A stretch of DNA of 64,000 bases from an uncultured Gammaproteobacteria bacterium (GTDB lineage: Bacteria; Pseudomonadota; Gammaproteobacteria; Pseudomonadales; Azotimanducaceae). Shown in pieces: positions 1-64,000 of this stretch. A program made the translations under genes and the position numbers. The notes beneath the pieces were generated by a model. It did not search any database, was not told where the DNA came from, and saw nothing but the letters and a program-made list of their open reading frames with translations. The DNA is taken from the NCBI GenBank assembly GCA_913050215.1, contig CAJXBG010000007.1, positions 1-64,000 of the forward strand, in the 5' to 3' direction. Each line of letters begins with the position of its first letter. Position 1 is the stretch's first letter.

Positions 1-11
1 GAAACGTGCTC

Positions 12-57
12 GGTTATTTACCAGGTGCCGTCACGGCTATTTACCCGGGGCCGTCAC
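12..57. repeat. 23-bp tandem duplication at a gene 3' end
   Basis: Two copies of a 23-nt unit (12-34 and 35-57) match at 20 of 23 positions. Read on the minus strand, the copy inside the TPP-enzyme gene encodes its last residues VTAPGK and a TAG stop. The copy just beyond encodes VTAPGK and a TAA stop in another frame. This looks like a local tandem duplication of the gene's tail. Confidence 0.75.
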
Positions 58-1668
58 GACGCCTTTCACCGGTATCATATTGTGGACGTTGAGGTTAATG
101 AGTACCGGGCCGTCAATGTCCATTGCCTCGGCGAGGCGGGCTTCCAGTTCATCTGCGTTATCCGCGTGAAGTCCCTTAACGTTCATGCTCTCGGCAAGTT
201 GAACAAAATCAGGTGTGTTAAGTTCGGTTTCGTTAAAGCGTCCCTCAAATTGGTTGTGCTGAAGACCACGCAGTACGCCGTAACCGCTATCGTTAAAGAT
301 GATGATCACAATAGGTGCTTTGTATTGTGCCGCTGTTGCGAGTTCCCCCACGTGGAACATGAAACCGCCGTCACCATGCATGATGATTGTCTTTTGACCC
401 GTCGCAATCGAAACGCCAATACCTAAGGGTAGGCCAGGTCCGATTGCGCCTGAAGTTGGGTAAATATATCCCCGCGGATTACTGATCGGTAACAGCCCAT
501 TGCCCCAGTGGTAGCCAGGAATGGTATTGTCTCTAACGAAAAAGGACTCCGGTGTCATGTATTTTGAAACAGCATTTAATGCTGTGGTGTGATCCGGGCC
601 AATCCTTTCGAGAGTTTGTTCCCGAGTCTCCGTGGCTAGTGCTTGAAGTTTTTCTCGATACTGGGCGTCACCTTTTTCGATGTCAGCCGCAGCTAGGGCA
701 GTTAAAGCTGACTTTGCATCTGCAACGACACCAACCTCAGCGGTGAAGTTGAGGTTGATTGTTCGTGGATCTAGATCGATATGAACCAGCGATGGCAGCG
801 TTATCTTGATTTGGTTGCCAGCAACACCGGCCTGAAATCGAGTGCCGATAGCAATCAAAACGTCAGCTTCGTTTACTGTCTCGAGCACCGGTCTGCTCAT
901 CAGGACAGGGCCGAGATGAAGCGGGTGGTCGCTGGCAATAGCGCCTTTACCGTGCGCTGTTGTGATGACAGGCGCGTCTATCAATTCCGCAAATGCCTGC
1001 AAAGCGTTCGCCGCTTCGGCAGTGCTGATTCCGCCGCCCGCCAGAATAACCCGTTTGTTCGCTTTCTTGAGAACATCGATCGCCTGCCCCAGGTTTTCAG
1101 CACTAGGGGCTACCGAGTTCGTTACCGTGCTTGCCGTTGGCTCTGTTGATGTTGTGGCGTATTGCAGATCAATCGGGACTTCCATGGCGCCGGGTTGAGG
1201 TCTGCCTCGATGAATACTGTCGATAACCTCTGTCAGCATTGGGGCGATATCGTCAACATAACTTGGCGAAGCGACTGTTCTGGCGACGGTTTCAAGCATT
1301 GGTTTTTGATTTTCTGCCTCATGCACATAACCTTTACCCTTGCCGTAGAAGGTTGTTTCCGCCTGCCCCGTGATGACGAGCACGCGTGACGAGGCATAGG
1401 CTGACTCGTAAATGCCGGTGACCATGTTGGTCGTGCCTGGTCCGGTGCTGCCGAGTGCCACACCCAGTGCGCCTTTAGCTCTGGCATAACCGTCTGCCAT
1501 ATGGGTTGCGCTCTGCTCATTTCGCGCTGTCACCATGGAAATTGCGTCGTTTTGGCTAATAGCATCGACGATCGGCATGTTGTGAATGCTGACTATGCCA
1601 AAAACATGCTTCACACCTGCGTCGACAAGTGTATCTACGATGACCTGTGCTCCAGTTTTGTTCCCCAT
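37..1668 (-). CDS. Thiamine-diphosphate-dependent enzyme, acetolactate synthase-like
   Basis: A 543-residue protein of the ThDP-dependent acetolactate synthase/benzoylformate decarboxylase superfamily. The N-terminal pyrimidine-binding domain carries the expected catalytic glutamate (E51, in ARNEQ). A central Rossmann-like domain spans about 190-330. The C-terminal domain has the ThDP/Mg motif with GDG at 432-434 and the Asn at 459. The family decarboxylates 2-oxo acids or carboligates them. I cannot tell which substrate applies. No ilvH/ilvN regulatory-subunit gene is next to it, so a biosynthetic IlvB role is unlikely. The ATG start has an AAGGGG ribosome binding site 9 nt upstream. It is divergent from the VOC gene, and an acyl-CoA ligase and a GST lie beyond, suggesting a small catabolic group. 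Confidence 0.85.
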   Translation of the reverse strand: MGNKTGAQVIVDTLVDAGVKHVFGIVSIHNMPIVDAISQNDAISMVTARNEQSATHMADGYARAKGALGVALGSTGPGTTNMVTGIYESAYASSRVLVITGQAETTFYGKGKGYVHEAENQKPMLETVARTVASPSYVDDIAPMLTEVIDSIHRGRPQPGAMEVPIDLQYATTSTEPTASTVTNSVAPSAENLGQAIDVLKKANKRVILAGGGISTAEAANALQAFAELIDAPVITTAHGKGAIASDHPLHLGPVLMSRPVLETVNEADVLIAIGTRFQAGVAGNQIKITLPSLVHIDLDPRTINLNFTAEVGVVADAKSALTALAAADIEKGDAQYREKLQALATETREQTLERIGPDHTTALNAVSKYMTPESFFVRDNTIPGYHWGNGLLPISNPRGYIYPTSGAIGPGLPLGIGVSIATGQKTIIMHGDGGFMFHVGELATAAQYKAPIVIIIFNDSGYGVLRGLQHNQFEGRFNETELNTPDFVQLAESMNVKGLHADNADELEARLAEAMDIDGPVLINLNVHNMIPVKGVVTAPGK

Positions 1669-1759
1669 TTTTGCATCCCCTTAGGTTGATCCTACGAGAA
1701 TACACTATTTCATTCTTGAGTCCCCAATTTGTAAACCCCACTCCCAAGGGTTGATCATG

Positions 1760-1775
1760 CTTGTTGCACAACAAG
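1760..1775. promoter_or_regulatory. Dyad CTTGTTG-CA-CAACAAG, possible operator
   Basis: A perfect 7-bp inverted repeat with a 2-nt spacer lies in the 296-bp gap between the divergent TPP-enzyme and VOC genes. Its size and symmetry suit a dimeric HTH repressor (GntR or TetR type). No regulator gene is adjacent, so the binder is unknown. A weaker dyad, CAAGG-N6-CCTTG, sits at 1846-1861. Confidence 0.35.
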
Positions 1776-1964
1776 AAGTATCAAAATAACGGGTGTTGAA
1801 AATTGAATACGTGCTAGAAATGCCGGTGCTGGAAACTTTATAGCTCAAGGGCAATGCCTTGGTCTGATTGGGAACTTCCTGATGACTATGAAGATGCTGC
1901 GGATTCATGTCACAATCAGTTGTGTTATTAGCCGTTATTCAAACTGGTTTTAAGGAGAAATTTG

Positions 1965-2351
1965 ATGTCTATGAAGGGTGTTGATCATATTGTCATTCGT
2001 GTGAAGGATATTGATGAGGGCATCAAGACCTGGCGCGACAAGCTTGGTATGGCGCTGGAGCGGACAGCAGAATCAGAGGCTTTGGGCATCAAACAAGCCT
2101 TTTTTCCGATGGACAACGGCGGGTTTATTGAAATTGTTGCGCCGCTGAACGACGATTCTGCGGTCGGCAAAGCCGTTGCCTCAAGAGGAGAAGGCCTGCA
2201 TACCATGGCGCTGGAAGTGGATGATCTCGACGCCACCATCAAAGATCTTGAAAGTAATGGCGTGCAGCTCATTGGTGTTGGTAGTCCACAAGTATTTATC
2301 CACCCGAAATCCGCTAATGGCATACTGGTGCAGCTTTCTCCCGCCAAATAG
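1965..2351 (+). CDS. VOC-family (glyoxalase/epimerase-like) protein
   Basis: A 128-residue single-module vicinal-oxygen-chelate protein. The fold pattern is clear: DHIVIRV near the N-terminus, then GFIEIV, GLHTMALEV and ILVQLSP. Likely metal ligands are H8, E56, H79 and Q123, the arrangement seen in methylmalonyl-CoA epimerases and related lyases. The fourth ligand is Gln rather than Glu. The start is the ATG at 1965 because AAGGAG at 1952-1957 is 7 nt upstream; a TTG directly before it (1962) is a less likely start. It is divergent from the TPP enzyme and converges on the acyl-CoA ligase. An acyl-CoA epimerase role would fit that context but is inference. Confidence 0.8.
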   Translation: MSMKGVDHIVIRVKDIDEGIKTWRDKLGMALERTAESEALGIKQAFFPMDNGGFIEIVAPLNDDSAVGKAVASRGEGLHTMALEVDDLDATIKDLESNGVQLIGVGSPQVFIHPKSANGILVQLSPAK

Positions 2352-2387
2352 CAGGTAGGAGACGTTAGCGAGCTTTGAGACCAAGTA

Positions 2388-3932
2388 TTAAGTGACTGCA
2401 GGTGTGTCTTTACTGACGTACTGATCTCGCAGCGTACGCTTAAGAACTTTGCCCGTCGCATTTCGGGGCAATGCCTCGATAAATTCAACCGTCTGCGGCA
2501 CCTTGAACTTTGCAAGGTTTTGAATGCAGTGCTGAATCACCGTATCTGTCTCAATTGTTTGGTTTTGTTTTAGGACGAGTACAGCCTTGCCAGTTTCTCC
2601 CCACCTTTCATCGGGTACGCCAATGATTGCAGCCTCTGCAACCTCAGGTAACTGATAAAGGATGTTTTCGACCTCGGCGGGATAGACATTTTCTCCACCC
2701 GAAATGTACATATCTTTCCAACGGTCAACGATATATAGGAATCCTTCTTCGTCGACTCTCGCGGCGTCGCCAGTCATGAGCCAATCGTCAGTGAAGGTTT
2801 TCCTTGTCGCTTCAGGGTTGTTCCAGTATCCCGGTGTAATATTGGGTCCGCGGATTAATAGTTCGCCAACGCCACCATCTGTAATCTCGTCTCCACTGTC
2901 GTCAATCACTTTTATTTCAGTGTGCATTAAAGCTTTTCCGGCTGAGCCAATTTTGCGCAGTGCATCGTCAGCCTCCAGTGCGGTGCCTCCAGGGCTGGTT
3001 TCTGTCATGCCCCAGCCTTGAACTAGAGGTACGCCGCGTTGTAGCCAGGTTGTTAGAATGGTCTCGGCGCACGGCGCACCGCCCACTCCGGCACCTACAA
3101 TTCGACTGAGATCAGTTGTGTCGAAATCAGGATGTTGCATCATGAACTGGTACGGCGCGGGTACAGCAAAAAAATGTGTGATACCAATTTCTGCGTCATT
3201 GATCAGTCCCAATGCTCGACCCGGATCAAAATCACGCATAAGCACAACTTGTCCCCCCGCATGCAGTATTGGGTTTGCGTAACAGTTCAATCCGCCGGTA
3301 TGGAACAGAGGAAGCACGACTAACTGAATCGCTTTTGAACTGACACCTGCGGGTATGCCAAGGTTGACGCAATTGTAAAATGTCATGCCATGGGTAATCA
3401 GCGCGCCCTTCGGGTGACCGGTTGTCCCCGATGTGTACATAATCATTGACGTGTCGTCGTGCGTGCAGGGTGTGGGCGTTAGCGCTTCGCTGGATGCGCT
3501 GATCGCTGTCTCATAGGGACTGTCTGATTTGTTCTCGGCGATTTCGAGATAGGTTGGTACGGCGCAGGTGGTTTTCAGTTTTACTATCAGCTCGCTGAAT
3601 TTCTCATCGTAAATAACAACAGAGGGTGTGGAATCATTTAAGATATATTCAAGTTCCGGTGCTGTCAGCCGCCAGTTTAGTGGCAGGCATATCGCGCCTA
3701 TCTTTGAGCAGGCAAACTGCGCCTCGAAAAATTCGGGGCAATTGGGCATAAGAATTGCCACCCGATCACCCTTTTTAATGTCATTGACCTTGAGCCATGA
3801 TCCAAGCTGGTTGGCGCGCGTGTTGAGCTGTTTATAGGTGAGCGTCTGCTGATTGTCAGAGTCCAGAATAGCGACCTTGTTAGGGCGTATGTTTGCGTTA
3901 TGTTCTGTCCAGTCATAGTAAGGTACGGGCAT
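2388..3932 (-). CDS. AMP-forming acyl-CoA synthetase
   Basis: A 514-residue adenylate-forming ligase that activates a carboxylic acid with ATP and joins it to CoA. It shows the P-loop-like motif YTSGTTGHPKG at about 166-176, a GWGMTETS adenine-binding segment, the hinge region with YISGGENVYPAEVE, and a C-terminal catalytic lysine in ATGKVLKR. Length is normal for the medium/long-chain fatty-acid and aryl-CoA ligase branch. The acyl substrate cannot be read from the sequence. The ATG has AAGGA about 8 nt upstream. A GST gene lies upstream on the same strand (gap about 34 nt), so the two may be co-transcribed. Confidence 0.88.
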   Translation of the reverse strand: MPVPYYDWTEHNANIRPNKVAILDSDNQQTLTYKQLNTRANQLGSWLKVNDIKKGDRVAILMPNCPEFFEAQFACSKIGAICLPLNWRLTAPELEYILNDSTPSVVIYDEKFSELIVKLKTTCAVPTYLEIAENKSDSPYETAISASSEALTPTPCTHDDTSMIMYTSGTTGHPKGALITHGMTFYNCVNLGIPAGVSSKAIQLVVLPLFHTGGLNCYANPILHAGGQVVLMRDFDPGRALGLINDAEIGITHFFAVPAPYQFMMQHPDFDTTDLSRIVGAGVGGAPCAETILTTWLQRGVPLVQGWGMTETSPGGTALEADDALRKIGSAGKALMHTEIKVIDDSGDEITDGGVGELLIRGPNITPGYWNNPEATRKTFTDDWLMTGDAARVDEEGFLYIVDRWKDMYISGGENVYPAEVENILYQLPEVAEAAIIGVPDERWGETGKAVLVLKQNQTIETDTVIQHCIQNLAKFKVPQTVEFIEALPRNATGKVLKRTLRDQYVSKDTPAVT

Positions 3933-3966
3933 TCGTGATTCCTTCGGATATTTTGCTATTTACGGA

Positions 3967-4581
3967 CTATCGTCCGGCAGTTAATGCGATGCGGCAGCCA
4001 CTGTGTGTTTGTAAGTGCTCCCAATACCGAGCGGAGTTTTTGTATTTGTCCGTGGGTGCGAGTAGGTCACAAATATAAAGTGAATAACCCATCATAATGT
4101 CTGCGGCGCTGAATGAATCTCCCAACAGGTAAGGTTGGTTTGCAATATGTTGGTCGAGGGCCTCAAGGCAAGTGTGCGCGCGTTGCTGCATCTCGTTTAT
4201 GGACCGTTCGGATTGAAACGCCTCGGGAATGGCTCTTCGGTGATTGACAATTTCACCCAGCGGGCGAGCGAATGTGGATTCAGCAAACCAGCTCCATTGC
4301 AGATATCGTGCATGATCGTCAGAACCTGGCACCGGTTGCAGTCGCCCTTCGCCGTACTTATCCAACAAGTATTGGACCATTGCGCCGGACTCAAATATCG
4401 TGAGATCACCATCTTCCATCGCGGGTACTTTGCCGACCGGGTTCTTGCTCCGCCACTCAGGGGTTTCTCTGTATTCGGCGCTAAAATCGATCAGCTCTAT
4501 CTCATAAGGTATGCCTAACTCTTCCATCGCCCAGATCACTCTAATGCCCCGAGTGCCTGGTACATGGTATAGCTTGATCAT
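3967..4581 (-). CDS. Glutathione S-transferase family protein
   Basis: A 204-residue cytosolic GST. The N-terminal thioredoxin-like domain (about 1-80) begins IKLYHVPGTRG and contains the glutathione-binding segment VPAMEDGDLTIFES, with the conserved cis-Pro and the ES pair. The all-helical C-terminal domain follows, with the N-capping box-like SFSAADIMMGYSL. It conjugates glutathione to electrophiles or acts as an isomerase/peroxidase; the subclass is unclear. The ATG start has AGGAA about 8 nt upstream. It sits just downstream of tatC (17 nt), so read-through from the tat operon is possible, and upstream of the acyl-CoA ligase. Confidence 0.85.
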   Translation of the reverse strand: MIKLYHVPGTRGIRVIWAMEELGIPYEIELIDFSAEYRETPEWRSKNPVGKVPAMEDGDLTIFESGAMVQYLLDKYGEGRLQPVPGSDDHARYLQWSWFAESTFARPLGEIVNHRRAIPEAFQSERSINEMQQRAHTCLEALDQHIANQPYLLGDSFSAADIMMGYSLYICDLLAPTDKYKNSARYWEHLQTHSGCRIALTAGR

Positions 4582-4598
4582 CGATATTTCCTCGTGTT

Positions 4599-5381
4599 TT
4601 ATGACGCGTCGGTGTCAGTGTCCGAGTCTGTGTCGGATTCCGGGCGCACCAAAAAGATTGAGAACAAAATGCCAATCTCGTAAAGCAGCCACATAGGCAG
4701 CGCAAGTAGGATTTGCGAGATGATATCCGGTGGTGTAAGCAACATGCCTACAACAAAGCACCCAACGACAACGTAGGCTCGTTTGCGGCGCAGGCTCTCT
4801 ATATCTGTCGCGCCTGTCCAGACAAGTAGTATTGTTGCGATGGGAATTTCAAAAGCGATACCAAAGGCAAAAAATAGCTTTAATACGAAGTCCAGATAAC
4901 GATTGATATCAGTCATGACGGTGACCCCTGCCGGCGCCACGCTGGTGAAGAAGCCAAAAATTAGCGGAAAAACGACGTAGAAAGCGAAGGCGATACCGGC
5001 ATAAAACAGCAATATGCTCGAAACTAGCAGGGGGAATGCGACGCGTTTTTCATTTTTGTAGAGACCGGGCGCGATAAAACTCCACAATTGGTGGAGAATG
5101 AACGGTATGGCGATAAAGATCGCAAGGACTAATGTCAGTTTGAAAGGAGTGAGAAAGGGAGACGCAACCTCGGTAGCAATCATCGTTGCACCTTCAGGCA
5201 GGAACGCCCTCAAAGGTTCAGAGACAAACCCGTAAATGTCGTTAGCAAAATAGAACAGCGGCAAAAAAATCGCAAACACCGCCACCAGTGATCGAAGTAC
5301 GCGACTTCTTAGTTCAATAAGATGATCGACGAGCGGTTGACCCTCGTCTAGGTTTTCGTCCTGTTCAGATGTCGTCGTCAC
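4599..5381 (-). CDS. tatC: Twin-arginine translocase subunit TatC
   Basis: A 260-residue polytopic inner-membrane protein that recognises twin-arginine signal peptides and forms the Tat receptor with TatB. The family N-terminus [11 protein letters not shown] (about 17-27) is intact, as are six hydrophobic segments and the periplasmic loop with FLTPFKLTL. The acidic C-tail is a run of Asp, Ser and Thr. The GTG start overlaps the region of the tatB stop: the AAGG ribosome binding site begins within the TAA of tatB, 7 nt before the GTG, indicating coupling. It is the third gene of tatABC. Confidence 0.97.
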
Positions 5382-5389
5382 AGGCTACC

Positions 5390-5860
5390 TTATGTGCTGC
5401 TGCCAGAGAATTTGGGCGCCGCGTCTTTACTTTGGTCATCGATAGGTGTCTCGACAGCGTCTAGTTCCGTCGGGTTTTCAATGCCAGACTCGGCTACGCC
5501 GGCTGGCTCGAGCGTATCTTCGATTTTTTCGTCTGCAGAGGAGTTTGCGAGTTGCGAGGGAATCGACTTCAGCGAATTTTTTGCGTCGGAGATGGAGTTG
5601 TCTGCATTTTGAATAATGTCCTCGAGCTCACTCTTTGTGTCAGAGAGTTCCTTCATGATGTTTTCATTGTGCAATTGCTGTCTAATTTCATCCGCCCCGA
5701 TCTCATTTTCAAGTTCCAGGCGAATGTTCGATAGGCTTCGCTTCAACCTACCAATCCACAAAGCAACGGTTCTCACGGTCTCGGGTAGTTTTTCCGGACC
5801 GATGACCACCAGTGCTACGACACTTATGAGCAATAATTCAGGGAAACCTATGTCGAACAT
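5390..5860 (-). CDS. tatB: Sec-independent translocase subunit TatB
   Basis: A 156-residue protein with one N-terminal membrane helix ([20 protein letters not shown]), the Gly-Pro hinge (GPEKLPE) and a long amphipathic and charged cytoplasmic tail. TatB partners TatC in substrate recognition. Length and the FDIGF start separate it from TatA. It lies 5 nt downstream of tatA and 8 nt upstream of tatC. Confidence 0.95.
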
Positions 5861-5865
5861 AAAGG

Positions 5866-6099
5866 CTAATTCTCTTTATTTGCTTCGACTTTGTCTTGTG
5901 TTGAAGTGTTCGGGGTAACATCTTTGAGTTGAGGTTCCTGGTCGGCGTCAAGCTTTGATTTGTCATCACCGCCGCCGAGTGCACTTCGGAAACCTTTGAT
6001 GGCAGATCCAAGGTCACCACCCAGTGTTTTCAATTTTTTTGTGCCGAACAGCAAAACAACAATCACAAGCACAACAATCAGTTCTGTCATTCCGGGCAT
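5866..6099 (-). CDS. tatA: Sec-independent translocase subunit TatA
   Basis: A 77-residue pore-forming subunit of the Tat system. It has an N-terminal transmembrane helix, the hinge LFGTKKL, an amphipathic helix ([15 protein letters not shown]) and a short acidic tail. The ATG has a strong AGGAGA site 6 nt upstream. It is first in the tatABC operon and downstream of hisE by about 100 nt. Confidence 0.95.
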
Positions 6100-6201
6100 A
6101 TCGTCTCTCCTAAATATCTATCTGAACGTACGTGATCATTCCAGACCATTTGCCTGCTTACCAGCTGCTAACAGTAGCAGCGAAATTTGTTTAAGTATAA
6201 A

Positions 6202-6543
6202 TTATTCTGGCGGTCGGGATGCCTTTTCCGCTAGTCCTGAAACGCCAAAACGACTTTCAAGCTCGCTGATGACCTCTGTCGCTGGAATATCGAGATGGCT
6301 CAACATGACGAGCGTATGAAACCATAGGTCTGCGGTTTCCTTAACGACCTCTATTCGATGCGCTTGCTTGTCGCTGTTGCCGGCGTCTTTTGCTGCCAGC
6401 ACAGTTTCAAAAGCTTCCTCACCGACTTTTTCCAAAATCTTGTTTAAACCTCTGTTATGAAGTTTAGCGACATAAGAAGAATCCGGGCTCGCATGCCTGC
6501 GCGCCTCTAGCACCTCCATCAGTCGATCAATTACATCATTCAC
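6202..6543 (-). CDS. hisE: Phosphoribosyl-ATP pyrophosphatase HisE
   Basis: A 113-residue MazG-like all-alpha enzyme for the second step of histidine synthesis, converting PR-ATP to PR-AMP. The signature metal-binding helices are present: [12 protein letters not shown] and [12 protein letters not shown], with the paired acidic residues. It starts with GTG and has AGGA upstream. HisE and HisI are separate proteins here, as in Pseudomonas, instead of the enterobacterial HisIE fusion. hisI lies upstream with a gap of about 120 nt. Confidence 0.95.
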
Positions 6544-6666
6544 CTAGGCTATTCCTGTTCGAGTCAATCGGCTGTCTATTGCATATTAGCTGACGCACGG
6601 ACGTATATTAAGCGCGAATAATAGCACATGCGGGGCTTGACCCTTATTTCTGTCTACCGTTTCTGT

Positions 6667-7083
6667 CTACTGGTTCGAGTATATCTCGTCCGGGTCCTTG
6701 AGCTGTGGCTCTATCGTCTGCCACTGGCCTTGATTGAACACCCTGAAAAAGCAGGACTCTCTACCAGTATGACAAGCAATACCGCCGATTTGCTCCAATT
6801 GAAGTAGCACGACGTCACCATCGCAGTCGATGCTGACCTCTTTGATATGCTGAAAGTGACCCGATTCCTCGCCTTTACGCCACAACTTATTTCTAGATCG
6901 GGACCAATATACTGCCGATTGAGTATTTATCGTCTCTAAAAGCGCTTCGCGATTCATCCAAGCGACCATCAGGACTCGCTTGGTTTGAATGTCTTGAGCA
7001 ATGGCCGGAATGAGGCCATCGGAGTCAAATTTTACTTCAGAGAGCCATTCGGATGTGGGCGATTCAGCGGGTTGGTCAGTCAT
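6667..7083 (-). CDS. hisI: Phosphoribosyl-AMP cyclohydrolase HisI
   Basis: A 138-residue zinc enzyme for the third step of histidine synthesis, opening the adenine ring of PR-AMP. Key segments are [27 protein letters not shown], the Mg-binding DCDGD and the zinc-ligand pair in [13 protein letters not shown]. The chosen start (MTDQP) matches family length; an upstream in-frame ATG at 7116 would add 11 residues. Neither has a good ribosome binding site. It sits 57 nt downstream of ubiB on the same strand. Confidence 0.93.
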
Positions 7084-7140
7084 TTTACGTGGATACAAAG
7101 TTCGTTGAAGGTGCATTCTAGCAGGAGGTTGCCTTGATTA

Positions 7141-8790
7141 TCAGACCTTGATGAACATCCAGTAGACGCCGAGACTGCCGAGGATAGAGGATCCCAGCAG
7201 CAGTTCGGTGTTTTCAACAAAGTTAACATCGGAAATGAGCGCAGAGGCCATGGCAACGAAAGCGGCTGTAATCGCGAGACCCGCTGCTTTCATCTGGCGA
7301 CGTTCCCGTCGATCACGCTCGAGAGTGCGCTTCAGGTCTTTGAGCAGTATTGCTTGGGTTTTGTTGTTACGACCTAGCTGTTTTAGTTGGGTCATCGCTT
7401 CAAGCGCGAACATAGGCAGTTCTGGTAGGTGTTCGAACAGTTTCGGCGCGGCCTGGCCAAAACGATTCAACAAACCCTTAATACCTAGACGATCTTTCAT
7501 CCATTTTTCCATAAATGGCGCGGCGGTCTCCCAGAGATCAAGATCGGGGTAAATCTGCCGACCCATACCTTCGATGTTCAGCAGCGTTTTTTGTAGCAAA
7601 ACAAGTTGAGGCTGGACCTCCATATTAAAGCGCCGCGCTGTTTGAAATAAACTCATCAGCACTCGACCGAAGGAAATTTCGCTAATGGGCTTCTGGAAAA
7701 TAGGCTCGCAGACGCTACGTATGACTGCTTCGAATTCATGGATGTCTGTATCCGGGGGTACCCAACCGCTTTCGACGTGAAGGCGCGCTGACTCCAGATA
7801 GTCCTGGTTGAAGAAGGCCAGCAAGTTTTTGGCCAGATAGTTTTTATCCTCTTCGGTCAAAGAACCCATGATCGCGCAATCAAGTGCGATATAGGAGGGG
7901 TTTGCGGGGTCATTTGCGTCTATGAAGACGTTCCCCGGGTGCATATCGGCGTGAAAGAAATTTTGCTCAAAGACCTGGGTGAAAAAGATTTCGACGCCAA
8001 GGTGAGCAAGTTTTTTCATGTCCACGTTCTGGTCTTTCAAGTCCTGAACATTGGCTGCACCGATGCCATAGATCCGCTCAAGCACCAGAATGTTGGTTCG
8101 GGTGAAGTCCCAGTAGACTTTGGGCACGTAAAGCTTGCCGGAATGGTCCCAGTTCTTTTTCAGTTTTACCCCATTCGCTGCTTCAAGGTTCAAATCGAGC
8201 TCATCGAGAATCGTTCGTTCGTAATCCTTTACGATGTCTATGGGATGCAACCGCTTGCCGTCCTCCGACAAGTTTTCGAGCCAGCGAGCGATAAGGTGCA
8301 TCACTCGCAGGTCCTCGCGAATAACGCGATCGATGCCAGGACGAATCACTTTGACAACAACAGACTCTCCAGTTTGCAATACGGCGGCATGGACCTGTGC
8401 AACCGAAGCCGAGGCGAGTGGCTCAGCCTCGAACGTGCTGAATAGATTGTCGATGGTATCTTCCAGACTCTGTTCGATGATGCTGATTGCTTCATTGGAG
8501 GGGAAAGAAGGTACTTGGTCCTGCAGTTTCTCCAGTTCTTCCGAGGTTTCCGGATCAAACAAATCCTTGCGGGTAGAGAGTATTTGGCCAAACTTGACGA
8601 AGATTGGACCGAGTTGTTCTAGTGAGCGACGTAAGGAGCTGGCGGGAGATTCTTTCGGCGCCGGAAATATTTTGAGTAATAACAGAACGACCCGGACGGG
8701 GAGTGGCGTGCGCTCATTCTTTACGACCAACCTGTCAAGTCGATTGCGTGTGATTACCCCGAGGATTTTGAGCATTCGAAAGAATCGCAT
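7141..8790 (-). CDS. ubiB: Ubiquinone biosynthesis accessory ATPase/kinase-like UbiB
   Basis: A 549-residue atypical kinase-like protein of the UbiB/ADCK family, needed for coenzyme Q synthesis. It has the family KxGQ motif (FVKFGQILSTRKDL), the alanine-rich nucleotide loop (ASASVAQVH), the catalytic-loop-like HADMHPGN and the metal-binding LDCAIMG, where Asp is followed by Cys rather than the more usual Phe. Two hydrophobic helices at the C-terminus anchor it to the inner membrane. It follows ubiE by 3 nt. The ubiJ gene normally found between them in gammaproteobacteria is absent. Confidence 0.95.
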   Translation of the reverse strand: MRFFRMLKILGVITRNRLDRLVVKNERTPLPVRVVLLLLKIFPAPKESPASSLRRSLEQLGPIFVKFGQILSTRKDLFDPETSEELEKLQDQVPSFPSNEAISIIEQSLEDTIDNLFSTFEAEPLASASVAQVHAAVLQTGESVVVKVIRPGIDRVIREDLRVMHLIARWLENLSEDGKRLHPIDIVKDYERTILDELDLNLEAANGVKLKKNWDHSGKLYVPKVYWDFTRTNILVLERIYGIGAANVQDLKDQNVDMKKLAHLGVEIFFTQVFEQNFFHADMHPGNVFIDANDPANPSYIALDCAIMGSLTEEDKNYLAKNLLAFFNQDYLESARLHVESGWVPPDTDIHEFEAVIRSVCEPIFQKPISEISFGRVLMSLFQTARRFNMEVQPQLVLLQKTLLNIEGMGRQIYPDLDLWETAAPFMEKWMKDRLGIKGLLNRFGQAAPKLFEHLPELPMFALEAMTQLKQLGRNNKTQAILLKDLKRTLERDRRERRQMKAAGLAITAAFVAMASALISDVNFVENTELLLGSSILGSLGVYWMFIKV

Positions 8791-8793
8791 AGG

Positions 8794-9555
8794 TCAGGGC
8801 CTGGCGTTCTCGAACATTTTCTTACCCGTGTGGATGGCAACAATGCCATTCAGCAGGTTGTGGTACTTGCAATTAACGTAGCCCGCATCGACGAACATCT
8901 CTTTTAGCTTGCCCTGCTCGGGGTGGACCTTGATCGAGTCTACAAGATACTGGTAACTGTCTTTGTCTCCGGTCACCATCTTGCCGATGCCCGGCCATAG
9001 ATTTGAGAAAGCGTTATACGCTGTTCTCAATAGAGGGTTCTCAGGATGTGAAAATTCCAGAACAACTAGGCGCCCCCCCGGTTTTAGGATTCGTAGCATT
9101 GATGCTAGTGCGGCCTCCTTTCTGGTGACGTTACGTAGCCCAAAAGCGATAGTGATTGCATCAAAGTAATTGTCAGGACAGGGCAGGTTTTCTGCATCAG
9201 CCTGAAGGAACGAAACATTTCCCATGACACCCTTATCAAGTAGCAGGTCTCGACCGACGCTTAGCATGGAGTAATTTATATCGGTCAGAATGACTTCGCC
9301 TTCATCGCCTACGATCCGGGACAATTTTGCGGTCAGGTCGCCAGTGCCGCCAGCCAAGTCCATGACTCGGTCGCCAGGTCCGACGGCGGTCATCTCCACG
9401 GCGATCTGTTTCATAATCCTGTGTGTGCCCAGCGACATGAGGTCGTTCATGACATCATAATTTCCGGCGACAGAATGAAATACTTCCGCGACTTTGCCCG
9501 CTTTCTCTGCGATGGGCACTTGCTTTAGACCAAAATGGGTTGTTTCGTCACTCAT
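8794..9555 (-). CDS. ubiE: Ubiquinone/menaquinone C-methyltransferase UbiE
   Basis: A 253-residue class I SAM-dependent methyltransferase for ring C-methylation of the (demethyl)quinone precursor. It shows motif I ([12 protein letters not shown]), the UbiE signature region [14 protein letters not shown] near the N-terminus, the segment AFGLRNV, and the C-terminal [10 protein letters not shown]. Length and termini are typical. It is the first gene of a tightly packed minus-strand run with ubiB, then hisI, hisE and tatABC. Confidence 0.97.
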
Positions 9556-9681
9556 CTGAAGTACATCCGGTTGGAACTAGGCTCAAATGGAGCATTTTAC
9601 ATGGTAATGGGCGTTGGCGCATTCAATGGGATGCAGGTATCCTCAAAATGCATGCTATTGACGAGAATCTGGGGATAAATC

Positions 9682-9996
9682 ATGATAACGGCGGCATGGC
9701 GCTGTTCGGCAATGGTTGAAAGTCATCTGCGAAGAATCGATGGGGCGAACCCGTATCTAAATGCCGTCGCTGTGCCGATTGCTGAATCAGCGCGGGAAAT
9801 CGCCAGAAAAGTCGATAATGCCGCGACTGGTGGACCCTAGTATGGAGTTCCTTTAATCGTGAAAGAAAATCTTGATTGTCTGGCTTCGGCGATAGCGCAG
9901 GAGACGCCATTGATGGTTGACGCGATGCCTGCGGGAGATGCTGTGATGGTTGAACATTATGTCGGGCTGATTTGCCCTGTTGATTCCGTGAGGTAG
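9682..9996 (+). pseudogene. Amidase-signature gene remnant (N-terminal ~100 codons)
   Basis: Reading from the ATG at 9682 gives LRRIDGANPYLNAVAV and then GP-stop-YGVPLIVKENLD, followed by PLMVDAMPAGDAVMVEH. This is the N-terminal part of an amidase-signature enzyme including the catalytic-lysine region (VKENLD). It is interrupted by an in-frame TAG at 9838-9840. Homology stops before the Ser-Ser-Lys serine region, and the frame ends with TAG at 9994-9996. The rest of a ~460-codon gene is missing because the glycosyltransferase gene starts 10 nt later. It is a decayed fragment, probably left by a deletion. The intact amidase at 58.6-60.0 kb is a distant family member. Confidence 0.75.
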
Positions 9997-10005
9997 CGAT
10001 AAAAA

Positions 10006-11271
10006 GTGTCAAACAGCAGTCACGCGAACAATGCGGTGGAGAACATCGCGCCTGAATCAGCGGTCGATCTAGGTCCGATTTGTGTTGTCGTCGATCCCTG
10101 GGACTTGCCCTTCAATGGTACCGTAGTTTCGTCTCGCAGGTTTGTCAATGCGCTGAGAAATCAGGGTTATGGGTTCAGAATTCTTTCTTGTCCTGCTGAA
10201 GGTGTGGAGCCTCATCGATCCTCTTCAATCGACACCAATGAGGTAGATTCCAGACAGGGCAGGTTGGAAAGATGTTACTTTCCAGTGTTGTCTGTTCCTG
10301 GGGTTAATCGCATTATTCGCGGCATGAAGGTTTTGTTGGCGCGTTCCAAAAGCGAGCAGATGCGTCAGGCGCTCACGGGAGCAGGCATCTTACATGTCCA
10401 GTTCCCTTTCTTTCTTGGTTACGCCGCGATCAGGATGGCACGAAGTCTAGGGGTGCCGGTTATATGCTCTTTCCATGTTCAACCTGAGAACCTTCTGCTT
10501 AATCTTGGTCTCGATTTCCGTTGGCTACGAGAATTATTGTACAAAGTGTTCATACATTTTATCTACAACAAGGCGGACATGGTGATCGCACCTTCACAGT
10601 TTGCTGCAGATGAGTTGTTGAAACGCAATCTTCAAAAACCTGTTGAAGTTGTTTCGAATGGTGTGCCAGACGAGTTTTTTCAAGCAATGAGGTCTGCAGA
10701 ACATGATAGTTCTGACGACACGTTTCGTGTGTTATCTGTTGGCCGGTTGTCCGGGGAAAAACAGCAGGCATTATTGATAGAGGCGATCGCTCTGTCAGAA
10801 CACTGTGAAAAGATTTCTCTGGAACTGGTTGGTGCTGGACCTAATGAGGCGAAATTAAAAGCTTTGATCAGCCAAAAAGGCATTAAAGCATCCGTAGAGA
10901 CCGTCAGTAACGATGAACTGCTTAAGCGGTATAGGGACGCAGATCTTTTTGTGCACTGTGGAATGATTGAACTTGAGGGTATGTCTGTGGTCGAGGCGAT
11001 GGCGATGGGTAATGCGGTACTCGTTTCCGATTCGATAGACAGTGCTGCGAATGTATTTGCCCTGGATGATCGAGCCAAATTCAAGGCAGGCGATCCAAAA
11101 GATCTCAGCCTGAAGCTAGATTATTTGATAAATCACTCGTCGGAACGGATGCTGTTGGCAAACAAAAACCGCAACTTTATTCAGGCATATCGCCATGAGA
11201 CATGTGTTGCAAAGCTATTAGGCTTGTATATTGCCCTGGCTGAGCAATCAAACGATGGTTTGGTTGACTGA
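10006..11271 (+). CDS. Glycosyltransferase family 4
   Basis: A 421-residue GT-B retaining glycosyltransferase. The N-terminal acceptor domain begins ICVVVDPWDLPFNGT and the linker has ADMVIAPSQFAADELL. The GT4 donor domain has VLSVGRLSGEKQ and the EX7E motif in ELEGMSVVEAMAMG. The pattern resembles lipid-glycosyltransferases of the MgtA/diacylglycerol-glucosyltransferase type, but the acceptor is not established. It starts with GTG with a weak ribosome binding site. It is 16 nt upstream of an MMPL transporter gene, suggesting a glycolipid or envelope-lipid function for the pair; this is inference. Confidence 0.85.
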   Translation: MSNSSHANNAVENIAPESAVDLGPICVVVDPWDLPFNGTVVSSRRFVNALRNQGYGFRILSCPAEGVEPHRSSSIDTNEVDSRQGRLERCYFPVLSVPGVNRIIRGMKVLLARSKSEQMRQALTGAGILHVQFPFFLGYAAIRMARSLGVPVICSFHVQPENLLLNLGLDFRWLRELLYKVFIHFIYNKADMVIAPSQFAADELLKRNLQKPVEVVSNGVPDEFFQAMRSAEHDSSDDTFRVLSVGRLSGEKQQALLIEAIALSEHCEKISLELVGAGPNEAKLKALISQKGIKASVETVSNDELLKRYRDADLFVHCGMIELEGMSVVEAMAMGNAVLVSDSIDSAANVFALDDRAKFKAGDPKDLSLKLDYLINHSSERMLLANKNRNFIQAYRHETCVAKLLGLYIALAEQSNDGLVD

Positions 11272-11287
11272 CCATGGCTAAACGCTT

Positions 11288-13897
11288 GTGATCGTCGTCA
11301 TAGGTAAATTCATTGGGAAAATAGTACGGCGAGTCGAGCAGCACGCGCGAGTGACTGTGCTTATCCTTGGTTTGTTGACGGTTGCCGCAGGCGTTTATTC
11401 GAGTTTGTTCACAAGGATAGACTCTGATCTTGGCAAATTGATCAAACCTTCGGCAGATACTCGCTGGTATCAGGACAATGAGCGTTACAAACGAGCATTT
11501 CCTGACTCACAGCAAACGGCGGTGATCGTCGTTTCCGGTGATGATTACCATGACGTTGAGCAGGTTACCCAAGCGTTGGCTGGGGATCTGTTAGATTCCG
11601 ACGATTTTGAGTTTGTACGCACGCCGGGTTTGGAATCGTTTCTGGCAGAACATCGGCTCTACTTTCTAAATATCGATGATCTTGAAAGCTGGTTGCAAGG
11701 TGTTCAGTTTAACTATGGCACCCTGCTGCGTTTGTCCGAAGATCAAAGCCTTTCGAACATTGTGATGATACTGGCGGACCAGCTAAGTGCCTATCCGGGC
11801 ATGGCGTTGCCTCCCGTGCTCGACACACTGCTGCACAGCTTGTTAGAAGGTGACCCTGAGCTTGCTTCCTACCCCCGTCTAATTCCTCCCTCGACACCGG
11901 AAAGCCGTCGAGAAAAGACGGGTGAGCACGTACAGTTGATTATACTGAAAGGGCGTCAAAATCTCGGCGAGAGCCTACCCAATGAAGCGATCGTCCGACG
12001 AATAAGAGAAGGAATAGCCGAATTGTCATTGGCCCCGGGCCCTGGATCTAACGTTGATTCAATCGTCAACGTCAGGCTCACGGGCGAGGTTGCACTTGCT
12101 CATGAAGAAATTTCAGCGGGACTCGATGGTGTCGGTTTGGCCGGGGTCGTCTCTCTTATTTTACTCGCAATCATTTTAGGCGTTGGCGTTCGTTCGTGGC
12201 AGATTATCGTGACGACTTTTGTCCTTTTGTTTGTCGGAGTTGTGCTGACTTCCGCCTATGCGACGTTGGTTGTGGGAAGTTACAACACACTATCCTTAGT
12301 TTTTCTCGTCATGTTTTTTGGTCTGGGGATTGATTTTGCTATTCACTTTTCACTGAAGGTGAGGGACGAGTGGATGTCTGTAGGCCACCACGGTGCGGTA
12401 GAGCGAGCAGCGGTCGATATTGGTCCGGCGCTACTGTTATGCACTTTTACTTCAGCGATAGGGTTTCTATCGTTTGTACCGACGGCATATAACGGGCTTG
12501 GCGAGTTAGGCGTGATCTCTGCTGGCGGCATGGTGATTGCTTTCCTGCTGTCAATCACCTTATTGCCCGCTATGTTTAGTTTGTTTGGTGGACTTGGCGA
12601 CAAAGCAGGTGTTCGTCTCCATATGTCAGTTGATCGTTTAAAACCTAGAGCCATATTGTTGTTGTTTTTAATGCTGACGACTGTTTCGGCCATACTCGTT
12701 AAAGACATGAAATTCGACTATAGCGTGCTGGCCTTAAGAGACGAGAGCTCAGAGGGGATGCAAACGTTGTTGGAATTGCAACGAAGAAAAATTGTTACGG
12801 ATTATAGCGTTGTCGTTGTCGCAAACGATTTGTCAGCATCTCTAGCGCTAAAGGAGGATTTGGAAAAGCTTAGTACGGTGGGTGATGTTTTTTCGATATC
12901 CGATATTGTTCCATCACATCAGGTGGATAAACAGTCTATGTTGGAAGACGTTTTGCTTGTTATCGACACGATCGCACTGGAAGAGCCGAATGAAGAGGCG
13001 CTGGCATTAGGCGTTGCCATTGAATACTTCAATGAGACCATCAATGTGAGCAAATTTCCCAATGTGCCAGTTGTTGATCAATTCATTCGCTATGCAACAA
13101 AGGTAGAAACTGGTGATGTTAAGCGTGTGCTACAGGATGACGGGAAGCGTGGGCTGCGCGAGCAGATAACCACGGAATTAGAGGACCTGAAAGCGCTTTT
13201 GTCAGCGAAACCTTTCACGGAGACTGATCTGCCCAGTGTTTTGAAAAAAAACCTGATGACAGAAAGTGGGGGTTATTTGATCCGGGTGCAGCCTGGAATC
13301 ATGTTAGACAATAGGGCTGCAACGGACAGGTTTATTACTGAAGTTCAACATGTCGCCCCAAATGTCGCGGGTAGATCTGTTGTGGAATGGGGCGTTGGAA
13401 ATGTTGTGGTCGAATCCTTTATTGAGGCCGTGATTTATGCATTTTTTGCGATATTTTCACTACTCGTCGTCTATTTTAGAGGGTTGATATTACCGGCACT
13501 TGTTATATTTCCTCTATCTCTCACCGTGCTTTTCACCTTTGCGTTAGCCCAATTGATGGGTTTAACCTTGAATATGGCTAATATATTGGTCGTGCCGCTG
13601 ATCTTTGGACTTGGTGTGGATACGGGAGTACATGTTATTCACAGATTCAGAATGAGTCGCAGTCTGTCAGATGCGCTTGCCTCAAGTACTTCCCGGGCGG
13701 TTGTGATTAGTGGGTTAACCACCATAGGCACCTTTGCATCGCTATCACTCAGTCCGCATAAAGGCGCAGCGTCAATCGGCGTCTTGTTGTCACTAGCGAT
13801 CAGCATATTGCTGATTACAACCTTCGTCGCTCTGCCAGCAATGCTGGCGGTTTTACCAGAGTCTTTGCGGCGGAGAATGACTAGCCAACCGCAATAA
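11288..13897 (+). CDS. MMPL/RND-family lipid-type transporter
   Basis: An 869-residue inner-membrane protein with the duplicated RND architecture: one N-terminal helix, a large periplasmic loop (about 45-275), a block of helices with the MMPL signature GLGIDFAIHFSLKV, then a second loop and block with GLGVDTGVHVIHRFR. Size and layout match HpnN-type hopanoid exporters and related MMPL lipid transporters. No hopanoid genes are in the window, so the substrate is unknown. It starts with GTG. A 5-codon frame (ATG at 11274) ends at a TGA overlapping that GTG, which may couple translation. Its 3' end overlaps the convergent DUF971 gene by 17 nt. Confidence 0.85.
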   Translation: MIVVIGKFIGKIVRRVEQHARVTVLILGLLTVAAGVYSSLFTRIDSDLGKLIKPSADTRWYQDNERYKRAFPDSQQTAVIVVSGDDYHDVEQVTQALAGDLLDSDDFEFVRTPGLESFLAEHRLYFLNIDDLESWLQGVQFNYGTLLRLSEDQSLSNIVMILADQLSAYPGMALPPVLDTLLHSLLEGDPELASYPRLIPPSTPESRREKTGEHVQLIILKGRQNLGESLPNEAIVRRIREGIAELSLAPGPGSNVDSIVNVRLTGEVALAHEEISAGLDGVGLAGVVSLILLAIILGVGVRSWQIIVTTFVLLFVGVVLTSAYATLVVGSYNTLSLVFLVMFFGLGIDFAIHFSLKVRDEWMSVGHHGAVERAAVDIGPALLLCTFTSAIGFLSFVPTAYNGLGELGVISAGGMVIAFLLSITLLPAMFSLFGGLGDKAGVRLHMSVDRLKPRAILLLFLMLTTVSAILVKDMKFDYSVLALRDESSEGMQTLLELQRRKIVTDYSVVVVANDLSASLALKEDLEKLSTVGDVFSISDIVPSHQVDKQSMLEDVLLVIDTIALEEPNEEALALGVAIEYFNETINVSKFPNVPVVDQFIRYATKVETGDVKRVLQDDGKRGLREQITTELEDLKALLSAKPFTETDLPSVLKKNLMTESGGYLIRVQPGIMLDNRAATDRFITEVQHVAPNVAGRSVVEWGVGNVVVESFIEAVIYAFFAIFSLLVVYFRGLILPALVIFPLSLTVLFTFALAQLMGLTLNMANILVVPLIFGLGVDTGVHVIHRFRMSRSLSDALASSTSRAVVISGLTTIGTFASLSLSPHKGAASIGVLLSLAISILLITTFVALPAMLAVLPESLRRRMTSQPQ

Positions 13898-14249
13898 ACT
13901 GAGGTTGCCGAGTCTTATTGGCCGCGCTTAGTCGTGCCAGATATGCCGACCAGTTTGATTCGAATTGCGTGCCAAGCTCATAAAGATATTGCCAACTGTA
14001 AATTCCGCTGTCATGGCCATCGGAAAAAGTAATCTTGATGGCGTAATTTCCTTGTGCTTCTAGATTGGCAATCTTCACCATCTTTTTTCCATGTTGCAGA
14101 ACTTCCTGGCCAGGACCATGGCCTTTGACTTCAGCTGAGGGGGAGAACACTCTGAGATACTCTGCTGACAGGTTAAAAACCTCGCCGCCCTCGAAGAGGA
14201 TTTCGAGAATGCCTGAAACCTGATGTAGTTTTATGTCGGTAGGTACCAT
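13881..14249 (-). CDS. DUF971 (gamma-butyrobetaine-hydroxylase-like N-terminal domain) protein
   Basis: A 122-residue small protein of the DUF971/GBBH-like N-terminal family. Features are IKLHQVSGILEI, the LSAEYLRVFSPSAEV core, and DGHDSGIYSWQYLYELG near the C-terminus. Stand-alone members are linked in other bacteria to iron-sulfur protein maturation, but no function can be read here. The ATG has AAGG 8 nt upstream. It lies 15 nt downstream of hslU, the same neighbour as in Pseudomonas. Confidence 0.85.
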   Translation of the reverse strand: MVPTDIKLHQVSGILEILFEGGEVFNLSAEYLRVFSPSAEVKGHGPGQEVLQHGKKMVKIANLEAQGNYAIKITFSDGHDSGIYSWQYLYELGTQFESNWSAYLARLSAANKTRQPQFIAVG

Positions 14250-14264
14250 GGTGTTTACCTTTTG

Positions 14265-15596
14265 TTACAAAATATATCGGCTTAAGTCTTCGTCGTCTGC
14301 AAGATCGGTCAGATGCGTATTTACATATCCGGCATCAATGGCGACGATTCCGTTATCGTTACTGCAGCTCTCACTACCTTCGAACGAAATTTCTTCAAGT
14401 AATCTCTCCATGACAGTATGCAGTCTGCGCGCACCAATGTTTTCAGTTTTCTCGTTTACCTGCCATGCAATTTCTGCAATGCGGGTGATAGCATCTTCGG
14501 AGAAAGTTAGCGCTAAACCTTCGGTTTGTAGGAGTGCCTGGTATTGCTCTGTAAGCGAGGCGTCTGGCTCGCGAAGAATCCTTTTGAAGTCATCCACGCT
14601 GAGCGCCGAGAGTTCGACACGAATAGGTAACCGCCCCTGAAGTTCGGGTACCAGGTCAGAAGGTTTGCTCAAGTGGAAAGCGCCCGATGCGATAAACAGG
14701 ATGTGATCGGTCTTAATCATGCCGTATTTTGTCGAAACGGTACAACCTTCGATGAGAGGTAACAGGTCTCGCTGTACACCCTCCCGGGAAACATCGGCTC
14801 CGCCGCGATCAGCGCCTTTGGCAACCTTGTCAATTTCATCAATAAAAACAATGCCGGTCTGTTCTACCGCTTCAACCGCGCTACTTTTCAATTCATCTTC
14901 ATTAATCAGTTTTGCCGCTTCGTCCTCAGTTGCTTGCTTAAGCGCATCTTTCACTTTGAGTGTTTTAGTCTTTGTTTTGCCGGGAGACATATTAGAAAAC
15001 ATGTTCTGAAGTTGGCTTGTCATTTCCTCCATGCCCGGCGGCGCCATGATCTCAACACCTACGGAGGCTGCACTGACTTCAAGCTCTATTTCCTTGTCAT
15101 CAAGCTCACCCTCACGCAGTTTTTTTCTAAAGAGTTGTCGAGTGGCGGTGTTTTTATTTTCTGCCGGGTCGTCGGTTCGTGCCGGTGTGAGCAACGCATC
15201 GAGTATTCTCTCTTCTGCGGCGTCGATGGCACGATCGTTCATGATTTTCATGGTTTCATCACGACGTAATTTTATCGCCACCTCAACCAGATCTCTGATA
15301 ATGGACTCGACATCTCGGCCGACGTAGCCAACTTCGGTAAACTTGGTCGCTTCTACCTTGATGAAAGGGGCTGAAGCAAGTTTCGCCAGTCGCCGGGCAA
15401 TTTCTGTTTTACCCACGCCGGTGGGTCCGATCATGAGGATATTTTTTGGAGAAATTTCGGCTCTGAGGTCTTCATCCAGTTGTAATCGACGCCATCTGTT
15501 TCGTAGCGCAATAGCAACCGCTCGCTTGGCTCCGTTTTGACCGATGATGTGCTTGTCCAGTTCGTGGACAATCTCGCGGGGTGTCATCTTTGACAT
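14265..15596 (-). CDS. hslU: HslU, ATPase subunit of HslUV protease
   Basis: A 443-residue AAA+ unfoldase that feeds substrates to HslV. Walker A is GPTGVGKT (57-64) and Walker B is VFIDEID, followed by the sensor and arginine-finger region; the C-terminus ends in DLSRYIL, which docks into HslV. The start [10 protein letters not shown] gives exactly the E. coli length; a GTG at 15632 would add 12 residues. hslV lies upstream on the same strand, with an unusually long 287-bp gap. Confidence 0.97.
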
Positions 15597-15883
15597 GTTT
15601 TTACTCTTACAAAAATTTGGGGAAGGTTGCACACGTCACAGCTTAGTCGTTCAGTTAAAAATGGCAAAGTGCGGGAGGCTTGCTTGAGCGTTGGCCCGAA
15701 ATCGAACAGATTATTACTGAGAGGTGTTGCAGTAACACGCTGGGATCATTCTAACCCATAACACCACCGCTGCGCACGACTCGCCAGTTTCGTATTGATG
15801 TTTTTTCGATCTACGATGAGACGCAGGAATGTGCCTAAAAGCAACGATTGATCGTTCGCCAATAATAACCAAGAGGTCAGCGT

Positions 15884-16432
15884 TTAGACGTCGGAGAAAT
15901 TTATCTCTTCAATCGTGCGATTATGATTGGTGTAGATACAGATATCAGCGGCGATCGTTAGCCCTTTTTCGACAATATCACGCGCTGAAAGATCAGAAGC
16001 GTCCAGCAATGCTTTTGCTGCTGCCTGGGCGAAGGGCCCTCCAGATCCGATTGCCATGATGCCGTCTTCGGGCTCAATGACATCGCCATTTCCGGTGATC
16101 ACAAGAGAGGCATCTTTGTCGGCTACGGTGAGCAGCGCTTCCAAGCGCCGCAGCGCCCTGTCAGTTCGCCAGTCTTTGGCGAGCTCTACCGCGGCACGGA
16201 CAAGATGTCCTTGATGCTTTTCTAACTGTGCTTCAAAACGTTCGAAGAGGGTGAAGGCATCTGCCGTACCACCTGCAAAACCCGCGATGATCTGATCTTT
16301 GTAAAGGCGTCTTACTTTCCTAGCATTACCTTTCATGACGGTGTTGCCCATGGTGACCTGCCCGTCACCGCCGATCACGACTGAATTTCCGCGACGAACT
16401 GAAAGTATGGTTGTGCCTCTAAACTGTTCCAA
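15884..16432 (-). CDS. hslV: HslV, peptidase subunit of HslUV protease
   Basis: A 182-residue threonine peptidase, the bacterial homologue of 20S proteasome beta subunits. The catalytic Thr is exposed after removal of the propeptide MEQFRG (T7 of TTILSVRR). Other conserved parts are GGDGQVTMG, the basic [19 protein letters not shown] and [11 protein letters not shown]. The start codon is TTG, chosen because it gives the usual pre-peptide. It precedes hslU. Confidence 0.96.
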
Positions 16433-16501
16433 AGTGTTGTGATCTCTTGTTTTTGATGAGTGAATAAAATGGGGTTTGAAGTGTCATTTTCAAGTTGCGC
16501 G

Positions 16502-17041
16502 CTAGTTTACTTTAAGCGCGATTGATTCGATTGAAGCCTCTGCTAGTCTGTTCCTGGTGCGGGTGAGCTCAATTTCTGTATCAAGGGGACCTATGACAAC
16601 ACGGTGCCAGAGTTCATTGTCTTTGCGGATTTTCTTAACTTGCGGCTCAAGTCCAATAAGAATCAATTCACCCCTCAGCTTATCGGCATCCTTGGCTTGA
16701 CGAAACGAACCTGCCTGGAGGAGGTAGCTTACGGGGGTTGTCGCCTGCTGTTTGGTGCCATCGGGACCGTACTCTTCGATGATTGGGACGACAGACTTGG
16801 GGAAAATCTCATGAAATTCCCACTTTAGGTCTTCGACTTTGTTTCTGGCGGTACTGGTATTTGGTTTTGGTTGATCGAGAAGTTCAGCGACTTCTGCATC
16901 AACAGGCACAACTTGTGAAACGTAAAAAACGAATGACCCAAACACGCCTAGCGAGAGTCCAACAACAAACCAGACCCATCCTGGGAGACTCGATTTTGAA
17001 GCGTCGTTTTGCTTTCGACTTTTGGCGAAATCCTTCGTCAT
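16502..17041 (-). CDS. SPOR-domain cell-envelope protein (FtsN-like)
   Basis: A 179-residue bitopic inner-membrane protein: a short basic cytoplasmic tail, a transmembrane helix (PGWVWFVVGLSLGVFGSFVF), a periplasmic linker, and a C-terminal SPOR domain (about 104-179, SYLLQAGSFRQAKDADKLR). SPOR domains bind denuded septal peptidoglycan. The position between priA and hslV matches the FtsN-like SPOR protein of Pseudomonas. The MTKDF start is preferred; a GTG at 17104 would extend it by 21 residues. The argS gene usually found between this gene and priA is absent. Confidence 0.85.
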   Translation of the reverse strand: MTKDFAKSRKQNDASKSSLPGWVWFVVGLSLGVFGSFVFYVSQVVPVDAEVAELLDQPKPNTSTARNKVEDLKWEFHEIFPKSVVPIIEEYGPDGTKQQATTPVSYLLQAGSFRQAKDADKLRGELILIGLEPQVKKIRKDNELWHRVVIGPLDTEIELTRTRNRLAEASIESIALKVN

Positions 17042-17157
17042 TACTCGTTTATCTTCCGGCCTCGGGCGTTGGTTTACCTGACGATGAGGGATGGAGTTTA
17101 ACACTAAACGGCCGCGGACTGGCGATGTTTAGCGTAAGTCGGCTGCTCGAATTATGG

Positions 17158-19356
17158 TTAGATTGTGTCGATAGGGTCAACGTCTATGCTCCAACGCACC
17201 CTCCGGTTGGGCGGTGCATCTGTGATGAGTGCTATGCAGTTCGATATCAGCTGATGGAGTGATTTTCGATGAATGGACGAAAGTAGCAGCTGGGCCCGGA
17301 ACTTGCCGGCTTTTTTCTCCATTTGAGAGGGGATGGGGCCTAACGCTAAAGTTGAGGGGAAGTGAGGTAAGGTCTTGGCGAGGTCGCCAAGAAATTTCAT
17401 CGCTTCGTCTCGATTGACGGCTTCTGCGCGTATCATAGCCTGAAAATGATAAGGCGGCAGTTCATTCTCAAGTCGATCGGCCAGTAAGTGTTCCGCAAAA
17501 CTAGTGTATCCCTCCTCAATCAGGGAGCGTAAGACAGGTTCGTTAGGGAAGTGGGTTTGTAGGCAAATGGTGCCAGGTTTTTCTTCTCTACCGGCCCGAC
17601 CACCAACCTGTAAAAGAAGCTGTCCCATCTTCTCAATTGCTTTGTAATCCGAACTATAAAAGCCAGCATCCATATCAGGTATTGCAACGAGTGTGACCGA
17701 GGGAAAGTGGTGGCCTTTGGCGAGCAATTGTGTGCCGACAAGGATCGCAGCACCGCCTTCGGTTACCTCTGAAACCACTTTTTCCATTGAACCCTTCTGA
17801 CGGGTAGAGTCGCGGTCGACTCTAATAACTTTTGTGTCTGGAAATAAATCATTCAGCACTTGTTCCAGTCTCTGGGTGCCGGCGCCAAGAGGGACAAGTT
17901 GAGACGAATTGCAATCCGGACAGGCTCTGGGAATTTTTGCAGTTGATGAGCAGTGATGGCATCGTAAACTATTAAAATGTACCGTAAGGCGGGCATCACA
18001 CCGAGTGCACTGTGCAATCCAGCCGCACTCATGACACAGCAATACCGGTGAGTAACCCCGCCGGTTTATGAAAACCAGTACCTGATTTCCAGCGGACAAA
18101 TGTGTCCTCATCGTGTTAACCAAGGCCGAGGATAGCCCTTCTTTCAGGTCTGCTTTTCGAATGTTCAGAATGTCAAAGCTTGCTGGGCGAGCTTCTCCGG
18201 CACGTTCGGTCAGCTCAGCGAGCGCATATTTTTTCGTTTGTGCATTGTGGTAGCTTTCTAATGATGGTGTTGCCGATCCGAGTACGGTTGGGATTCTCTC
18301 CCATTGGCCTCGAAGCACTGCAAGATCCCTAGCGCTGTATTTGAAACCGGTTTGCTGTTTGAAAGAGGCATCGTGTTCTTCGTCCACGATGATTATGCCG
18401 GGATTAAGAAGAGGCGTAAAAATCGCTGAGCGTGTGCCAATGACAATGCCCGCGTGTCCGGTCGCTGCCGCACGATAGGCGTTCAGTCGTTCAAGATCCG
18501 TCATACCAGAGTGGAGGGAAACAACAGGCACATTAAAGCGGGTCTTGAATCGATTAATAGTCTGGGGTGTTAATCCTATCTCTGGTACTAATACCAGAGC
18601 CTGTCGTCCCTCGTGCAACAATCGACTAATTGACTGCAAGTACACTTCGGTTTTGCCACTACCTGTGACGCCGTAAAGCAGGGTCGTGCGGGTCGCATTC
18701 TGCTCCACGCAAATTGTTGCGGCCCGTTGTTCATCACTTAAGCTAAACGGTGCTGGTTTGCTGATTCTTCCAGTAGAAGAAAAAGGGCTCAAGGTCAGAT
18801 CACGCGTATGCCATGACACTAGCTCGCGGGCAATCAGTGCATCTACTACTGACCGCTTGTATTCTAGTTCAGATAGTTCAGTTGCAGTGACACCATCATC
18901 ACGTTCTGCGATAAGTTGAAGCAAGCTTCTTTGTCGGGGTGCGCGCGTGAGTGCCGCAATGGCCGTCTCTACCGTCGTTGTTCCAGCCGTTAACTTCAAA
19001 ACCCTAAGTTGTTGACTCGCTGACTTTCCGGTTCGAAGAAGTGTTGGAAGTGCTGTGGAAAAGACTTCGCCGATCGGATGATGATAATAGTCTGAAGCCC
19101 AGAGACATAATCTGATCAAAATCGGACTGATGATCGGCGTTGAATCCAGTTTATTGCCAATCGATTTCAATTTTTCTGCGGGGTAGGTGGTTTCGCTGGC
19201 AGTGTTTAGGACAATTCCAATCATCGTCCTTCTACCAAAAGGCACGAGTACCCGAATACCCACAGGAAAAGGCCCCAGTTCAGATGCGGCTGAATAGGTA
19301 AAGGTTTGTCGCACCGGTGTCGGAAGAGCGACTTCGAGATAGACTGTTTCAGTCAC
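17158..19356 (-). CDS. priA: Primosomal replication restart helicase PriA
   Basis: A 732-residue DEXH helicase that recognises stalled replication forks and reloads the replisome. It has the 3'-DNA-binding N-terminal domain, Walker A GVTGSGKTEVY, the DEEHD box, the zinc-binding cysteines (CHECGWIAQCTRC, then CHHC and CPDC), the motif V/VI segment with GGRAGRE, and the C-terminal domain. It starts at GTG with no strong ribosome binding site. It is divergent from rpmE, the same pairing seen in many gammaproteobacteria. Confidence 0.97.
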   Translation of the reverse strand: MTETVYLEVALPTPVRQTFTYSAASELGPFPVGIRVLVPFGRRTMIGIVLNTASETTYPAEKLKSIGNKLDSTPIISPILIRLCLWASDYYHHPIGEVFSTALPTLLRTGKSASQQLRVLKLTAGTTTVETAIAALTRAPRQRSLLQLIAERDDGVTATELSELEYKRSVVDALIARELVSWHTRDLTLSPFSSTGRISKPAPFSLSDEQRAATICVEQNATRTTLLYGVTGSGKTEVYLQSISRLLHEGRQALVLVPEIGLTPQTINRFKTRFNVPVVSLHSGMTDLERLNAYRAAATGHAGIVIGTRSAIFTPLLNPGIIIVDEEHDASFKQQTGFKYSARDLAVLRGQWERIPTVLGSATPSLESYHNAQTKKYALAELTERAGEARPASFDILNIRKADLKEGLSSALVNTMRTHLSAGNQVLVFINRRGYSPVLLCHECGWIAQCTRCDARLTVHFNSLRCHHCSSTAKIPRACPDCNSSQLVPLGAGTQRLEQVLNDLFPDTKVIRVDRDSTRQKGSMEKVVSEVTEGGAAILVGTQLLAKGHHFPSVTLVAIPDMDAGFYSSDYKAIEKMGQLLLQVGGRAGREEKPGTICLQTHFPNEPVLRSLIEEGYTSFAEHLLADRLENELPPYHFQAMIRAEAVNRDEAMKFLGDLAKTLPHFPSTLALGPIPSQMEKKAGKFRAQLLLSSIHRKSLHQLISNCIALITDAPPNRRVRWSIDVDPIDTI

Positions 19357-19478
19357 GATTTTCGGAGAAAGTTAGTCGGCTACGGGAGTATTATGCCTTT
19401 TTACACGTGACGATGGAGCTTTTACAACGGTTGTGTTCAAAGGAATGTTGACTGTTCTTTTGTTCGCTAGATTGATGC

Positions 19479-19506
19479 TTGATATTAGAATCGTCTCTGG
19501 TATCAT
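19479..19506 (+). promoter_or_regulatory. Predicted sigma-70 promoter of rpmE
   Basis: The -35 box TTGATA (19479-19484) and -10 box TATCAT (19501-19506) are separated by 16 nt; each matches consensus at five of six positions. A TG pair is at the end of the spacer just before the -10. Predicted transcription start is near 19513, about 23 nt before the rpmE ATG. Confidence 0.6.
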
Positions 19507-19535
19507 TCGGGGCCCGCAAAGTCAGGTTCAGAACA

Positions 19536-19748
19536 ATGAAAGCAGATACACACCCAAAATACGAAGAAATTACTGCCACCTGTAGCTGCGGCAATGTGAT
19601 TTCAACTCGTTCGACAGTTTGTGAAGATATCCATTTGGATGTTTGTTCACAGTGCCACCCGTTTTATACCGGTAAGCAGAAGATTCTCGATACCGCTGGT
19701 CGAATTGATCGATTCAACAAGCGTTTCGGCGCCAGAGGTAGCAAATAG
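19536..19748 (+). CDS. rpmE: 50S ribosomal protein L31 (zinc-binding form)
   Basis: A 70-residue L31. The start MKADTHPKY aligns with known L31 proteins, and the longer frame upstream runs through the promoter. Zinc ligands C16, C18, C37 and C40 are present, so this is the C+ form, for which the zinc-independent paralogue RpmE2 is the usual substitute under zinc limitation. No paralogue is in the window. It is followed by a strong terminator and is divergent from priA. Confidence 0.97.
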
Positions 19749-19791
19749 TCGCGTCTCATCGCGCAAGAGTAATAGAAGCAATATTGTTGAA

Positions 19792-19814
19792 GGGCGCCAT
19801 TGGCGCCCTTTTTT
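19792..19814 (+). terminator. Rho-independent terminator after rpmE
   Basis: A GGGCGCC stem (19792-19798) pairs with GGCGCCC (19802-19808) around a 3-nt loop and is followed by six T residues (19809-19814). It lies 44 nt after the rpmE stop and separates it from the malic enzyme gene. Confidence 0.9.
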
Positions 19815-19880
19815 ATGTCGGTTTTCGGGGTCAAACCCCAAACAGCAAGTACAAAAATCAACTTACCCCTGGAGTTAAAC

Positions 19881-21131
19881 ATGTCTGACGGGAATACAAT
19901 GAGGGAGCGAGCCCTTCGGTACCACTCAAAACCGACCCCCGGAAAAATTGCACTATCACTGACAACTGCGACTGAAAATGCCGATGATCTTGCACTTGCC
20001 TATTCTCCCGGTGTTGGAGAGCCCGTAAAAGAAATCGGCCGTGATCCGGCATTAGCCTATGACTATACTTCCAAAGGTAATCTGGTCGGCGTGATTAGTA
20101 ACGGTACAGCGATTTTGGGTCTTGGCAATCTGGGCGCGCTTGCGAGTAAACCGGTCATGGAGGGTAAGGCGCTTCTTTTTAAGCGGTTCGCTAATGTCGA
20201 TTGTTTCGATATCGAGGTGACGACTCAGGACGTGGAAGAATTCATTACCGTTGTTTCAAATATTGCGCCGACTTTTGGTGGCATTAATCTCGAAGATATT
20301 GCTGCTCCGCACTGTTTTGAGATTGAGCGACGTTTGAAAGACATGCTGGATATTCCGGTTTTTCATGATGATCAACACGGTACTGCTATCGTTACTGCAG
20401 CTGGGCTTCTTAATGCGCTTGAGTTACGCGGCAAGAATATCGAGGATGCTAAACTGGTATGCCTGGGTGCTGGGGCAGCTGCGACTGCGATCATGAATTT
20501 GTTGCTCGAACTCGGACTCAACCAAGACAATATATATATGGTTGACTCCAAGGGTATTATTCATTCTGAGCGAGAAGGTCTAACAGCTGAAAAAGCGAAA
20601 TTTGTGCAGACGACAAACAAGCGAACGCTAGCGGAAGCTTGTGAAGATGCTGATGTGTTCATTGGCGTCTCGGGCGCAAATCTGCTTGATGAACAGAGCC
20701 TAAAGAACATGAGTTCTAACCCCGTTGTATTTGCCATGGCGAATCCAGATCCGGAGATCTCTCCTGACAGGGCTGCAGAGGTTCGAGATGATGTCATCAT
20801 GGCAACGGGACGTTCAGACTATCCAAATCAGGTCAACAATGTCCTTTGTTTCCCCTTTATATTCAGAGGTGCACTCGATGTTCATGCTTCTGAAATAAAT
20901 GAAGAGATGAAGATGGCCGCGGTACACGCCATCAGAGGATTGGCCAAGGAACCGGTTCCAGCTGAGGTGTTGGCTGCTTACCCGGACGTGACCAGTTTAG
21001 AATTTGGTGCCGAATACATTATTCCAAAACCGCTCGATCCGAGACTGTTGAAAGCAGTAGCCACTGCCGTGGCTCAAGCTGCTATTGACTCTGGCGTAGC
21101 CAGGAAGAACACGATTCCGAGTTACGACTAA
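19881..21131 (+). CDS. Malic enzyme (short form without phosphotransacetylase domain)
   Basis: A 416-residue oxidative decarboxylase of malate to pyruvate. The malic domain has [13 protein letters not shown] and [18 protein letters not shown], then [11 protein letters not shown]; the NAD(P)-binding domain has GLNA followed by [11 protein letters not shown]. It lacks the C-terminal phosphotransacetylase-like domain of MaeB, resembling the short enzyme at this locus in Pseudomonas. Cofactor preference cannot be decided. The ATG at 19881 has GGAG 6 nt upstream. The upstream reading frame would start inside the rpmE terminator. Confidence 0.92.
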
Positions 21132-21186
21132 CCCTTGCGTGCTGTGTTTCAGTTTTGCTAGTGGCCCGGTCCAGTAGCGGCGCGGG

Positions 21187-23565
21187 TTAGAAGATCTGTT
21201 GGAGCGTGTTTTCTTTCTCGTCCTCTTTCTGCGCCAGCTTGGGTGCTGGCGCATACTCTTCCCTGAAAATTTCAAAAATGGCTTCACGGTCATCCTGCGC
21301 TGCACGTAGCCCCGTCAGCGGGTCTATTCGAACAGTGACGAGGCCGTTGGGCTGAGCAAGGGCAGATGTTTCGTTTTCCGGTGGTAGCGCTACCCTCATG
21401 AATTCAATCCAGCTTTCAATGGGCGTTGTCGAGCCAAATTCTCGAGAGCCAACGGATCCATTGTTGTCGTATCCTGCCCAGGTGGTTGCGACCAGATCAG
21501 GCGTGTAACCGGAAAACCATATGTCAGCATCGTTGGTGGTGCCTGTTTTTCCCCTGATATCCGTTCTTTTCAACTCCCTGGTAGCCTTGGTGCCAGTGCC
21601 TTTGCGCATAACGTCTTGCAGAATACTATCCATAATATAAGCGACACGTGGCTCGATGATTCGCTTGGCCGCCAACTGGCCTTCCTCGCAATGTTCTCCG
21701 CATGCCGTCGGCGGTTTAGCTGTGAATTCAACATCGCCGTTAATTGATTCGATTTTTGATATTAGGTAAGGGGCGACTTTGTAGCCGCCGTTAGCAAACG
21801 AGGCGTAACCGGTAGCGACCTCCAGTGGCGTCAGAGCTATAGTGCCGCCGCCAAACGCAAGCTGGACATTCACAGGAAAAGTTGAGGTGTCGAAACCAAA
21901 GCGCGAGACATAATCAATCGCTTTTTGCGCGCCGAGAGCAAGAATGACCCTGAGAGAAACGAGATTTTTAGATTTGTATAACGCCTGTCTTAGTCGAAGA
22001 TCTCCCTCAAACTCATCTTTCCAGTTTGAAGGGCGGTAAACTTGTTCAAGATCGCCACCGGGCAAAACGACGGGCGCATCATTGTAAATTGTTGCGGCCG
22101 TATGACCGGATTCGATTGCGCCGGCATAAAAGAATGGTTTGAAGTTAGAGCCGGGCTGCCGTCTTGCCTGGGTTGCATGATTGTATTGTTGCGCTGTGAA
22201 GTGATAGCCACCGACCATCGATTTTATGGCTCCGTCTGCAGGATTCAGCGCAACCAGTGCCGCTTGTATCGCAGGTACCTGGCCGAGTGACCATGAATTG
22301 TCGTCTCTTCTGTCAATACGGATCAAATCACCCGTGCCGACAACATCTGACGCAAGCTTTGGACGGGGGCCCCGCGTGTCAACGTCGATGTAAGGTCGTG
22401 CCCAACTGATGCCGTTCCAGTCTATCTCAATGACTTCAAGCGTTTTGTTTAGCACCCTGATTGATTGTTCACCGGCTGAGAGTACGATGGCGGGATGTTG
22501 GTTACCCAGTATCTTGGCATTCTCCAGCGTTTTTACCCAGTTGGCGGGGTAGCCATATTCCGGTGCTGCCAGATATTCGCTGGTTCCCTGAATACTTTTA
22601 TACTCTGGCCCTCGATAGCCATGCCTACGATCATATTCGTTCAGTTTTTTGGTAATTGCTGCTTCAGCGGCGAGCTGTTTCTTGCTATCGATCGTTGTGT
22701 GGACGATAAGCCCTTGACTGTATGCGCCGCGGCCATAATCAGTTAGTAATTGCTTACGTACCATTTCCGCTATGTATAACGCGGGGAGATCGATGTCTCT
22801 TCCGTAAACGCTCGCGGTTATGGGTGCAGCTCGGGCTTCATCGTATTGATCCTTTGTAATACTTCTCTGTTCCAGCATGCGCGAAAGAATAAGGTTTCTT
22901 CGGTCGATAGCCCGACGCGGCCCGTTGATCGGATTCCCGGCTTCAGGTGCCTGAGGAATGCCCGCCAACATAGCCAATTGTGCGAGGTTGAGTTTTTCGG
23001 GATTCTGACCATAGTAAGTCTGCGCAGCAGCTTTGATACCAAACGCATGTTTCCCGAACGGGATGATGTTGAGATATAGGGTGAGAATCTCTTGTTTGCT
23101 TAGCTCTCTTTCCAGCTTTAATGCTAATAACATCTCCTTAAACTTTCGTGTAAATCTGACTTCTGTTTCCCCGGAGATGTTCTTGACCAATTGCATTGTG
23201 ATTGTGGACGCGCCGGTACGAATCGATCCTTTGTTACGGATAAGTTGCCAACTGGCGTTAGCCAGGGTAATGATGTCGACGCCGCTGTGTTCGAAATATC
23301 TTTTGTCTTCAGTGTCTAGCAAGGCTTTGATAAATAGAGGTGGAATTTCCTCAAACGTGACCGGCGACAGACGCTCGCCAAACTCCTGAATCAGTTTGTT
23401 GTCGGCGGAATAAATTCGCAGCGGGGCCTTAAATTTGACGTTCTTAAATTGCGCTGCATCCGGAATTTGCGGGTTCAGATAAAGATACATCCCAGACAGA
23501 ACCAGGCCTGTGCCACACACAAGCGTCAGGGCGAACCATAGAATCAAGCTGGCGAGTAGCCGCAT
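21187..23565 (-). CDS. mrcA: Penicillin-binding protein 1A (bifunctional)
   Basis: A 792-residue class A PBP anchored by an N-terminal helix (about 1-25). The GT51 glycosyltransferase domain shows EDKRYFEHSGVD and the STITMQLVKN motif. The transpeptidase domain has the SxxK serine in PGSNFKPF, an SKN motif and GKTGTTND. An OB-like insertion sits between them, as in PonA/MrcA. It polymerises and cross-links peptidoglycan in the periplasm. It converges with the malic enzyme and is divergent from pilM, the common mrcA-pil arrangement. Confidence 0.96.
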   Translation of the reverse strand: MRLLASLILWFALTLVCGTGLVLSGMYLYLNPQIPDAAQFKNVKFKAPLRIYSADNKLIQEFGERLSPVTFEEIPPLFIKALLDTEDKRYFEHSGVDIITLANASWQLIRNKGSIRTGASTITMQLVKNISGETEVRFTRKFKEMLLALKLERELSKQEILTLYLNIIPFGKHAFGIKAAAQTYYGQNPEKLNLAQLAMLAGIPQAPEAGNPINGPRRAIDRRNLILSRMLEQRSITKDQYDEARAAPITASVYGRDIDLPALYIAEMVRKQLLTDYGRGAYSQGLIVHTTIDSKKQLAAEAAITKKLNEYDRRHGYRGPEYKSIQGTSEYLAAPEYGYPANWVKTLENAKILGNQHPAIVLSAGEQSIRVLNKTLEVIEIDWNGISWARPYIDVDTRGPRPKLASDVVGTGDLIRIDRRDDNSWSLGQVPAIQAALVALNPADGAIKSMVGGYHFTAQQYNHATQARRQPGSNFKPFFYAGAIESGHTAATIYNDAPVVLPGGDLEQVYRPSNWKDEFEGDLRLRQALYKSKNLVSLRVILALGAQKAIDYVSRFGFDTSTFPVNVQLAFGGGTIALTPLEVATGYASFANGGYKVAPYLISKIESINGDVEFTAKPPTACGEHCEEGQLAAKRIIEPRVAYIMDSILQDVMRKGTGTKATRELKRTDIRGKTGTTNDADIWFSGYTPDLVATTWAGYDNNGSVGSREFGSTTPIESWIEFMRVALPPENETSALAQPNGLVTVRIDPLTGLRAAQDDREAIFEIFREEYAPAPKLAQKEDEKENTLQQIF

Positions 23566-23750
23566 AATGAATTAGTAAACCGGATTGGGAATATGGAAGG
23601 CAATTATAGAGCTTTTTTTGCGCGAAAGTGGAGTCAAGTCAATCGAAAACAGACATACAATGCCAAAATTCCAATTCAAATTTCCTCCTTTTGACAGCCA
23701 TAATTCTCCAGTAAATGAGCAGTTATGCGTTTTTACTTACTTTTCTTTGT

Positions 23751-23779
23751 TTGCGATAAATTTAAGAGTGTTATCTAAT
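23751..23779 (+). promoter_or_regulatory. Possible promoter of the pilMNOPQ operon
   Basis: TTGCGA (23751-23756) and TCTAAT (23774-23779) are spaced by 17 nt, about 45 nt before the pilM start. The -35 match is modest. Nothing else in the 265-bp mrcA-pilM gap stands out. Confidence 0.3.
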
Positions 23780-23821
23780 GTGTTATTGCATGTATCGACC
23801 GTAAGTACGCGTACTAGATAG

Positions 23822-24898
<1,077 letters not shown>

Positions 24899-24970
24899 TG
24901 AGTGGAAATGTGATCTTGGCAACGATGGATTCTATGAGTGGCGTTGAAGGGACAGCAAGGATGGCGGTCG

Positions 24971-25537
24971 ATGGCTGACATAAAAATCAACCTGCTCCCC
25001 TGGCGTGAAGCGCTGCGGGAAGAGAAGAAAAGAGAGTTTTTGAATGTGCTGGTCGGAATTGTCGTTTTCGCCGGGATCCTGATTTTTGCGGCTGATCGTT
25101 TCTACAAGGGTTCAATAGATGCGCAGTTGGCGAGAAATACTTTCCTTGATAAAGAAATCAAGGTGCTAGAGGGGCAAATCGAAGAGATTAAGCTCCTCCG
25201 GCAGAAACGCAACGAATTGCTGTCCAGAATGCAGGTTATTCAGGAGCTGCAGGGTAACCGGCCAGTCATTGTGCGAATGTTTGATGAGTTGGCGCGCAGG
25301 CTTGCGGAGCGGGTTTTCTACACTGAAATTACCGTAACCGATAAAAACATCCAGATCTCCGGTATCGCCGAATCAAACAACCGGATTTCAAGTCAGTTGC
25401 GAAATTTTCAGGAATCGGACTGGTTCACCAGGCCTAATGTGACACAAATTAATGCGGCACCAACGTTCGGTCCGCAGGCAAGCAGCTTTGAATTGTCGGT
25501 AAAACAAGACACGCCAGCAATCAAGGGGGCTAACTAG
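24971..25537 (+). CDS. pilN: Type IV pilus assembly protein PilN
   Basis: A 188-residue bitopic protein of the pilus alignment complex. The N-terminal INLLPWREALR motif (about 4-15) is the PilM-binding peptide. A membrane helix follows (about 27-45), then a coiled coil and a ferredoxin-like periplasmic domain. The start MADIKINLL is set by that motif and by AAGGA about 9 nt upstream; the in-frame ATG at 24938 is unlikely. It is 72 nt after pilM and 2 nt before pilO. Confidence 0.94.
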   Translation: MADIKINLLPWREALREEKKREFLNVLVGIVVFAGILIFAADRFYKGSIDAQLARNTFLDKEIKVLEGQIEEIKLLRQKRNELLSRMQVIQELQGNRPVIVRMFDELARRLAERVFYTEITVTDKNIQISGIAESNNRISSQLRNFQESDWFTRPNVTQINAAPTFGPQASSFELSVKQDTPAIKGAN

Positions 25538-25539
25538 CC

Positions 25540-26184
25540 ATGGCTTTAGAAGACGTAGTCGATAGTTTAAAGAATTTCGACATGGATCAGCTCAATGATC
25601 TAAATAACGTTGGATCCTGGCCGTTGGCGGTCAAGCTGATTATGTGGGTGTTGGCGTTTGTTGGTGCTTTGACGGCCGGATATTTTGTCCATGTCACAAA
25701 TTTACAAACAGCGTTGGCAAAGACTAAAGCTCAGGAAAGCGCGCTTCGTGGTGATTATCGTCAGAAATATTTTGAAGCTGAACATTTAGAGGCTTACCGT
25801 CAGCAACAACTCGAGATGGAAAAATCCTTCGAAGCCATTCTCAGACAGCTGCCCAGCGACACAGAAATCCCGGGTTTGATCGAAGATATCACGCTGGTGG
25901 GTTTGAGGAATGGCTTATCGTTCACCAGCATTGATCTTCAACCGGAAGAACAGCACGAGTTTTACATAGAAAAACCCATCAAGATCATTGTATCGGGGAG
26001 TTATCACGATCTCGGGTCCTTTGTTAGTGATGTTGCTGATTTGTCACGCATTGTGACGTTACACGATTTTAGCATGTCACCCGTGCGGTCGAGGAACGCG
26101 CAGCGAAATATTGAAGTCACCGGGGGGCTCATTCAAATGAGTATTACCGCTAAAACCTATCGCTACAATGATGAGCGGGGTTAG
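25540..26184 (+). CDS. pilO: Type IV pilus assembly protein PilO
   Basis: A 214-residue bitopic inner-membrane protein. One transmembrane helix (about 28-50) is followed by a coiled coil and a periplasmic domain that dimerises with PilN. The conserved LPSDTEIPGLIEDIT segment and IVTLHDFSMSP near the C-terminus are typical. It is adjacent to pilN and pilP (11 nt gap). Confidence 0.94.
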   Translation: MALEDVVDSLKNFDMDQLNDLNNVGSWPLAVKLIMWVLAFVGALTAGYFVHVTNLQTALAKTKAQESALRGDYRQKYFEAEHLEAYRQQQLEMEKSFEAILRQLPSDTEIPGLIEDITLVGLRNGLSFTSIDLQPEEQHEFYIEKPIKIIVSGSYHDLGSFVSDVADLSRIVTLHDFSMSPVRSRNAQRNIEVTGGLIQMSITAKTYRYNDERG

Positions 26185-26195
26185 GCAGGCGTAAG

Positions 26196-26750
26196 ATGAA
26201 ACGGGGTATTACGACAGTAGTGATTCGGTTTCTTGCGTGGGCAGGTGCATCGTTGCTTTTGAGTGCCTGCGGTACTAATGATCAGTATGCCGATATTCGG
26301 TCGTTTATGACTGAGGTTGAAAACGAACCCAGTGGTCAGATAGCACCATTGCCAGAGTTTGAACCCTACCAACCATTTACTTATGGTTCGGCAAACCTGC
26401 GGAGTCCGTTTGAGCCGCCAGTTGTGATCCCAGTATTGACGGAAGAACAGCAAGTTAATAGTGGCGTGAAACCACCCGTCGACCATGTAAAACAATACCT
26501 CGAGCGATTTAATCTAGCCTCTTTGGTGATGGTTGGTTCTCTGGAGCAAGCTGGTGCAACCTGGGCGTTAATTGAAGACGCAGACGCTGGTGTTCACCGG
26601 GTACAAATCGGAGATTTTATGGGGACCTCGTGGGGGCAGGTTAAAAGTATCAACGATACTAGAATAGATATTATCGAAATTGTGAGTGATGGTGGTGGTG
26701 GCTGGTTGAAAAGACCACGAACTATCGAGTTAAAAAGTGTTGTTGAGTAG
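26196..26750 (+). CDS. pilP: Type IV pilus lipoprotein PilP
   Basis: A 184-residue inner-membrane lipoprotein that links PilN/PilO to the secretin PilQ. The signal peptide ends in the lipobox LLSAC with C25 as the lipidated residue. A disordered proline-rich linker and the beta-sandwich PilP domain follow (VMVGSLEQAGATWALIED, then VHRVQIGDFMG). It is in operon order between pilO and pilQ. Confidence 0.94.
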   Translation: MKRGITTVVIRFLAWAGASLLLSACGTNDQYADIRSFMTEVENEPSGQIAPLPEFEPYQPFTYGSANLRSPFEPPVVIPVLTEEQQVNSGVKPPVDHVKQYLERFNLASLVMVGSLEQAGATWALIEDADAGVHRVQIGDFMGTSWGQVKSINDTRIDIIEIVSDGGGGWLKRPRTIELKSVVE

Positions 26751-26799
26751 TTCACTGCGCTAGTTATCAACAACGAAAAGAATATATTGGGAGCAATTC

Positions 26800-29016
26800 A
26801 TGGCATTCACGGTTAATCAGAAAGTGATTGCAGAAAAATACCGCAAAGAAAGCGTCGGAGCCCACGCTAAATTTATTAAAACGCTAGGGCTTTCACTATT
26901 TTTTCTGGTTGGTTTTGTAATGAATGCCACTGCTGCTCGAATGAGTGACATTGAGTTTTCTGCTTTGCCTGGTGATAAAACTGAAATTCGTATGATGTTC
27001 GATGGCCGCCCGCCTGCGCCAACCGGATATACCATCGAACAACCGGCCCGAATCGCCCTTGATCTCGACAATGTGACGAGTGGGCTAGCGTCAAAATATC
27101 ATTCACTGGGTACGGGTAACGCTCGAAGTGTCACGGTGATAGAAGCGGGTGACAGAACACGCGTTATCGTCGCTTTGGGCGAGCTCGTTGCTTATTCAAC
27201 TCGAATCGAAGGTCGCTCCCTTTATGTACTTGTTGGGAAACAGGACTCAGGTAGTTTCGATGCTGAAAGTAGTAATGGCTTGGTTAACGATCTTGAGCAA
27301 CCCATGGACTCGGGATATGCACCCGGCGGAACGTCAAGAGTAGAAGATGTCGATTTCAGACGAGGGGAGAGGGGAGAAGGGCGCGTTATTGTTCAGTTGT
27401 CAGACCCTAGTGTTGATGTTGACATTTCTTATGATGGCGGAAAAATACGTGTCGAGTTTAAAGAAACGCTGATTCCGGAACAATTACAACGACGGTTAGA
27501 TGTCACGGATTTTGCGACACCAGTCCTAAGTATAGATTCGCTGCCAGAAGCTCAAAATACAGTATTGCTAGTGGAACCCACGGGTGACTACGACTACTTG
27601 GCTTATCAGACCGATGATATGTTCACTCTTGAAGTGAAACCTGTCACTGGCGCGGAGCTTGAGTCTACAAGAGATCAAGCATTCAGATACCGTGGGGAAA
27701 AACTGTCTCTGAATTTTCAGGATGTCGAAATGCGCGCGGTACTTCAGTTGATTGCTGATTTTACTGATTTCAATCTAGTTGCGAGTGATACGGTGGCGGG
27801 AAGAATTACTTTGCGTCTCAAAAATGTTCCGTGGGACCAGGCGCTCGATATTATTATGAAGACCAAGGGTCTTGATAAGCGTGAAATTGGTAATGTGCTA
27901 ATGGTTGGACCCGCGGCAGAGTTGCAGGCCCGTGAAAAGCAAGAGCTTGAGTCTCGTCAGCAAATCTCTGAGCTGGCGCCGCTGCGAACCGAGTTTATCG
28001 AGATAAGGTATGCCAGTGCTTCTGAAATTTTTGCACTTTTCCAAGGCGCGGCAAATCGTTCGCAAGAAGATGGTTCGTCAGCGCGCAGCAAGGGTGTGAT
28101 CTCGAATAGAGGAAGCGTAATCGTCGACGAAAGAACAAATTCAATCATCTTGACGGAAACCGCTGATAAGATCGCTGAGTTCAGAGCTGTTCTGGATAAA
28201 CTTGATGTGCCTGTCCGTCAGGTGCTGATTGAAGCCAGAATTGTCTCGGCAAGTTCTAATGTCTCCGAGTCTATCGGCGTCAGGTGGGGTGGTATTGGAA
28301 CGGGTTCCTATGACAACGGTGAATCCAGCACATTTGCTGGTGGTTCGCTCGAAACGGTTAATGAAATTCGTATGCCGAGTGAAGATGGCTCGCTGGCATT
28401 CACAAGCCCGGATCATCTTGTCGTTGATCTCGGCGCCCAGGGACAGGGTGCAAGCAGTTTTGCAATAGGCGTTGTCAGCGGCAGCTATTTGCTGGATCTT
28501 GAGATTTCAGCTTTGGAGAGCCTCGGTGAAGCTGAAGTGATTGGTCGACCCAAAGTGATTACCGCTGATAAGCAGGAAGCCAGCATCTCTTCTGGGCAGG
28601 AAATTCCCTACGAATCAGCAACCGGTGGTGAAGGGTTGGGTGGTGCAAGCGGTACGACAACTTCATTTAAAGAAGTTGAGCTGAAGTTGACGGTAAAGCC
28701 ACAGATTACACCAGACGACAGAATCATTATGAAGCTGGATGTTAAGCAAGACACGGTAGGTGCTGTTACCGCCGGTGGTTTATCTATTGATACTAATAAT
28801 ATTGTGACTCAGGTGCTGGTTAACAACGGCGAAACAATTGTGCTCGGAGGGGTGTACAATACAAATACAACCCGGTCTATCACCAAGACGCCACTTTTGG
28901 GCGATATCCCCTACGTCGGGCGATTGTTCAAGCGGAATGTGGACCAGGTTCAAAAGTCTGAGTTGTTGATATTTATTACGCCTCGGATAATAGAAGACTC
29001 TCTGAGAAGCCGTTAA
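26800..29016 (+). CDS. pilQ: Type IV pilus secretin PilQ
   Basis: A 738-residue outer-membrane secretin. It has a signal sequence (about 25-48), two AMIN peptidoglycan-binding domains (about 48-290), N0/STN and N1 domains (LNFQDVEMRAVLQLIADFT, PWDQALDIIM), and the secretin channel with the signature VPLLGDIPYVGRLFK-type stretch (here KTPLLGDIPYVGRLFK). The C-terminus SELLIFITPRII is typical. ATG start with a GGGAG site. It is the last pil gene; aroK follows after 117 nt. Confidence 0.96.
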   Translation: MAFTVNQKVIAEKYRKESVGAHAKFIKTLGLSLFFLVGFVMNATAARMSDIEFSALPGDKTEIRMMFDGRPPAPTGYTIEQPARIALDLDNVTSGLASKYHSLGTGNARSVTVIEAGDRTRVIVALGELVAYSTRIEGRSLYVLVGKQDSGSFDAESSNGLVNDLEQPMDSGYAPGGTSRVEDVDFRRGERGEGRVIVQLSDPSVDVDISYDGGKIRVEFKETLIPEQLQRRLDVTDFATPVLSIDSLPEAQNTVLLVEPTGDYDYLAYQTDDMFTLEVKPVTGAELESTRDQAFRYRGEKLSLNFQDVEMRAVLQLIADFTDFNLVASDTVAGRITLRLKNVPWDQALDIIMKTKGLDKREIGNVLMVGPAAELQAREKQELESRQQISELAPLRTEFIEIRYASASEIFALFQGAANRSQEDGSSARSKGVISNRGSVIVDERTNSIILTETADKIAEFRAVLDKLDVPVRQVLIEARIVSASSNVSESIGVRWGGIGTGSYDNGESSTFAGGSLETVNEIRMPSEDGSLAFTSPDHLVVDLGAQGQGASSFAIGVVSGSYLLDLEISALESLGEAEVIGRPKVITADKQEASISSGQEIPYESATGGEGLGGASGTTTSFKEVELKLTVKPQITPDDRIIMKLDVKQDTVGAVTAGGLSIDTNNIVTQVLVNNGETIVLGGVYNTNTTRSITKTPLLGDIPYVGRLFKRNVDQVQKSELLIFITPRIIEDSLRSR

Positions 29017-29133
29017 GCCCGGTGGTCCGGAGAGCTTGTTGAAGATCCCTGAAACAACAATTAGGGGATTCCTGAAGAGATACGACTGCGTTCGTTCTGC
29101 AATTTTAATTTTATTCTCCGGAGCTATCCTCTA

Positions 29134-29685
29134 TTGAACTCCAACAACAATCTCTACAGCAATCAGAATGTTTTTCTGATTGGTCCCATGGGGGTGGGTA
29201 AAACAACGATTGGTAAAATGTTGGCAAAAGAGCTCGGCTTGCAATTTATCGATACCGATGAGGAAGTGGAGCGCAGAGCGGGTGCTAACATTGCCTGGAT
29301 ATTTGATGTTGAAGGGGAGGAAGGTTTTAGGACTCGCGAGACTAACGTGCTTGACGATCTGACGCAGCAATCAAAGGTGTTGCTGGCAACCGGTGGAGGG
29401 TCTATTCTGAAACTCGAAAATCGGCGATTCATTGGTTCCCGAGGTGTGGTGGTTTCACTCGAGACGACGGTTGAGATGCAGATAAAACGAACAGAGAAAG
29501 ACAAGAAACGACCACTGCTACAACAAGGCGATCCGAGAGAGATACTCACACGTTTGAAGGCGGAGCGGGATCCCATCTACCAGGAACTCGCAGATATTAG
29601 AATCACTCTGGGTGATAGTAATAGCCGAAAGGTTGTGAATTCAATTATTCGTAAGCTTGAGCAAGAAAACTACATCAAGGCATAG
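29134..29685 (+). CDS. aroK: Shikimate kinase AroK
   Basis: A 183-residue P-loop kinase for the fifth step of chorismate synthesis, phosphorylating shikimate. Walker A is GPMGVGKTT, the shikimate-binding DTDEEVE and LATGGGS segments are present, and a lid region has KDKKRPLL. The only sensible start is the TTG at 29134, since the next in-frame Met lies inside Walker A. CGGAG is about 10 nt upstream. It is followed 3 nt later by aroB. Confidence 0.96.
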   Translation: MNSNNNLYSNQNVFLIGPMGVGKTTIGKMLAKELGLQFIDTDEEVERRAGANIAWIFDVEGEEGFRTRETNVLDDLTQQSKVLLATGGGSILKLENRRFIGSRGVVVSLETTVEMQIKRTEKDKKRPLLQQGDPREILTRLKAERDPIYQELADIRITLGDSNSRKVVNSIIRKLEQENYIKA

Positions 29686-29688
29686 AAG

Positions 29689-30777
29689 TTGGAAACAGTT
29701 AATTTAGATCTTGGAGTGGACTCCTACTCGATATTTATTGGCGGGGGGTTGCTAGGTGATGGGGACTTGCTTCGACGACATATCGCAGGCAAACAGGTGC
29801 TTATTGTCACAAACGAGACGATTGCACCGCTGTATCTGGACCGGGTGCTAGCCCACTTATCTGGTTACCAAGTTGACGCGATAGCGCTACCAGACGGTGA
29901 GCAATACAAAACGCTCGATACGCTTAATCTTATTTTTACCCGTTTAATCGAGATGAATGCTAATCGGGGGGTGACATTACTGGCGTTAGGGGGTGGTGTT
30001 GTTGGAGATATGACGGGCTTTGCAGCGGCATGTTATCAGCGTGGTGTGTCCTTCATTCAGATTCCTACCACGGTACTCTCCCATGTCGATTCCTCTGTTG
30101 GGGGAAAAACAGCGGTGAATCATCCGCTTGGCAAGAACATGATTGGCGCCTTCCACCAGCCTAAAGCCGTGATCATAGATCCAGAGCTTCTTTCGTCTCT
30201 GCCAGAGCGCGAGCTTCGTGCCGGCTTGGCGGAAGTTATCAAGCATGGTGCGATGGCCAGTTTCGACGATTTTTGTTGGCTTGAAGAAAACATTTCCGAA
30301 ATATTGTCGCTCAACATTTCCAAACTGACCTTTGCACTGAAGAGAAATTGTCAAATTAAGGCCGACATCGTTTCTCAGGATGAAAAGGAGATGGGCGTCA
30401 GGGCGCTGCTCAATTTTGGTCATACCTTCGGGCATGCGATTGAAAACAGCATGGGATATGGTAACTGGCTTCACGGAGAGGCTGTGGCAGCTGGCATGGT
30501 AATGGCCGCTGATTTGTCTGTGCGATTAGGCATGTGCGAGCACGAAGACGCGCTTCGACTCAAAGATTTGATCGCTGCGTCCGGCCTGCCCACTGTTCCG
30601 CCTGAGGCTTCTGGCGTCGAATTTCTGAATATTATGTATCGGGATAAGAAAGTCACGGACGAAGGCTTAAAGTTAATTCTGTTACGTCGCTTAGGTCACG
30701 CGGAAATTGTTGAAGGCGTGAGCAAACAAGCAATGTTGGCTACCGTCAACGCAACAGAGCTTCTGTCGAGCAAATAG
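29689..30777 (+). CDS. aroB: 3-dehydroquinate synthase AroB
   Basis: A 362-residue NAD- and zinc-dependent enzyme for the second step of the shikimate pathway. Diagnostic parts are PDGEQYKTL, the GGGVVGDMTGFAA dinucleotide segment, QIPTTVLSHVDSSVGGKTAVNHP and the metal-ligand region NFGHTFGHAIE. It starts with TTG, as does aroK. The damX gene usually found downstream in gammaproteobacteria is absent; a 194-bp gap leads to the convergent gltD. Confidence 0.97.
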   Translation: METVNLDLGVDSYSIFIGGGLLGDGDLLRRHIAGKQVLIVTNETIAPLYLDRVLAHLSGYQVDAIALPDGEQYKTLDTLNLIFTRLIEMNANRGVTLLALGGGVVGDMTGFAAACYQRGVSFIQIPTTVLSHVDSSVGGKTAVNHPLGKNMIGAFHQPKAVIIDPELLSSLPERELRAGLAEVIKHGAMASFDDFCWLEENISEILSLNISKLTFALKRNCQIKADIVSQDEKEMGVRALLNFGHTFGHAIENSMGYGNWLHGEAVAAGMVMAADLSVRLGMCEHEDALRLKDLIAASGLPTVPPEASGVEFLNIMYRDKKVTDEGLKLILLRRLGHAEIVEGVSKQAMLATVNATELLSSK

Positions 30778-30921
30778 GGCACTAATCGAACGCTGATAAG
30801 GCAATAGACGACTCAATCAGCATCACGGAAATTCTACGGCCCGCTGCTTAACCCATCATCTTGATGTCATGGAGCAACGTACAGATCATGTAGACATCTC
30901 TTTGCAATTAGGCAGCAAGCG

Positions 30922-30955
30922 CTCTGAGCTTCTCATGTTATTGATGGGCTCAGAG
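30922..30955. other. Hairpin in the aroB-gltD convergent gap
   Basis: CTCTGAGC (30922-30929) and GCTCAGAG (30948-30955) form a perfect 8-bp stem with an 18-nt loop, lying 17 nt beyond the gltD stop. There is no clear T-tract on either side, so a terminator role is possible but not established. Confidence 0.35.
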
Positions 30956-30971
30956 GGTCAATTTACTACTA

Positions 30972-32426
30972 TTAAGCCGGTAGTTGGCTTGAGCCCATCA
31001 GATCGATATCAATAGCGCGTGCTACTTCTCTGCCTTCATTGATGGCTCGAACTACCAGGTCCTGACCTCTTCGACAATCGGCCGCGGCGTAGACCTTAGG
31101 GATTGACGTTTGATACTTCTCTTTGTCTGCAACAAAGTTTCCCCGGCCATCCGTTTCCATGCCGAGCGCCTCATTGAGATAGTGTTCAGGCTGAAGAAAA
31201 CCCATCGACAAAAAGACCAGATCTGCTTCCCATGTCTTTTCAGTGCCTGGAATTTCTTGAAGCTTGTCGTCAACATTGACGGTCACGATGCCTAACAGTT
31301 TGCCATCGCTGTCTCTGAGAAATTCTTTACTAGCAACCTGAAATACTCGTGGGTCGTCTCCAAATTTATCCCCGGCTTCCGCATGTCCGTAGTCTACCCT
31401 GTGGATTCTAGGCCACAGCGGCCATGGATTGTTCTGTGCCCGATCAATTGGTGGCTTTGGTAACAGTTCAAAATTCACCAGCGATTGGCAATTGTGCCTG
31501 ATCGATGTGCCGATACAATCGTTACCGGTGTCGCCGCCACCAATGACAATGACTTTTTTATCTGTAGCGGAGATGTAATTGCCATCTTCAAGATTAGAAT
31601 CCAGTAAGCTCTTAGTGTTTGCGGTTAGAAACTCCATCGCCAAATGAACGCCATCACCTTCGCGACCAGGAATATTCAGGTCACGGGCCAGTGTGGCACC
31701 GGTGGCAAGCAATACTGCGTCGTTATCGGCAACCAGCTTTGTGACATCAACGGCATTGTCGCCCTGACCACCAACATCTGCATTTGTGACAAAATTAATG
31801 CCTTCGGCACGCAGGATGTCGACCCGCCTGTCGACAAAGCGCTTGTCGAGTTTCATATTCGGAATGCCGTACATCAAAAGCCCGCCGATGCGATCGGCCC
31901 GCTCATAAACTGTGACGGTGTGGCCGGCACGATTTAATTGTGCCGCAGCTGTAAGACCCGCGGGCCCGGAGCCGACAATGGCGATAGACTTGTCGCTTCT
32001 GGACTCAGGTATCTCAGGGACTATCCAACCCTCATCAAAACCTTTATCGACGATTGAGCATTCTATGTTCTTAATGGTAACCGCAGGATCAGTAATGCCG
32101 AGCACACAGGCGCCTTCGCAGGGTGCAGGGCAAACCCGACCGGTAAATTCTGGGAAATTGTTGGTTTTGTGGAGCCTATCCAGCGCTTCTCGCCAGCGGT
32201 TTCGATAGACCAGGTCATTCCACTCGGGAATCAGATTGTGTACGGGGCAACCATTGGCAGATTGACAAAAAGGTACGCCACAGTCCATACAGCGAGCGCC
32301 CTGAGTTTGAAGGTGTTCCGGCTGATGATCCGTGTATATTTCCTTGAAGTCGAGGGACCGCTCACTCGCATCGCGATAGGGTTCTACCTCACGTTCAAAT
32401 TCTTTGAATCCAGTAACTTTTCCCAT
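30972..32426 (-). CDS. gltD: Glutamate synthase (NADPH) small subunit
   Basis: A 484-residue FAD- and Fe-S-containing beta subunit that passes electrons from NADPH to GltB. The N-terminal cysteine clusters ([23 protein letters not shown]) bind [4Fe-4S] centres. The FAD-binding [13 protein letters not shown] and the NADPH-binding GGGDTGNDC are both intact. It is 57 nt downstream of gltB in the same operon. Confidence 0.97.
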
Positions 32427-32483
32427 AACTTTCTCTACTGTTGTTGCATCAGCTGTTGGCTCGTGGAGACCTGGTAGTCTGTG

Positions 32484-35400
32484 TTAACTGGCCAAGGCTG
32501 TTTGTTGTTGTTCCATTAACACTCTTTTGTAATCCGTTGGCATGACCTTGACGAATCGCTTCAGTTGCTGATCCCAGTCATTCAGAATTGATTCGGCGAG
32601 TGTCGATTGCGTATACCGATGGTGGTTTTCGATCATTTGCTTGAGTTCAGTAATATCTGATTTTTCAGAGAGTGCTTCTAGTTCGAATGTCTCGGTATTG
32701 CATCGGCTTTCAAATTCGCCATCAACATCCAGAACATAGGCGACGCCACCACTCATGCCCGCACCAAAGTTGCGCCCGGTTTCACCCAGGATCGCTACGC
32801 GGCCACCGGTCATATATTCACAACCATGATCTCCGATTCCTTCGACGACGGCCGAGGCACCACTGTTCCTGACACAGAAACGTTCCGCGGCAATACCCCT
32901 GAAATAGGCTTCCCCGCTAGTAGCGCCGTAAAGCACAACGTTACCAACAAGAATGTTTTCTTCAGCAACGAACGAGCTTTCTTTTGGTGGGTAAACGGCA
33001 ATTTTTCCACCGGACAATCCCTTGCCGACAAAATCGTTTGCATCTCCCTCTACCTCGATCGTAATACCTTTCGCCAGCCAAGCGCCAAGGCTCTGTCCAG
33101 CGGAACCAAGCAGTTTGATGGAGATTGTATCGTCGGCAAGCAGTTTGCCTTCGGTGGCTTTTGCCAGTTCATGAGACAGCATTGTTCCGACGACCCGGTT
33201 GATATTGAGTACGGGTAACTCGATATTAACCGCTTCACCATTTTGAAGCGCCGGTTGTGACAGTTTGATCAATTCGTTATCGAGGGCTTTTTCGAGACCA
33301 TGGTCTTGATCAATCACCCTGTAAACTTCTGTACCTTCGTAAATCTTTTTAGCCGGTGTCAAAATTGAGCTGAAATCCAGTCCCTTGGCTTTCCAATGAT
33401 TTAGCACGTCAGCCGTTTCGAGCGCATCGACCCGGCCAACCATTTCATTCACCGTTCGAAAACCTAGTTTGGCCATAATCTCTCGCAGGTCTTCTGCCAC
33501 CATAAAGAGATAGTTGACGACATTGTCAGGATTACCTTTGAATTTTTTCCGCAGTTCTGCGTCCTGGGTTGCGATACCTACAGGACAGGTGTTCAGATGG
33601 CACTTTCGCATCATGATGCAACCTAGCGTAACAAGGGGCGCGGTTGCGAATCCAAATTCCTCTGCGCCTAACAGCGCTGCGATGGCGACATCTCGTCCCG
33701 TTTTAATCTGTCCGTCAGTCTGCAGATAAACTCTTGAGCGAAGGTTGTTCATGACCAGCGTCTGGTGAGTCTCTGCTAGTCCCAGTTCCCAAGGTATGCC
33801 GGCATGTTTGATCGATGTGATAGGCGAAGCTCCGGTGCCACCATCATGCCCTGCAATTACAATGTGGTCGGCTTTCGCTTTTGTCACGCCAGCGGCGATC
33901 GTACCGACACCGATTTCAGCACCCAGTTTTACGCTGATACGCGCAGACGGATTTGCGTTTTTGAGGTCATGGATAAGCTGAGCCATATCCTCAATGGAGT
34001 AAATGTCGTGATGCGGAGGCGGGCTTATAAGCCCAACGCCGGGCGTGGAATGCCGTATTCGAGCAATTGTTTCATCTACCTTGCCGCCAGGTAACTCGCC
34101 GCCTTCACCGGGTTTCGCACCCTGAATGATTTTTATCTGCAGCTCGTCTGAATTTGCCAGGTACCAGATCGTCACGCCAAACCGCCCTGAAGCGACCTGT
34201 TTAATTGCTGAGCGCTTCGAGTCACCATCTGCCATTGGTTGGAATCTGATCGGGTCTTCGCCACCTTCGCCGGTGTTTGATTTGCCGCCAAGGCGGTTCA
34301 TCGCGACCGCCAAGCTCTCATGAGCCTCTGCTGAAATCGAGCCAAAGCTCATCGCGCCGGTGCAAAATCGTTTGACAATTTCTTTGGCAGACTCAACTTC
34401 TGAGATGTCGATCGACCCGCCGTTGACGTCTTGCTTAAAAGACAGAAGCCCGCGGAAGGTTGCCTTTCTTGTGGCTTCACCGTCGGCATGATCGGCAAAT
34501 TGGCGATAGGCATCATTGTCGTTAGTCTTAGCTGCCACCTGTAAATTTGATATCGATGTTGGATCCCACATGTGGGTATCACCATTTCTTCGCCAGTGAA
34601 TGTCACCTGGGTTTGGCAGAATGGGGATCAGGTTTGAAGCGCGCTCGGGGTATCCCAGACGATGCCGCTGAAGCATTTCTTCATACAATACCTCAAAGTT
34701 AACACCTTCAACTCGACTTGCCGTGTTGGTGAAGCAGCGATCGATGATTTCTGACGCTAGGCCGATTGCTTCGAAGATTTGTGCACCCTTGTAGGACTGA
34801 AGAGTGGATATCCCCATTTTGGCCATGACTTTTAACATGCCTTTAGCGACTGCTTTTTTGTAGGCAGCAACAACGGCGTTTGAATCAGGAAATGCCGTAT
34901 CTGAAAGCAAATTGTCTTTCTGGGCTTGCCATAGAGACTCAAATGCCAGGTATGGATTAATCGCATCAGCACCAAACCCGGATAGCAAGCAGTGGTGGTG
35001 TACCTCCCTTGCTTCCCCAGTTTCAATTACGACGCCTATCTGAGTACGTTTTTCATTTTTATTCAGATGATGGTGAACAGCACCGCAGGCTATTAACGCA
35101 CTGATTGGCATGCGCTCTGCAGAGATGTTCCTATCAGACAAAATGACCAGTGAATAGCCTTCAGCGATGGCTTCCTCGGCTTCAATACAAATACGAGACA
35201 ACGCAGAGATAAATCCTTCGTGCCCATGGGATCGTTCGAAAGTGATATCGATGGTCTTGGAGCGCCAGCCTCTATGGTCCATATCTTTCAATGAACTAAG
35301 CTCTTCATTGCTAATTATCGGATGCGGCACCTTTAGCCTGTTAGCGTGTGCTTCGCTGGTTTCGAGCACGTTGCCCTCGGGACCAATAAAGCATTCCAGC

Positions 35401-37061
35401 GACATAACAACCTCTTCCCTGATTGAATCAATCGCGGGATTCGTGACCTGGGCGAATAGCTGTTTAAAATAATCGTAGATCATACGAGACTTGTCTGAAA
35501 GGCATGCTAATGCCGAATCATTGCCCATCGAACCCAGTGGGTCTCTGGCTTCGGTAACCATCGGTAGCAACATGAATTGCATGGTTTCGACCGTGTAGCC
35601 AAACGCCTGCATACGCGGGATAAGCGTTTCCTCTTGAAAGCCATAGTGATCTTTAACTTTTGGAATTTCTGCTAGCTCAATTTTTTGATTCGCGAGCCAT
35701 TTGCCATAGGGGCGTTGACTAGCAAAGCGATTCTTTAGCTCCTCATCAGGAATCATGCGCCCTTCATCAAAGTCGATGAGAAACATTTTGCCCGGTTGCA
35801 GCCGCCCCTTGAGCTTGACGTTCGCTGGCTCAACCGGCAGCACTCCGACCTCGGAAGCCATGATGACTTTGTCGTCATGTGTCACATAATAGCGACTGGG
35901 TCGCAGACCGTTTCGGTCAAGTACGGCGCCGATGTAGAGCCCGTCGGTGAATACGATTGATGCCGGTCCATCCCAAGGTTCCATGAGCGCCGAATGGTAC
36001 TCGTAAAAGTCTCGCTTGGTCTGATCCATATTGACGTCGGATTGCCATGCCTCAGGGATCATCATCATGACGGATTCCTGCAGGGTTCTGCCGGACAGCA
36101 ATAAAAACTCGAGGACGTTATCGAAAGTCCCTGAATCTGAAAAATCAGGCTCAACAATAGGAAACAGCTTCTTGATATCTTCGCCAAACAGGGTCGATTC
36201 GACGACACCCTGACGCGCATGCATAGAATTTCGGTTACCACGCAATGTGTTAATTTCACCATTGTGGCTCATGTACCGGTTAGGTTGCGCCCGATCCCAT
36301 GATGGAAAAGTATTGGTGCTGAAGCGAGAGTGGACCATGGCCAAGTGAGTGGTAAAACGGGTGTCCTGTAAATCCTCGTAAAAAGGGAACAACTGTCCCG
36401 GTGTGAGCATGCCTTTGTAAACTATCACCCTGCTCGACAGACTGCAGGCATAAACCATGTGGGCTTCTTTAAGATCGGAATTTCTTCTTAACGTCTCGGT
36501 GAACCGACGTCGGATGACGTAGAGCTTGCGCTCAAATGCATCGGAATCAACTGATTCTCCGAGTTGATTAGCGGCAACAAATAATTGAAGAATTGCTGGC
36601 TGCGCGCTCAGGGCTGCCGGACCTACGTCGGCGCCAATAAAGTCAATAGGTACGTTTCTCCAGGCAAGAAAAGTTTGGCCTTCGTCTGCGATAATCGCTT
36701 CGATTTGTGCTTGGCAGTGATGCCTTTCATCCGCGTTGGTAGGTAAGAAAATGTTTCCCACAGCATATTCGCCGGGGGCCGGCAGATTGATTTTCAATTC
36801 ATCCGCGAGTTCTGTGTAGAGGCTATGGGGTTGCGCGCATAGAATCCCCGCACCATCGCCAGTGTTCTCTTCAAAGCCGCAACCGCCGCGATGGTCCATC
36901 CTGGAGTTGATGTGGTAGGCATCCAACATGATTTGATGGCTGGGTACACCTTTTATGTTGGCCACAAAACCGACGCCACACGCATCTTTTTCATTTGCGG
37001 GGTCGTAAAGGCCCTGTTTCTCCGGCAATTGGCCCGGAGCTACAATTTGATTGTCTATCAT
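32484..37061 (-). CDS. gltB: Glutamate synthase (NADPH) large subunit
   Basis: About 1525 residues. The N-terminal class II glutaminase domain uses the Cys of DACGVGFV (C28 with this start) after propeptide removal. Next come the central domain, the FMN-binding synthase domain, the 3Fe-4S cysteines (MMRKCHLNTCPVGIATQ) and the C-terminal beta-helix with the repeated G-containing strands. It converts glutamine and 2-oxoglutarate to two glutamates. The ATG at 37061 is preferred because GAGAGAAG lies about 5 nt upstream; a GTG at 37115 would give an 18-residue longer propeptide. Confidence 0.96.
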   Translation of the reverse strand: MIDNQIVAPGQLPEKQGLYDPANEKDACGVGFVANIKGVPSHQIMLDAYHINSRMDHRGGCGFEENTGDGAGILCAQPHSLYTELADELKINLPAPGEYAVGNIFLPTNADERHHCQAQIEAIIADEGQTFLAWRNVPIDFIGADVGPAALSAQPAILQLFVAANQLGESVDSDAFERKLYVIRRRFTETLRRNSDLKEAHMVYACSLSSRVIVYKGMLTPGQLFPFYEDLQDTRFTTHLAMVHSRFSTNTFPSWDRAQPNRYMSHNGEINTLRGNRNSMHARQGVVESTLFGEDIKKLFPIVEPDFSDSGTFDNVLEFLLLSGRTLQESVMMMIPEAWQSDVNMDQTKRDFYEYHSALMEPWDGPASIVFTDGLYIGAVLDRNGLRPSRYYVTHDDKVIMASEVGVLPVEPANVKLKGRLQPGKMFLIDFDEGRMIPDEELKNRFASQRPYGKWLANQKIELAEIPKVKDHYGFQEETLIPRMQAFGYTVETMQFMLLPMVTEARDPLGSMGNDSALACLSDKSRMIYDYFKQLFAQVTNPAIDSIREEVVMSLECFIGPEGNVLETSEAHANRLKVPHPIISNEELSSLKDMDHRGWRSKTIDITFERSHGHEGFISALSRICIEAEEAIAEGYSLVILSDRNISAERMPISALIACGAVHHHLNKNEKRTQIGVVIETGEAREVHHHCLLSGFGADAINPYLAFESLWQAQKDNLLSDTAFPDSNAVVAAYKKAVAKGMLKVMAKMGISTLQSYKGAQIFEAIGLASEIIDRCFTNTASRVEGVNFEVLYEEMLQRHRLGYPERASNLIPILPNPGDIHWRRNGDTHMWDPTSISNLQVAAKTNDNDAYRQFADHADGEATRKATFRGLLSFKQDVNGGSIDISEVESAKEIVKRFCTGAMSFGSISAEAHESLAVAMNRLGGKSNTGEGGEDPIRFQPMADGDSKRSAIKQVASGRFGVTIWYLANSDELQIKIIQGAKPGEGGELPGGKVDETIARIRHSTPGVGLISPPPHHDIYSIEDMAQLIHDLKNANPSARISVKLGAEIGVGTIAAGVTKAKADHIVIAGHDGGTGASPITSIKHAGIPWELGLAETHQTLVMNNLRSRVYLQTDGQIKTGRDVAIAALLGAEEFGFATAPLVTLGCIMMRKCHLNTCPVGIATQDAELRKKFKGNPDNVVNYLFMVAEDLREIMAKLGFRTVNEMVGRVDALETADVLNHWKAKGLDFSSILTPAKKIYEGTEVYRVIDQDHGLEKALDNELIKLSQPALQNGEAVNIELPVLNINRVVGTMLSHELAKATEGKLLADDTISIKLLGSAGQSLGAWLAKGITIEVEGDANDFVGKGLSGGKIAVYPPKESSFVAEENILVGNVVLYGATSGEAYFRGIAAERFCVRNSGASAVVEGIGDHGCEYMTGGRVAILGETGRNFGAGMSGGVAYVLDVDGEFESRCNTETFELEALSEKSDITELKQMIENHHRYTQSTLAESILNDWDQQLKRFVKVMPTDYKRVLMEQQQTALAS

Positions 37062-37139
37062 CGAGGCTTCTCTCAAATTTATGCGAGTGTCTAATTCGTT
37101 GGTGCTTAAGCTCACTCTTTAGGTATAGCTGAGGTACGT

Positions 37140-37156
37140 ATCAGGCAAATCCTGAT
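37140..37156 (-). other. Stem-loop ATCAGG-N5-CCTGAT in the gltB leader
   Basis: A perfect 6-bp inverted repeat with a 5-nt loop, about 80 nt before the gltB ATG. It lies just downstream, in the direction of transcription, of a second longer hairpin. Confidence 0.3.
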
Positions 37157-37165
37157 CTGCGTAGC

Positions 37166-37188
37166 ATTTTTAGCAAAAAGCTAAAAAT
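37166..37188 (-). other. Stem-loop ATTTTTAGC-N5-GCTAAAAAT in the gltB leader
   Basis: A perfect 9-bp inverted repeat with a 5-nt homopolymer loop. It lies between the predicted gltB promoter and its start codon, so it would form in the leader RNA or act as an operator. Confidence 0.4.
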
Positions 37189-37257
37189 AGTGACTCTTTT
37201 GGAGTTCGCGTTAGGTGATCGGACACTGGGTAAAGTGCGCAATCTAGCGGACTTGGC

Positions 37258-37285
37258 ACAATACCACCGAGGCCGACAAAGTCAA
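37258..37285 (-). promoter_or_regulatory. Predicted sigma-70 promoter of gltBD
   Basis: On the minus strand, TTGACT (37285-37280) and TATTGT (37263-37258) are spaced by 16 nt. Predicted transcription start is near 37251, leaving a leader of about 190 nt to the ATG. Confidence 0.45.
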
Positions 37286-37557
37286 GACTTTAGGCACGGT
37301 GCGCGCCGATACATTGAAAGTTAAGTTGTTGAAATATATGAAAATATGAAAACTGGAGGTTTGATGAAGGTGCAATATTTGTCCTTTCCCGTCGCAAAGT
37401 GAGGAATATTGTAAGGAGTTTAAGGAATGGCACTATAATCAATTCGATTCGGGTATAATTCGTTCCCCAGAAATCAGGGCTGGTATGAAACAGACAGGGA
37501 ATCGCCGTTTGGCAGTCAAAGATTTCAAATAAACAGCATGATTGATTCGACACTCTG

Positions 37558-37583
37558 ACGAATGTACCTAACAGAACATTCGT
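37558..37583. promoter_or_regulatory. Dyad ACGAATGT-N10-ACATTCGT upstream of mdh
   Basis: A perfect 8-bp inverted repeat with a 10-nt spacer, ending 37 nt before the mdh ATG. It could be an operator for a dimeric regulator or a hairpin in the mdh leader. Confidence 0.4.
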
Positions 37584-37620
37584 TTGAGGAACTATTAAAA
37601 GGAAGACATAAGGATTTAGT

Positions 37621-38601
37621 ATGAAACAACCAGTACGCGTGGCGGTAACCGGAGCCGCAGGACAGATTAGCTATTCTCTGCTGTTTAGCATCGCCTCGGG
37701 AAGAATGCTAGGGGCTGACCAACCTGTTATTTTGCAATTGTTGGAAATCCCACCAGCCATGGAAGCCTTGCATGGCGTCGTGATGGAGTTGGACGATTGC
37801 GCATTTCCACTCGTGCAGGAAGTGATCGCGACGGATAATCCTGATGTAGCTTTCAAAGATGCTGAATGTGTACTTCTGGTTGGTTCAAGGCCAAGGGGGC
37901 CTGGTATGGAACGCAAAGACCTGCTGGAGGCGAATGCTGCGATTTTCTCGGTTCAAGGTAAGTCGCTGAATGACAATGCGGCAAAAAATGTTCGAGTGCT
38001 GGTTGTAGGCAATCCTGCGAACACAAACTGCCTGATTGCTCAACGCAACGCACCGGATATCGACCCAAGACAGTTTACAGCGATGACCCGGCTTGACCAC
38101 AATCGAGCGATGTCACAACTTGCGCAAAAGACCGGCAAGCACGTTAACGATGTAAAAGGTTTAGCGATCTGGGGTAACCACTCCGCAACTCAATACCCGG
38201 ATATTGCTCACGCGACAGTCGCCGGAGAGGCTGCGTCTGGTCTTGTTGATCAAGCATGGGTTGAAGGAGAGTTTATTACGACAGTGCAACAGCGAGGAGC
38301 CGCGATTATCAAGGCCCGCGGACTTTCGAGTGCGGCATCGGCCGCTAACGCGGCGGTAGAGCACATGCGCGATTGGGTTGCTGGTACCAATGGTGAAGTG
38401 GTCTCGATGGGTATTTACTCCGATGGTAGCTATGGCATCACCGAACGCCTGATTTATTCATTCCCGTGTGTTTGTGAAAACGGTGACTGGAAAATTGTTC
38501 AGGATCTCGAGATCAGTGATTTTAGCCGCGAGAAAATGAGCAGCACAGAAAAAGAACTGATAGAAGAACGCGACGCCGTTCAGGATCTGCTGCCTTCTTA
38601 G
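37621..38601 (+). CDS. mdh: Malate dehydrogenase
   Basis: A 326-residue NAD-dependent malate dehydrogenase of the TCA cycle. The Rossmann motif is [14 protein letters not shown]. Substrate-binding arginines are in [14 protein letters not shown], and the catalytic region has MTRLDHNRA and the active-site His in [12 protein letters not shown]. It belongs to the group 2 (cytosolic-like, about 326-residue) enzymes found in Burkholderia and Acinetobacter, not the 312-residue enterobacterial type. It has an AAGGA ribosome binding site and is divergent from gltB. Confidence 0.97.
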
Positions 38602-38759
38602 GTTAGCAAGCCTGCTCAACGTAATGCTGAAAACCGCTTGGTGTCGTGGTCTTACCCGCGCCAGCGGTAAATTCAGGGTCGTCTTATTGTTGGTGGCTTG
38701 CGCCATAGATAGCAGAAGAGATTGCTTAGCGCTTGAAGGTCGCTGGCGCGCTGTAACAT

Positions 38760-40136
38760 TTACCCCGTTGGTTTTGGCAGGGCAATGAGTACCTTTGATT
38801 CCCTATCGGAGTGATTGCTCAGTGCGACCGTTTTTATTTCGGGTGTCAGAAAAAATGCCTGCTCTGGTGTCACAGTTTTGCTCTGCAATACTGTCTCACC
38901 GACAAGCCCAATCACCAGCGAGTAAGATGTGTTTTGAACGCTGTGGACGGCGCCTGGCGCAAAAGTAAGGCGCTGCACTTGAAAACTATCGAAGTCAGCT
39001 GCAATCTCAACGCGCGTTCCTTCGGAGGCATCCAGCGTTCGCATGGGTTTTGAGGTTATTGGATCAAATCGGGCCAGCGTCATTGCCGATTGCGTGTCCC
39101 AATGACTTTGAGTCAGCACTTTCTGGGCAAATGACAAAATAAATCGTTCGTAATGCGGTGATTGAAATTCAATTGCCCTTATCCCGTGTTGCAGGGAATG
39201 TGGCGTCAATCGTTCAACTTCGATGACGTCTCCTACCACCACCTCCCGCGTGCCTGTGAAAGCTTCCATCTTTTCCCTGAGTGTTTTTTCTTTCAGGGTC
39301 AATGTGTCTGGTAATTGGTGCTGCCAGGCAAGGGCAATATCTGTAGGAAGGACATCTTCCTGTGTAAAGCCCTCGGCGGCACGGCGGGATGCGAGTGTCT
39401 GATCGATCGTATCTCGTACCGATTTGTATTCATTGACGGCAGCCAAATAAGCCGTTGTGAATTGTTCTCTATTTTCGAATGCCGCTAATTTTTTTTGGTT
39501 AAATCCGTAACGCATTTTGGCCACACCGGTCGGCCATGCGGTCGCATCGATATGAGTAATGACATAGACCTCAATTTTCTCCGTGTGCAGTTCGAAGTAG
39601 AGATCGCCCAAAACCTCTTCACCTGATGGCGCAAGTATCTTAAGAAGTATAGGGTCATCGGAAGACAGGTTCGGAAGTTTGGTAGGTTCGGCAGAAAACA
39701 ACCCCGGATATATCGCCGAGAGCCATGGCAACGGCATACCAAGGATCTTGCACACGCCGCGCTTTTCTATGCCTGTGTACCAAATTTCTTTGCCCCAAGG
39801 TTTGGGAATGTCGACGGTCTCCAATGGTAGTGCTTCTGAGAAACGCACCACCGCTAGGGCCAGCGAATCGACAATTTCGCTAAATGAGCTAGATTCACAA
39901 AGCTCGCTTATCTCCTGGGCCTGTTGTTCGCTAGCTGTGATAAAGGCCGCATAACCGGGTTCGCCTTGAGCGCCACGACTAAACTTGCACAGCGCAAAAA
40001 GTTCGAGTGGCATCTCTTTAGATAAATAGTGCGCTCGGTAACTGAAAGAAAAAAATATTTCAGCGGGGTCCGCAGCAATGCGATGCCGTTCAAACAGCTT
40101 GTGGGGTTGATCAATTTTTCCTAACACGTGAGGCAT
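38760..40136 (-). CDS. Mannose-6-phosphate-isomerase-like cupin protein
   Basis: A 458-residue protein that resembles class I phosphomannose isomerases only in part. PKPWGKEIWYTG (about 109-120) and GDLYFELHTEKIEVYVI (about 177-193) recall the PKPWG and HxxK-type signatures. A C-terminal cupin-like stretch has VQRLTFAPGAVHSVQN and the strand LVIGLVGETVLQ. Sugar-phosphate isomerisation is a guess; the usual zinc-ligand QxH motif is not obvious. It stands alone between mdh (convergent) and the Ada-AlkA gene (divergent, 122 nt between starts). Confidence 0.55.
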   Translation of the reverse strand: MPHVLGKIDQPHKLFERHRIAADPAEIFFSFSYRAHYLSKEMPLELFALCKFSRGAQGEPGYAAFITASEQQAQEISELCESSSFSEIVDSLALAVVRFSEALPLETVDIPKPWGKEIWYTGIEKRGVCKILGMPLPWLSAIYPGLFSAEPTKLPNLSSDDPILLKILAPSGEEVLGDLYFELHTEKIEVYVITHIDATAWPTGVAKMRYGFNQKKLAAFENREQFTTAYLAAVNEYKSVRDTIDQTLASRRAAEGFTQEDVLPTDIALAWQHQLPDTLTLKEKTLREKMEAFTGTREVVVGDVIEVERLTPHSLQHGIRAIEFQSPHYERFILSFAQKVLTQSHWDTQSAMTLARFDPITSKPMRTLDASEGTRVEIAADFDSFQVQRLTFAPGAVHSVQNTSYSLVIGLVGETVLQSKTVTPEQAFFLTPEIKTVALSNHSDRESKVLIALPKPTG

Positions 40137-40258
40137 GTCTGATTTTAATCGATATCACAACCGGGCAACAGTCCTCAATAACGATGTCCGATTATTGCTA
40201 GCCAGTAGCAGAGGCCACGACTAATATGTCAGCCAGAATGAAGCTTAAGGTGCTTTCC

Positions 40259-41707
40259 ATGAATTTAGTGAACGAGAGTCAGATTGAAGCGTTCGAGAAA
40301 GCCCGACAAACTCGGGATGCGCGTTTTGACGGTAAATTTTTTATTGCCGTTCGAACTACCGGAATCTATTGTCGGCCCATATGCAGGGTGCGCATGCCAA
40401 AAGTGGAAAATATTACATTATATATATCTGCAGCCGCTGCCACTGAAGCGGGCTATCGACCTTGTTTGCGCTGTCGACCGGAGGCTGCGCCAGGTACGCC
40501 TGCGTGGTCGGGGACATCAACAACGGTAAAAAGAGGGTTGCGGTTGATTAGTGAGGGTGCGCTCGACGAGCAAAGTATCGAGGAACTCAGCGATAAACTA
40601 GGCGTCACCTCGCGGCATCTGGGACGTTTGTTTAATCAACATCTTGGTGTATCTCCACAAGCCATAGCACAAACCAGACGGCTGCATTTCGCGAAAAAGC
40701 TGATCAGTGAAACGGGTTTGCCGATGACTGAAATTGCAATGTCCTCTGGCTACGGCAGCGTTCGCAGATTTAATGACCACATTCGCAAGGTTTACAATCG
40801 CTCCCCAACCTTGCTCCGCGACAAACGCAGCGTTGATGCAGACGCCGGCGTTAAGCTGCGCTTGCCTTATCGCGAACCATTCGATTTCGACGGCATGTTG
40901 GCTTTTTTGGCGATGCGCGCTGTACCTCAGATTGAGTCGATTGTAGAGGGCGCCTATGTGCGGACGCTGCAGATTGATGGAGAGACAGGTCTGCTGAATG
41001 TGAGTCAAGATGTTGAAAACCGATGTCTGGTTTGTAAAGTTGAACTGACCAATACTAGACCATTAATGAAAGTAGTTGAAAAGGTGAGGACGCTTTTCGA
41101 TCTTGATGCGGATCCAAGTGAGATTAATCAGTGTTTGAGCGAGAATGGTGAGCTCACTGACTTGATAGCGGAGAACCCGGGGCAACGCTTGCCCGGTGCC
41201 TGGGACCCGTTTGAAGTTGCGGTGCGCGCCATCGTTGGGCAGCAGGTAAGTGTAAAAGGCGCAACCACTGTGATGTCTCGTATCGTCGATCGTTACGGCG
41301 AGCGTATCGGTGAAACTGTGCTATTTCCAACACCAGAATCTCTGGCTGCGCTTTCTGTCGAAAACTTGTCCATGCCTAACAAAAGGGCTCAGGCGATCAA
41401 GGATATGGCTGCCGCTGTTGTGCGGGGTGAAATCGATTTGGCGCGCAGTAATAGTTCAGAAATATTAATTGGGCAAATGACAGCGATAAAGGGTATCGGA
41501 CCCTGGACTGCCCAATATGTCACGATGAGAGCGTTAAATGATCCTGATGCCTTTCTTCATAGTGATCTTGTGATTTTGAAATCCGCTGCTAGTCTTTTGG
41601 GAATTCAGTCAGAAAAAGAAATGCTCGAGCGCTCTCAGGCATGGCGACCCTGGCGAGCATACGCCGGGATGCACCTTTGGCGGTATGCAGCGAGTCTTGC
41701 TCGTTGA
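40259..41707 (+). CDS. Ada-type regulator fused to AlkA DNA-3-methyladenine glycosylase
   Basis: A 482-residue fusion. The Ada zinc domain has C38, C42, C69 and C72 at the same positions as E. coli Ada, where methylation of C38 by phosphotriesters switches on transcription. An AraC-type HTH follows (about 90-190, SIEELSDKLGVTSRHLGRLF). Then come AlkA_N and the HhH-GPD glycosylase domain with GIGPWTAQYV and the likely catalytic Asp in FLHSDLVI. It therefore senses alkylation and excises alkylated bases. Start set at 40259 by the Cys numbering and by AAGG 6-8 nt upstream; an in-frame ATG at 40226 also exists. ogt follows 48 nt later. Confidence 0.93.
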   Translation: MNLVNESQIEAFEKARQTRDARFDGKFFIAVRTTGIYCRPICRVRMPKVENITLYISAAAATEAGYRPCLRCRPEAAPGTPAWSGTSTTVKRGLRLISEGALDEQSIEELSDKLGVTSRHLGRLFNQHLGVSPQAIAQTRRLHFAKKLISETGLPMTEIAMSSGYGSVRRFNDHIRKVYNRSPTLLRDKRSVDADAGVKLRLPYREPFDFDGMLAFLAMRAVPQIESIVEGAYVRTLQIDGETGLLNVSQDVENRCLVCKVELTNTRPLMKVVEKVRTLFDLDADPSEINQCLSENGELTDLIAENPGQRLPGAWDPFEVAVRAIVGQQVSVKGATTVMSRIVDRYGERIGETVLFPTPESLAALSVENLSMPNKRAQAIKDMAAAVVRGEIDLARSNSSEILIGQMTAIKGIGPWTAQYVTMRALNDPDAFLHSDLVILKSAASLLGIQSEKEMLERSQAWRPWRAYAGMHLWRYAASLAR

Positions 41708-41755
41708 TCAATGGTACAAAGTTGATCTAACTAAAAGTGTTGTTTCAGGAATTGA

Positions 41756-42271
41756 ATGATGAATAATCTATACAGTGAAAAGTTAATATACCGATACTAT
41801 TCAAGCCCGATAGGGGAACTGCTTATCGCTGGCAATGACGAAGGATTGCATTTGATTGGTTTTCCGGAGGGAAAAGGGAAGGTTTTGCCGTCGGATGAAT
41901 GGGTGAAGGACCCTCATTGCCTGCCTGAAGTTGAAGCGCAGTTACAGGAATATTTTGCTGGCGAGCGGAAAGTGTTTGATTTGAAATTGTGTCCGCATGG
42001 GACTGAATTTCAGTTACAGGTGCTGAACGCTTTGTTACAGATTCCTTACGGGTCAACTAGTAGCTATTTAGAAATAGCACAGGAGATTGGCCGACCTAAG
42101 GCTGTTAGGGCGGTAGGTTCCGCGAATGGTCGAAATCCGATACCTATCATTATTCCCTGTCACCGGGTCATCGGTGCAGACGGTAGTCTCACAGGATTTG
42201 GTGGTGGATTGCCAACGAAGCAATTTCTACTAGCGCTTGAGGGTGTAGGACAGCAATCTCTGGCGTTTTAG
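41756..42271 (+). CDS. ogt: Methylated-DNA--[protein]-cysteine S-methyltransferase
   Basis: A 171-residue suicide repair protein that takes methyl groups from O6-methylguanine onto its own cysteine. The active site PIIIPCHRVIG is intact, followed by LTGFGGGLPTKQFLLALEG and preceded by the HTH GSTSSYLEIAQEIGRPKAVRAVG. It carries the methyltransferase function missing from the upstream Ada-AlkA fusion; the two are likely one adaptive-response operon. It starts at one of two consecutive ATGs after AGGA. Confidence 0.95.
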   Translation: MMNNLYSEKLIYRYYSSPIGELLIAGNDEGLHLIGFPEGKGKVLPSDEWVKDPHCLPEVEAQLQEYFAGERKVFDLKLCPHGTEFQLQVLNALLQIPYGSTSSYLEIAQEIGRPKAVRAVGSANGRNPIPIIIPCHRVIGADGSLTGFGGGLPTKQFLLALEGVGQQSLAF

Positions 42272-42305
42272 CAATCTTAGGTGCGCATTCGGCAACATCG
42301 ATAGG

Positions 42306-43616
42306 TTAAGGGTTTGCCAGTTTCGAAAATAATTCAAAGTAGTCCGGAAAGGTTTTTGCGACAACCGTTGGTTCGTTGATCGTGATATTGCTTTCTCCGA
42401 ATGCTGCGAGAGAGAAGCACATAGCGATTCTGTGGTCACCATAAGTATCAATGGTTGCTGGTTCAATCTTTGCCGGAGGGTCGATAAAAATAAAGTCTTC
42501 ACCAGTTTCAACGGTAGCGCCAAGTTTTCTGAGTTCGGTCGACATCGCATGCAGTCGATCAGTTTCTTTGACGCGCCAGTTGTAGATATTACGAATTCGG
42601 GTGGGTCCCTCGGCAAAAAGCGCCATTGCTGCGATAGTCATGGCTGCATCGGGAATATGGTTCAAATCCATATCGACCCCTTTGAGTTTCCCACCACTGA
42701 CAGTCACGGCATGCTTGGTCTTTTTTACCTCTGCCCCCATTGCTGAAATCACATCCAGAAAAGCGATATCACCCTGTACCGATTCACTGCCCAGTCCAGT
42801 CACTTCAACGGGGCCGCCGCCAATTGCTCCTGCCGCGTAGAAGTAGGAAGCCGAGGACGCGTCGCCCTCTATCAGGTACTTGCCGGGAGATTGATACTGT
42901 TGTCCGCCTGCGATTTTGAATTGCTGGTAATCACTGTGGGTAGCATGGACACCAAATTTTTCCATGATGTCTAATGTGATATCAAGATAGGGTTTTGATA
43001 CCTGATCTCCGATAATGGAAATCTCACTGTCTTGGGGTGCAAGAGGTAAAGACATGAGTAGTGATGTGAGATATTGACTAGAGATATCTCCGCGGACACT
43101 CACACGCCCGCCAGTTATTTTCCCCCCTTCAACCCTAATCGGTGGGCATCCCTCTTTTCCCAGATAAGAAATCCGGGCGCCCAGTTTTACCAGTGCCTCA
43201 GCGAGATGGGCGATTGGTCTCTCTCGCATGTACTGGTCGCCGTCTATTGTAAAGGTGCCGGGACACAAACTGAGAATGCTTGTGAGCGGACGAATTGCGG
43301 TTCCAGCATTACCAAGCGAAAAGTGTCCTTCGTTGGGTGGCGTAAACAGCTTGCCATTGCCCGTTACGATGCATTGGGTTGTAGGCTGATCGGACTTCAA
43401 TCCGGATAATTCGTTAATGAACGTGATCGTGATGCCAAATTGACTCAGCGCGTTAAGCATTCGCTCTGTATCTTCGCTGAGTAACAAATTTTCGAGATGA
43501 GTCTCTCCTTCTGCAAGTGCCGCGAGAAGTAAAGCTCTGTTGCTAAGGCTTTTAGATCCGGGGAGATTTACCGAGCCGGAGAAATGATTGATTGGTTCAA
43601 TGACTAATTTATCCAT
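42306..43616 (-). CDS. aroA: 3-phosphoshikimate 1-carboxyvinyltransferase (EPSP synthase)
   Basis: A 436-residue enzyme for the sixth step of the shikimate pathway. Key motifs are LPGSKSLSNRALLLAALA (phosphate and shikimate-3-P binding), the LGNAGTAIRPLTS loop and DGDQYMRERPIAHL. The Gly-Asn-Ala-Gly-Thr segment is of the glyphosate-sensitive class I type. The ATG overlaps the syd stop by one base (TGATG), so the genes are translationally coupled. Confidence 0.96.
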   Translation of the reverse strand: MDKLVIEPINHFSGSVNLPGSKSLSNRALLLAALAEGETHLENLLLSEDTERMLNALSQFGITITFINELSGLKSDQPTTQCIVTGNGKLFTPPNEGHFSLGNAGTAIRPLTSILSLCPGTFTIDGDQYMRERPIAHLAEALVKLGARISYLGKEGCPPIRVEGGKITGGRVSVRGDISSQYLTSLLMSLPLAPQDSEISIIGDQVSKPYLDITLDIMEKFGVHATHSDYQQFKIAGGQQYQSPGKYLIEGDASSASYFYAAGAIGGGPVEVTGLGSESVQGDIAFLDVISAMGAEVKKTKHAVTVSGGKLKGVDMDLNHIPDAAMTIAAMALFAEGPTRIRNIYNWRVKETDRLHAMSTELRKLGATVETGEDFIFIDPPAKIEPATIDTYGDHRIAMCFSLAAFGESNITINEPTVVAKTFPDYFELFSKLANP

Positions 43617-44194
43617 CAGAAGACCGCCGGTTGTGAGGCAGCCGGAGTCAGCCTCCGCAGAAAAGTTTCAAGGTTGTCCTCTACTTGCCGTAGGGGTGGC
43701 CGCCCGGGTTCCTCTAGTAAAACGGCGCCGGTTGCGTTGTCAATGCTCAGAAAGTATTCCGAGTCTGCTTCGGTCGTGGCGATAAACAGTGTCAGGGGTT
43801 CTTTAAGCTGTCGTTTGGCAAGTGCGTGGCCGATGAAGTTTTCAATGAGACGATCAAAGTCTTCCTGATTCCATAATTGGATAAGGCTCGCGTGTCCCTC
43901 AATCGATTTTCCTTCAATTGTACTTGACCAGAAACTGGAGAAGTATTCGACAATATCTGGATGAATGGATGTTTCAAGCGCGTTTTCTAGCCCTGAAAAA
44001 TCGACAGTTGGTGTCTGCGGAACGGGTCTCCATGCAATGAGTTCTGGTGCCTGCGCCGGGTTCTTGGTTTCAAGGGCAGGTAATTCGCACAGGGAGCGCC
44101 AATCGGGGTCATACTCGGCATAAAAAACACCCTCTTCGGTGAGTCGTAGCGCGTTTTTAACGAGCTCGGAGAGCGCCAGTTGAATTGAACCCAT
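43616..44194 (-). CDS. syd: SecY-interacting protein Syd
   Basis: A 192-residue cytoplasmic Syd-family protein. Recognised by the W-x-P region followed by LENALETSIHPDIVEYFSSF, LIQLWNQEDFDRLIENFIGH, KRQLKEPLTLFIATTEAD and a C-terminal LETFLRRLTP. In E. coli Syd binds SecY and helps remove faulty translocons. The ATG at 44194 gives the usual length; a GTG at 44227 would add 11 residues. Neither has a clear ribosome binding site. It overlaps aroA by one base, an unusual partner. Confidence 0.85.
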   Translation of the reverse strand: MGSIQLALSELVKNALRLTEEGVFYAEYDPDWRSLCELPALETKNPAQAPELIAWRPVPQTPTVDFSGLENALETSIHPDIVEYFSSFWSSTIEGKSIEGHASLIQLWNQEDFDRLIENFIGHALAKRQLKEPLTLFIATTEADSEYFLSIDNATGAVLLEEPGRPPLRQVEDNLETFLRRLTPAASQPAVF

Positions 44195-44306
44195 GAGAAG
44201 TTGATGTGGCAAAAAAGATAAATGCACTATAACAGTTTATCTGTCCGGTTTTTGTTGCTGTCGTAAAATTCTGCTGGACGCCGCTTTATCAAGGCGTCTT
44301 TGCTGA

Positions 44307-44807
44307 CTATTTTCTCGCTTCTTTTCTACCTCTGCGGTCTTCGAAATTTCCTCGGTGCTTCTCTCGCCGAGAAAGGAACTTCAGCGCTTTTTCCCTGTCT
44401 TCGAGTTTCATCTCCTTCAATATCGTACTCATATTTTCATGCGTAACGACCTGAAACTTGTTTGAGGCGGATCTGAGATCCTTCAATGCAAGATTGAGTG
44501 CTTTCTCATCAAGAGGCTCTTCCATAATGGCGGAGGAGAGCCTTTGTCTCGCATCGCGCATTTCTTGTCGAACAGTGCGGAGGGACCCTGAACGTTCTTT
44601 TAATTGCGGGCGTAGTTGTTTTCGTTTTTCATCACTCAGGTTTCGTAACATCCAGCCCATATGGTTTGGCAAATGCCCTGGCGGCCCGCCAAAAACTGAC
44701 CTGCCAATCAATCCACCAATGAACAACAGATTTAACGCCAGCGAACAAATCAGCAGAATAATGACGACACGGTTCTTCTTTTTCTTTGTCTGTAGATCTT
44801 GATCCAT
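44307..44807 (-). CDS. Periplasmic heavy-metal-sensor-like (CnrX/Spy type) membrane protein
   Basis: A 166-residue protein with a short basic cytoplasmic tail, a transmembrane helix (about 13-36) and a long charged helical periplasmic domain with Arg/Glu-rich heptads. The pattern matches the heavy-metal-resistance family that includes CnrX, ZraP and CpxP/Spy-like chaperones. A Met/His-poor composition argues against assigning a metal. The ATG overlaps the previous stop (TAATG), so it is coupled to the anti-sigma-like gene. It probably modulates the sigma/anti-sigma pair, but that is inference from context. Confidence 0.75.
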   Translation of the reverse strand: MDQDLQTKKKKNRVVIILLICSLALNLLFIGGLIGRSVFGGPPGHLPNHMGWMLRNLSDEKRKQLRPQLKERSGSLRTVRQEMRDARQRLSSAIMEEPLDEKALNLALKDLRSASNKFQVVTHENMSTILKEMKLEDREKALKFLSRREKHRGNFEDRRGRKEARK

Positions 44808-45268
44808 TATTCCTGCTCCTCATTTTCCGACACCAGGCCCATGACATAAATGTCCTCTTCCCACTCAAAAAGCTGATCGTCTGATCCTGTCTCCACCACG
44901 GAACCAAGATAGACTCCAGTTAGCAACGGTATGCAGGCTGCGATCGCTGGCCGCCAAATGACAAAAGATCCGTTCGCATAGGGTCCGAGCCAATGCCACA
45001 GTTTGGAAAACAGGTCATCCCGGTTCTTTTCCGCGCGATTGACGGTTGTCAGTGAAATTTGGTGGAGGATATCCGCTTTCAGATTTGTCGATTGAGCCAC
45101 GATATCTGCATCCAGTGCTTCATCGAGACGGCGCAATTCGTTGATTATTTCTACGGCATCGCGTTCAGCTTCGAGAAATATCAGAGCGGCGTGTCTGTCA
45201 GCTTCCGGCCATCGCTCGCTCCGGGTGCCGTAAGCTTCTATCAGTTCTTTGAACCTTTGAATGTTCAT
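44807..45268 (-). CDS. Anti-sigma-factor-like membrane protein
   Basis: A 153-residue protein. The N-terminal half (about 1-60) is cytoplasmic and helical, with RWPEADRHAALIFLEAERDA. One hydrophobic segment lies at about 100-124, and the periplasmic tail is acidic. The family accompanies ECF sigma factors and CnrX-like sensors in other proteobacteria. There is no zinc HxxxCxxC motif, so it is not a ZAS anti-sigma. It starts 1 nt after the sigma gene and overlaps the sensor gene. Binding to the adjacent sigma factor is inferred from position. Confidence 0.6.
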   Translation of the reverse strand: MNIQRFKELIEAYGTRSERWPEADRHAALIFLEAERDAVEIINELRRLDEALDADIVAQSTNLKADILHQISLTTVNRAEKNRDDLFSKLWHWLGPYANGSFVIWRPAIAACIPLLTGVYLGSVVETGSDDQLFEWEEDIYVMGLVSENEEQE

Positions 45269-45269
45269 A

Positions 45270-45872
45270 TTATGACTTACCGTCTTCGGTTAATAATTTT
45301 CTTAGTTTTAATCTGCCTCGAGAGAGCAAAGATTCGAGCGCGTCTACGCTAACCTCCATGATATGGGCGGCATCCTTATTCGAAACACCTTGATAGTGAC
45401 ACATGATGATGGCGCTGCGCTGACGTTCAGGCAGCGTCATGAGCGCTTTTTTCACATCATGGTCCCGATTTTTTTTCGCTAACTCATGCTCTGGTTCGTC
45501 ACTCCCCGACGTGGCGATGCCGTGCGGGCGACCAGACACTGACGTAAGGTGCAGGCTTTCTTCTGTTTCATAAATCTCAGACGAATCCTGTATAAACCGG
45601 TTATTTTTCCTAAAATAGTCAATGCACAGATTGTGGGCGATGTTATGCAGCCAAGTGGATAGCTTAGATGCCTCTGGTTTGTAACTGTCAGCACGCGTCC
45701 ATAACCTGAGAAACACTTCTTGTGTAATGTCTTCGGCATTAGCAGCGTTACCAATCATTCTGACGGTATATCGGTTGATGCCAGATAAATGCATATTCAA
45801 CAATTTTTTGAAAGCAGCCTGGTTCTTTCTCGCAACCAGCTTGACCAATGCTGCTTCAGATTTCTCGACCAA
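45270..45872 (-). CDS. ECF-type RNA polymerase sigma factor
   Basis: A 200-residue sigma-70 family group 4 factor. Region 2 has AEDITQEVFLRLW and STWLHNIAHNLCIDYFRK; region 4 has LPERQRSAIIMCHYQGVSNKDAAHIMEVSVDALESLLSRGRLKLR. The linker between them is longer than average, with a Ser/Glu-rich stretch. It starts with TTG preceded by a strong AGGAG 6-7 nt upstream that overlaps the EF-hand gene's stop. It sits second in a four-gene minus-strand operon. Confidence 0.92.
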   Translation of the reverse strand: MVEKSEAALVKLVARKNQAAFKKLLNMHLSGINRYTVRMIGNAANAEDITQEVFLRLWTRADSYKPEASKLSTWLHNIAHNLCIDYFRKNNRFIQDSSEIYETEESLHLTSVSGRPHGIATSGSDEPEHELAKKNRDHDVKKALMTLPERQRSAIIMCHYQGVSNKDAAHIMEVSVDALESLLSRGRLKLRKLLTEDGKS

Positions 45873-45881
45873 TCAGAACTC

Positions 45882-46415
45882 CTACTCAAAATTCCGGTGA
45901 AAGCCACGATCACCTCTTTTACCCATACCTCTTTTACTCATACCTCTTTTACTTATACCTCTTTTACTCATACCTCGGGGGGGTTTAACTTCGTCGGCGC
46001 TGATGTAGCCGTCTTGGTTGTCATCCATCCGGTTAAATGCGCCAAGCTTGATCTCTTCCCGTGACAAACCACCATCACCGTTAGCATCCATTGCGTTGAA
46101 ATGTTCGGTAAGCTTCGCTTGACGTTTTGCCATTTTGTTTGCTTTCTCTGCTTCGCGTTGCTCGTGCCTTGACTTGATTTGCTCTGTAATTTCCGCAAGT
46201 GTGACGACGCCATCGCCGTCTTTATCTGCCTTATCAAAAGGTGATTTTCGACCAGGTTGGAATTCATCAAGAGAAACCTGCCCATCGCCATCTAAGTCTA
46301 GATGATGAATAAATCTCTCACCTTGTGCTCCGTCACTTTTTGCTATGGCTAACGTAGGGATGCTCGATGAAACAATGATGATTGCGATCGCTTTGAGTGG
46401 TGAACGGGTTTTCAT
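45882..46415 (-). CDS. Secreted four-EF-hand calcium-binding protein with RG(M/I)SK repeats
   Basis: A 177-residue exported protein: a signal peptide (about 1-25), then four canonical EF-hand loops at 40-51, 64-75, 110-121 and 131-142. The basic C-terminus repeats RGMSK or RGISK units at about 147-167, encoded by a 15-bp tandem repeat. Likely a periplasmic calcium-binding protein. It is the first gene of the operon with an ECF sigma factor 9 nt downstream, an unusual promoter-proximal position. ATG with AGGA 9 nt upstream. Confidence 0.88.
   Translation of the reverse strand: MKTRSPLKAIAIIIVSSSIPTLAIAKSDGAQGERFIHHLDLDGDGQVSLDEFQPGRKSPFDKADKDGDGVVTLAEITEQIKSRHEQREAEKANKMAKRQAKLTEHFNAMDANGDGGLSREEIKLGAFNRMDDNQDGYISADEVKPPRGMSKRGISKRGMSKRGMGKRGDRGFHRNFE
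45913..45972. repeat. Four 15-bp tandem repeats in the EF-hand gene
   Basis: Four units of CCTCTTTTAC(C/T)(C/T)ATA at 45913, 45928, 45943 and 45958, differing at one or two positions. They keep frame and encode the repeating RG(M/I)(S/G)K peptide. Confidence 0.9.
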
Positions 46416-46543
46416 TTTTTGCGTCCTGTATAGATTTAATATGTGAAGTCGCGTGACTTCAAATATTTGTACGCTTTACCCCTGAGAAATCCGTCGATCT
46501 AGCTGAAAGAATTTCTCGTCGTCGCAAGAATCGTCAGTAAATT

Positions 46544-46957
46544 TTAAAAAGGTTTTACCACAACCAAAATCAGAATTGGGATCACAATGATCAAAGCACC
46601 CTCGTTGTATAGTCGAAAGAACAGTGACGTGTGTATCGTATGATCTCTTTGCATCAAAATGACATAGCGCCAGGACTGATAGTGATAAGCAAGCAGTAGA
46701 ACGACGAAGCCCAGTTTTGCTATGAGCCAATTGCCACTGAAACCGTACCCCAACCACAGCCAGGTGCCTAGACCCAATGCCAACAGCGCCATAAGAGAAG
46801 AGAACCGAAACAATTTAGATGCCATGACGATAAGGCGTTGGACATCCTCCGCAGCCGCTTTTCCTTCCACAAAATGCACGATTATCCTTGGCAAATAAAA
46901 TAGACCCGCCATCCACGCCATGACGAAAAGAATGTGAAAGGTTTTAATCCAGAGCAT
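46544..46957 (-). CDS. HemJ/CopD-family membrane protein
   Basis: A 137-residue four-helix membrane protein of the HemJ (UPF0093, protoporphyrinogen IX oxidase-like) family. Conserved parts are IKTFHILFVMAWMAGLFYLPRI with H8, WLIAKL, LAYHYQSW and a C-terminal FFRLYNEG followed by ILILVVVKPF. HemJ oxidises protoporphyrinogen in bacteria lacking HemG and HemY; some paralogues have other roles. The start MLWIKTF is set by that family beginning and by AGGA 9 nt upstream; the long upstream extension is not coding. It is divergent from a TSUP exporter. Confidence 0.8.
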   Translation of the reverse strand: MLWIKTFHILFVMAWMAGLFYLPRIIVHFVEGKAAAEDVQRLIVMASKLFRFSSLMALLALGLGTWLWLGYGFSGNWLIAKLGFVVLLLAYHYQSWRYVILMQRDHTIHTSLFFRLYNEGALIIVIPILILVVVKPF

Positions 46958-46998
46958 GAACGTTATCCTGATTGTGGGTTTCCTGAATGGAAACAGGT

Positions 46999-47018
46999 GG
47001 TTATTGGGTATAATAACC
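46999..47018. promoter_or_regulatory. Dyad GGTTATT-N6-AATAACC overlapping a TATAAT box
   Basis: A perfect 7-bp inverted repeat lies between the divergent HemJ-like and TSUP genes and contains TATAAT at 47009-47014. The overlap of a symmetric site with a -10-like box would suit a repressor. No good -35 box was found. Confidence 0.3.
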
Positions 47019-47053
47019 CGATGCGGTCCAACCCATCCATTCTCGGCTAACCA

Positions 47054-47800
47054 ATGATGCCTCTTGATCAAAACAGTGTCTTCTTTCTGATTCTGGTATT
47101 TGTTGGCGCGGTGGTGCAATCCCTCACAGGTTTTGCTATGGCGCTCATTATACTGGGTGGTGTTGCAGCTTTAGGACTGGCAGGTATTAGTGAGACAGCA
47201 GCGGTAGTGAGTATTTTATCTTTGTTTAACGCGGGTCTAGCATTGCGCTACAACTACCGTCTGATCGATTACACATTGATGAAAACCATGAGTATAGGGA
47301 TGGTGCCAGCAGTTTTTGCCGGTCTCCTAATCCTTGAATACATGTCCGAGGCTTTTAGCGACTTGCTCAGAATATCGCTTGGAGTGATGATCATCTCTGC
47401 AGGAATATTGCTGTTTCTTAAACCCACTCCCTATCCGGCGATCTCTCGCACTTCTACGCAGAGCCTCATAGGTGCATTGGGTGGAGTAATGGCGGGTACT
47501 TATGGTGCCGGTGGTGCACCTTTCGCCTATCTCTTATACCGGCAACCACTCGACTTTAATATTGTGCGGGCAACTTTATTGGCGCTTTTTGCTATCTCAA
47601 CACTGACCCGAACTGTTTTGGTAGGGGCGAGCGGTAGTTTAAGTAGTTCAGTGCTCAGTTTGGTGGTGCTTGGTTTGCCTATCGTGCTTATCGCAACGTT
47701 GGTGAGTGTTAAGCTCGGAAAATATCTACCCGACACTTTGATTCGGAAGTATACGTTCCTTTTGTTGATGCTAGTCGGGGCATTCCTGATCGTGAAATAG
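47054..47800 (+). CDS. TauE/SafE (TSUP) family anion exporter
   Basis: A 248-residue membrane protein with about eight hydrophobic segments. It has the TSUP signature AVVQSLTGFAMALIILGG at the N-terminus and a related GALGGVMAGTYGAGGAPF in the second half, the internal duplication of the family. Members move sulfite, sulfonates or other organic anions; the substrate is unknown. It is divergent from the HemJ-like gene. Confidence 0.85.
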   Translation: MMPLDQNSVFFLILVFVGAVVQSLTGFAMALIILGGVAALGLAGISETAAVVSILSLFNAGLALRYNYRLIDYTLMKTMSIGMVPAVFAGLLILEYMSEAFSDLLRISLGVMIISAGILLFLKPTPYPAISRTSTQSLIGALGGVMAGTYGAGGAPFAYLLYRQPLDFNIVRATLLALFAISTLTRTVLVGASGSLSSSVLSLVVLGLPIVLIATLVSVKLGKYLPDTLIRKYTFLLLMLVGAFLIVK

Positions 47801-47881
47801 CATCTATTTCTTCAAGCTAGCTGTGAGATAATTCAATGAATAACCGATCAAGAACCGGCAACATCAGGAAAACGAAAGCAG

Positions 47882-49063
47882 ATGGGTAAATTTGACGATA
47901 TAAGACCCTACGAAGACGATGAAGTGACTGGTGTACTGAAGCGCCTGATCAACGATCAGGAATTTTTAGGTTTTCTGACCCTGCACCTTTTCCCAAGGGT
48001 CGGCCAAATTATTCCGCCGCTCGCCCGTTATCTCGTGCGTCTGCTTCTGAAAAAGCAAACAGTGGGTATTGCCAGTATTGATGATTTTCAAAATGCCGTG
48101 GAAGCCTACGCAGCACGACTGGTCTCTCACACAATGACTGGCTTTAACTACGCGGGTATCGAGCACCTTGAAAGCGATAAAGCTTACCTTTTTGTAGGTA
48201 ATCACAGAGATATTGCCGGTGACTCGATGCTGGTCGACTATGCACTGCATATAAGCGGGCACAAGACAGTGAGAATTGCGGTTGGAGACAATCTGGTCCA
48301 GAAACAATTTGCGACGGACCTTATGAAACTAAACAAGAGTTTTTTTATCAAACGCTCCGAAGAGGGCGCCAAGAAAATTTACGCAGCACTACTGGCATCG
48401 TCAGAATTTATACATGAGTCGCTAGGGTCAGGAAACTCTATTTGGATAGCCCAGAGCGAAGGTCGAGCTAAAGATGGCATTGATGCCACCGATCCGGCTA
48501 TCCTGAAGATGTTTGCCCTTGCTAGAAGAAAAGACGCTTTAAGTGAGGTGATCAAAGATTTAAAAATTGTACCGGTTTCAATTGCCTACGAATTTGATCC
48601 CTGTGATCAGCTCAAAGCAAAAGAGCTTGAAAGTGTCGCACGAACGGGAAGCTATCAGAAACCCGCCGGTGAAGACCTGGTAAGTTTGGCAAAAGGTTTG
48701 GGAGAATTTAAAGGCTTGGTGTGTTTGAAATTCGGTGAGCCACTAGGAGCAGGCTACGACACGCCAGAAGCGGTCGCTAAGGAAATAGACCGTCAGGTGC
48801 TAGACAATCTTCAGATGTTTGCTGTTAATTATTGGGCGCTCTCTATGCTTGCAAGTGATGAAGATCAAAATACGAGAGAGAAGTATGCTCATGTTTGGTC
48901 TCACGTGAAGCAGTTGATTGATCTGTCTGACGTGACCCAGTTCGAAGCGAGGCTGGAAAGTTGTCCAGAAAACCTGCGGAACACCTGGTTAACCATGTAT
49001 GCGAATCCGCTAGTCAACAAATTTAACAATGGCGCAAAGAACCTAACCCCTTACGAGAGATAA
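47882..49063 (+). CDS. PlsC-type acyltransferase domain protein
   Basis: A 393-residue protein with a glycerolipid acyltransferase domain. The catalytic block is in FVGNHRDIAGDSMLVD (about 108-123), a His/Asp motif with one extra residue between His and the second Asp compared with HX4D. IWIAQSEGRAKDG (about 198-210) resembles the downstream acceptor-binding block. It may acylate lysophosphatidate or another acceptor. Only short basal similarity can be judged by eye. It follows the TSUP gene on the same strand after 81 nt; srkA converges on it from the other side. Confidence 0.7.
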   Translation: MGKFDDIRPYEDDEVTGVLKRLINDQEFLGFLTLHLFPRVGQIIPPLARYLVRLLLKKQTVGIASIDDFQNAVEAYAARLVSHTMTGFNYAGIEHLESDKAYLFVGNHRDIAGDSMLVDYALHISGHKTVRIAVGDNLVQKQFATDLMKLNKSFFIKRSEEGAKKIYAALLASSEFIHESLGSGNSIWIAQSEGRAKDGIDATDPAILKMFALARRKDALSEVIKDLKIVPVSIAYEFDPCDQLKAKELESVARTGSYQKPAGEDLVSLAKGLGEFKGLVCLKFGEPLGAGYDTPEAVAKEIDRQVLDNLQMFAVNYWALSMLASDEDQNTREKYAHVWSHVKQLIDLSDVTQFEARLESCPENLRNTWLTMYANPLVNKFNNGAKNLTPYER

Positions 49064-49085
49064 GCGTCAGCGTTTTTTTTGCAAT

Positions 49086-50096
49086 TTAAATGTATATCTC
49101 TAGGGTTGGTTCGGAGAGTTTTGACCATTGCTCTCTTAAGTCGAGGATGTGATTTGACCAATATCGCTCTGTATTGAAAAAAGGAAACGCTCTGGGAAAG
49201 GCTGGATCTTGCCAACGGCGAGCAATCCAGGCGGAGTGATACATCAGGCGCAAACTTCGCAGCGGTTCAATCAGCCTGACTTGGCGAGTATCAAAATGGC
49301 AAAAGTCTTGGTATCCCTCAAGTATTTTGCTTAATTGCTTTTGCTGGTCTTCTCTGTCTCCCGAGAGCATCATCCACAGATCCTGAATCGGCGGTCCGAT
49401 TCTAGCATCATCGAAATCGACAAAATGAGGTAAGTCGTTTCTCCAAAGTACATTACCCATATGGCAGTCGCCGTGTAGCCGAATGGATCGTGTTTCGAGT
49501 AACCCAAAAATCTCCGTGATTTGTGCGAGGAGATGCTCAGTGACGGATTCATAGGCGGGGAGCAACTCGGGAGAAATAAAATTATTCTCGATCAGAAAAG
49601 TTCTTGAGTCGTAACCAAAGCTTTCAATGCTGATTGAGGGTCGTGTCGTAAAATCAGTAATGCCCCCAACGGAATGGATTCGTGCGATATGGCGACCCAG
49701 TATGGTCAAACTAGAAAGGTCATCCAGTGCCGGTGGTCGACCGCCTCTTCGCGGGTACAGCGCAAATCTAAAACCTTCATGTGAAGAAAGTGTGGCATCG
49801 CCGGATATACGCAGTGGCGGCACGACTGAGACGTCTTCTTCCACAAGTTCCAGTGTGAAATTGTGTTCCTCAAGAATTTGCTCATCAGACCATCGGTTAT
49901 GCCGATAGAACTTCCCGATTACAGGTTCATCATCTTCGATGCCGATTTGATAAACGCGATTTTCATAACTATTGAGTTGGAGAATTCTGGCATCGCAACG
50001 AAGGCCTGTGCTTTCTACAGCATCCATCACAAGATCAGGGGTCAATTTTGAGTAGGGGTGCGACGCGGGGTCGGCTGCATCTTGGGCTTCGTTCAT
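49086..50096 (-). CDS. srkA: Stress response kinase SrkA (YihE)
   Basis: A 336-residue aminoglycoside-phosphotransferase-fold Ser/Thr kinase. Motifs are the ENRVYQIGIED ATP loop, the catalytic LHGDCHMGNVLW and the metal-binding VDFDDARIGPPIQDLWMML. In E. coli SrkA counters MazE/MazF and stress death. It lies 30 nt downstream of modC on the same strand, suggesting co-transcription with nudC-modABC. Confidence 0.9.
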   Translation of the reverse strand: MNEAQDAADPASHPYSKLTPDLVMDAVESTGLRCDARILQLNSYENRVYQIGIEDDEPVIGKFYRHNRWSDEQILEEHNFTLELVEEDVSVVPPLRISGDATLSSHEGFRFALYPRRGGRPPALDDLSSLTILGRHIARIHSVGGITDFTTRPSISIESFGYDSRTFLIENNFISPELLPAYESVTEHLLAQITEIFGLLETRSIRLHGDCHMGNVLWRNDLPHFVDFDDARIGPPIQDLWMMLSGDREDQQKQLSKILEGYQDFCHFDTRQVRLIEPLRSLRLMYHSAWIARRWQDPAFPRAFPFFNTERYWSNHILDLREQWSKLSEPTLEIYI

Positions 50097-50126
50097 GGGT
50101 TTCTCTGTATAGGGTTGAGCGAAGTC

Positions 50127-51227
50127 TTAGTCTTCACTCAATAGATTTTCATTAAGCAACGAGATGCTTTTTATCTGGGCAAAAACCCGTTGTCCGGTGC
50201 TGAGCGACAAGTGATCCAGTGATTTGCGTGTGATTCGGGCCAGCAGGATCTGCTGTTCGAGTTGCAGGGAGATGAGGACCGAAGGAGCATGGGTCGACTT
50301 TTCTATGTCAACCACAGTGGCTTCCAAGATGTTTAGGATGCTCGACTGTTGCGGCTGTTGCAAGGTAATGCTGACGTCCCGTGCAGGCACACTAATTCGT
50401 GCATGAGAATGCGTGTTGAGTTTTTGCCCGGTAACATACAAGCGTTGCTGATCGATGGCCAGGCTCGTCAAACCGTATTGCTCATCAAGGCCCAGGGTCT
50501 CGCAGGTTAACATCGAACCCGCGTTGTCACCCTGATCCTTGTTGAGTAACAACGAGTTCCCGAGATCAAGCATCGAACCGTTTGATACGACGCTGCCATT
50601 TCGTAAAAGATAAATTCTGTCTGCTAAGAACTGGATTTCCTGAAGTGAATGACTGACGTATATGATGGGTATTGAAAGCGTCGTTGATAAACGGTGGATG
50701 TACTCGAGTAACACAGTTTTTGAAGCGGTATCAATGGAGGCCAGAGGCTCGTCCATTAGCAGACAGGAGGTTGTGCCGATCAATGCTCTTGCCAGCGAAA
50801 CCCTTTGAGCCTCTCCGCCGGAGAGATGTTGCGGGTGGGCGTGAAGCAATGACTCGAGCTCAAGCCATGAAATCACGTCTGCTAGCGCTATGCCAGCGGG
50901 TGCTGGTCGAAACTTTTGCGCAAGCTTCAGATTACCCAGTACAGTCGTGTGAGGAAATAACTGGGGCTGCTGAGACACAAACCCGATTGATCGTTGATGT
51001 GGCGGTAAAAATTTTACCGCGTCTTGCCAGATAGTCCCTCTGGACATGATCGTGATTTCATCTGACTCATAACCGCGCTCCAGACCTGCCAACAATCTCA
51101 GCAACGTACTTTTACCCGAACCGGAAGGTCCAAACAAGGCGGTAACGCCGCTATCGGGAATGTCGATCTGAGCCTGCAGCTCAAATCCCGAAGGTCGCTT
51201 CATGTTGATGCTCGCCTCAAGAAACAT
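50127..51227 (-). CDS. modC: Molybdate ABC transporter ATPase ModC
   Basis: A 366-residue ABC ATPase: Walker A GPSGSGKST, the signature LSGGEAQRVSLARAL, Walker B LLMDEPL, and a C-terminal Mop/TOBE domain (about 290-366) that senses molybdate. The ATG at 51227 has GAGGG about 9 nt upstream and overlaps the modB end by 11 nt. The longer frame into modB is not coding. Confidence 0.95.
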   Translation of the reverse strand: MFLEASINMKRPSGFELQAQIDIPDSGVTALFGPSGSGKSTLLRLLAGLERGYESDEITIMSRGTIWQDAVKFLPPHQRSIGFVSQQPQLFPHTTVLGNLKLAQKFRPAPAGIALADVISWLELESLLHAHPQHLSGGEAQRVSLARALIGTTSCLLMDEPLASIDTASKTVLLEYIHRLSTTLSIPIIYVSHSLQEIQFLADRIYLLRNGSVVSNGSMLDLGNSLLLNKDQGDNAGSMLTCETLGLDEQYGLTSLAIDQQRLYVTGQKLNTHSHARISVPARDVSITLQQPQQSSILNILEATVVDIEKSTHAPSVLISLQLEQQILLARITRKSLDHLSLSTGQRVFAQIKSISLLNENLLSED

Positions 51228-51912
51228 GTGACCGTAGCCCTCTGTTTTGTTCCTGTGGTGCGCGATTGAGTGTGTATATCGCAAGCAGCAGTAGGAACGA
51301 AAAGATGACAAGTCCAAGCGCCAACATGTGTGCGTTTTGATAGTTGAGTGACTCGACGTGGTCGAATAATGCGATGGAAAGTACTCTGGTTTCTCCGGGA
51401 ATGCTGCCACCTATCATTAAAATAATGCCGAATTCACCGATGGTGTGGGCAAACGCGAGACTGCCTGCCGTGATAAACCCTCGACGTGAAAGAGGCACGA
51501 TAAGATAAAAAAAGCGCTTAAGTGGAGATGCCCCAAGTGTTGAAGCGGCCTCCAGAAATCCTCTATTGATGCTCTGGAAAGCTAACTGAAGCGGCTGGAT
51601 GTAAAAAGGCAGTGAATAGATACAGCTGGCGATAACAAGAGAAGAAAAAGTGAAAGCGAGAGGGGTCCCGACAAGCTTTAGCCAAATGCCACCTATGATT
51701 TGATCCGGTGCAAAGGCAACCAGGAAGTAAAAACCAAGCACTGTAGGGGGTAAAACGATGGGCAAAGCGATGAGTGGCTCGATGATAACACGCGCCTTGC
51801 TGGTGGATTGTGACAACCACCATGCGATAGGCGTACCAATTAGCGCCAGCACCAGCGTGACCGATGTGGCCAGCTTCAGAGTCACTATTAATGCGAGTAG
51901 ATCTGGATGCAT
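51217..51912 (-). CDS. modB: Molybdate ABC transporter permease ModB
   Basis: A 231-residue inner-membrane permease with about five helices. It carries the EAA motif region AASTLGASPLKRFFYLIVPLSRRGF that contacts ModC. The gene starts 1 nt after modA and overlaps modC. Confidence 0.95.
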   Translation of the reverse strand: MHPDLLALIVTLKLATSVTLVLALIGTPIAWWLSQSTSKARVIIEPLIALPIVLPPTVLGFYFLVAFAPDQIIGGIWLKLVGTPLAFTFSSLVIASCIYSLPFYIQPLQLAFQSINRGFLEAASTLGASPLKRFFYLIVPLSRRGFITAGSLAFAHTIGEFGIILMIGGSIPGETRVLSIALFDHVESLNYQNAHMLALGLVIFSFLLLLAIYTLNRAPQEQNRGLRSHVS

Positions 51913-51913
51913 A

Positions 51914-52708
51914 TTAGTTAATCGGTTGTGGAAGTGATTGATCGGAATCTGTTGCCGCTCGAGAGCGAACGTATCCCCTTCGAGCGATCGATGTCTGTGT
52001 TTTATCCGACATCAGGAAATCAAGAAACAGAGGCGCATCAATGTGATGGTCCGACAGCAAGACGCCGTATTGGACGATTGGCTCGTGGTGTTGCGCTGGA
52101 ATCAGCCACCACTGCGCTTCATTAACGCGGTTACGCACTTGAGACAAGGCAACAAACCCCGAGGCCACGTTGCCACTATCAACGAACTGGAATGACTGAC
52201 TCACGTTGTTACCCGTGACAAACTGTTTGCCTGCGATGTTTAGGTTTGCCATCGTTTGCCTAGCCGCTTCACCGTAAGGTGCTGTTCTGTGATTGGGAAT
52301 GGCAATGGGTGTTGAGATCGAGATAAGGGTTGGAGTGCCGACGGGCTTCGCTGAAGTCGGTGCCCAGTAAACCAGTTGCCCCGTGGCGTAGTGAAAAATT
52401 TTTAGTGCCTTAGACTCATTGAGCAGCTTTTTGGGGCGTTCGGAGTCTGCTGCAAGGAACAGATCAAAAGGCGCGCCGTGCATGATTTGAGCGTAAAGGC
52501 CCCCCGTTGAGCCTGATATTACTTGAACCTCTGTTTTGGGATAGGCCTGTTCAAACGCAGGTAGTATTGCCTCTAGTGTTTGTTTGAAATTGGACGCGAC
52601 GGCTATCCTGACCGGGTTGGCATTTGCACTCAGTGCGGCCAGTAGCGTGCAAGCTGTTATAATCTTGAGAAGCTTGTTTGCCGCCAGCCGTAACTGATGG
52701 TGCGTCAT
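51914..52708 (-). CDS. modA: Molybdate-binding periplasmic protein ModA
   Basis: A 264-residue type II solute-binding protein with a cleavable signal peptide ending near SANA. Ligand-contacting parts are VASNFKQTLEAIL, SGSTGGLYAQI and APFDLFLAADS. Its ATG overlaps the nudC stop (ATGA), indicating one operon. Confidence 0.94.
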   Translation of the reverse strand: MTHHQLRLAANKLLKIITACTLLAALSANANPVRIAVASNFKQTLEAILPAFEQAYPKTEVQVISGSTGGLYAQIMHGAPFDLFLAADSERPKKLLNESKALKIFHYATGQLVYWAPTSAKPVGTPTLISISTPIAIPNHRTAPYGEAARQTMANLNIAGKQFVTGNNVSQSFQFVDSGNVASGFVALSQVRNRVNEAQWWLIPAQHHEPIVQYGVLLSDHHIDAPLFLDFLMSDKTQTSIARRGYVRSRAATDSDQSLPQPIN

Positions 52709-53553
52709 ACTTTGCCTGCCTCCAAGCGTTTAATGTAGTCGTCCACAAGCCAACCTGAAATCGAAATCATTGCAGGTTTGTTTGGCATGTTCTTGTAGTG
52801 AAACCATTGTGCATCGGCGATTTCTTCTTCCTGAATGACTATCTCTCCGCTGTCGTATTCAGCATGGAAACCAAGCATCAATGAATTTGGGAAAGGCCAT
52901 GATTGGCTGTTGTAGTACTTAAGGTTTTTTACCTTGATACCCACTTCTTCCATCACTTCTCGGTGAACTGTTTCTTCTATCGATTCTCCTGGCTCCACAA
53001 AACCTGCGAGGGTGGAATAGAAATTGGCTCGTGTGTTGGCATTCTTGGCAAGTAGCACTTCTTCACCCTTGGTGATTAGAACAATAATCGAAGGCGACAA
53101 TTTCGGGTAATACATGTGTCCACAGGCCAAACATTTTCTTGATCTGTCAGAGTCCGAGAGCACTGTTTCCTGGCCACATTCGCCACAGAATCTGTGCGTT
53201 CTGTGCCATTCAACAATTTGTTTTGCGCGACCCACCAAATAGAACACGGGTTCATCCACTTGACCCAGGAATGACCACAGGGTATCGAAAGCGTGCCCAG
53301 CGGGTTCATCTGACTCTGAATGTACTTCTTCAGCAAAAACAGGAATCCCGGCGACGTCGCCAAGATAGTGACTGGACTTGCCTTCTATGCCAAGCCATTG
53401 CCATTCATCTTGATTGAGTGGGCGCCAGGGAGCGCCATCGATTGACAGAATTTCTCCGTCTGAAATCACAATATGAAAACTTTTTTCCCAACTCGCGGGG
53501 GGAAAGTTCCCAGGATTGAACTCCCGAACGAAATCAATGTATTCCCAGTCCAT
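52705..53553 (-). CDS. nudC: NADH pyrophosphatase NudC
   Basis: A 282-residue Nudix hydrolase that splits NADH and removes NAD caps from RNA. The zinc ribbon is CGEC followed by CLAC. The Nudix box runs from GFVEPGESIEETVHREVMEE, and the NudC signature SQSWPFPNSLMLGF follows. The ATG MDWEY is preferred; a GTG three codons upstream is possible. It heads the nudC-modABC-srkA run, an unexpected pairing with molybdate uptake. Confidence 0.95.
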   Translation of the reverse strand: MDWEYIDFVREFNPGNFPPASWEKSFHIVISDGEILSIDGAPWRPLNQDEWQWLGIEGKSSHYLGDVAGIPVFAEEVHSESDEPAGHAFDTLWSFLGQVDEPVFYLVGRAKQIVEWHRTHRFCGECGQETVLSDSDRSRKCLACGHMYYPKLSPSIIVLITKGEEVLLAKNANTRANFYSTLAGFVEPGESIEETVHREVMEEVGIKVKNLKYYNSQSWPFPNSLMLGFHAEYDSGEIVIQEEEIADAQWFHYKNMPNKPAMISISGWLVDDYIKRLEAGKV

Positions 53554-53665
53554 ATTTATCACTTAACCGTTAGTCATTTGACGAAACCTTAACATAAGCG
53601 GGTCTCCGGTTGGCAGTCGCAGTGGGTAGTAAATTGCAGATAGAGGCAAGAAGACGCTGGCTCAG

Positions 53666-54382
53666 TTATCGCCTAGGGGTCCGAGCGAGTGCGATTACTT
53701 CGATGGAACTTGCGCCTTTTTGTCTTAGTAATTCTGCAAGAGCAGTCACAGTAGAACCCGTTGTAATGACATCGTCGACAATTGCGATACGATAGCCATT
53801 GAAGTTTCGATTGAGCCTGAACACCTGCGCAACATTGTCTTTGCGCAGGTGAGCCGGAAGACTTTTTTGATCGGCAGTATCCTTGCTTCGGGAGCAAGCG
53901 CGGGTGTTTGTCTTGATGTGGCAAACATCACTGACAACCTGAGCTATCTCCGCAGCCTGGTTAAACCCTCGCAGCTTTAGTCTGTTTTTGTGCAGGGGAA
54001 CGGGAAGCAACAGGTGTGGCGTAGGTCTGTTGACCAGTGTTGCCTTATATTTTTTTGCCAGAACCTGAGACATGACTTTTCCAAAAACCAGATTGTGGCC
54101 GTTTTTGAATTCTTTTATGAGCAGATTGACGGGCGAAATATAGGTGAAGGCACAGAATGTACGATCAAAGCTGGGTTTGTGGGCTATGCAGGCGCCGCAG
54201 ACTCGATTTTGAGTTGATATTGTGAGATTCGTCATACCGCATTGCATACAGGGTGACGGGCTTGTGGGAAGCTCGTTCTCGCAGTCCTGGCATAGATCAA
54301 TTTGACGGTGACTATGCCCTTTGCAAATAACACAACGCCCCGGAAGTAATTTGTAGAGCAGGCTAGAAAATAGTCGATTCAT
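53666..54382 (-). CDS. ComF-family phosphoribosyltransferase-like protein
   Basis: A 238-residue protein: an N-terminal double zinc finger (CVIC, CQDC, CMQC, CGAC) then a type I phosphoribosyltransferase domain with the PRPP loop IAIVDDVITTGSTV. ComF acts in DNA uptake in naturally competent bacteria. The ATG MNRLF is preferred over a longer in-frame start at 54514. It is transcribed alone; the biotin genes often beside it are absent here. Confidence 0.9.
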   Translation of the reverse strand: MNRLFSSLLYKLLPGRCVICKGHSHRQIDLCQDCENELPTSPSPCMQCGMTNLTISTQNRVCGACIAHKPSFDRTFCAFTYISPVNLLIKEFKNGHNLVFGKVMSQVLAKKYKATLVNRPTPHLLLPVPLHKNRLKLRGFNQAAEIAQVVSDVCHIKTNTRACSRSKDTADQKSLPAHLRKDNVAQVFRLNRNFNGYRIAIVDDVITTGSTVTALAELLRQKGASSIEVIALARTPRR

Positions 54383-54560
54383 AGAATGATGTGACGCCTG
54401 ATGGGTTTTAGTGCGCCAAATTGCGGACGAATTTGTTGTTTTGGTACGGTGCAAGATGATGAGGGTTTTGATAGCTGCGGAACAGCAGCACTTTACGTCT
54501 GAGTGCGTAGGCAAATGTCTTCGAAAATGCAGCGATATGCCGCGGGTTGCTGGGTAAGGT

Positions 54561-54582
54561 GCCGGAGAATAAACTCTCCGGC
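54561..54582. other. 8-bp hairpin between comF and the lipoprotein gene
   Basis: GCCGGAGA and TCTCCGGC pair perfectly around a 6-nt loop. It lies 41 nt after the lipoprotein gene's stop on the minus strand, but there is no T-tract on either side. Confidence 0.35.
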
Positions 54583-54622
54583 TAGCAAGTCGTTTCAGTG
54601 AGTTCGGCCTTACAAATCGTTG

Positions 54623-55324
54623 TTAACACGGGTGTTCAGGATCGGCAGTATTGCACAGGCTGATTTTTCGAAGGTAGTCTGACCAGGTGGCGATTTCTGA
54701 CCGTTCAACATCAGGTTGATTAACCTTAAACGGCGTTATCCGTTTCAGGAATCTGATGATGTAGAGGAAGTCTTCACCTTTAATCACTTTAAGCATGCTC
54801 AGTTCGCCCTTCTTCAGGTGCTCGTTCTCACCGCACATGATTAACCTTAAAGACGTTGGGTAGTTGTTCTCGTACCCCGAAAAGAAATTGAAGTGCTGTA
54901 TAAAGCTGCACTTTTCTTCGGTTTTTTTAGCTTCAGAAAGCAGAATTTCGATTGGGTCGAGATCGACTAGATCACTGTGCGACTCAAATGAAAGTTTTGT
55001 TTTCCATGCAAGGTTTGTCTGCCCTTGTGGTACGAAATCAGCGAGTCTTACTGCGTCGTTATTTAACTGATAGATTTGATGCCAGCCATGCGGCGGAGCG
55101 GCACGAAGTACCTCAGTGGTTTTTCCATCGATCGCGACCGTATTTTTAGGTGAAGATTTATTTTTTTCTGTGGGCTGAAGTGCCGCTGAAGGCTCTTCTA
55201 CCGCTGAAGGCTCTTCTACCGCTGAAGGCTCTTCTACCGCTGAAGGCTCTATCTCAAACGCGGCGCAACCAGGGGAAGTAAGAATCAGTAGGCTGCATAT
55301 TATTATCCTTTCACATGAACCCAT
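54623..55324 (-). CDS. Predicted lipoprotein with PSAVEE repeats
   Basis: A 233-residue lipoprotein with a signal peptide ending in the lipobox LTSPGC (C20). The mature N-terminus repeats EPSAVE units, encoded by 18-bp repeats. The rest is a globular domain with cysteines in CSFIQHF, RLIMCGEN and the C-terminal ISLCNTADPEHPC. I do not recognise the family. An in-frame GTG lies 3 codons upstream. It overlaps the TerB-like gene's end by about 14 nt, so they may be coupled. Confidence 0.65.
   Translation of the reverse strand: MGSCERIIICSLLILTSPGCAAFEIEPSAVEEPSAVEEPSAVEEPSAALQPTEKNKSSPKNTVAIDGKTTEVLRAAPPHGWHQIYQLNNDAVRLADFVPQGQTNLAWKTKLSFESHSDLVDLDPIEILLSEAKKTEEKCSFIQHFNFFSGYENNYPTSLRLIMCGENEHLKKGELSMLKVIKGEDFLYIIRFLKRITPFKVNQPDVERSEIATWSDYLRKISLCNTADPEHPC
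55183..55250. repeat. 18-bp tandem repeats in the lipoprotein gene
   Basis: Three full copies of CCGCTGAAGGCTCTTCTA and a partial fourth (55183, 55201, 55219, 55237) are identical over the units. They encode the PSAVEE-type repeat. The identity of the copies suggests recent expansion or instability. Confidence 0.9.
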
Positions 55325-55700
55325 TAGCTTCACGTTCTAGCGCGATGAGTCTCCTGACCCAGTTTTCCATCAAATAGAGGTCTGCATCGGTTGTGTTAAA
55401 CAGGGTACACAGGGACTTGATGAGGAACTGCTCTTCAATTTCAAAGGCACCATCAGCATAGGCGAGTCGAATCAGAGATATCAGGACGGTTGCTTGGGAT
55501 CGTTTTGAATCGAAGATCGTATCGACACCATCAAGTGGCAAGTAGTGTGCCTGAAAATCAGGACTCAGATTCATTTCACGCCTCATGTCTTCCATCATCA
55601 CCTGCTCTCCGACGCTGAGTTCACCATCGGAAACCACAACATCGTGTGCAAGACAGAAAAAAACCTTCTTTTGTTCGTCAGTGAGTAATGCTAAGAACAT
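55311..55700 (-). CDS. TerB-like protein
   Basis: A 129-residue all-helical protein with the TerB fold: ACLAHDVVVSDGELSVGEQ-type acidic first half, then YADGAFEIEEQFL with matching acidic residues in the second, a pseudo-repeat of metal-binding pattern (D..DGE/GA). Members are linked to tellurite resistance but occur in many contexts. No other ter genes are nearby. It is followed by the lipoprotein gene and preceded by the HtrA protease gene with 15 nt between. Confidence 0.6.
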   Translation of the reverse strand: MFLALLTDEQKKVFFCLAHDVVVSDGELSVGEQVMMEDMRREMNLSPDFQAHYLPLDGVDTIFDSKRSQATVLISLIRLAYADGAFEIEEQFLIKSLCTLFNTTDADLYLMENWVRRLIALEREANGFM

Positions 55701-55714
55701 GGGCGTATTTTTTA

Positions 55715-56848
55715 TTAGTTGGGTTTAGTCAATATTACTTCGTAATTGTAAATTTTCTCATCTCTAATGGTTGTTACCTTAACTTCGTCTCCCGGTTTGA
55801 ATTGCTCCAGATAAGACAAGAGAGAATCTTCGTTGGTCACTGGCGCGTCATTGATCGCAATAACGACATCACCCAAGTGAAGTTGACCACGATTGTCGTA
55901 TCTGAGGCCGACCATGCCTGCAGCATCTGCAGCGAGGCCATCTTGCACGGAAAACACGACGACGCCTTTAACACCCAGTCTGCGCGCTTGATAATCTTTT
56001 AGTGTTTCAATCCCGATGACTGGTCTGATTATCCTACCGTGCTCGATCAACTGAGGCACCAGTTTCGCAATGGTGTTAATGGGAATTGCAAAGCCGATAC
56101 CAGCACTTGCGCCACTTGGGCTGTAAATGGCTGTGTTAACGCCAATCAACTCACCCATTGAGTTGAGTAAAGGGCCACCCGAGTTGCCCGGGTTTATCGC
56201 AGCATCGGTTTGAATCACGTCTTTTATCGTGCGGTTGTCCGTTGATTTGATCTCGCGGCCGAGTGCGCTGACAACGCCAACAGTCAAGGTTGTGTCTAGC
56301 GCAAATGGGTTTCCAATAGCTAGCACTTTCCGTCCTACCGAAAGATTGCTTGAGTCGCCCAGAACAATGGGCTGCAGTTGCTCATTGGGTGCTTTTATTC
56401 TGAGCACTGCGATATCTTTTTCAGGCGCAAACCCGACGACTTCGGCGGGATAAGGATTCCCCGACTCGAGAGTGATCGTGATTTTGTTCGCTCCATGAAT
56501 GACGTGATAATTGGTTATAATAAGCCCTGATTCATCCCACACGAATCCGGTACCACTGCCCCGAGGAATTTCCATCACGTTCAGGGAAAACCGCTGACGC
56601 CTTAACTGGGTGTTGGTGACGAATACGACTGACGGACTAACATTTTTGAAAACCTGTATATTGTTGTTTTCATCTTTTGTTAGCTGAACAGGAGATAAGC
56701 CCGTATTCGAGGTTTGAATCAATTCATCGCTTACGATGGCAGGGTTGTCAGATTCGTTTTCAACGCTGGTGGCCAGCACAGCAACTGCGATAAGGAGTAA
56801 TGCCGAGAGTGAACCAAAAACCTTAACTTTCATGATGAGTTTCTTCAT
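55715..56848 (-). CDS. HtrA/DegQ-like trypsin-type serine protease
   Basis: A 377-residue periplasmic protease anchored by an N-terminal hydrophobic segment (about 8-28). The catalytic triad is H115 (NYHV), D145 (EKDIAV) and S223 (GNSGGP). One PDZ domain follows (about 280-375), so it resembles DegS/HhoB-like single-PDZ proteins more than DegP. The start MKKLI is preferred; a TTG 14 codons upstream is weak. It sits upstream of the TerB-like gene with 15 nt between. Confidence 0.9.
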   Translation of the reverse strand: MKKLIMKVKVFGSLSALLLIAVAVLATSVENESDNPAIVSDELIQTSNTGLSPVQLTKDENNNIQVFKNVSPSVVFVTNTQLRRQRFSLNVMEIPRGSGTGFVWDESGLIITNYHVIHGANKITITLESGNPYPAEVVGFAPEKDIAVLRIKAPNEQLQPIVLGDSSNLSVGRKVLAIGNPFALDTTLTVGVVSALGREIKSTDNRTIKDVIQTDAAINPGNSGGPLLNSMGELIGVNTAIYSPSGASAGIGFAIPINTIAKLVPQLIEHGRIIRPVIGIETLKDYQARRLGVKGVVVFSVQDGLAADAAGMVGLRYDNRGQLHLGDVVIAINDAPVTNEDSLLSYLEQFKPGDEVKVTTIRDEKIYNYEVILTKPN

Positions 56849-56989
56849 TAGAGGACAGCGCAACCCTTTTTGCTTCGAAGCCTGATTCAATATCGTGTTT
56901 TTGTTAGATCATTTCCTTGAGAAATGGTTCCTGACGATGGTCGCGACCGCTACGCTTACTGGCAAGGCGCAAACATAGCTATCAGACGC

Positions 56990-58414
56990 TTACCGCGTGG
57001 TTGGTTGCAGTTTACCTATCCCTTGCTCGCCTTCGATATACTTGTTCAGTGCATAGATATCCTCTGGACTCAAAGTGCCAACAATCTCTTTTAGTCGCAG
57101 GGTATCTTTGATGTACTGATATCTCGCGCTCGCATACTGGAATTGCGCCAAATATAAACGTTGCTGGGCTAGCAGCACATCGACAATATTTCGTGTGCCG
57201 ACTTCATAACCGGTTTGGGTGGCATCCAACGCGCTCTGACTAGAGTCGATGCCCTTCTGTCTTGCTTTGACTCTGGCAACGTCCGTATTCAATGCGCTGT
57301 AAAGGCTGCGGGTATTTTCAACGACGGTTCTTTGAGTTAAATCGAAGTTCCTTTGTGCCTGCTCTAGCTGGTAACCCGCCTGGCGGGTCTGTGACTTTGT
57401 CAGCCCACCAGAGTAGATGGGCACATTCAATTGAAGCTCCATCGCTCGGATGTCTGTTGCAGAACCAAAAAAACCACCGCCGCCAGATCGGCTTTCTGCG
57501 TAATAGGCCTGTGCATCAACGGTGGGCATGTGACCACTGCGCGCAATCTGGATTTGCTTCCTAGCCGAGTTGACGGCTTCTCTTGCGGCAATCAGCGAAA
57601 AGTTCTGTTGCAACGCGGCGTTAACCCATGCTTCTTCGTCTCTTGGCTCCGGATATTCCACGGGGAAGTCGGCGCTAAGACTTTCGATTTGGCTGAATGA
57701 CTGACCCGTAAGTCGGAGTAAGGACTCGAATGATATAGTTTGGGCGCCTTCGGCTTCGATAACGCTTACAGTAGATGTATCGAAGGCTGCGGTAGACTCA
57801 AGCACATCAGTAATCGCCACCAAACCCACGTCGAACCGTTGCTGAACCTGTTCAAGTTGGCGTTGAACCGCATCTCTTTCCGCAATGGATGCGCCATATC
57901 GGTCTTGAGCTTCTAAGATATTTAGATAACTTTCGGCTACACGGTAAATGAGTTGCTGTTGTTCAGCGGTGAACTGAGCCTTTGCCTGAGCTTCTATGTT
58001 TTTCGATTGTTGTAATAAAAACCATCTGTCGAGGCGAAAAACAGGCTGGTTGATCACGACTTGCCACGAATTGTCGTTGTAAGCTTGGTCGTTTAGTTTT
58101 GTTCTTCGCTTGTTGTCAGAGGCCGCCCCGCCGACGACAACCCTTGGTAGCAAGCCGGCTTTGGCTTGGCTTTTAATCTCCCGTTGCGCTAGGTATCCAG
58201 CTTTGGCCGCTGCCAACTGTGGATCGTTGTTTACGGAAAGATCATATATCTCTGCAAGATTTGCTGCGGAGGAGGGCAATGCAAAAAAGATCGCGACTGT
58301 CGATATAAGTCCCAAGAGGGCTTTTTTTTGGACCCAGTGGGCTGCATCGAAGAAAAACGGTCGGTTTAACGCACTTTGCTTGTGAGCAGGGCGCTTAAAA
58401 ACGGCTTGAATCAT
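56990..58414 (-). CDS. TolC-family outer-membrane efflux protein
   Basis: A 474-residue TolC/OEP with two repeats of helix-strand-helix that build the trimeric channel. The N-terminus has an unusually long basic stretch before the signal core LLGLISTVAIFFALPSSA. The mature region begins LAEIYDLSVNNDPQLAAAKA. AAGGA is 6 nt before the ATG. Standalone, with no inner-membrane pump beside it, so it probably serves several systems as in E. coli TolC. Confidence 0.92.
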   Translation of the reverse strand: MIQAVFKRPAHKQSALNRPFFFDAAHWVQKKALLGLISTVAIFFALPSSAANLAEIYDLSVNNDPQLAAAKAGYLAQREIKSQAKAGLLPRVVVGGAASDNKRRTKLNDQAYNDNSWQVVINQPVFRLDRWFLLQQSKNIEAQAKAQFTAEQQQLIYRVAESYLNILEAQDRYGASIAERDAVQRQLEQVQQRFDVGLVAITDVLESTAAFDTSTVSVIEAEGAQTISFESLLRLTGQSFSQIESLSADFPVEYPEPRDEEAWVNAALQQNFSLIAAREAVNSARKQIQIARSGHMPTVDAQAYYAESRSGGGGFFGSATDIRAMELQLNVPIYSGGLTKSQTRQAGYQLEQAQRNFDLTQRTVVENTRSLYSALNTDVARVKARQKGIDSSQSALDATQTGYEVGTRNIVDVLLAQQRLYLAQFQYASARYQYIKDTLRLKEIVGTLSPEDIYALNKYIEGEQGIGKLQPTTR

Positions 58415-58608
58415 AGTGGGTCCTTACAACAAATACTTCAATTCCAAGGCTGCGTAGCATACGGGCGGATTAATCGTTACGCCAGTAGAGTGGGATGATT
58501 TGTAAGTATTTTGCGCCTGATTGCAGCGATTAGCTAAAAATGGGGCTCAGTATTCTATATTTTACGCGGTTTTATACGGCGAAAACACCCGCAGGGTTCA
58601 AACTAGTG

Positions 58609-60009
58609 CTAACAGTGAATTTGCGGTGGTGGAAATTGTGCGACATGTTCTGAAATTAATGACTCAATTGCCTTCCCCAAGGCCAGACAGTGATCTTCCC
58701 GGAATGGTCTAGCAAGAATCTGGAGACCAATGGGTAAGCCGCTTTCGTCGGTTCCGCAGCGCAGAACAAGTCCTGGCCACCCGGTCAGGTTAAATGCAGA
58801 GGTATAGCTGTAGTCCATCATATTTTCTGTCTCTCCATGCGGTATCGCTGTATGCGCATTTACCGGACAGATCAGGACGTCGTGATGCTCAAAATATCCG
58901 AGCATTGAACTTCGATAATTGTCCCAGAGATTGATTACCATCGCGGCATCCTGATAGTTTTGCTGCTCGGGTTTCGGCACCAAATCAGCGATTTGCGGTG
59001 AATATTCTTGGGTTCTGCAATCGTCCAGCAGCATCTGTAAGGTTTCTCCACCATCTGCTCCAAAAAGAGAAGAGTAGATAAGAGACGCCATTTCGATACC
59101 GGGTGGTGTCGCCTCGTCTACCTTGAATCCATTTGCTTTGAGAAGAGAAATTGCATTCAAGATTGCATCTTGGATAGGTAGTGCGGGTGTCGCGATACCA
59201 TTATCAGTGTGAAACCCGATGCGCAGAGTAGTGACGTCAATGTCATCTGAGGATCGCTCCGTTGCATCGACAGTATGTGGATCCATGAGATCAGGTCCCT
59301 GAATAATCGTCATCAGAAAATCGAGATCATCGACGCATCTCGCCAGCGGGCCGACTTGGCTCAGCGGTGCGATGAGTCCGGACGAGGGTAGTGCATTACC
59401 CGTGCAGGGTACTCTGCCAGTCGTTGGTTTGAGACCAGAGATGCCACAAAAGTGGGCAGGTAAACGAATACTTCCACCGGTATCAGTGCCCATATCGAAA
59501 GGAATGGCGTTTGCAGCGATCAGTGCTGCAGCGCCACCGCTGCTGCCTCCTGGTGTCATCTCCAGGTTGTAGGGGTTGTTGGTTCTGCCGTAGACGAGGT
59601 TGTCGGTCTGGAACGACAAAGTAAATTCCGGGGTATTTGTCTTGCCGAGCAATATCGCGCCAGCATCCCGTAGCCGTGCAACGCTGGTCGCGTCCCGCCC
59701 CGGGCGAAATGTCTCTCGTCCTTTGGTCCCCCAGGTTGTCACCATGTCTTTGGTATCAAGACTATCTTTAATCGTCATCGGAATACCGTGCAATGGACCA
59801 TGAACAATACCTTCCTTCAGGTCACTGTCCGCTTTGGCCGCCAGTTTCAGCGCGATTTCGGTATTGATTGATACCACAGCGTTTAACGAAGAATTCACCT
59901 TTTCTATTCGGTCAAGAAAGCCTTGAACGAGTTTAACGGAGGTGATTTCATTGCGGCGGACAGCTTCTGTCATCTCGCGAAGATTTCTATCGAGTATGTC
60001 TTCCATCAC
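58609..60009 (-). CDS. Amidase-signature family hydrolase
   Basis: A 466-residue enzyme with a Ser-cisSer-Lys triad: the lysine in TIKDSLDTKD, then GGSSGGAAAL with the cis-serine and GTDTGGSIRLP with the nucleophile. It hydrolyses amides, but the substrate is not clear and it is not GatA, which would be adjacent to gatB/gatC. Starts at GTG followed directly by ATG. It is 29 nt downstream of ileS. A separate decayed amidase fragment exists at 9.7 kb. Confidence 0.85.
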   Translation of the reverse strand: MMEDILDRNLREMTEAVRRNEITSVKLVQGFLDRIEKVNSSLNAVVSINTEIALKLAAKADSDLKEGIVHGPLHGIPMTIKDSLDTKDMVTTWGTKGRETFRPGRDATSVARLRDAGAILLGKTNTPEFTLSFQTDNLVYGRTNNPYNLEMTPGGSSGGAAALIAANAIPFDMGTDTGGSIRLPAHFCGISGLKPTTGRVPCTGNALPSSGLIAPLSQVGPLARCVDDLDFLMTIIQGPDLMDPHTVDATERSSDDIDVTTLRIGFHTDNGIATPALPIQDAILNAISLLKANGFKVDEATPPGIEMASLIYSSLFGADGGETLQMLLDDCRTQEYSPQIADLVPKPEQQNYQDAAMVINLWDNYRSSMLGYFEHHDVLICPVNAHTAIPHGETENMMDYSYTSAFNLTGWPGLVLRCGTDESGLPIGLQILARPFREDHCLALGKAIESLISEHVAQFPPPQIHC

Positions 60010-60038
60010 TGTGGTTACCTTTTGTCATTTCGGCATAA

Positions 60039-63000
60039 TCACGCTTTGTTGATCTCGAATGATACGGAATGTTCATCAATTTCAAAACCAAGCGGCTGCG
60101 ATTCCGCCACCAGGTTAATTTCGAGGGCGAGTGTTTCGCGCTTGATATACTCAAGGTGAGTCACTATCGCCGGTGCTAGTCCTGTAGAAGCTGACATGGT
60201 CATGTTGATTCGATCCACAACATTAAGACCGATATCCTTGCGTGACTTCTGAATGCGGTTGACAACCTCTCTTGCCAGTCCCTCCGCGATCAGTGCATCG
60301 TTGAGTTCGCAACTCATGTCGATTGATACGAATCGATCTGACACGGCATTTGTGCCCTCTATCGCCTCACGGAAGATCAGAATGTCATCCAGTTGGAAGG
60401 TTTCATCACCCAGCGTAATTGCTCCCTTAGCTTGGAAGTCATCAATTGATGCAGTATCAAGCCCCTCAATCAGGCCTTTGTATTCTTTGAAATTTTTACC
60501 CAATCGTTTGCCAAGTACCGGGGAATTGGGTTTAGCATAAAGTTTGATGTAATCGGCTTCCGAGGTTGAATATTCCACTGTTTTGACGTTGAGTTCTCCC
60601 TGAAGATAATTCTCCAGACGGGAGATTTCTTCCAGTAACCCCTGATCAGTATGTAAGACAGTAAGCTTCGCCAAGGGGAACTTGGTTTTGACTTTCTCCT
60701 GATTACGCTTTTGACGCCCCATCAGAATAATGTGTTGCATCCGTGTGACGGCTTGTTCGAGAACCGGCTGGATGAGTTCACTTTTAGCTTCGGGATATGC
60801 ACACAGGTGTACTGACGCTGTCTCTGCACCGTTGAATTGTTTTAACTTCTGAAAGATCGTCTCTGACAGAAACGGGGTAAAGGGGGCCATTGCAAGTGTG
60901 AACTCGTAGACAGCTGAGTACAGTGTTCGATAGGCAGCGGTCTTATCTGCGGTCAGGTCTTCAGACCAGAATCTGGCCCGGTTCAAGCGGATGTACCAAT
61001 TGGTCAGGTCCTCGATGAATTCGAAAAGCGCCGGCACCACATTGTAGAGCTTATAACCCTCCATCTCATTTGCGATGTTGGTTTTCAGAGATTGCAGTCT
61101 GGAGAGAATCCATTGATCCATGATGTTGTCTGAACCGGTCTTCGTATCATCAATCGTCCAGTTATCGATTTCTGCGTAGGTGTTAAGGAAACGATAGGCG
61201 TTAAGCCAGGGTAATAGGACCCGGCGGACCATGTCTTTCACGCCCGTATCGGAAAAACGCTGTTCCTCTGCGCGGACCAGACCAGAGTTGATCAAATAGA
61301 GACGCAGTGCATCGGCACCGTAAGTTTCCATCAGGTCATCCGGTGGTGTGTAGTTACGCAGTCGCTTGGACATCTTCTTGCCATCTTCGGCCATCACAAT
61401 GCCGTTAACGATGACATTCTTAAAAGGATGGGTGTCGAAAAGCGCGGTACCCAAAACGATCAATGTATAAAACCAGCCTCGCGTCTGATCAAGTCCTTCG
61501 GCAATAAACTCCGCAGGAAAGCCTTGTTCGAACATGGTCTCGTTTTCAAAAGGATAGTGAAGTTGTGCGTAGGGCATCGATCCTGACTCGAACCAGCAAT
61601 CCAGCACCTCTTCAATTCGACGATATACGCCTTCTTCTCCATCGAGAGAGAAGTGCAGTTCGTCGACGTTCTCGCGATGAAGATCATCGATACGAACGCC
61701 GGTGTAAGATTCAAGCTCATCAATAGAACCCATGCAAAGCTGCGCGCCGGTTACGTCGTTAATCCAAATGGGCAGCGGAGTTCCCCAATAGCGATTCCTA
61801 GAGATTGCCCAATCAACAGCACCCTCAAGCCATTTTCCCATGCGTCCGCCTTGGATGTGTCCCGGAACCCAATTGATTTCCTGGTTGGACTTTTGCAGCG
61901 CAGATCGCATGCTTTCAACCTTCACGTACCAAGAATCGACGGTACGATAGATAATTGGCGTGTCGGATCTCGGGCAGAAGGGGTAGCTGTGAACGATGAC
62001 ATCTTGCCGATAGAGCGCCTGTGTATCTTTAAGCATCTTGATGATGTGTTTGTCCGCGTCTTTTACGTGCATGCCAGCAAAATCGCTGACTTCCGCCGTA
62101 AACTGCCCACTCATATCTATCGGGCAAACCATTGCGGTGATGCCAGCCGCTTTTAAAACTCTAAAATCGTCTTCACCAAATGCGGGCGCCTGGTGAACAA
62201 CGCCAGTGCCGCTATCGGTTGAAACGTAATCGTCTGAGACGATCTGAAATGCGCCCTCATCTGCAGCGTCGGCAAAGTAGGGGAAAAGTGGTTCGTAGGT
62301 TTTGCCTACAAGGGTTGATCCTTTGAGATGCTCCTTGACGACCAGATTCTTGCCTTTACCTACATCTGCCAAGCGCGCCTCAGCGAGGATGAAATCTACC
62401 CCCTGTTCCTCATCGTGAACTTTGACGTAGTCGATGTCGTCGCCCACGCAAAGTGCGAGATTTGAAGGCAGGGTCCAAGGCGTGGTTGTCCAGGCAGCGA
62501 TGTAAGTGTCGTCATCCGTCAACTTAAACAATACGGTGACCGCTGGGTCCTGAACGTCTTGATAGTTAGATCCGGCTTCAAAATTTGAAAGTACGGTGCC
62601 GAGCGCGGTCGAAAAAGGCACTACCTTTACACCTCGGTAGACAAGATCTTTTTCCCAGAGTTGTTTTAGCACCCACCAGACAGACTCCATAAACCAAGGG
62701 TCCATCGTTTTATAATCGTGCTCGAAATCAACCCAACGTCCGATGCGGGTAATGGTTTTTTCCCACTCCGAGGTATATCGTTGAACGATGGCGCGGCACT
62801 CATCGTTGTAGCCCTTGACGCCGAATTTTTCTACCGCCTCCTGTGAAGACATGCCGAGGGATTTGTCGATTTCGTGCTCTATCGGCAGACCGTGGCAATC
62901 CCAGCCAAATCGACGCTGAACATATCGCCCCTTCATGGTGAAGTATCGGGGCACCGCGTCTTTCAGAATCGACCCGACGAGATGTCCATGGTGCGGTAAC

Positions 63001-63164
63001 CCTGTTGCAAAGGGAGGGCCGTCATAAAAGATGTAGGGCTCCGAGTTTGCTGTTTGCTCGAGCGAACGCTGAAAAATCTGCTTGGTTTTCCAGAGGTCGA
63101 GTATTTCATGCTCCTGTTCTACGAAGGAGAATGCCGCTGGATTAGCGCTAGTTTCTTCTGACAC
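60039..63164 (-). CDS. ileS: Isoleucyl-tRNA synthetase, type 2 (eukaryote-like)
   Basis: A 1041-residue class I synthetase. The HIGH motif is HHGH (58-61) after GPPFATGLP, and the KMSKS motif is KMSKR (597-601). The long spacing, FGWDCHGLPIEHEIDK and the absence of a C-terminal zinc finger place it in the type 2 group rather than the ~940-residue type 1 enzyme of E. coli. Type 2 enzymes are generally less sensitive to mupirocin. GTG start with AGGGTG about 7 nt upstream. The prs-side terminator lies in the 290-bp gap upstream. Confidence 0.95.
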   Translation of the reverse strand: MSEETSANPAAFSFVEQEHEILDLWKTKQIFQRSLEQTANSEPYIFYDGPPFATGLPHHGHLVGSILKDAVPRYFTMKGRYVQRRFGWDCHGLPIEHEIDKSLGMSSQEAVEKFGVKGYNDECRAIVQRYTSEWEKTITRIGRWVDFEHDYKTMDPWFMESVWWVLKQLWEKDLVYRGVKVVPFSTALGTVLSNFEAGSNYQDVQDPAVTVLFKLTDDDTYIAAWTTTPWTLPSNLALCVGDDIDYVKVHDEEQGVDFILAEARLADVGKGKNLVVKEHLKGSTLVGKTYEPLFPYFADAADEGAFQIVSDDYVSTDSGTGVVHQAPAFGEDDFRVLKAAGITAMVCPIDMSGQFTAEVSDFAGMHVKDADKHIIKMLKDTQALYRQDVIVHSYPFCPRSDTPIIYRTVDSWYVKVESMRSALQKSNQEINWVPGHIQGGRMGKWLEGAVDWAISRNRYWGTPLPIWINDVTGAQLCMGSIDELESYTGVRIDDLHRENVDELHFSLDGEEGVYRRIEEVLDCWFESGSMPYAQLHYPFENETMFEQGFPAEFIAEGLDQTRGWFYTLIVLGTALFDTHPFKNVIVNGIVMAEDGKKMSKRLRNYTPPDDLMETYGADALRLYLINSGLVRAEEQRFSDTGVKDMVRRVLLPWLNAYRFLNTYAEIDNWTIDDTKTGSDNIMDQWILSRLQSLKTNIANEMEGYKLYNVVPALFEFIEDLTNWYIRLNRARFWSEDLTADKTAAYRTLYSAVYEFTLAMAPFTPFLSETIFQKLKQFNGAETASVHLCAYPEAKSELIQPVLEQAVTRMQHIILMGRQKRNQEKVKTKFPLAKLTVLHTDQGLLEEISRLENYLQGELNVKTVEYSTSEADYIKLYAKPNSPVLGKRLGKNFKEYKGLIEGLDTASIDDFQAKGAITLGDETFQLDDILIFREAIEGTNAVSDRFVSIDMSCELNDALIAEGLAREVVNRIQKSRKDIGLNVVDRINMTMSASTGLAPAIVTHLEYIKRETLALEINLVAESQPLGFEIDEHSVSFEINKA

Positions 63165-63236
63165 GTTGTTTCACCCTGATGTTCTGATTATCTTTCATGT
63201 ATGTTTGGTCTTTGAGTGGGTTGTCTAAGATTAATC

Positions 63237-63265
63237 AAAAAAAAACCCGCCTCTTGGCGGGTTTT
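63237..63265 (-). terminator. Rho-independent terminator (minus strand) after the prs-like gene
   Basis: A 10-bp stem AAAACCCGCC/GGCGGGTTTT with a TCTT loop is followed on the minus strand by a run of nine T residues (63245-63237). It should terminate the upstream phosphoribosyl-diphosphate synthase gene, 73 nt before the ileS start. Confidence 0.85.
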
Positions 63266-63454
63266 GATTGCTTTTATCGAGCATCAACCCACCATTCAAT
63301 TATGAATAATGCTAATTATGCTGAAGCGGAACTCTCGATTGAGTGTTTTGTTGAAAGCTCTCATAACCATTAGTCGTCGTGCTGAAATTCGATTAGATAA
63401 AAGTAGGATTATGCAAACCCACCCAGTTGTCAAGGTAAAGACGGGAAACTGCGT

Positions 63455-64000
63455 TTATTCCCTGTCCCTTTGTACTTGACTGACACTCCCGCGCGAATTA
63501 ATTTTTTGTACGATGGTGCCTACGAGCTTCTCTATCCGAAACGAGTGGTACCATTTGGGCGCATCATGATGCTCAACCGTACTGCAACCGACAAATTCGA
63601 ATGACCAACCTTCCTTCTCAGCACGTGCCCTGACCTCGCTGAGTTTCTCCCAAGCATTGGAGGACATGAGTGGGTGGATACAGGCAAGTACGATGTTGTT
63701 GGCACCTCTTTCTTTTAATTCTTCGATTGCAGCAACGGCAGAGCCCGCGCCATCGACGATATCGTCTACCAGCAGCACGTTCTTGCCCTCGACCTCACCA
63801 ATCAAGGTGGATCTCAACACGACGTTGGGTTGGGAATAATCACGTTCTTTCGACAAGGCTGCGAGATCAGCGGACAATTCTTCTGCATAGGCTCTGGCGC
63901 GCTCTAGATATCCAACATCGGGAGATACGACAACGTCGCCTGTCAGATTCTGAGAGACCAGCCATTCAACGAGATGACGAGTAAGAAATACATTTTCCAG
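63455..64000 (-). CDS. Ribose-phosphate pyrophosphokinase (partial, 5' end outside window)
   Basis: The C-terminal ~181 residues of a PRPP synthetase-like protein; the 5' end continues beyond the right edge. Seen are VVSPDVGYLERARAYAEEL and the PRPP-binding loop VLLVDDIVDGAGSAVAAI, then CIHPLMSSNAWEKL. It makes PRPP for nucleotide and histidine synthesis. The usual GG of VVSPDxGG is GY here, and the loop Thr (DTAGT) is replaced by Gly/Ala/Ser, so it may be a divergent paralogue. Confidence 0.75.
   Translation of the reverse strand: MENVFLTRHLVEWLVSQNLTGDVVVSPDVGYLERARAYAEELSADLAALSKERDYSQPNVVLRSTLIGEVEGKNVLLVDDIVDGAGSAVAAIEELKERGANNIVLACIHPLMSSNAWEKLSEVRARAEKEGWSFEFVGCSTVEHHDAPKWYHSFRIEKLVGTIVQKINSRGSVSQVQRDRE

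Follow-up and report, generated by a model that had tools for sequence, protein, structure and literature searches.

In the 64,000-nucleotide stretch of DNA analysed here (the window), four closely packed genes place an EF-hand protein and an ECF sigma factor beside a membrane protein and a protein of the CnrX family. This raises the question of whether the four genes form one regulatory circuit, which signal such a circuit would follow, and whether the EF-hand protein would be its sensor or its product. The reading preferred here, with a probability of roughly 0.6, is a four-gene, self-activating envelope-stress circuit with the EF-hand protein as output.

Gene content and conservation of the operon

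The features of the locus are as follows.

44307-44807, minus strand: PF13801 (CnrX/NccX family) protein of 166 residues, probably membrane-anchored and periplasmic, without the CnrX ligands in place
44807-45268, minus strand: probable membrane anti-sigma factor of 153 residues, with G-x5-WP near the N-terminus and without a Pfam or PDB sequence match
44894-44950, minus strand: hydrophobic, probably membrane-spanning segment of the 153-residue protein (residues 107-125)
45270-45872, minus strand: ECF sigma factor gene (200 aa; TTG start with AGGAG six bases upstream), counterpart of sigV
45882-46415, minus strand: EF-hand gene (177 aa; exported, as read by eye; four Pfam EF-hand stretches), counterpart of Caulobacter cabp
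46470-46495, minus strand: predicted promoter of the operon's own sigma factor, GACGGATTT-N13-CGTA

The places and junctions of the four minus-strand genes were as the initial annotation had given them, with 9 nt between the EF-hand and sigma genes, 1 nt between the sigma gene and the 153-residue gene, and a 1-nt overlap between the latter and the Metal_resist gene. The gene identities proposed there (EF-hand, ECF sigma, heavy-metal-sensor-like) were supported by Pfam matches to EF-hand_5 (E 5.4e-21, 4 stretches), to Sigma70_r2 (4.4e-19) and r4_2 (8.5e-13), and to Metal_resist PF13801 (1.3e-23), the last being the single PF13801 match in the window's genome. Read by eye, the start of the EF-hand protein resembles a signal peptide; the protein's matches to lanmodulin (NCBIfam LanM, 39.8 bits, cut-off 135) and to the XopAW effector (NCBIfam XopAW, 54.6 bits, cut-off 120) fell under the cut-offs. 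A hemJ-like gene (UPF0093) lies upstream of the operon, and syd and, by eye, an aroA-like gene lie downstream.

A search of 38 genomes with the single 153-residue sequence gave matches in 15, counting that of the window, and in all 15 of these family loci the order EF-hand / ECF sigma / membrane protein / Metal_resist was found on one strand. With the window sequences alone, blastp detected all four genes in 12 of the 15 loci, and the remaining three needed profiles to which 10 to 15 of these very loci had contributed. Judged by this recurrence, the four-gene order is more than chance. Within these loci, which are short (about 1.5 kb on each side), syd was seen in 12 and hemJ in 6 of the 15 genomes.

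Two further family members (G017 and G021), missed by the single-sequence search, also carry all four genes, and the full operon was present in 17 of the 25 own-family genomes among those searched. In the other own-family genomes, two loci were cut by contig ends, two gave no syd match, one (G010) had no operon gene within 1.4 kb before syd, and one (G014) had a Metal_resist-like piece at the locus edge. In two genus-mates, only remnants of the operon were found; since the remaining genes are shortened or broken, these losses are regarded as decay, and a meaningful loss of the sigma/anti-sigma pair was dropped as an explanation.

At greater distance, a 14-row profile of the 153-residue protein (A1) gave matches in 54 of 398 phylum genomes and 30 of 293 order genomes. 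Among the 30 loci examined at each level, and leaving the window's own out, the full order was observed in 24 of 29 phylum-level and 19 of 29 order-level loci, the latter set including three loci already counted (L046-L048) and three that look like false matches, with sigma present and Metal_resist and EF-hand absent (L072-L074). In a genus that the named matches suggest to be Caulobacter, 45 of 61 genomes gave a match and 16 gave none; of the 30 loci examined, 29 were full and one ran into the end of its contig. Among the best 80 loci of the matches listed in a sigma-profile scan, 25 were full, 45 carried sigma, 153-residue protein and Metal_resist genes with no close EF-hand gene (a few, such as L108, simply being short of sequence), and ten missed another gene through a contig end, the ORF rule or detection.

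In total, at least 112 full loci (99 distinct by sigma sequence) were found across several proteobacterial lineages, although in three Rhizobium loci of this total (L147, L152, L162) the EF-hand protein is probably of a different kind (cf. L146 and L136). The synteny on which the initial annotation had staked the operon is thus strong and deep. The module is patchy across the Caulobacter-like genus, and it is decaying in the two genus-mates of the window's genome.

Promoter-like element and its further sites

Upstream of the EF-hand gene, the family loci share GACRGRTTT, 12-13 bases and CGTA, a pattern read off the 15 loci themselves and present in 14 of the 15 against 0.08 expected, where expectations here and below come from first-order random sequences. 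In the wider set, 96 of the 99 distinct loci had a usable upstream stretch, and GACGGA[AT]-N14-CGT (GACGGAW-N14-CGT) was found before the EF-hand gene in 65 of these against 0.0 expected, while other spacers from 9 to 20 gave only 0 to 4 loci. Outside the family from which the motif was taken, the count was 60 of 82 (0.0 expected); inside it, 5 of 14, this low count being due to several members that read GACAG or GACGGG. A looser form was present in 83 of the 96 against 3.45 expected and absent in 13 of these EF-hand loci.

In the window, a search for an ECF promoter upstream of 46415, as proposed in the initial annotation, led to the predicted element at 46470-46495, which ends about 55 bases before the start codon. 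The form GGANN-N13-CGT is present before the EF-hand gene, with the window's spacer one base longer than in most relatives.

The element was also observed where the EF-hand gene is not adjacent. Among 54 such loci, mostly Rhizobiaceae, the loose form precedes sigma in 29, where 3.3 would be expected (a count that leaves out L184, whose stretch was mis-set). In each of 18 Burkholderia loci, GACGGAW-N14/15-CGT is located some 0.8 kb ahead of the sigma gene (0.1 expected). It was absent in all five loci of a related order-level group without EF-hand (L062-L064, L066, L067). The element thus accompanies the sigma gene across lineages, with or without EF-hand, as expected of a self-read promoter, and the operon's sigma factor is predicted from these sequences to read GACGGAW-N14-CGT. 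In two Burkholderia loci viewed by eye, the element precedes a gene like those for secreted tryptophan-rich repeat proteins.

Beyond the operon, the pattern did not rise above its control. Four exact sites (the operon's and three others) were found in the window's genome against four for the reversed control. With one mismatch allowed, the genome had 24 sites and the reversed control 24 on one strand and 35 on the other, and in eight relatives there were 33 sites in all against 43. Of the 17 sites that were detailed (the operon's, the three others in the same genome and 13 in relatives), many have long open frames running across them. One site in the window's genome, whose spacer resembles that of the operon, lies 219 bases before an HlyD-family gene with an RND-like gene behind it (by eye). 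The strict pattern was found before 0 of 29 related pump genes, the anchor possibly being off at a few loci with short flanks, and a conserved efflux-pump regulon was rejected on this result and on site numbers equal to the reversed control. In another genome (G016), a site differing at 1 of 25 bases from that genome's operon promoter precedes a TonB-receptor-like gene (by eye). As sigma targets, the HlyD/RND-like and TonB-receptor-like sites are leads only.

The 153-residue protein and the CnrX-family protein

The 153-residue protein has a single hydrophobic stretch at residues 107-125, followed by an acidic tail of 28 residues. Among the 99 distinct loci, G-x5-WP near the start was kept in 91, the best 19-residue stretch had a mean Kyte-Doolittle value of at least 1.6 in 88 and under 1.6 in 11, and the tail after the hydrophobic segment was net negative in all 99, as it was in 51 of 51 loci without EF-hand. 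The HxxxCxxC zinc (ZAS) motif was found in 0 of the 99, the window's included, and the description of this protein as non-ZAS therefore stands.

No Pfam family was found up to E = 1, and profile A1 gave no match to any PDB chain within an E limit of 5, CnrY being presumably among these chains as entry 4cxf; a very distant kinship with CnrY may still exist. The structure model had a mean pLDDT of 72 and a pTM of 0.41, with the first five blocks of ten over 90, and the fold search returned two matches, the best at E 7.9 and meaningless. The protein is a probable membrane anti-sigma factor, a role drawn from gene order, topology and co-occurrence; neither its sequence nor its modelled fold matched an anti-sigma domain already described. 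It would bind the sigma factor and would itself be controlled by the CnrX-family protein.

In the CnrYXH and NccYXH systems of Cupriavidus, an ECF sigma factor, a small single-span membrane protein with a short periplasmic tail and a membrane-anchored CnrX-family protein are encoded together. The same kinds of protein are encoded beside one another here, and the last protein of the operon matches NccX (2e-6) and CnrX (2.4e-4). In contrast to CnrYXH and NccYXH, the CnrX ligands are not in place, an EF-hand gene is added, the operon has no efflux genes, and the 153-residue family matches no PDB chain.

The metal ligands of CnrX were taken to be His42, His46, His119 and Met123. In the alignment of 99 proteins with CnrX, which is a distant one and leaves room for a different metal site, His42 was kept in 2, His46 in 5, His119 in 0 and Met123 in 1; no protein had all four ligands at the aligned columns, and none had two or more. 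Allowing a slip of two columns, His was found near 119 in 39 of the 99, His near 119 together with Met near 123 in 8, and His within two columns of both 42 and 46 in 1. The column of CnrX Glu63, placed only roughly, mostly holds Arg.

A CnrYXH-like system that senses nickel, cobalt or copper and drives an efflux pump would agree with the family of the last protein, with the similar-spacer site before the HlyD/RND-like pair, with a Caulobacteraceae core lying behind a heavy-metal ATPase-like gene (L139, by eye) and with the His and Met residues that appear once a two-column slip is allowed. It is nevertheless considered improbable, since the ligands are missing at the aligned columns, the operon contains no pump gene, the strict site is absent before the 29 related genes, and the exact sites equal those of the reversed control. 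With the ligands not in place, CnrX-type heavy-metal sensing was rejected as the lead reading.

An operon with a similar annotation is the RpoE8 operon of Azospirillum brasilense, annotated as sigma factor, hypothetical protein and periplasmic heavy metal sensor; it appears as raised by RpoE6 overexpression, and no EF-hand gene is named there in the accessible part of that paper (PMC12826043).

The EF-hand protein and the Caulobacter CaBP-SigV pair

The closest described counterpart is found in Caulobacter vibrioides. According to the available text of a 2026 study (PMC13171946), CaBP is a periplasmic protein with three EF-hands, and SigV is encoded adjacent to it (CCNA_02838/CCNA_02837). The cabp promoter mapped by RACE is GGAAA-N13-CGTTCA, cabp is raised by SigV and reduced without it, and EGTA and acid induce, with excess calcium also raising the cabp promoter somewhat (PMC13171946, as far as that text goes). 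In the same accessible portion, the membrane link between CaBP and SigV is drawn as a question mark.

In the genomes of C. vibrioides DSM 9893, OR37 and T5M6, all four genes were found in the same order, T5M6 belonging to a more distant sigma branch (70% identity). The gap between the EF-hand and sigma genes is 34 nt in T5M6 and 26 nt in DSM 9893 and OR37, the latter fitting the distances of 58 and 87 nt given in the available portion of the Caulobacter report (PMC13171946). The promoters read GACGGAAT...CGTT in DSM 9893, GACGGAAA...CGTT in OR37 and GACGGAAA...CGTT in T5M6, and exactly GGAAA-N13-CGTTCA was found in one Caulobacter sp. (L117). The window resembles the CaBP-SigV pair in having an exported EF-hand gene (export by eye) followed directly by a co-oriented ECF sigma gene, and in the promoter form, which is GGAWN-N13-CGT widely here. 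Unlike the account of CaBP-SigV in the accessible text (PMC13171946), where only a pair with separate transcripts is described, four packed genes are present here; genes 3 and 4 are thus candidates for the membrane link. In the literature searched, which lay mostly outside subscription papers, no paper naming CCNA_02836, CCNA_02835 or CC_2750 and no description of the four-gene operon were found.

In Caulobacter itself, cabp and sigV are reported to have separate transcripts, a promoter of sigV lying within cabp, and SigT is implicated; this arrangement differs from a simple operon (PMC13171946, available part). Separate transcription would suit the view that the EF-hand gene just happens to lie there and is unconnected with the sigma factor, as would the lineages that have no EF-hand gene or a different secreted protein at that position. 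That view is highly improbable, given the adjacency in at least 112 loci of distant lineages, a sigma-type promoter placed before the EF-hand gene, and the control of cabp by SigV described in the same portion of that source.

Loci that have no EF-hand gene beside the core bear on whether the EF-hand protein is instead the primary calcium sensor. On a sigma tree of 149 rows, in which some unlabelled rows are contig ends (e.g. L097) and to which a long-branch warning applies, the EF-hand label needs nine changes, at least seven of them forced by well-supported branches; none of 500 shuffles came as low as nine, and the label stands on both sides of deep forks. The presence of the EF-hand gene looks old, with loss or replacement in Burkholderia and many Rhizobiaceae, judged at the locus; there the core is found without an adjacent EF-hand gene. 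Some lineages carry a different secreted protein in its place.

In such a sensor model, the EF-hand protein would switch the sigma factor by binding or releasing, depending on the calcium level in the periplasm, either the acidic tail or the CnrX-family protein. The gene stands first in the operon and is widely conserved with it, the lack of CnrX ligands in the sensor-like protein means that another protein may bind the metal, and CaBP overexpression raises sigV in Caulobacter (PMC13171946, accessible text). A calcium-sensor role is possible, and as the primary role it is rather unlikely: the core exists without an adjacent EF-hand gene, as judged at the loci, the acidic tail is kept in every locus of this kind, and in the available part of the same study neither sigV nor, under EGTA, the cabp promoter changes much when CaBP is lost. 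Since the core occurs without an adjacent EF-hand gene, the protein is unlikely to be an obligatory sensor, and the intact core together with the Caulobacter data makes output and feedback of the sigma factor its likelier main role.

The initial annotation had placed the EF-hand protein in the circuit as an exported, promoter-proximal part, which agrees with its position as first gene and its signal-peptide-like start (by eye), although an obligatory sensor role is unlikely. Its suggestion of a calcium- or divalent-metal-responsive circuit gains on the calcium side from the response of the C. vibrioides pair to EGTA and acid, reported for Caulobacter only (PMC13171946, in the text available), while nickel/cobalt-type sensing is unsupported because the CnrX metal ligands are not in place.

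In the preferred envelope-stress circuit with EF-hand output, the 153-residue protein would tether the ECF sigma factor to the inner membrane and extend its own acidic C-terminal tail into the periplasm, where the membrane-anchored CnrX-family protein would control this tail. An envelope signal, low calcium or acid in the case of Caulobacter, would relax the hold on the sigma factor, and the released sigma factor would act on the GACGGAW-N14-CGT promoter to transcribe its own operon. First to be made would be the exported EF-hand protein, which would bind divalent cations, probably calcium, in the periplasm and would feed back mildly on the circuit.

The circuit, an ECF sigma / membrane anti-sigma / CnrX-family scheme to which an EF-hand gene is added, is real, conserved and so far incompletely described. 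A more far-reaching and less probable idea is that it represents a class of envelope-stress circuits, widespread in Proteobacteria and so far unnamed, that are tuned by calcium. In such circuits the CnrX-family protein would have given up its metal site, and the operon's EF-hand protein would report periplasmic calcium either to it or to the anti-sigma factor's acidic tail. The supposedly local CaBP-SigV pair is suggested to belong to a circuit found across several proteobacterial lineages, and the promoter signature predicts where this circuit switches on in many other bacteria. As far as its available text goes, the 2026 Caulobacter study left open how a periplasmic calcium protein signals to a cytoplasmic sigma factor (PMC13171946), and two candidates encoded downstream are now named; the main value of the finding lies in these testable candidates for the missing link in Caulobacter.

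Repeats in and before the EF-hand gene

Two short repeats were found at the EF-hand end of the operon. One lies inside the EF-hand gene, at its 3' end, and the other is close to the point where transcription of the operon is predicted to begin.

45912-45976, tandem repeat, 15-base unit, 4.3 copies
46444-46461, inverted repeat, two 7-base arms around a loop of 4 bases

The tandem repeat encodes the basic RGMSK-like repeat tail of the EF-hand protein.

Promoter-like sites outside the operon

Sites resembling the promoter element of the operon were also observed elsewhere in the window's own genome (G000) and in the genomes of two relatives (G016 and G007).

L221 1650-1675 (G000 C71), before an HlyD-family/RND-like gene pair
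L195/L222 (G016 C3:36485-36509), before a TonB-dependent-receptor-like gene
L201 (G007 C82:22572-22596), site start 65 bases before a gene for a small Arg/Glu-rich repeat protein, probably secreted

The G016 site differs from the operon promoter of the same genome at 1 of 25 bases. Among 29 genes related to the HlyD-family/RND-like pair, none was preceded by the strict promoter pattern.

Operon composition in other genomes

In two genus-mates (L277 and L278), a decayed operon was observed at the same genomic place, in which the sigma factor gene and the 153-residue gene, encoding the probable membrane anti-sigma factor, are absent and the other operon genes are shortened or broken. In the Caulobacteraceae locus L139, a gene judged by eye to be heavy-metal P-type ATPase-like lies directly ahead of the sigma-core operon. 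The conserved promoter element was present in all Burkholderia loci (18/18), and in the two inspected individually (L155 and L163) the place of the EF-hand gene, between this element and the sigma factor gene, is occupied by a gene encoding a tryptophan-rich repeat protein, which is probably secreted.
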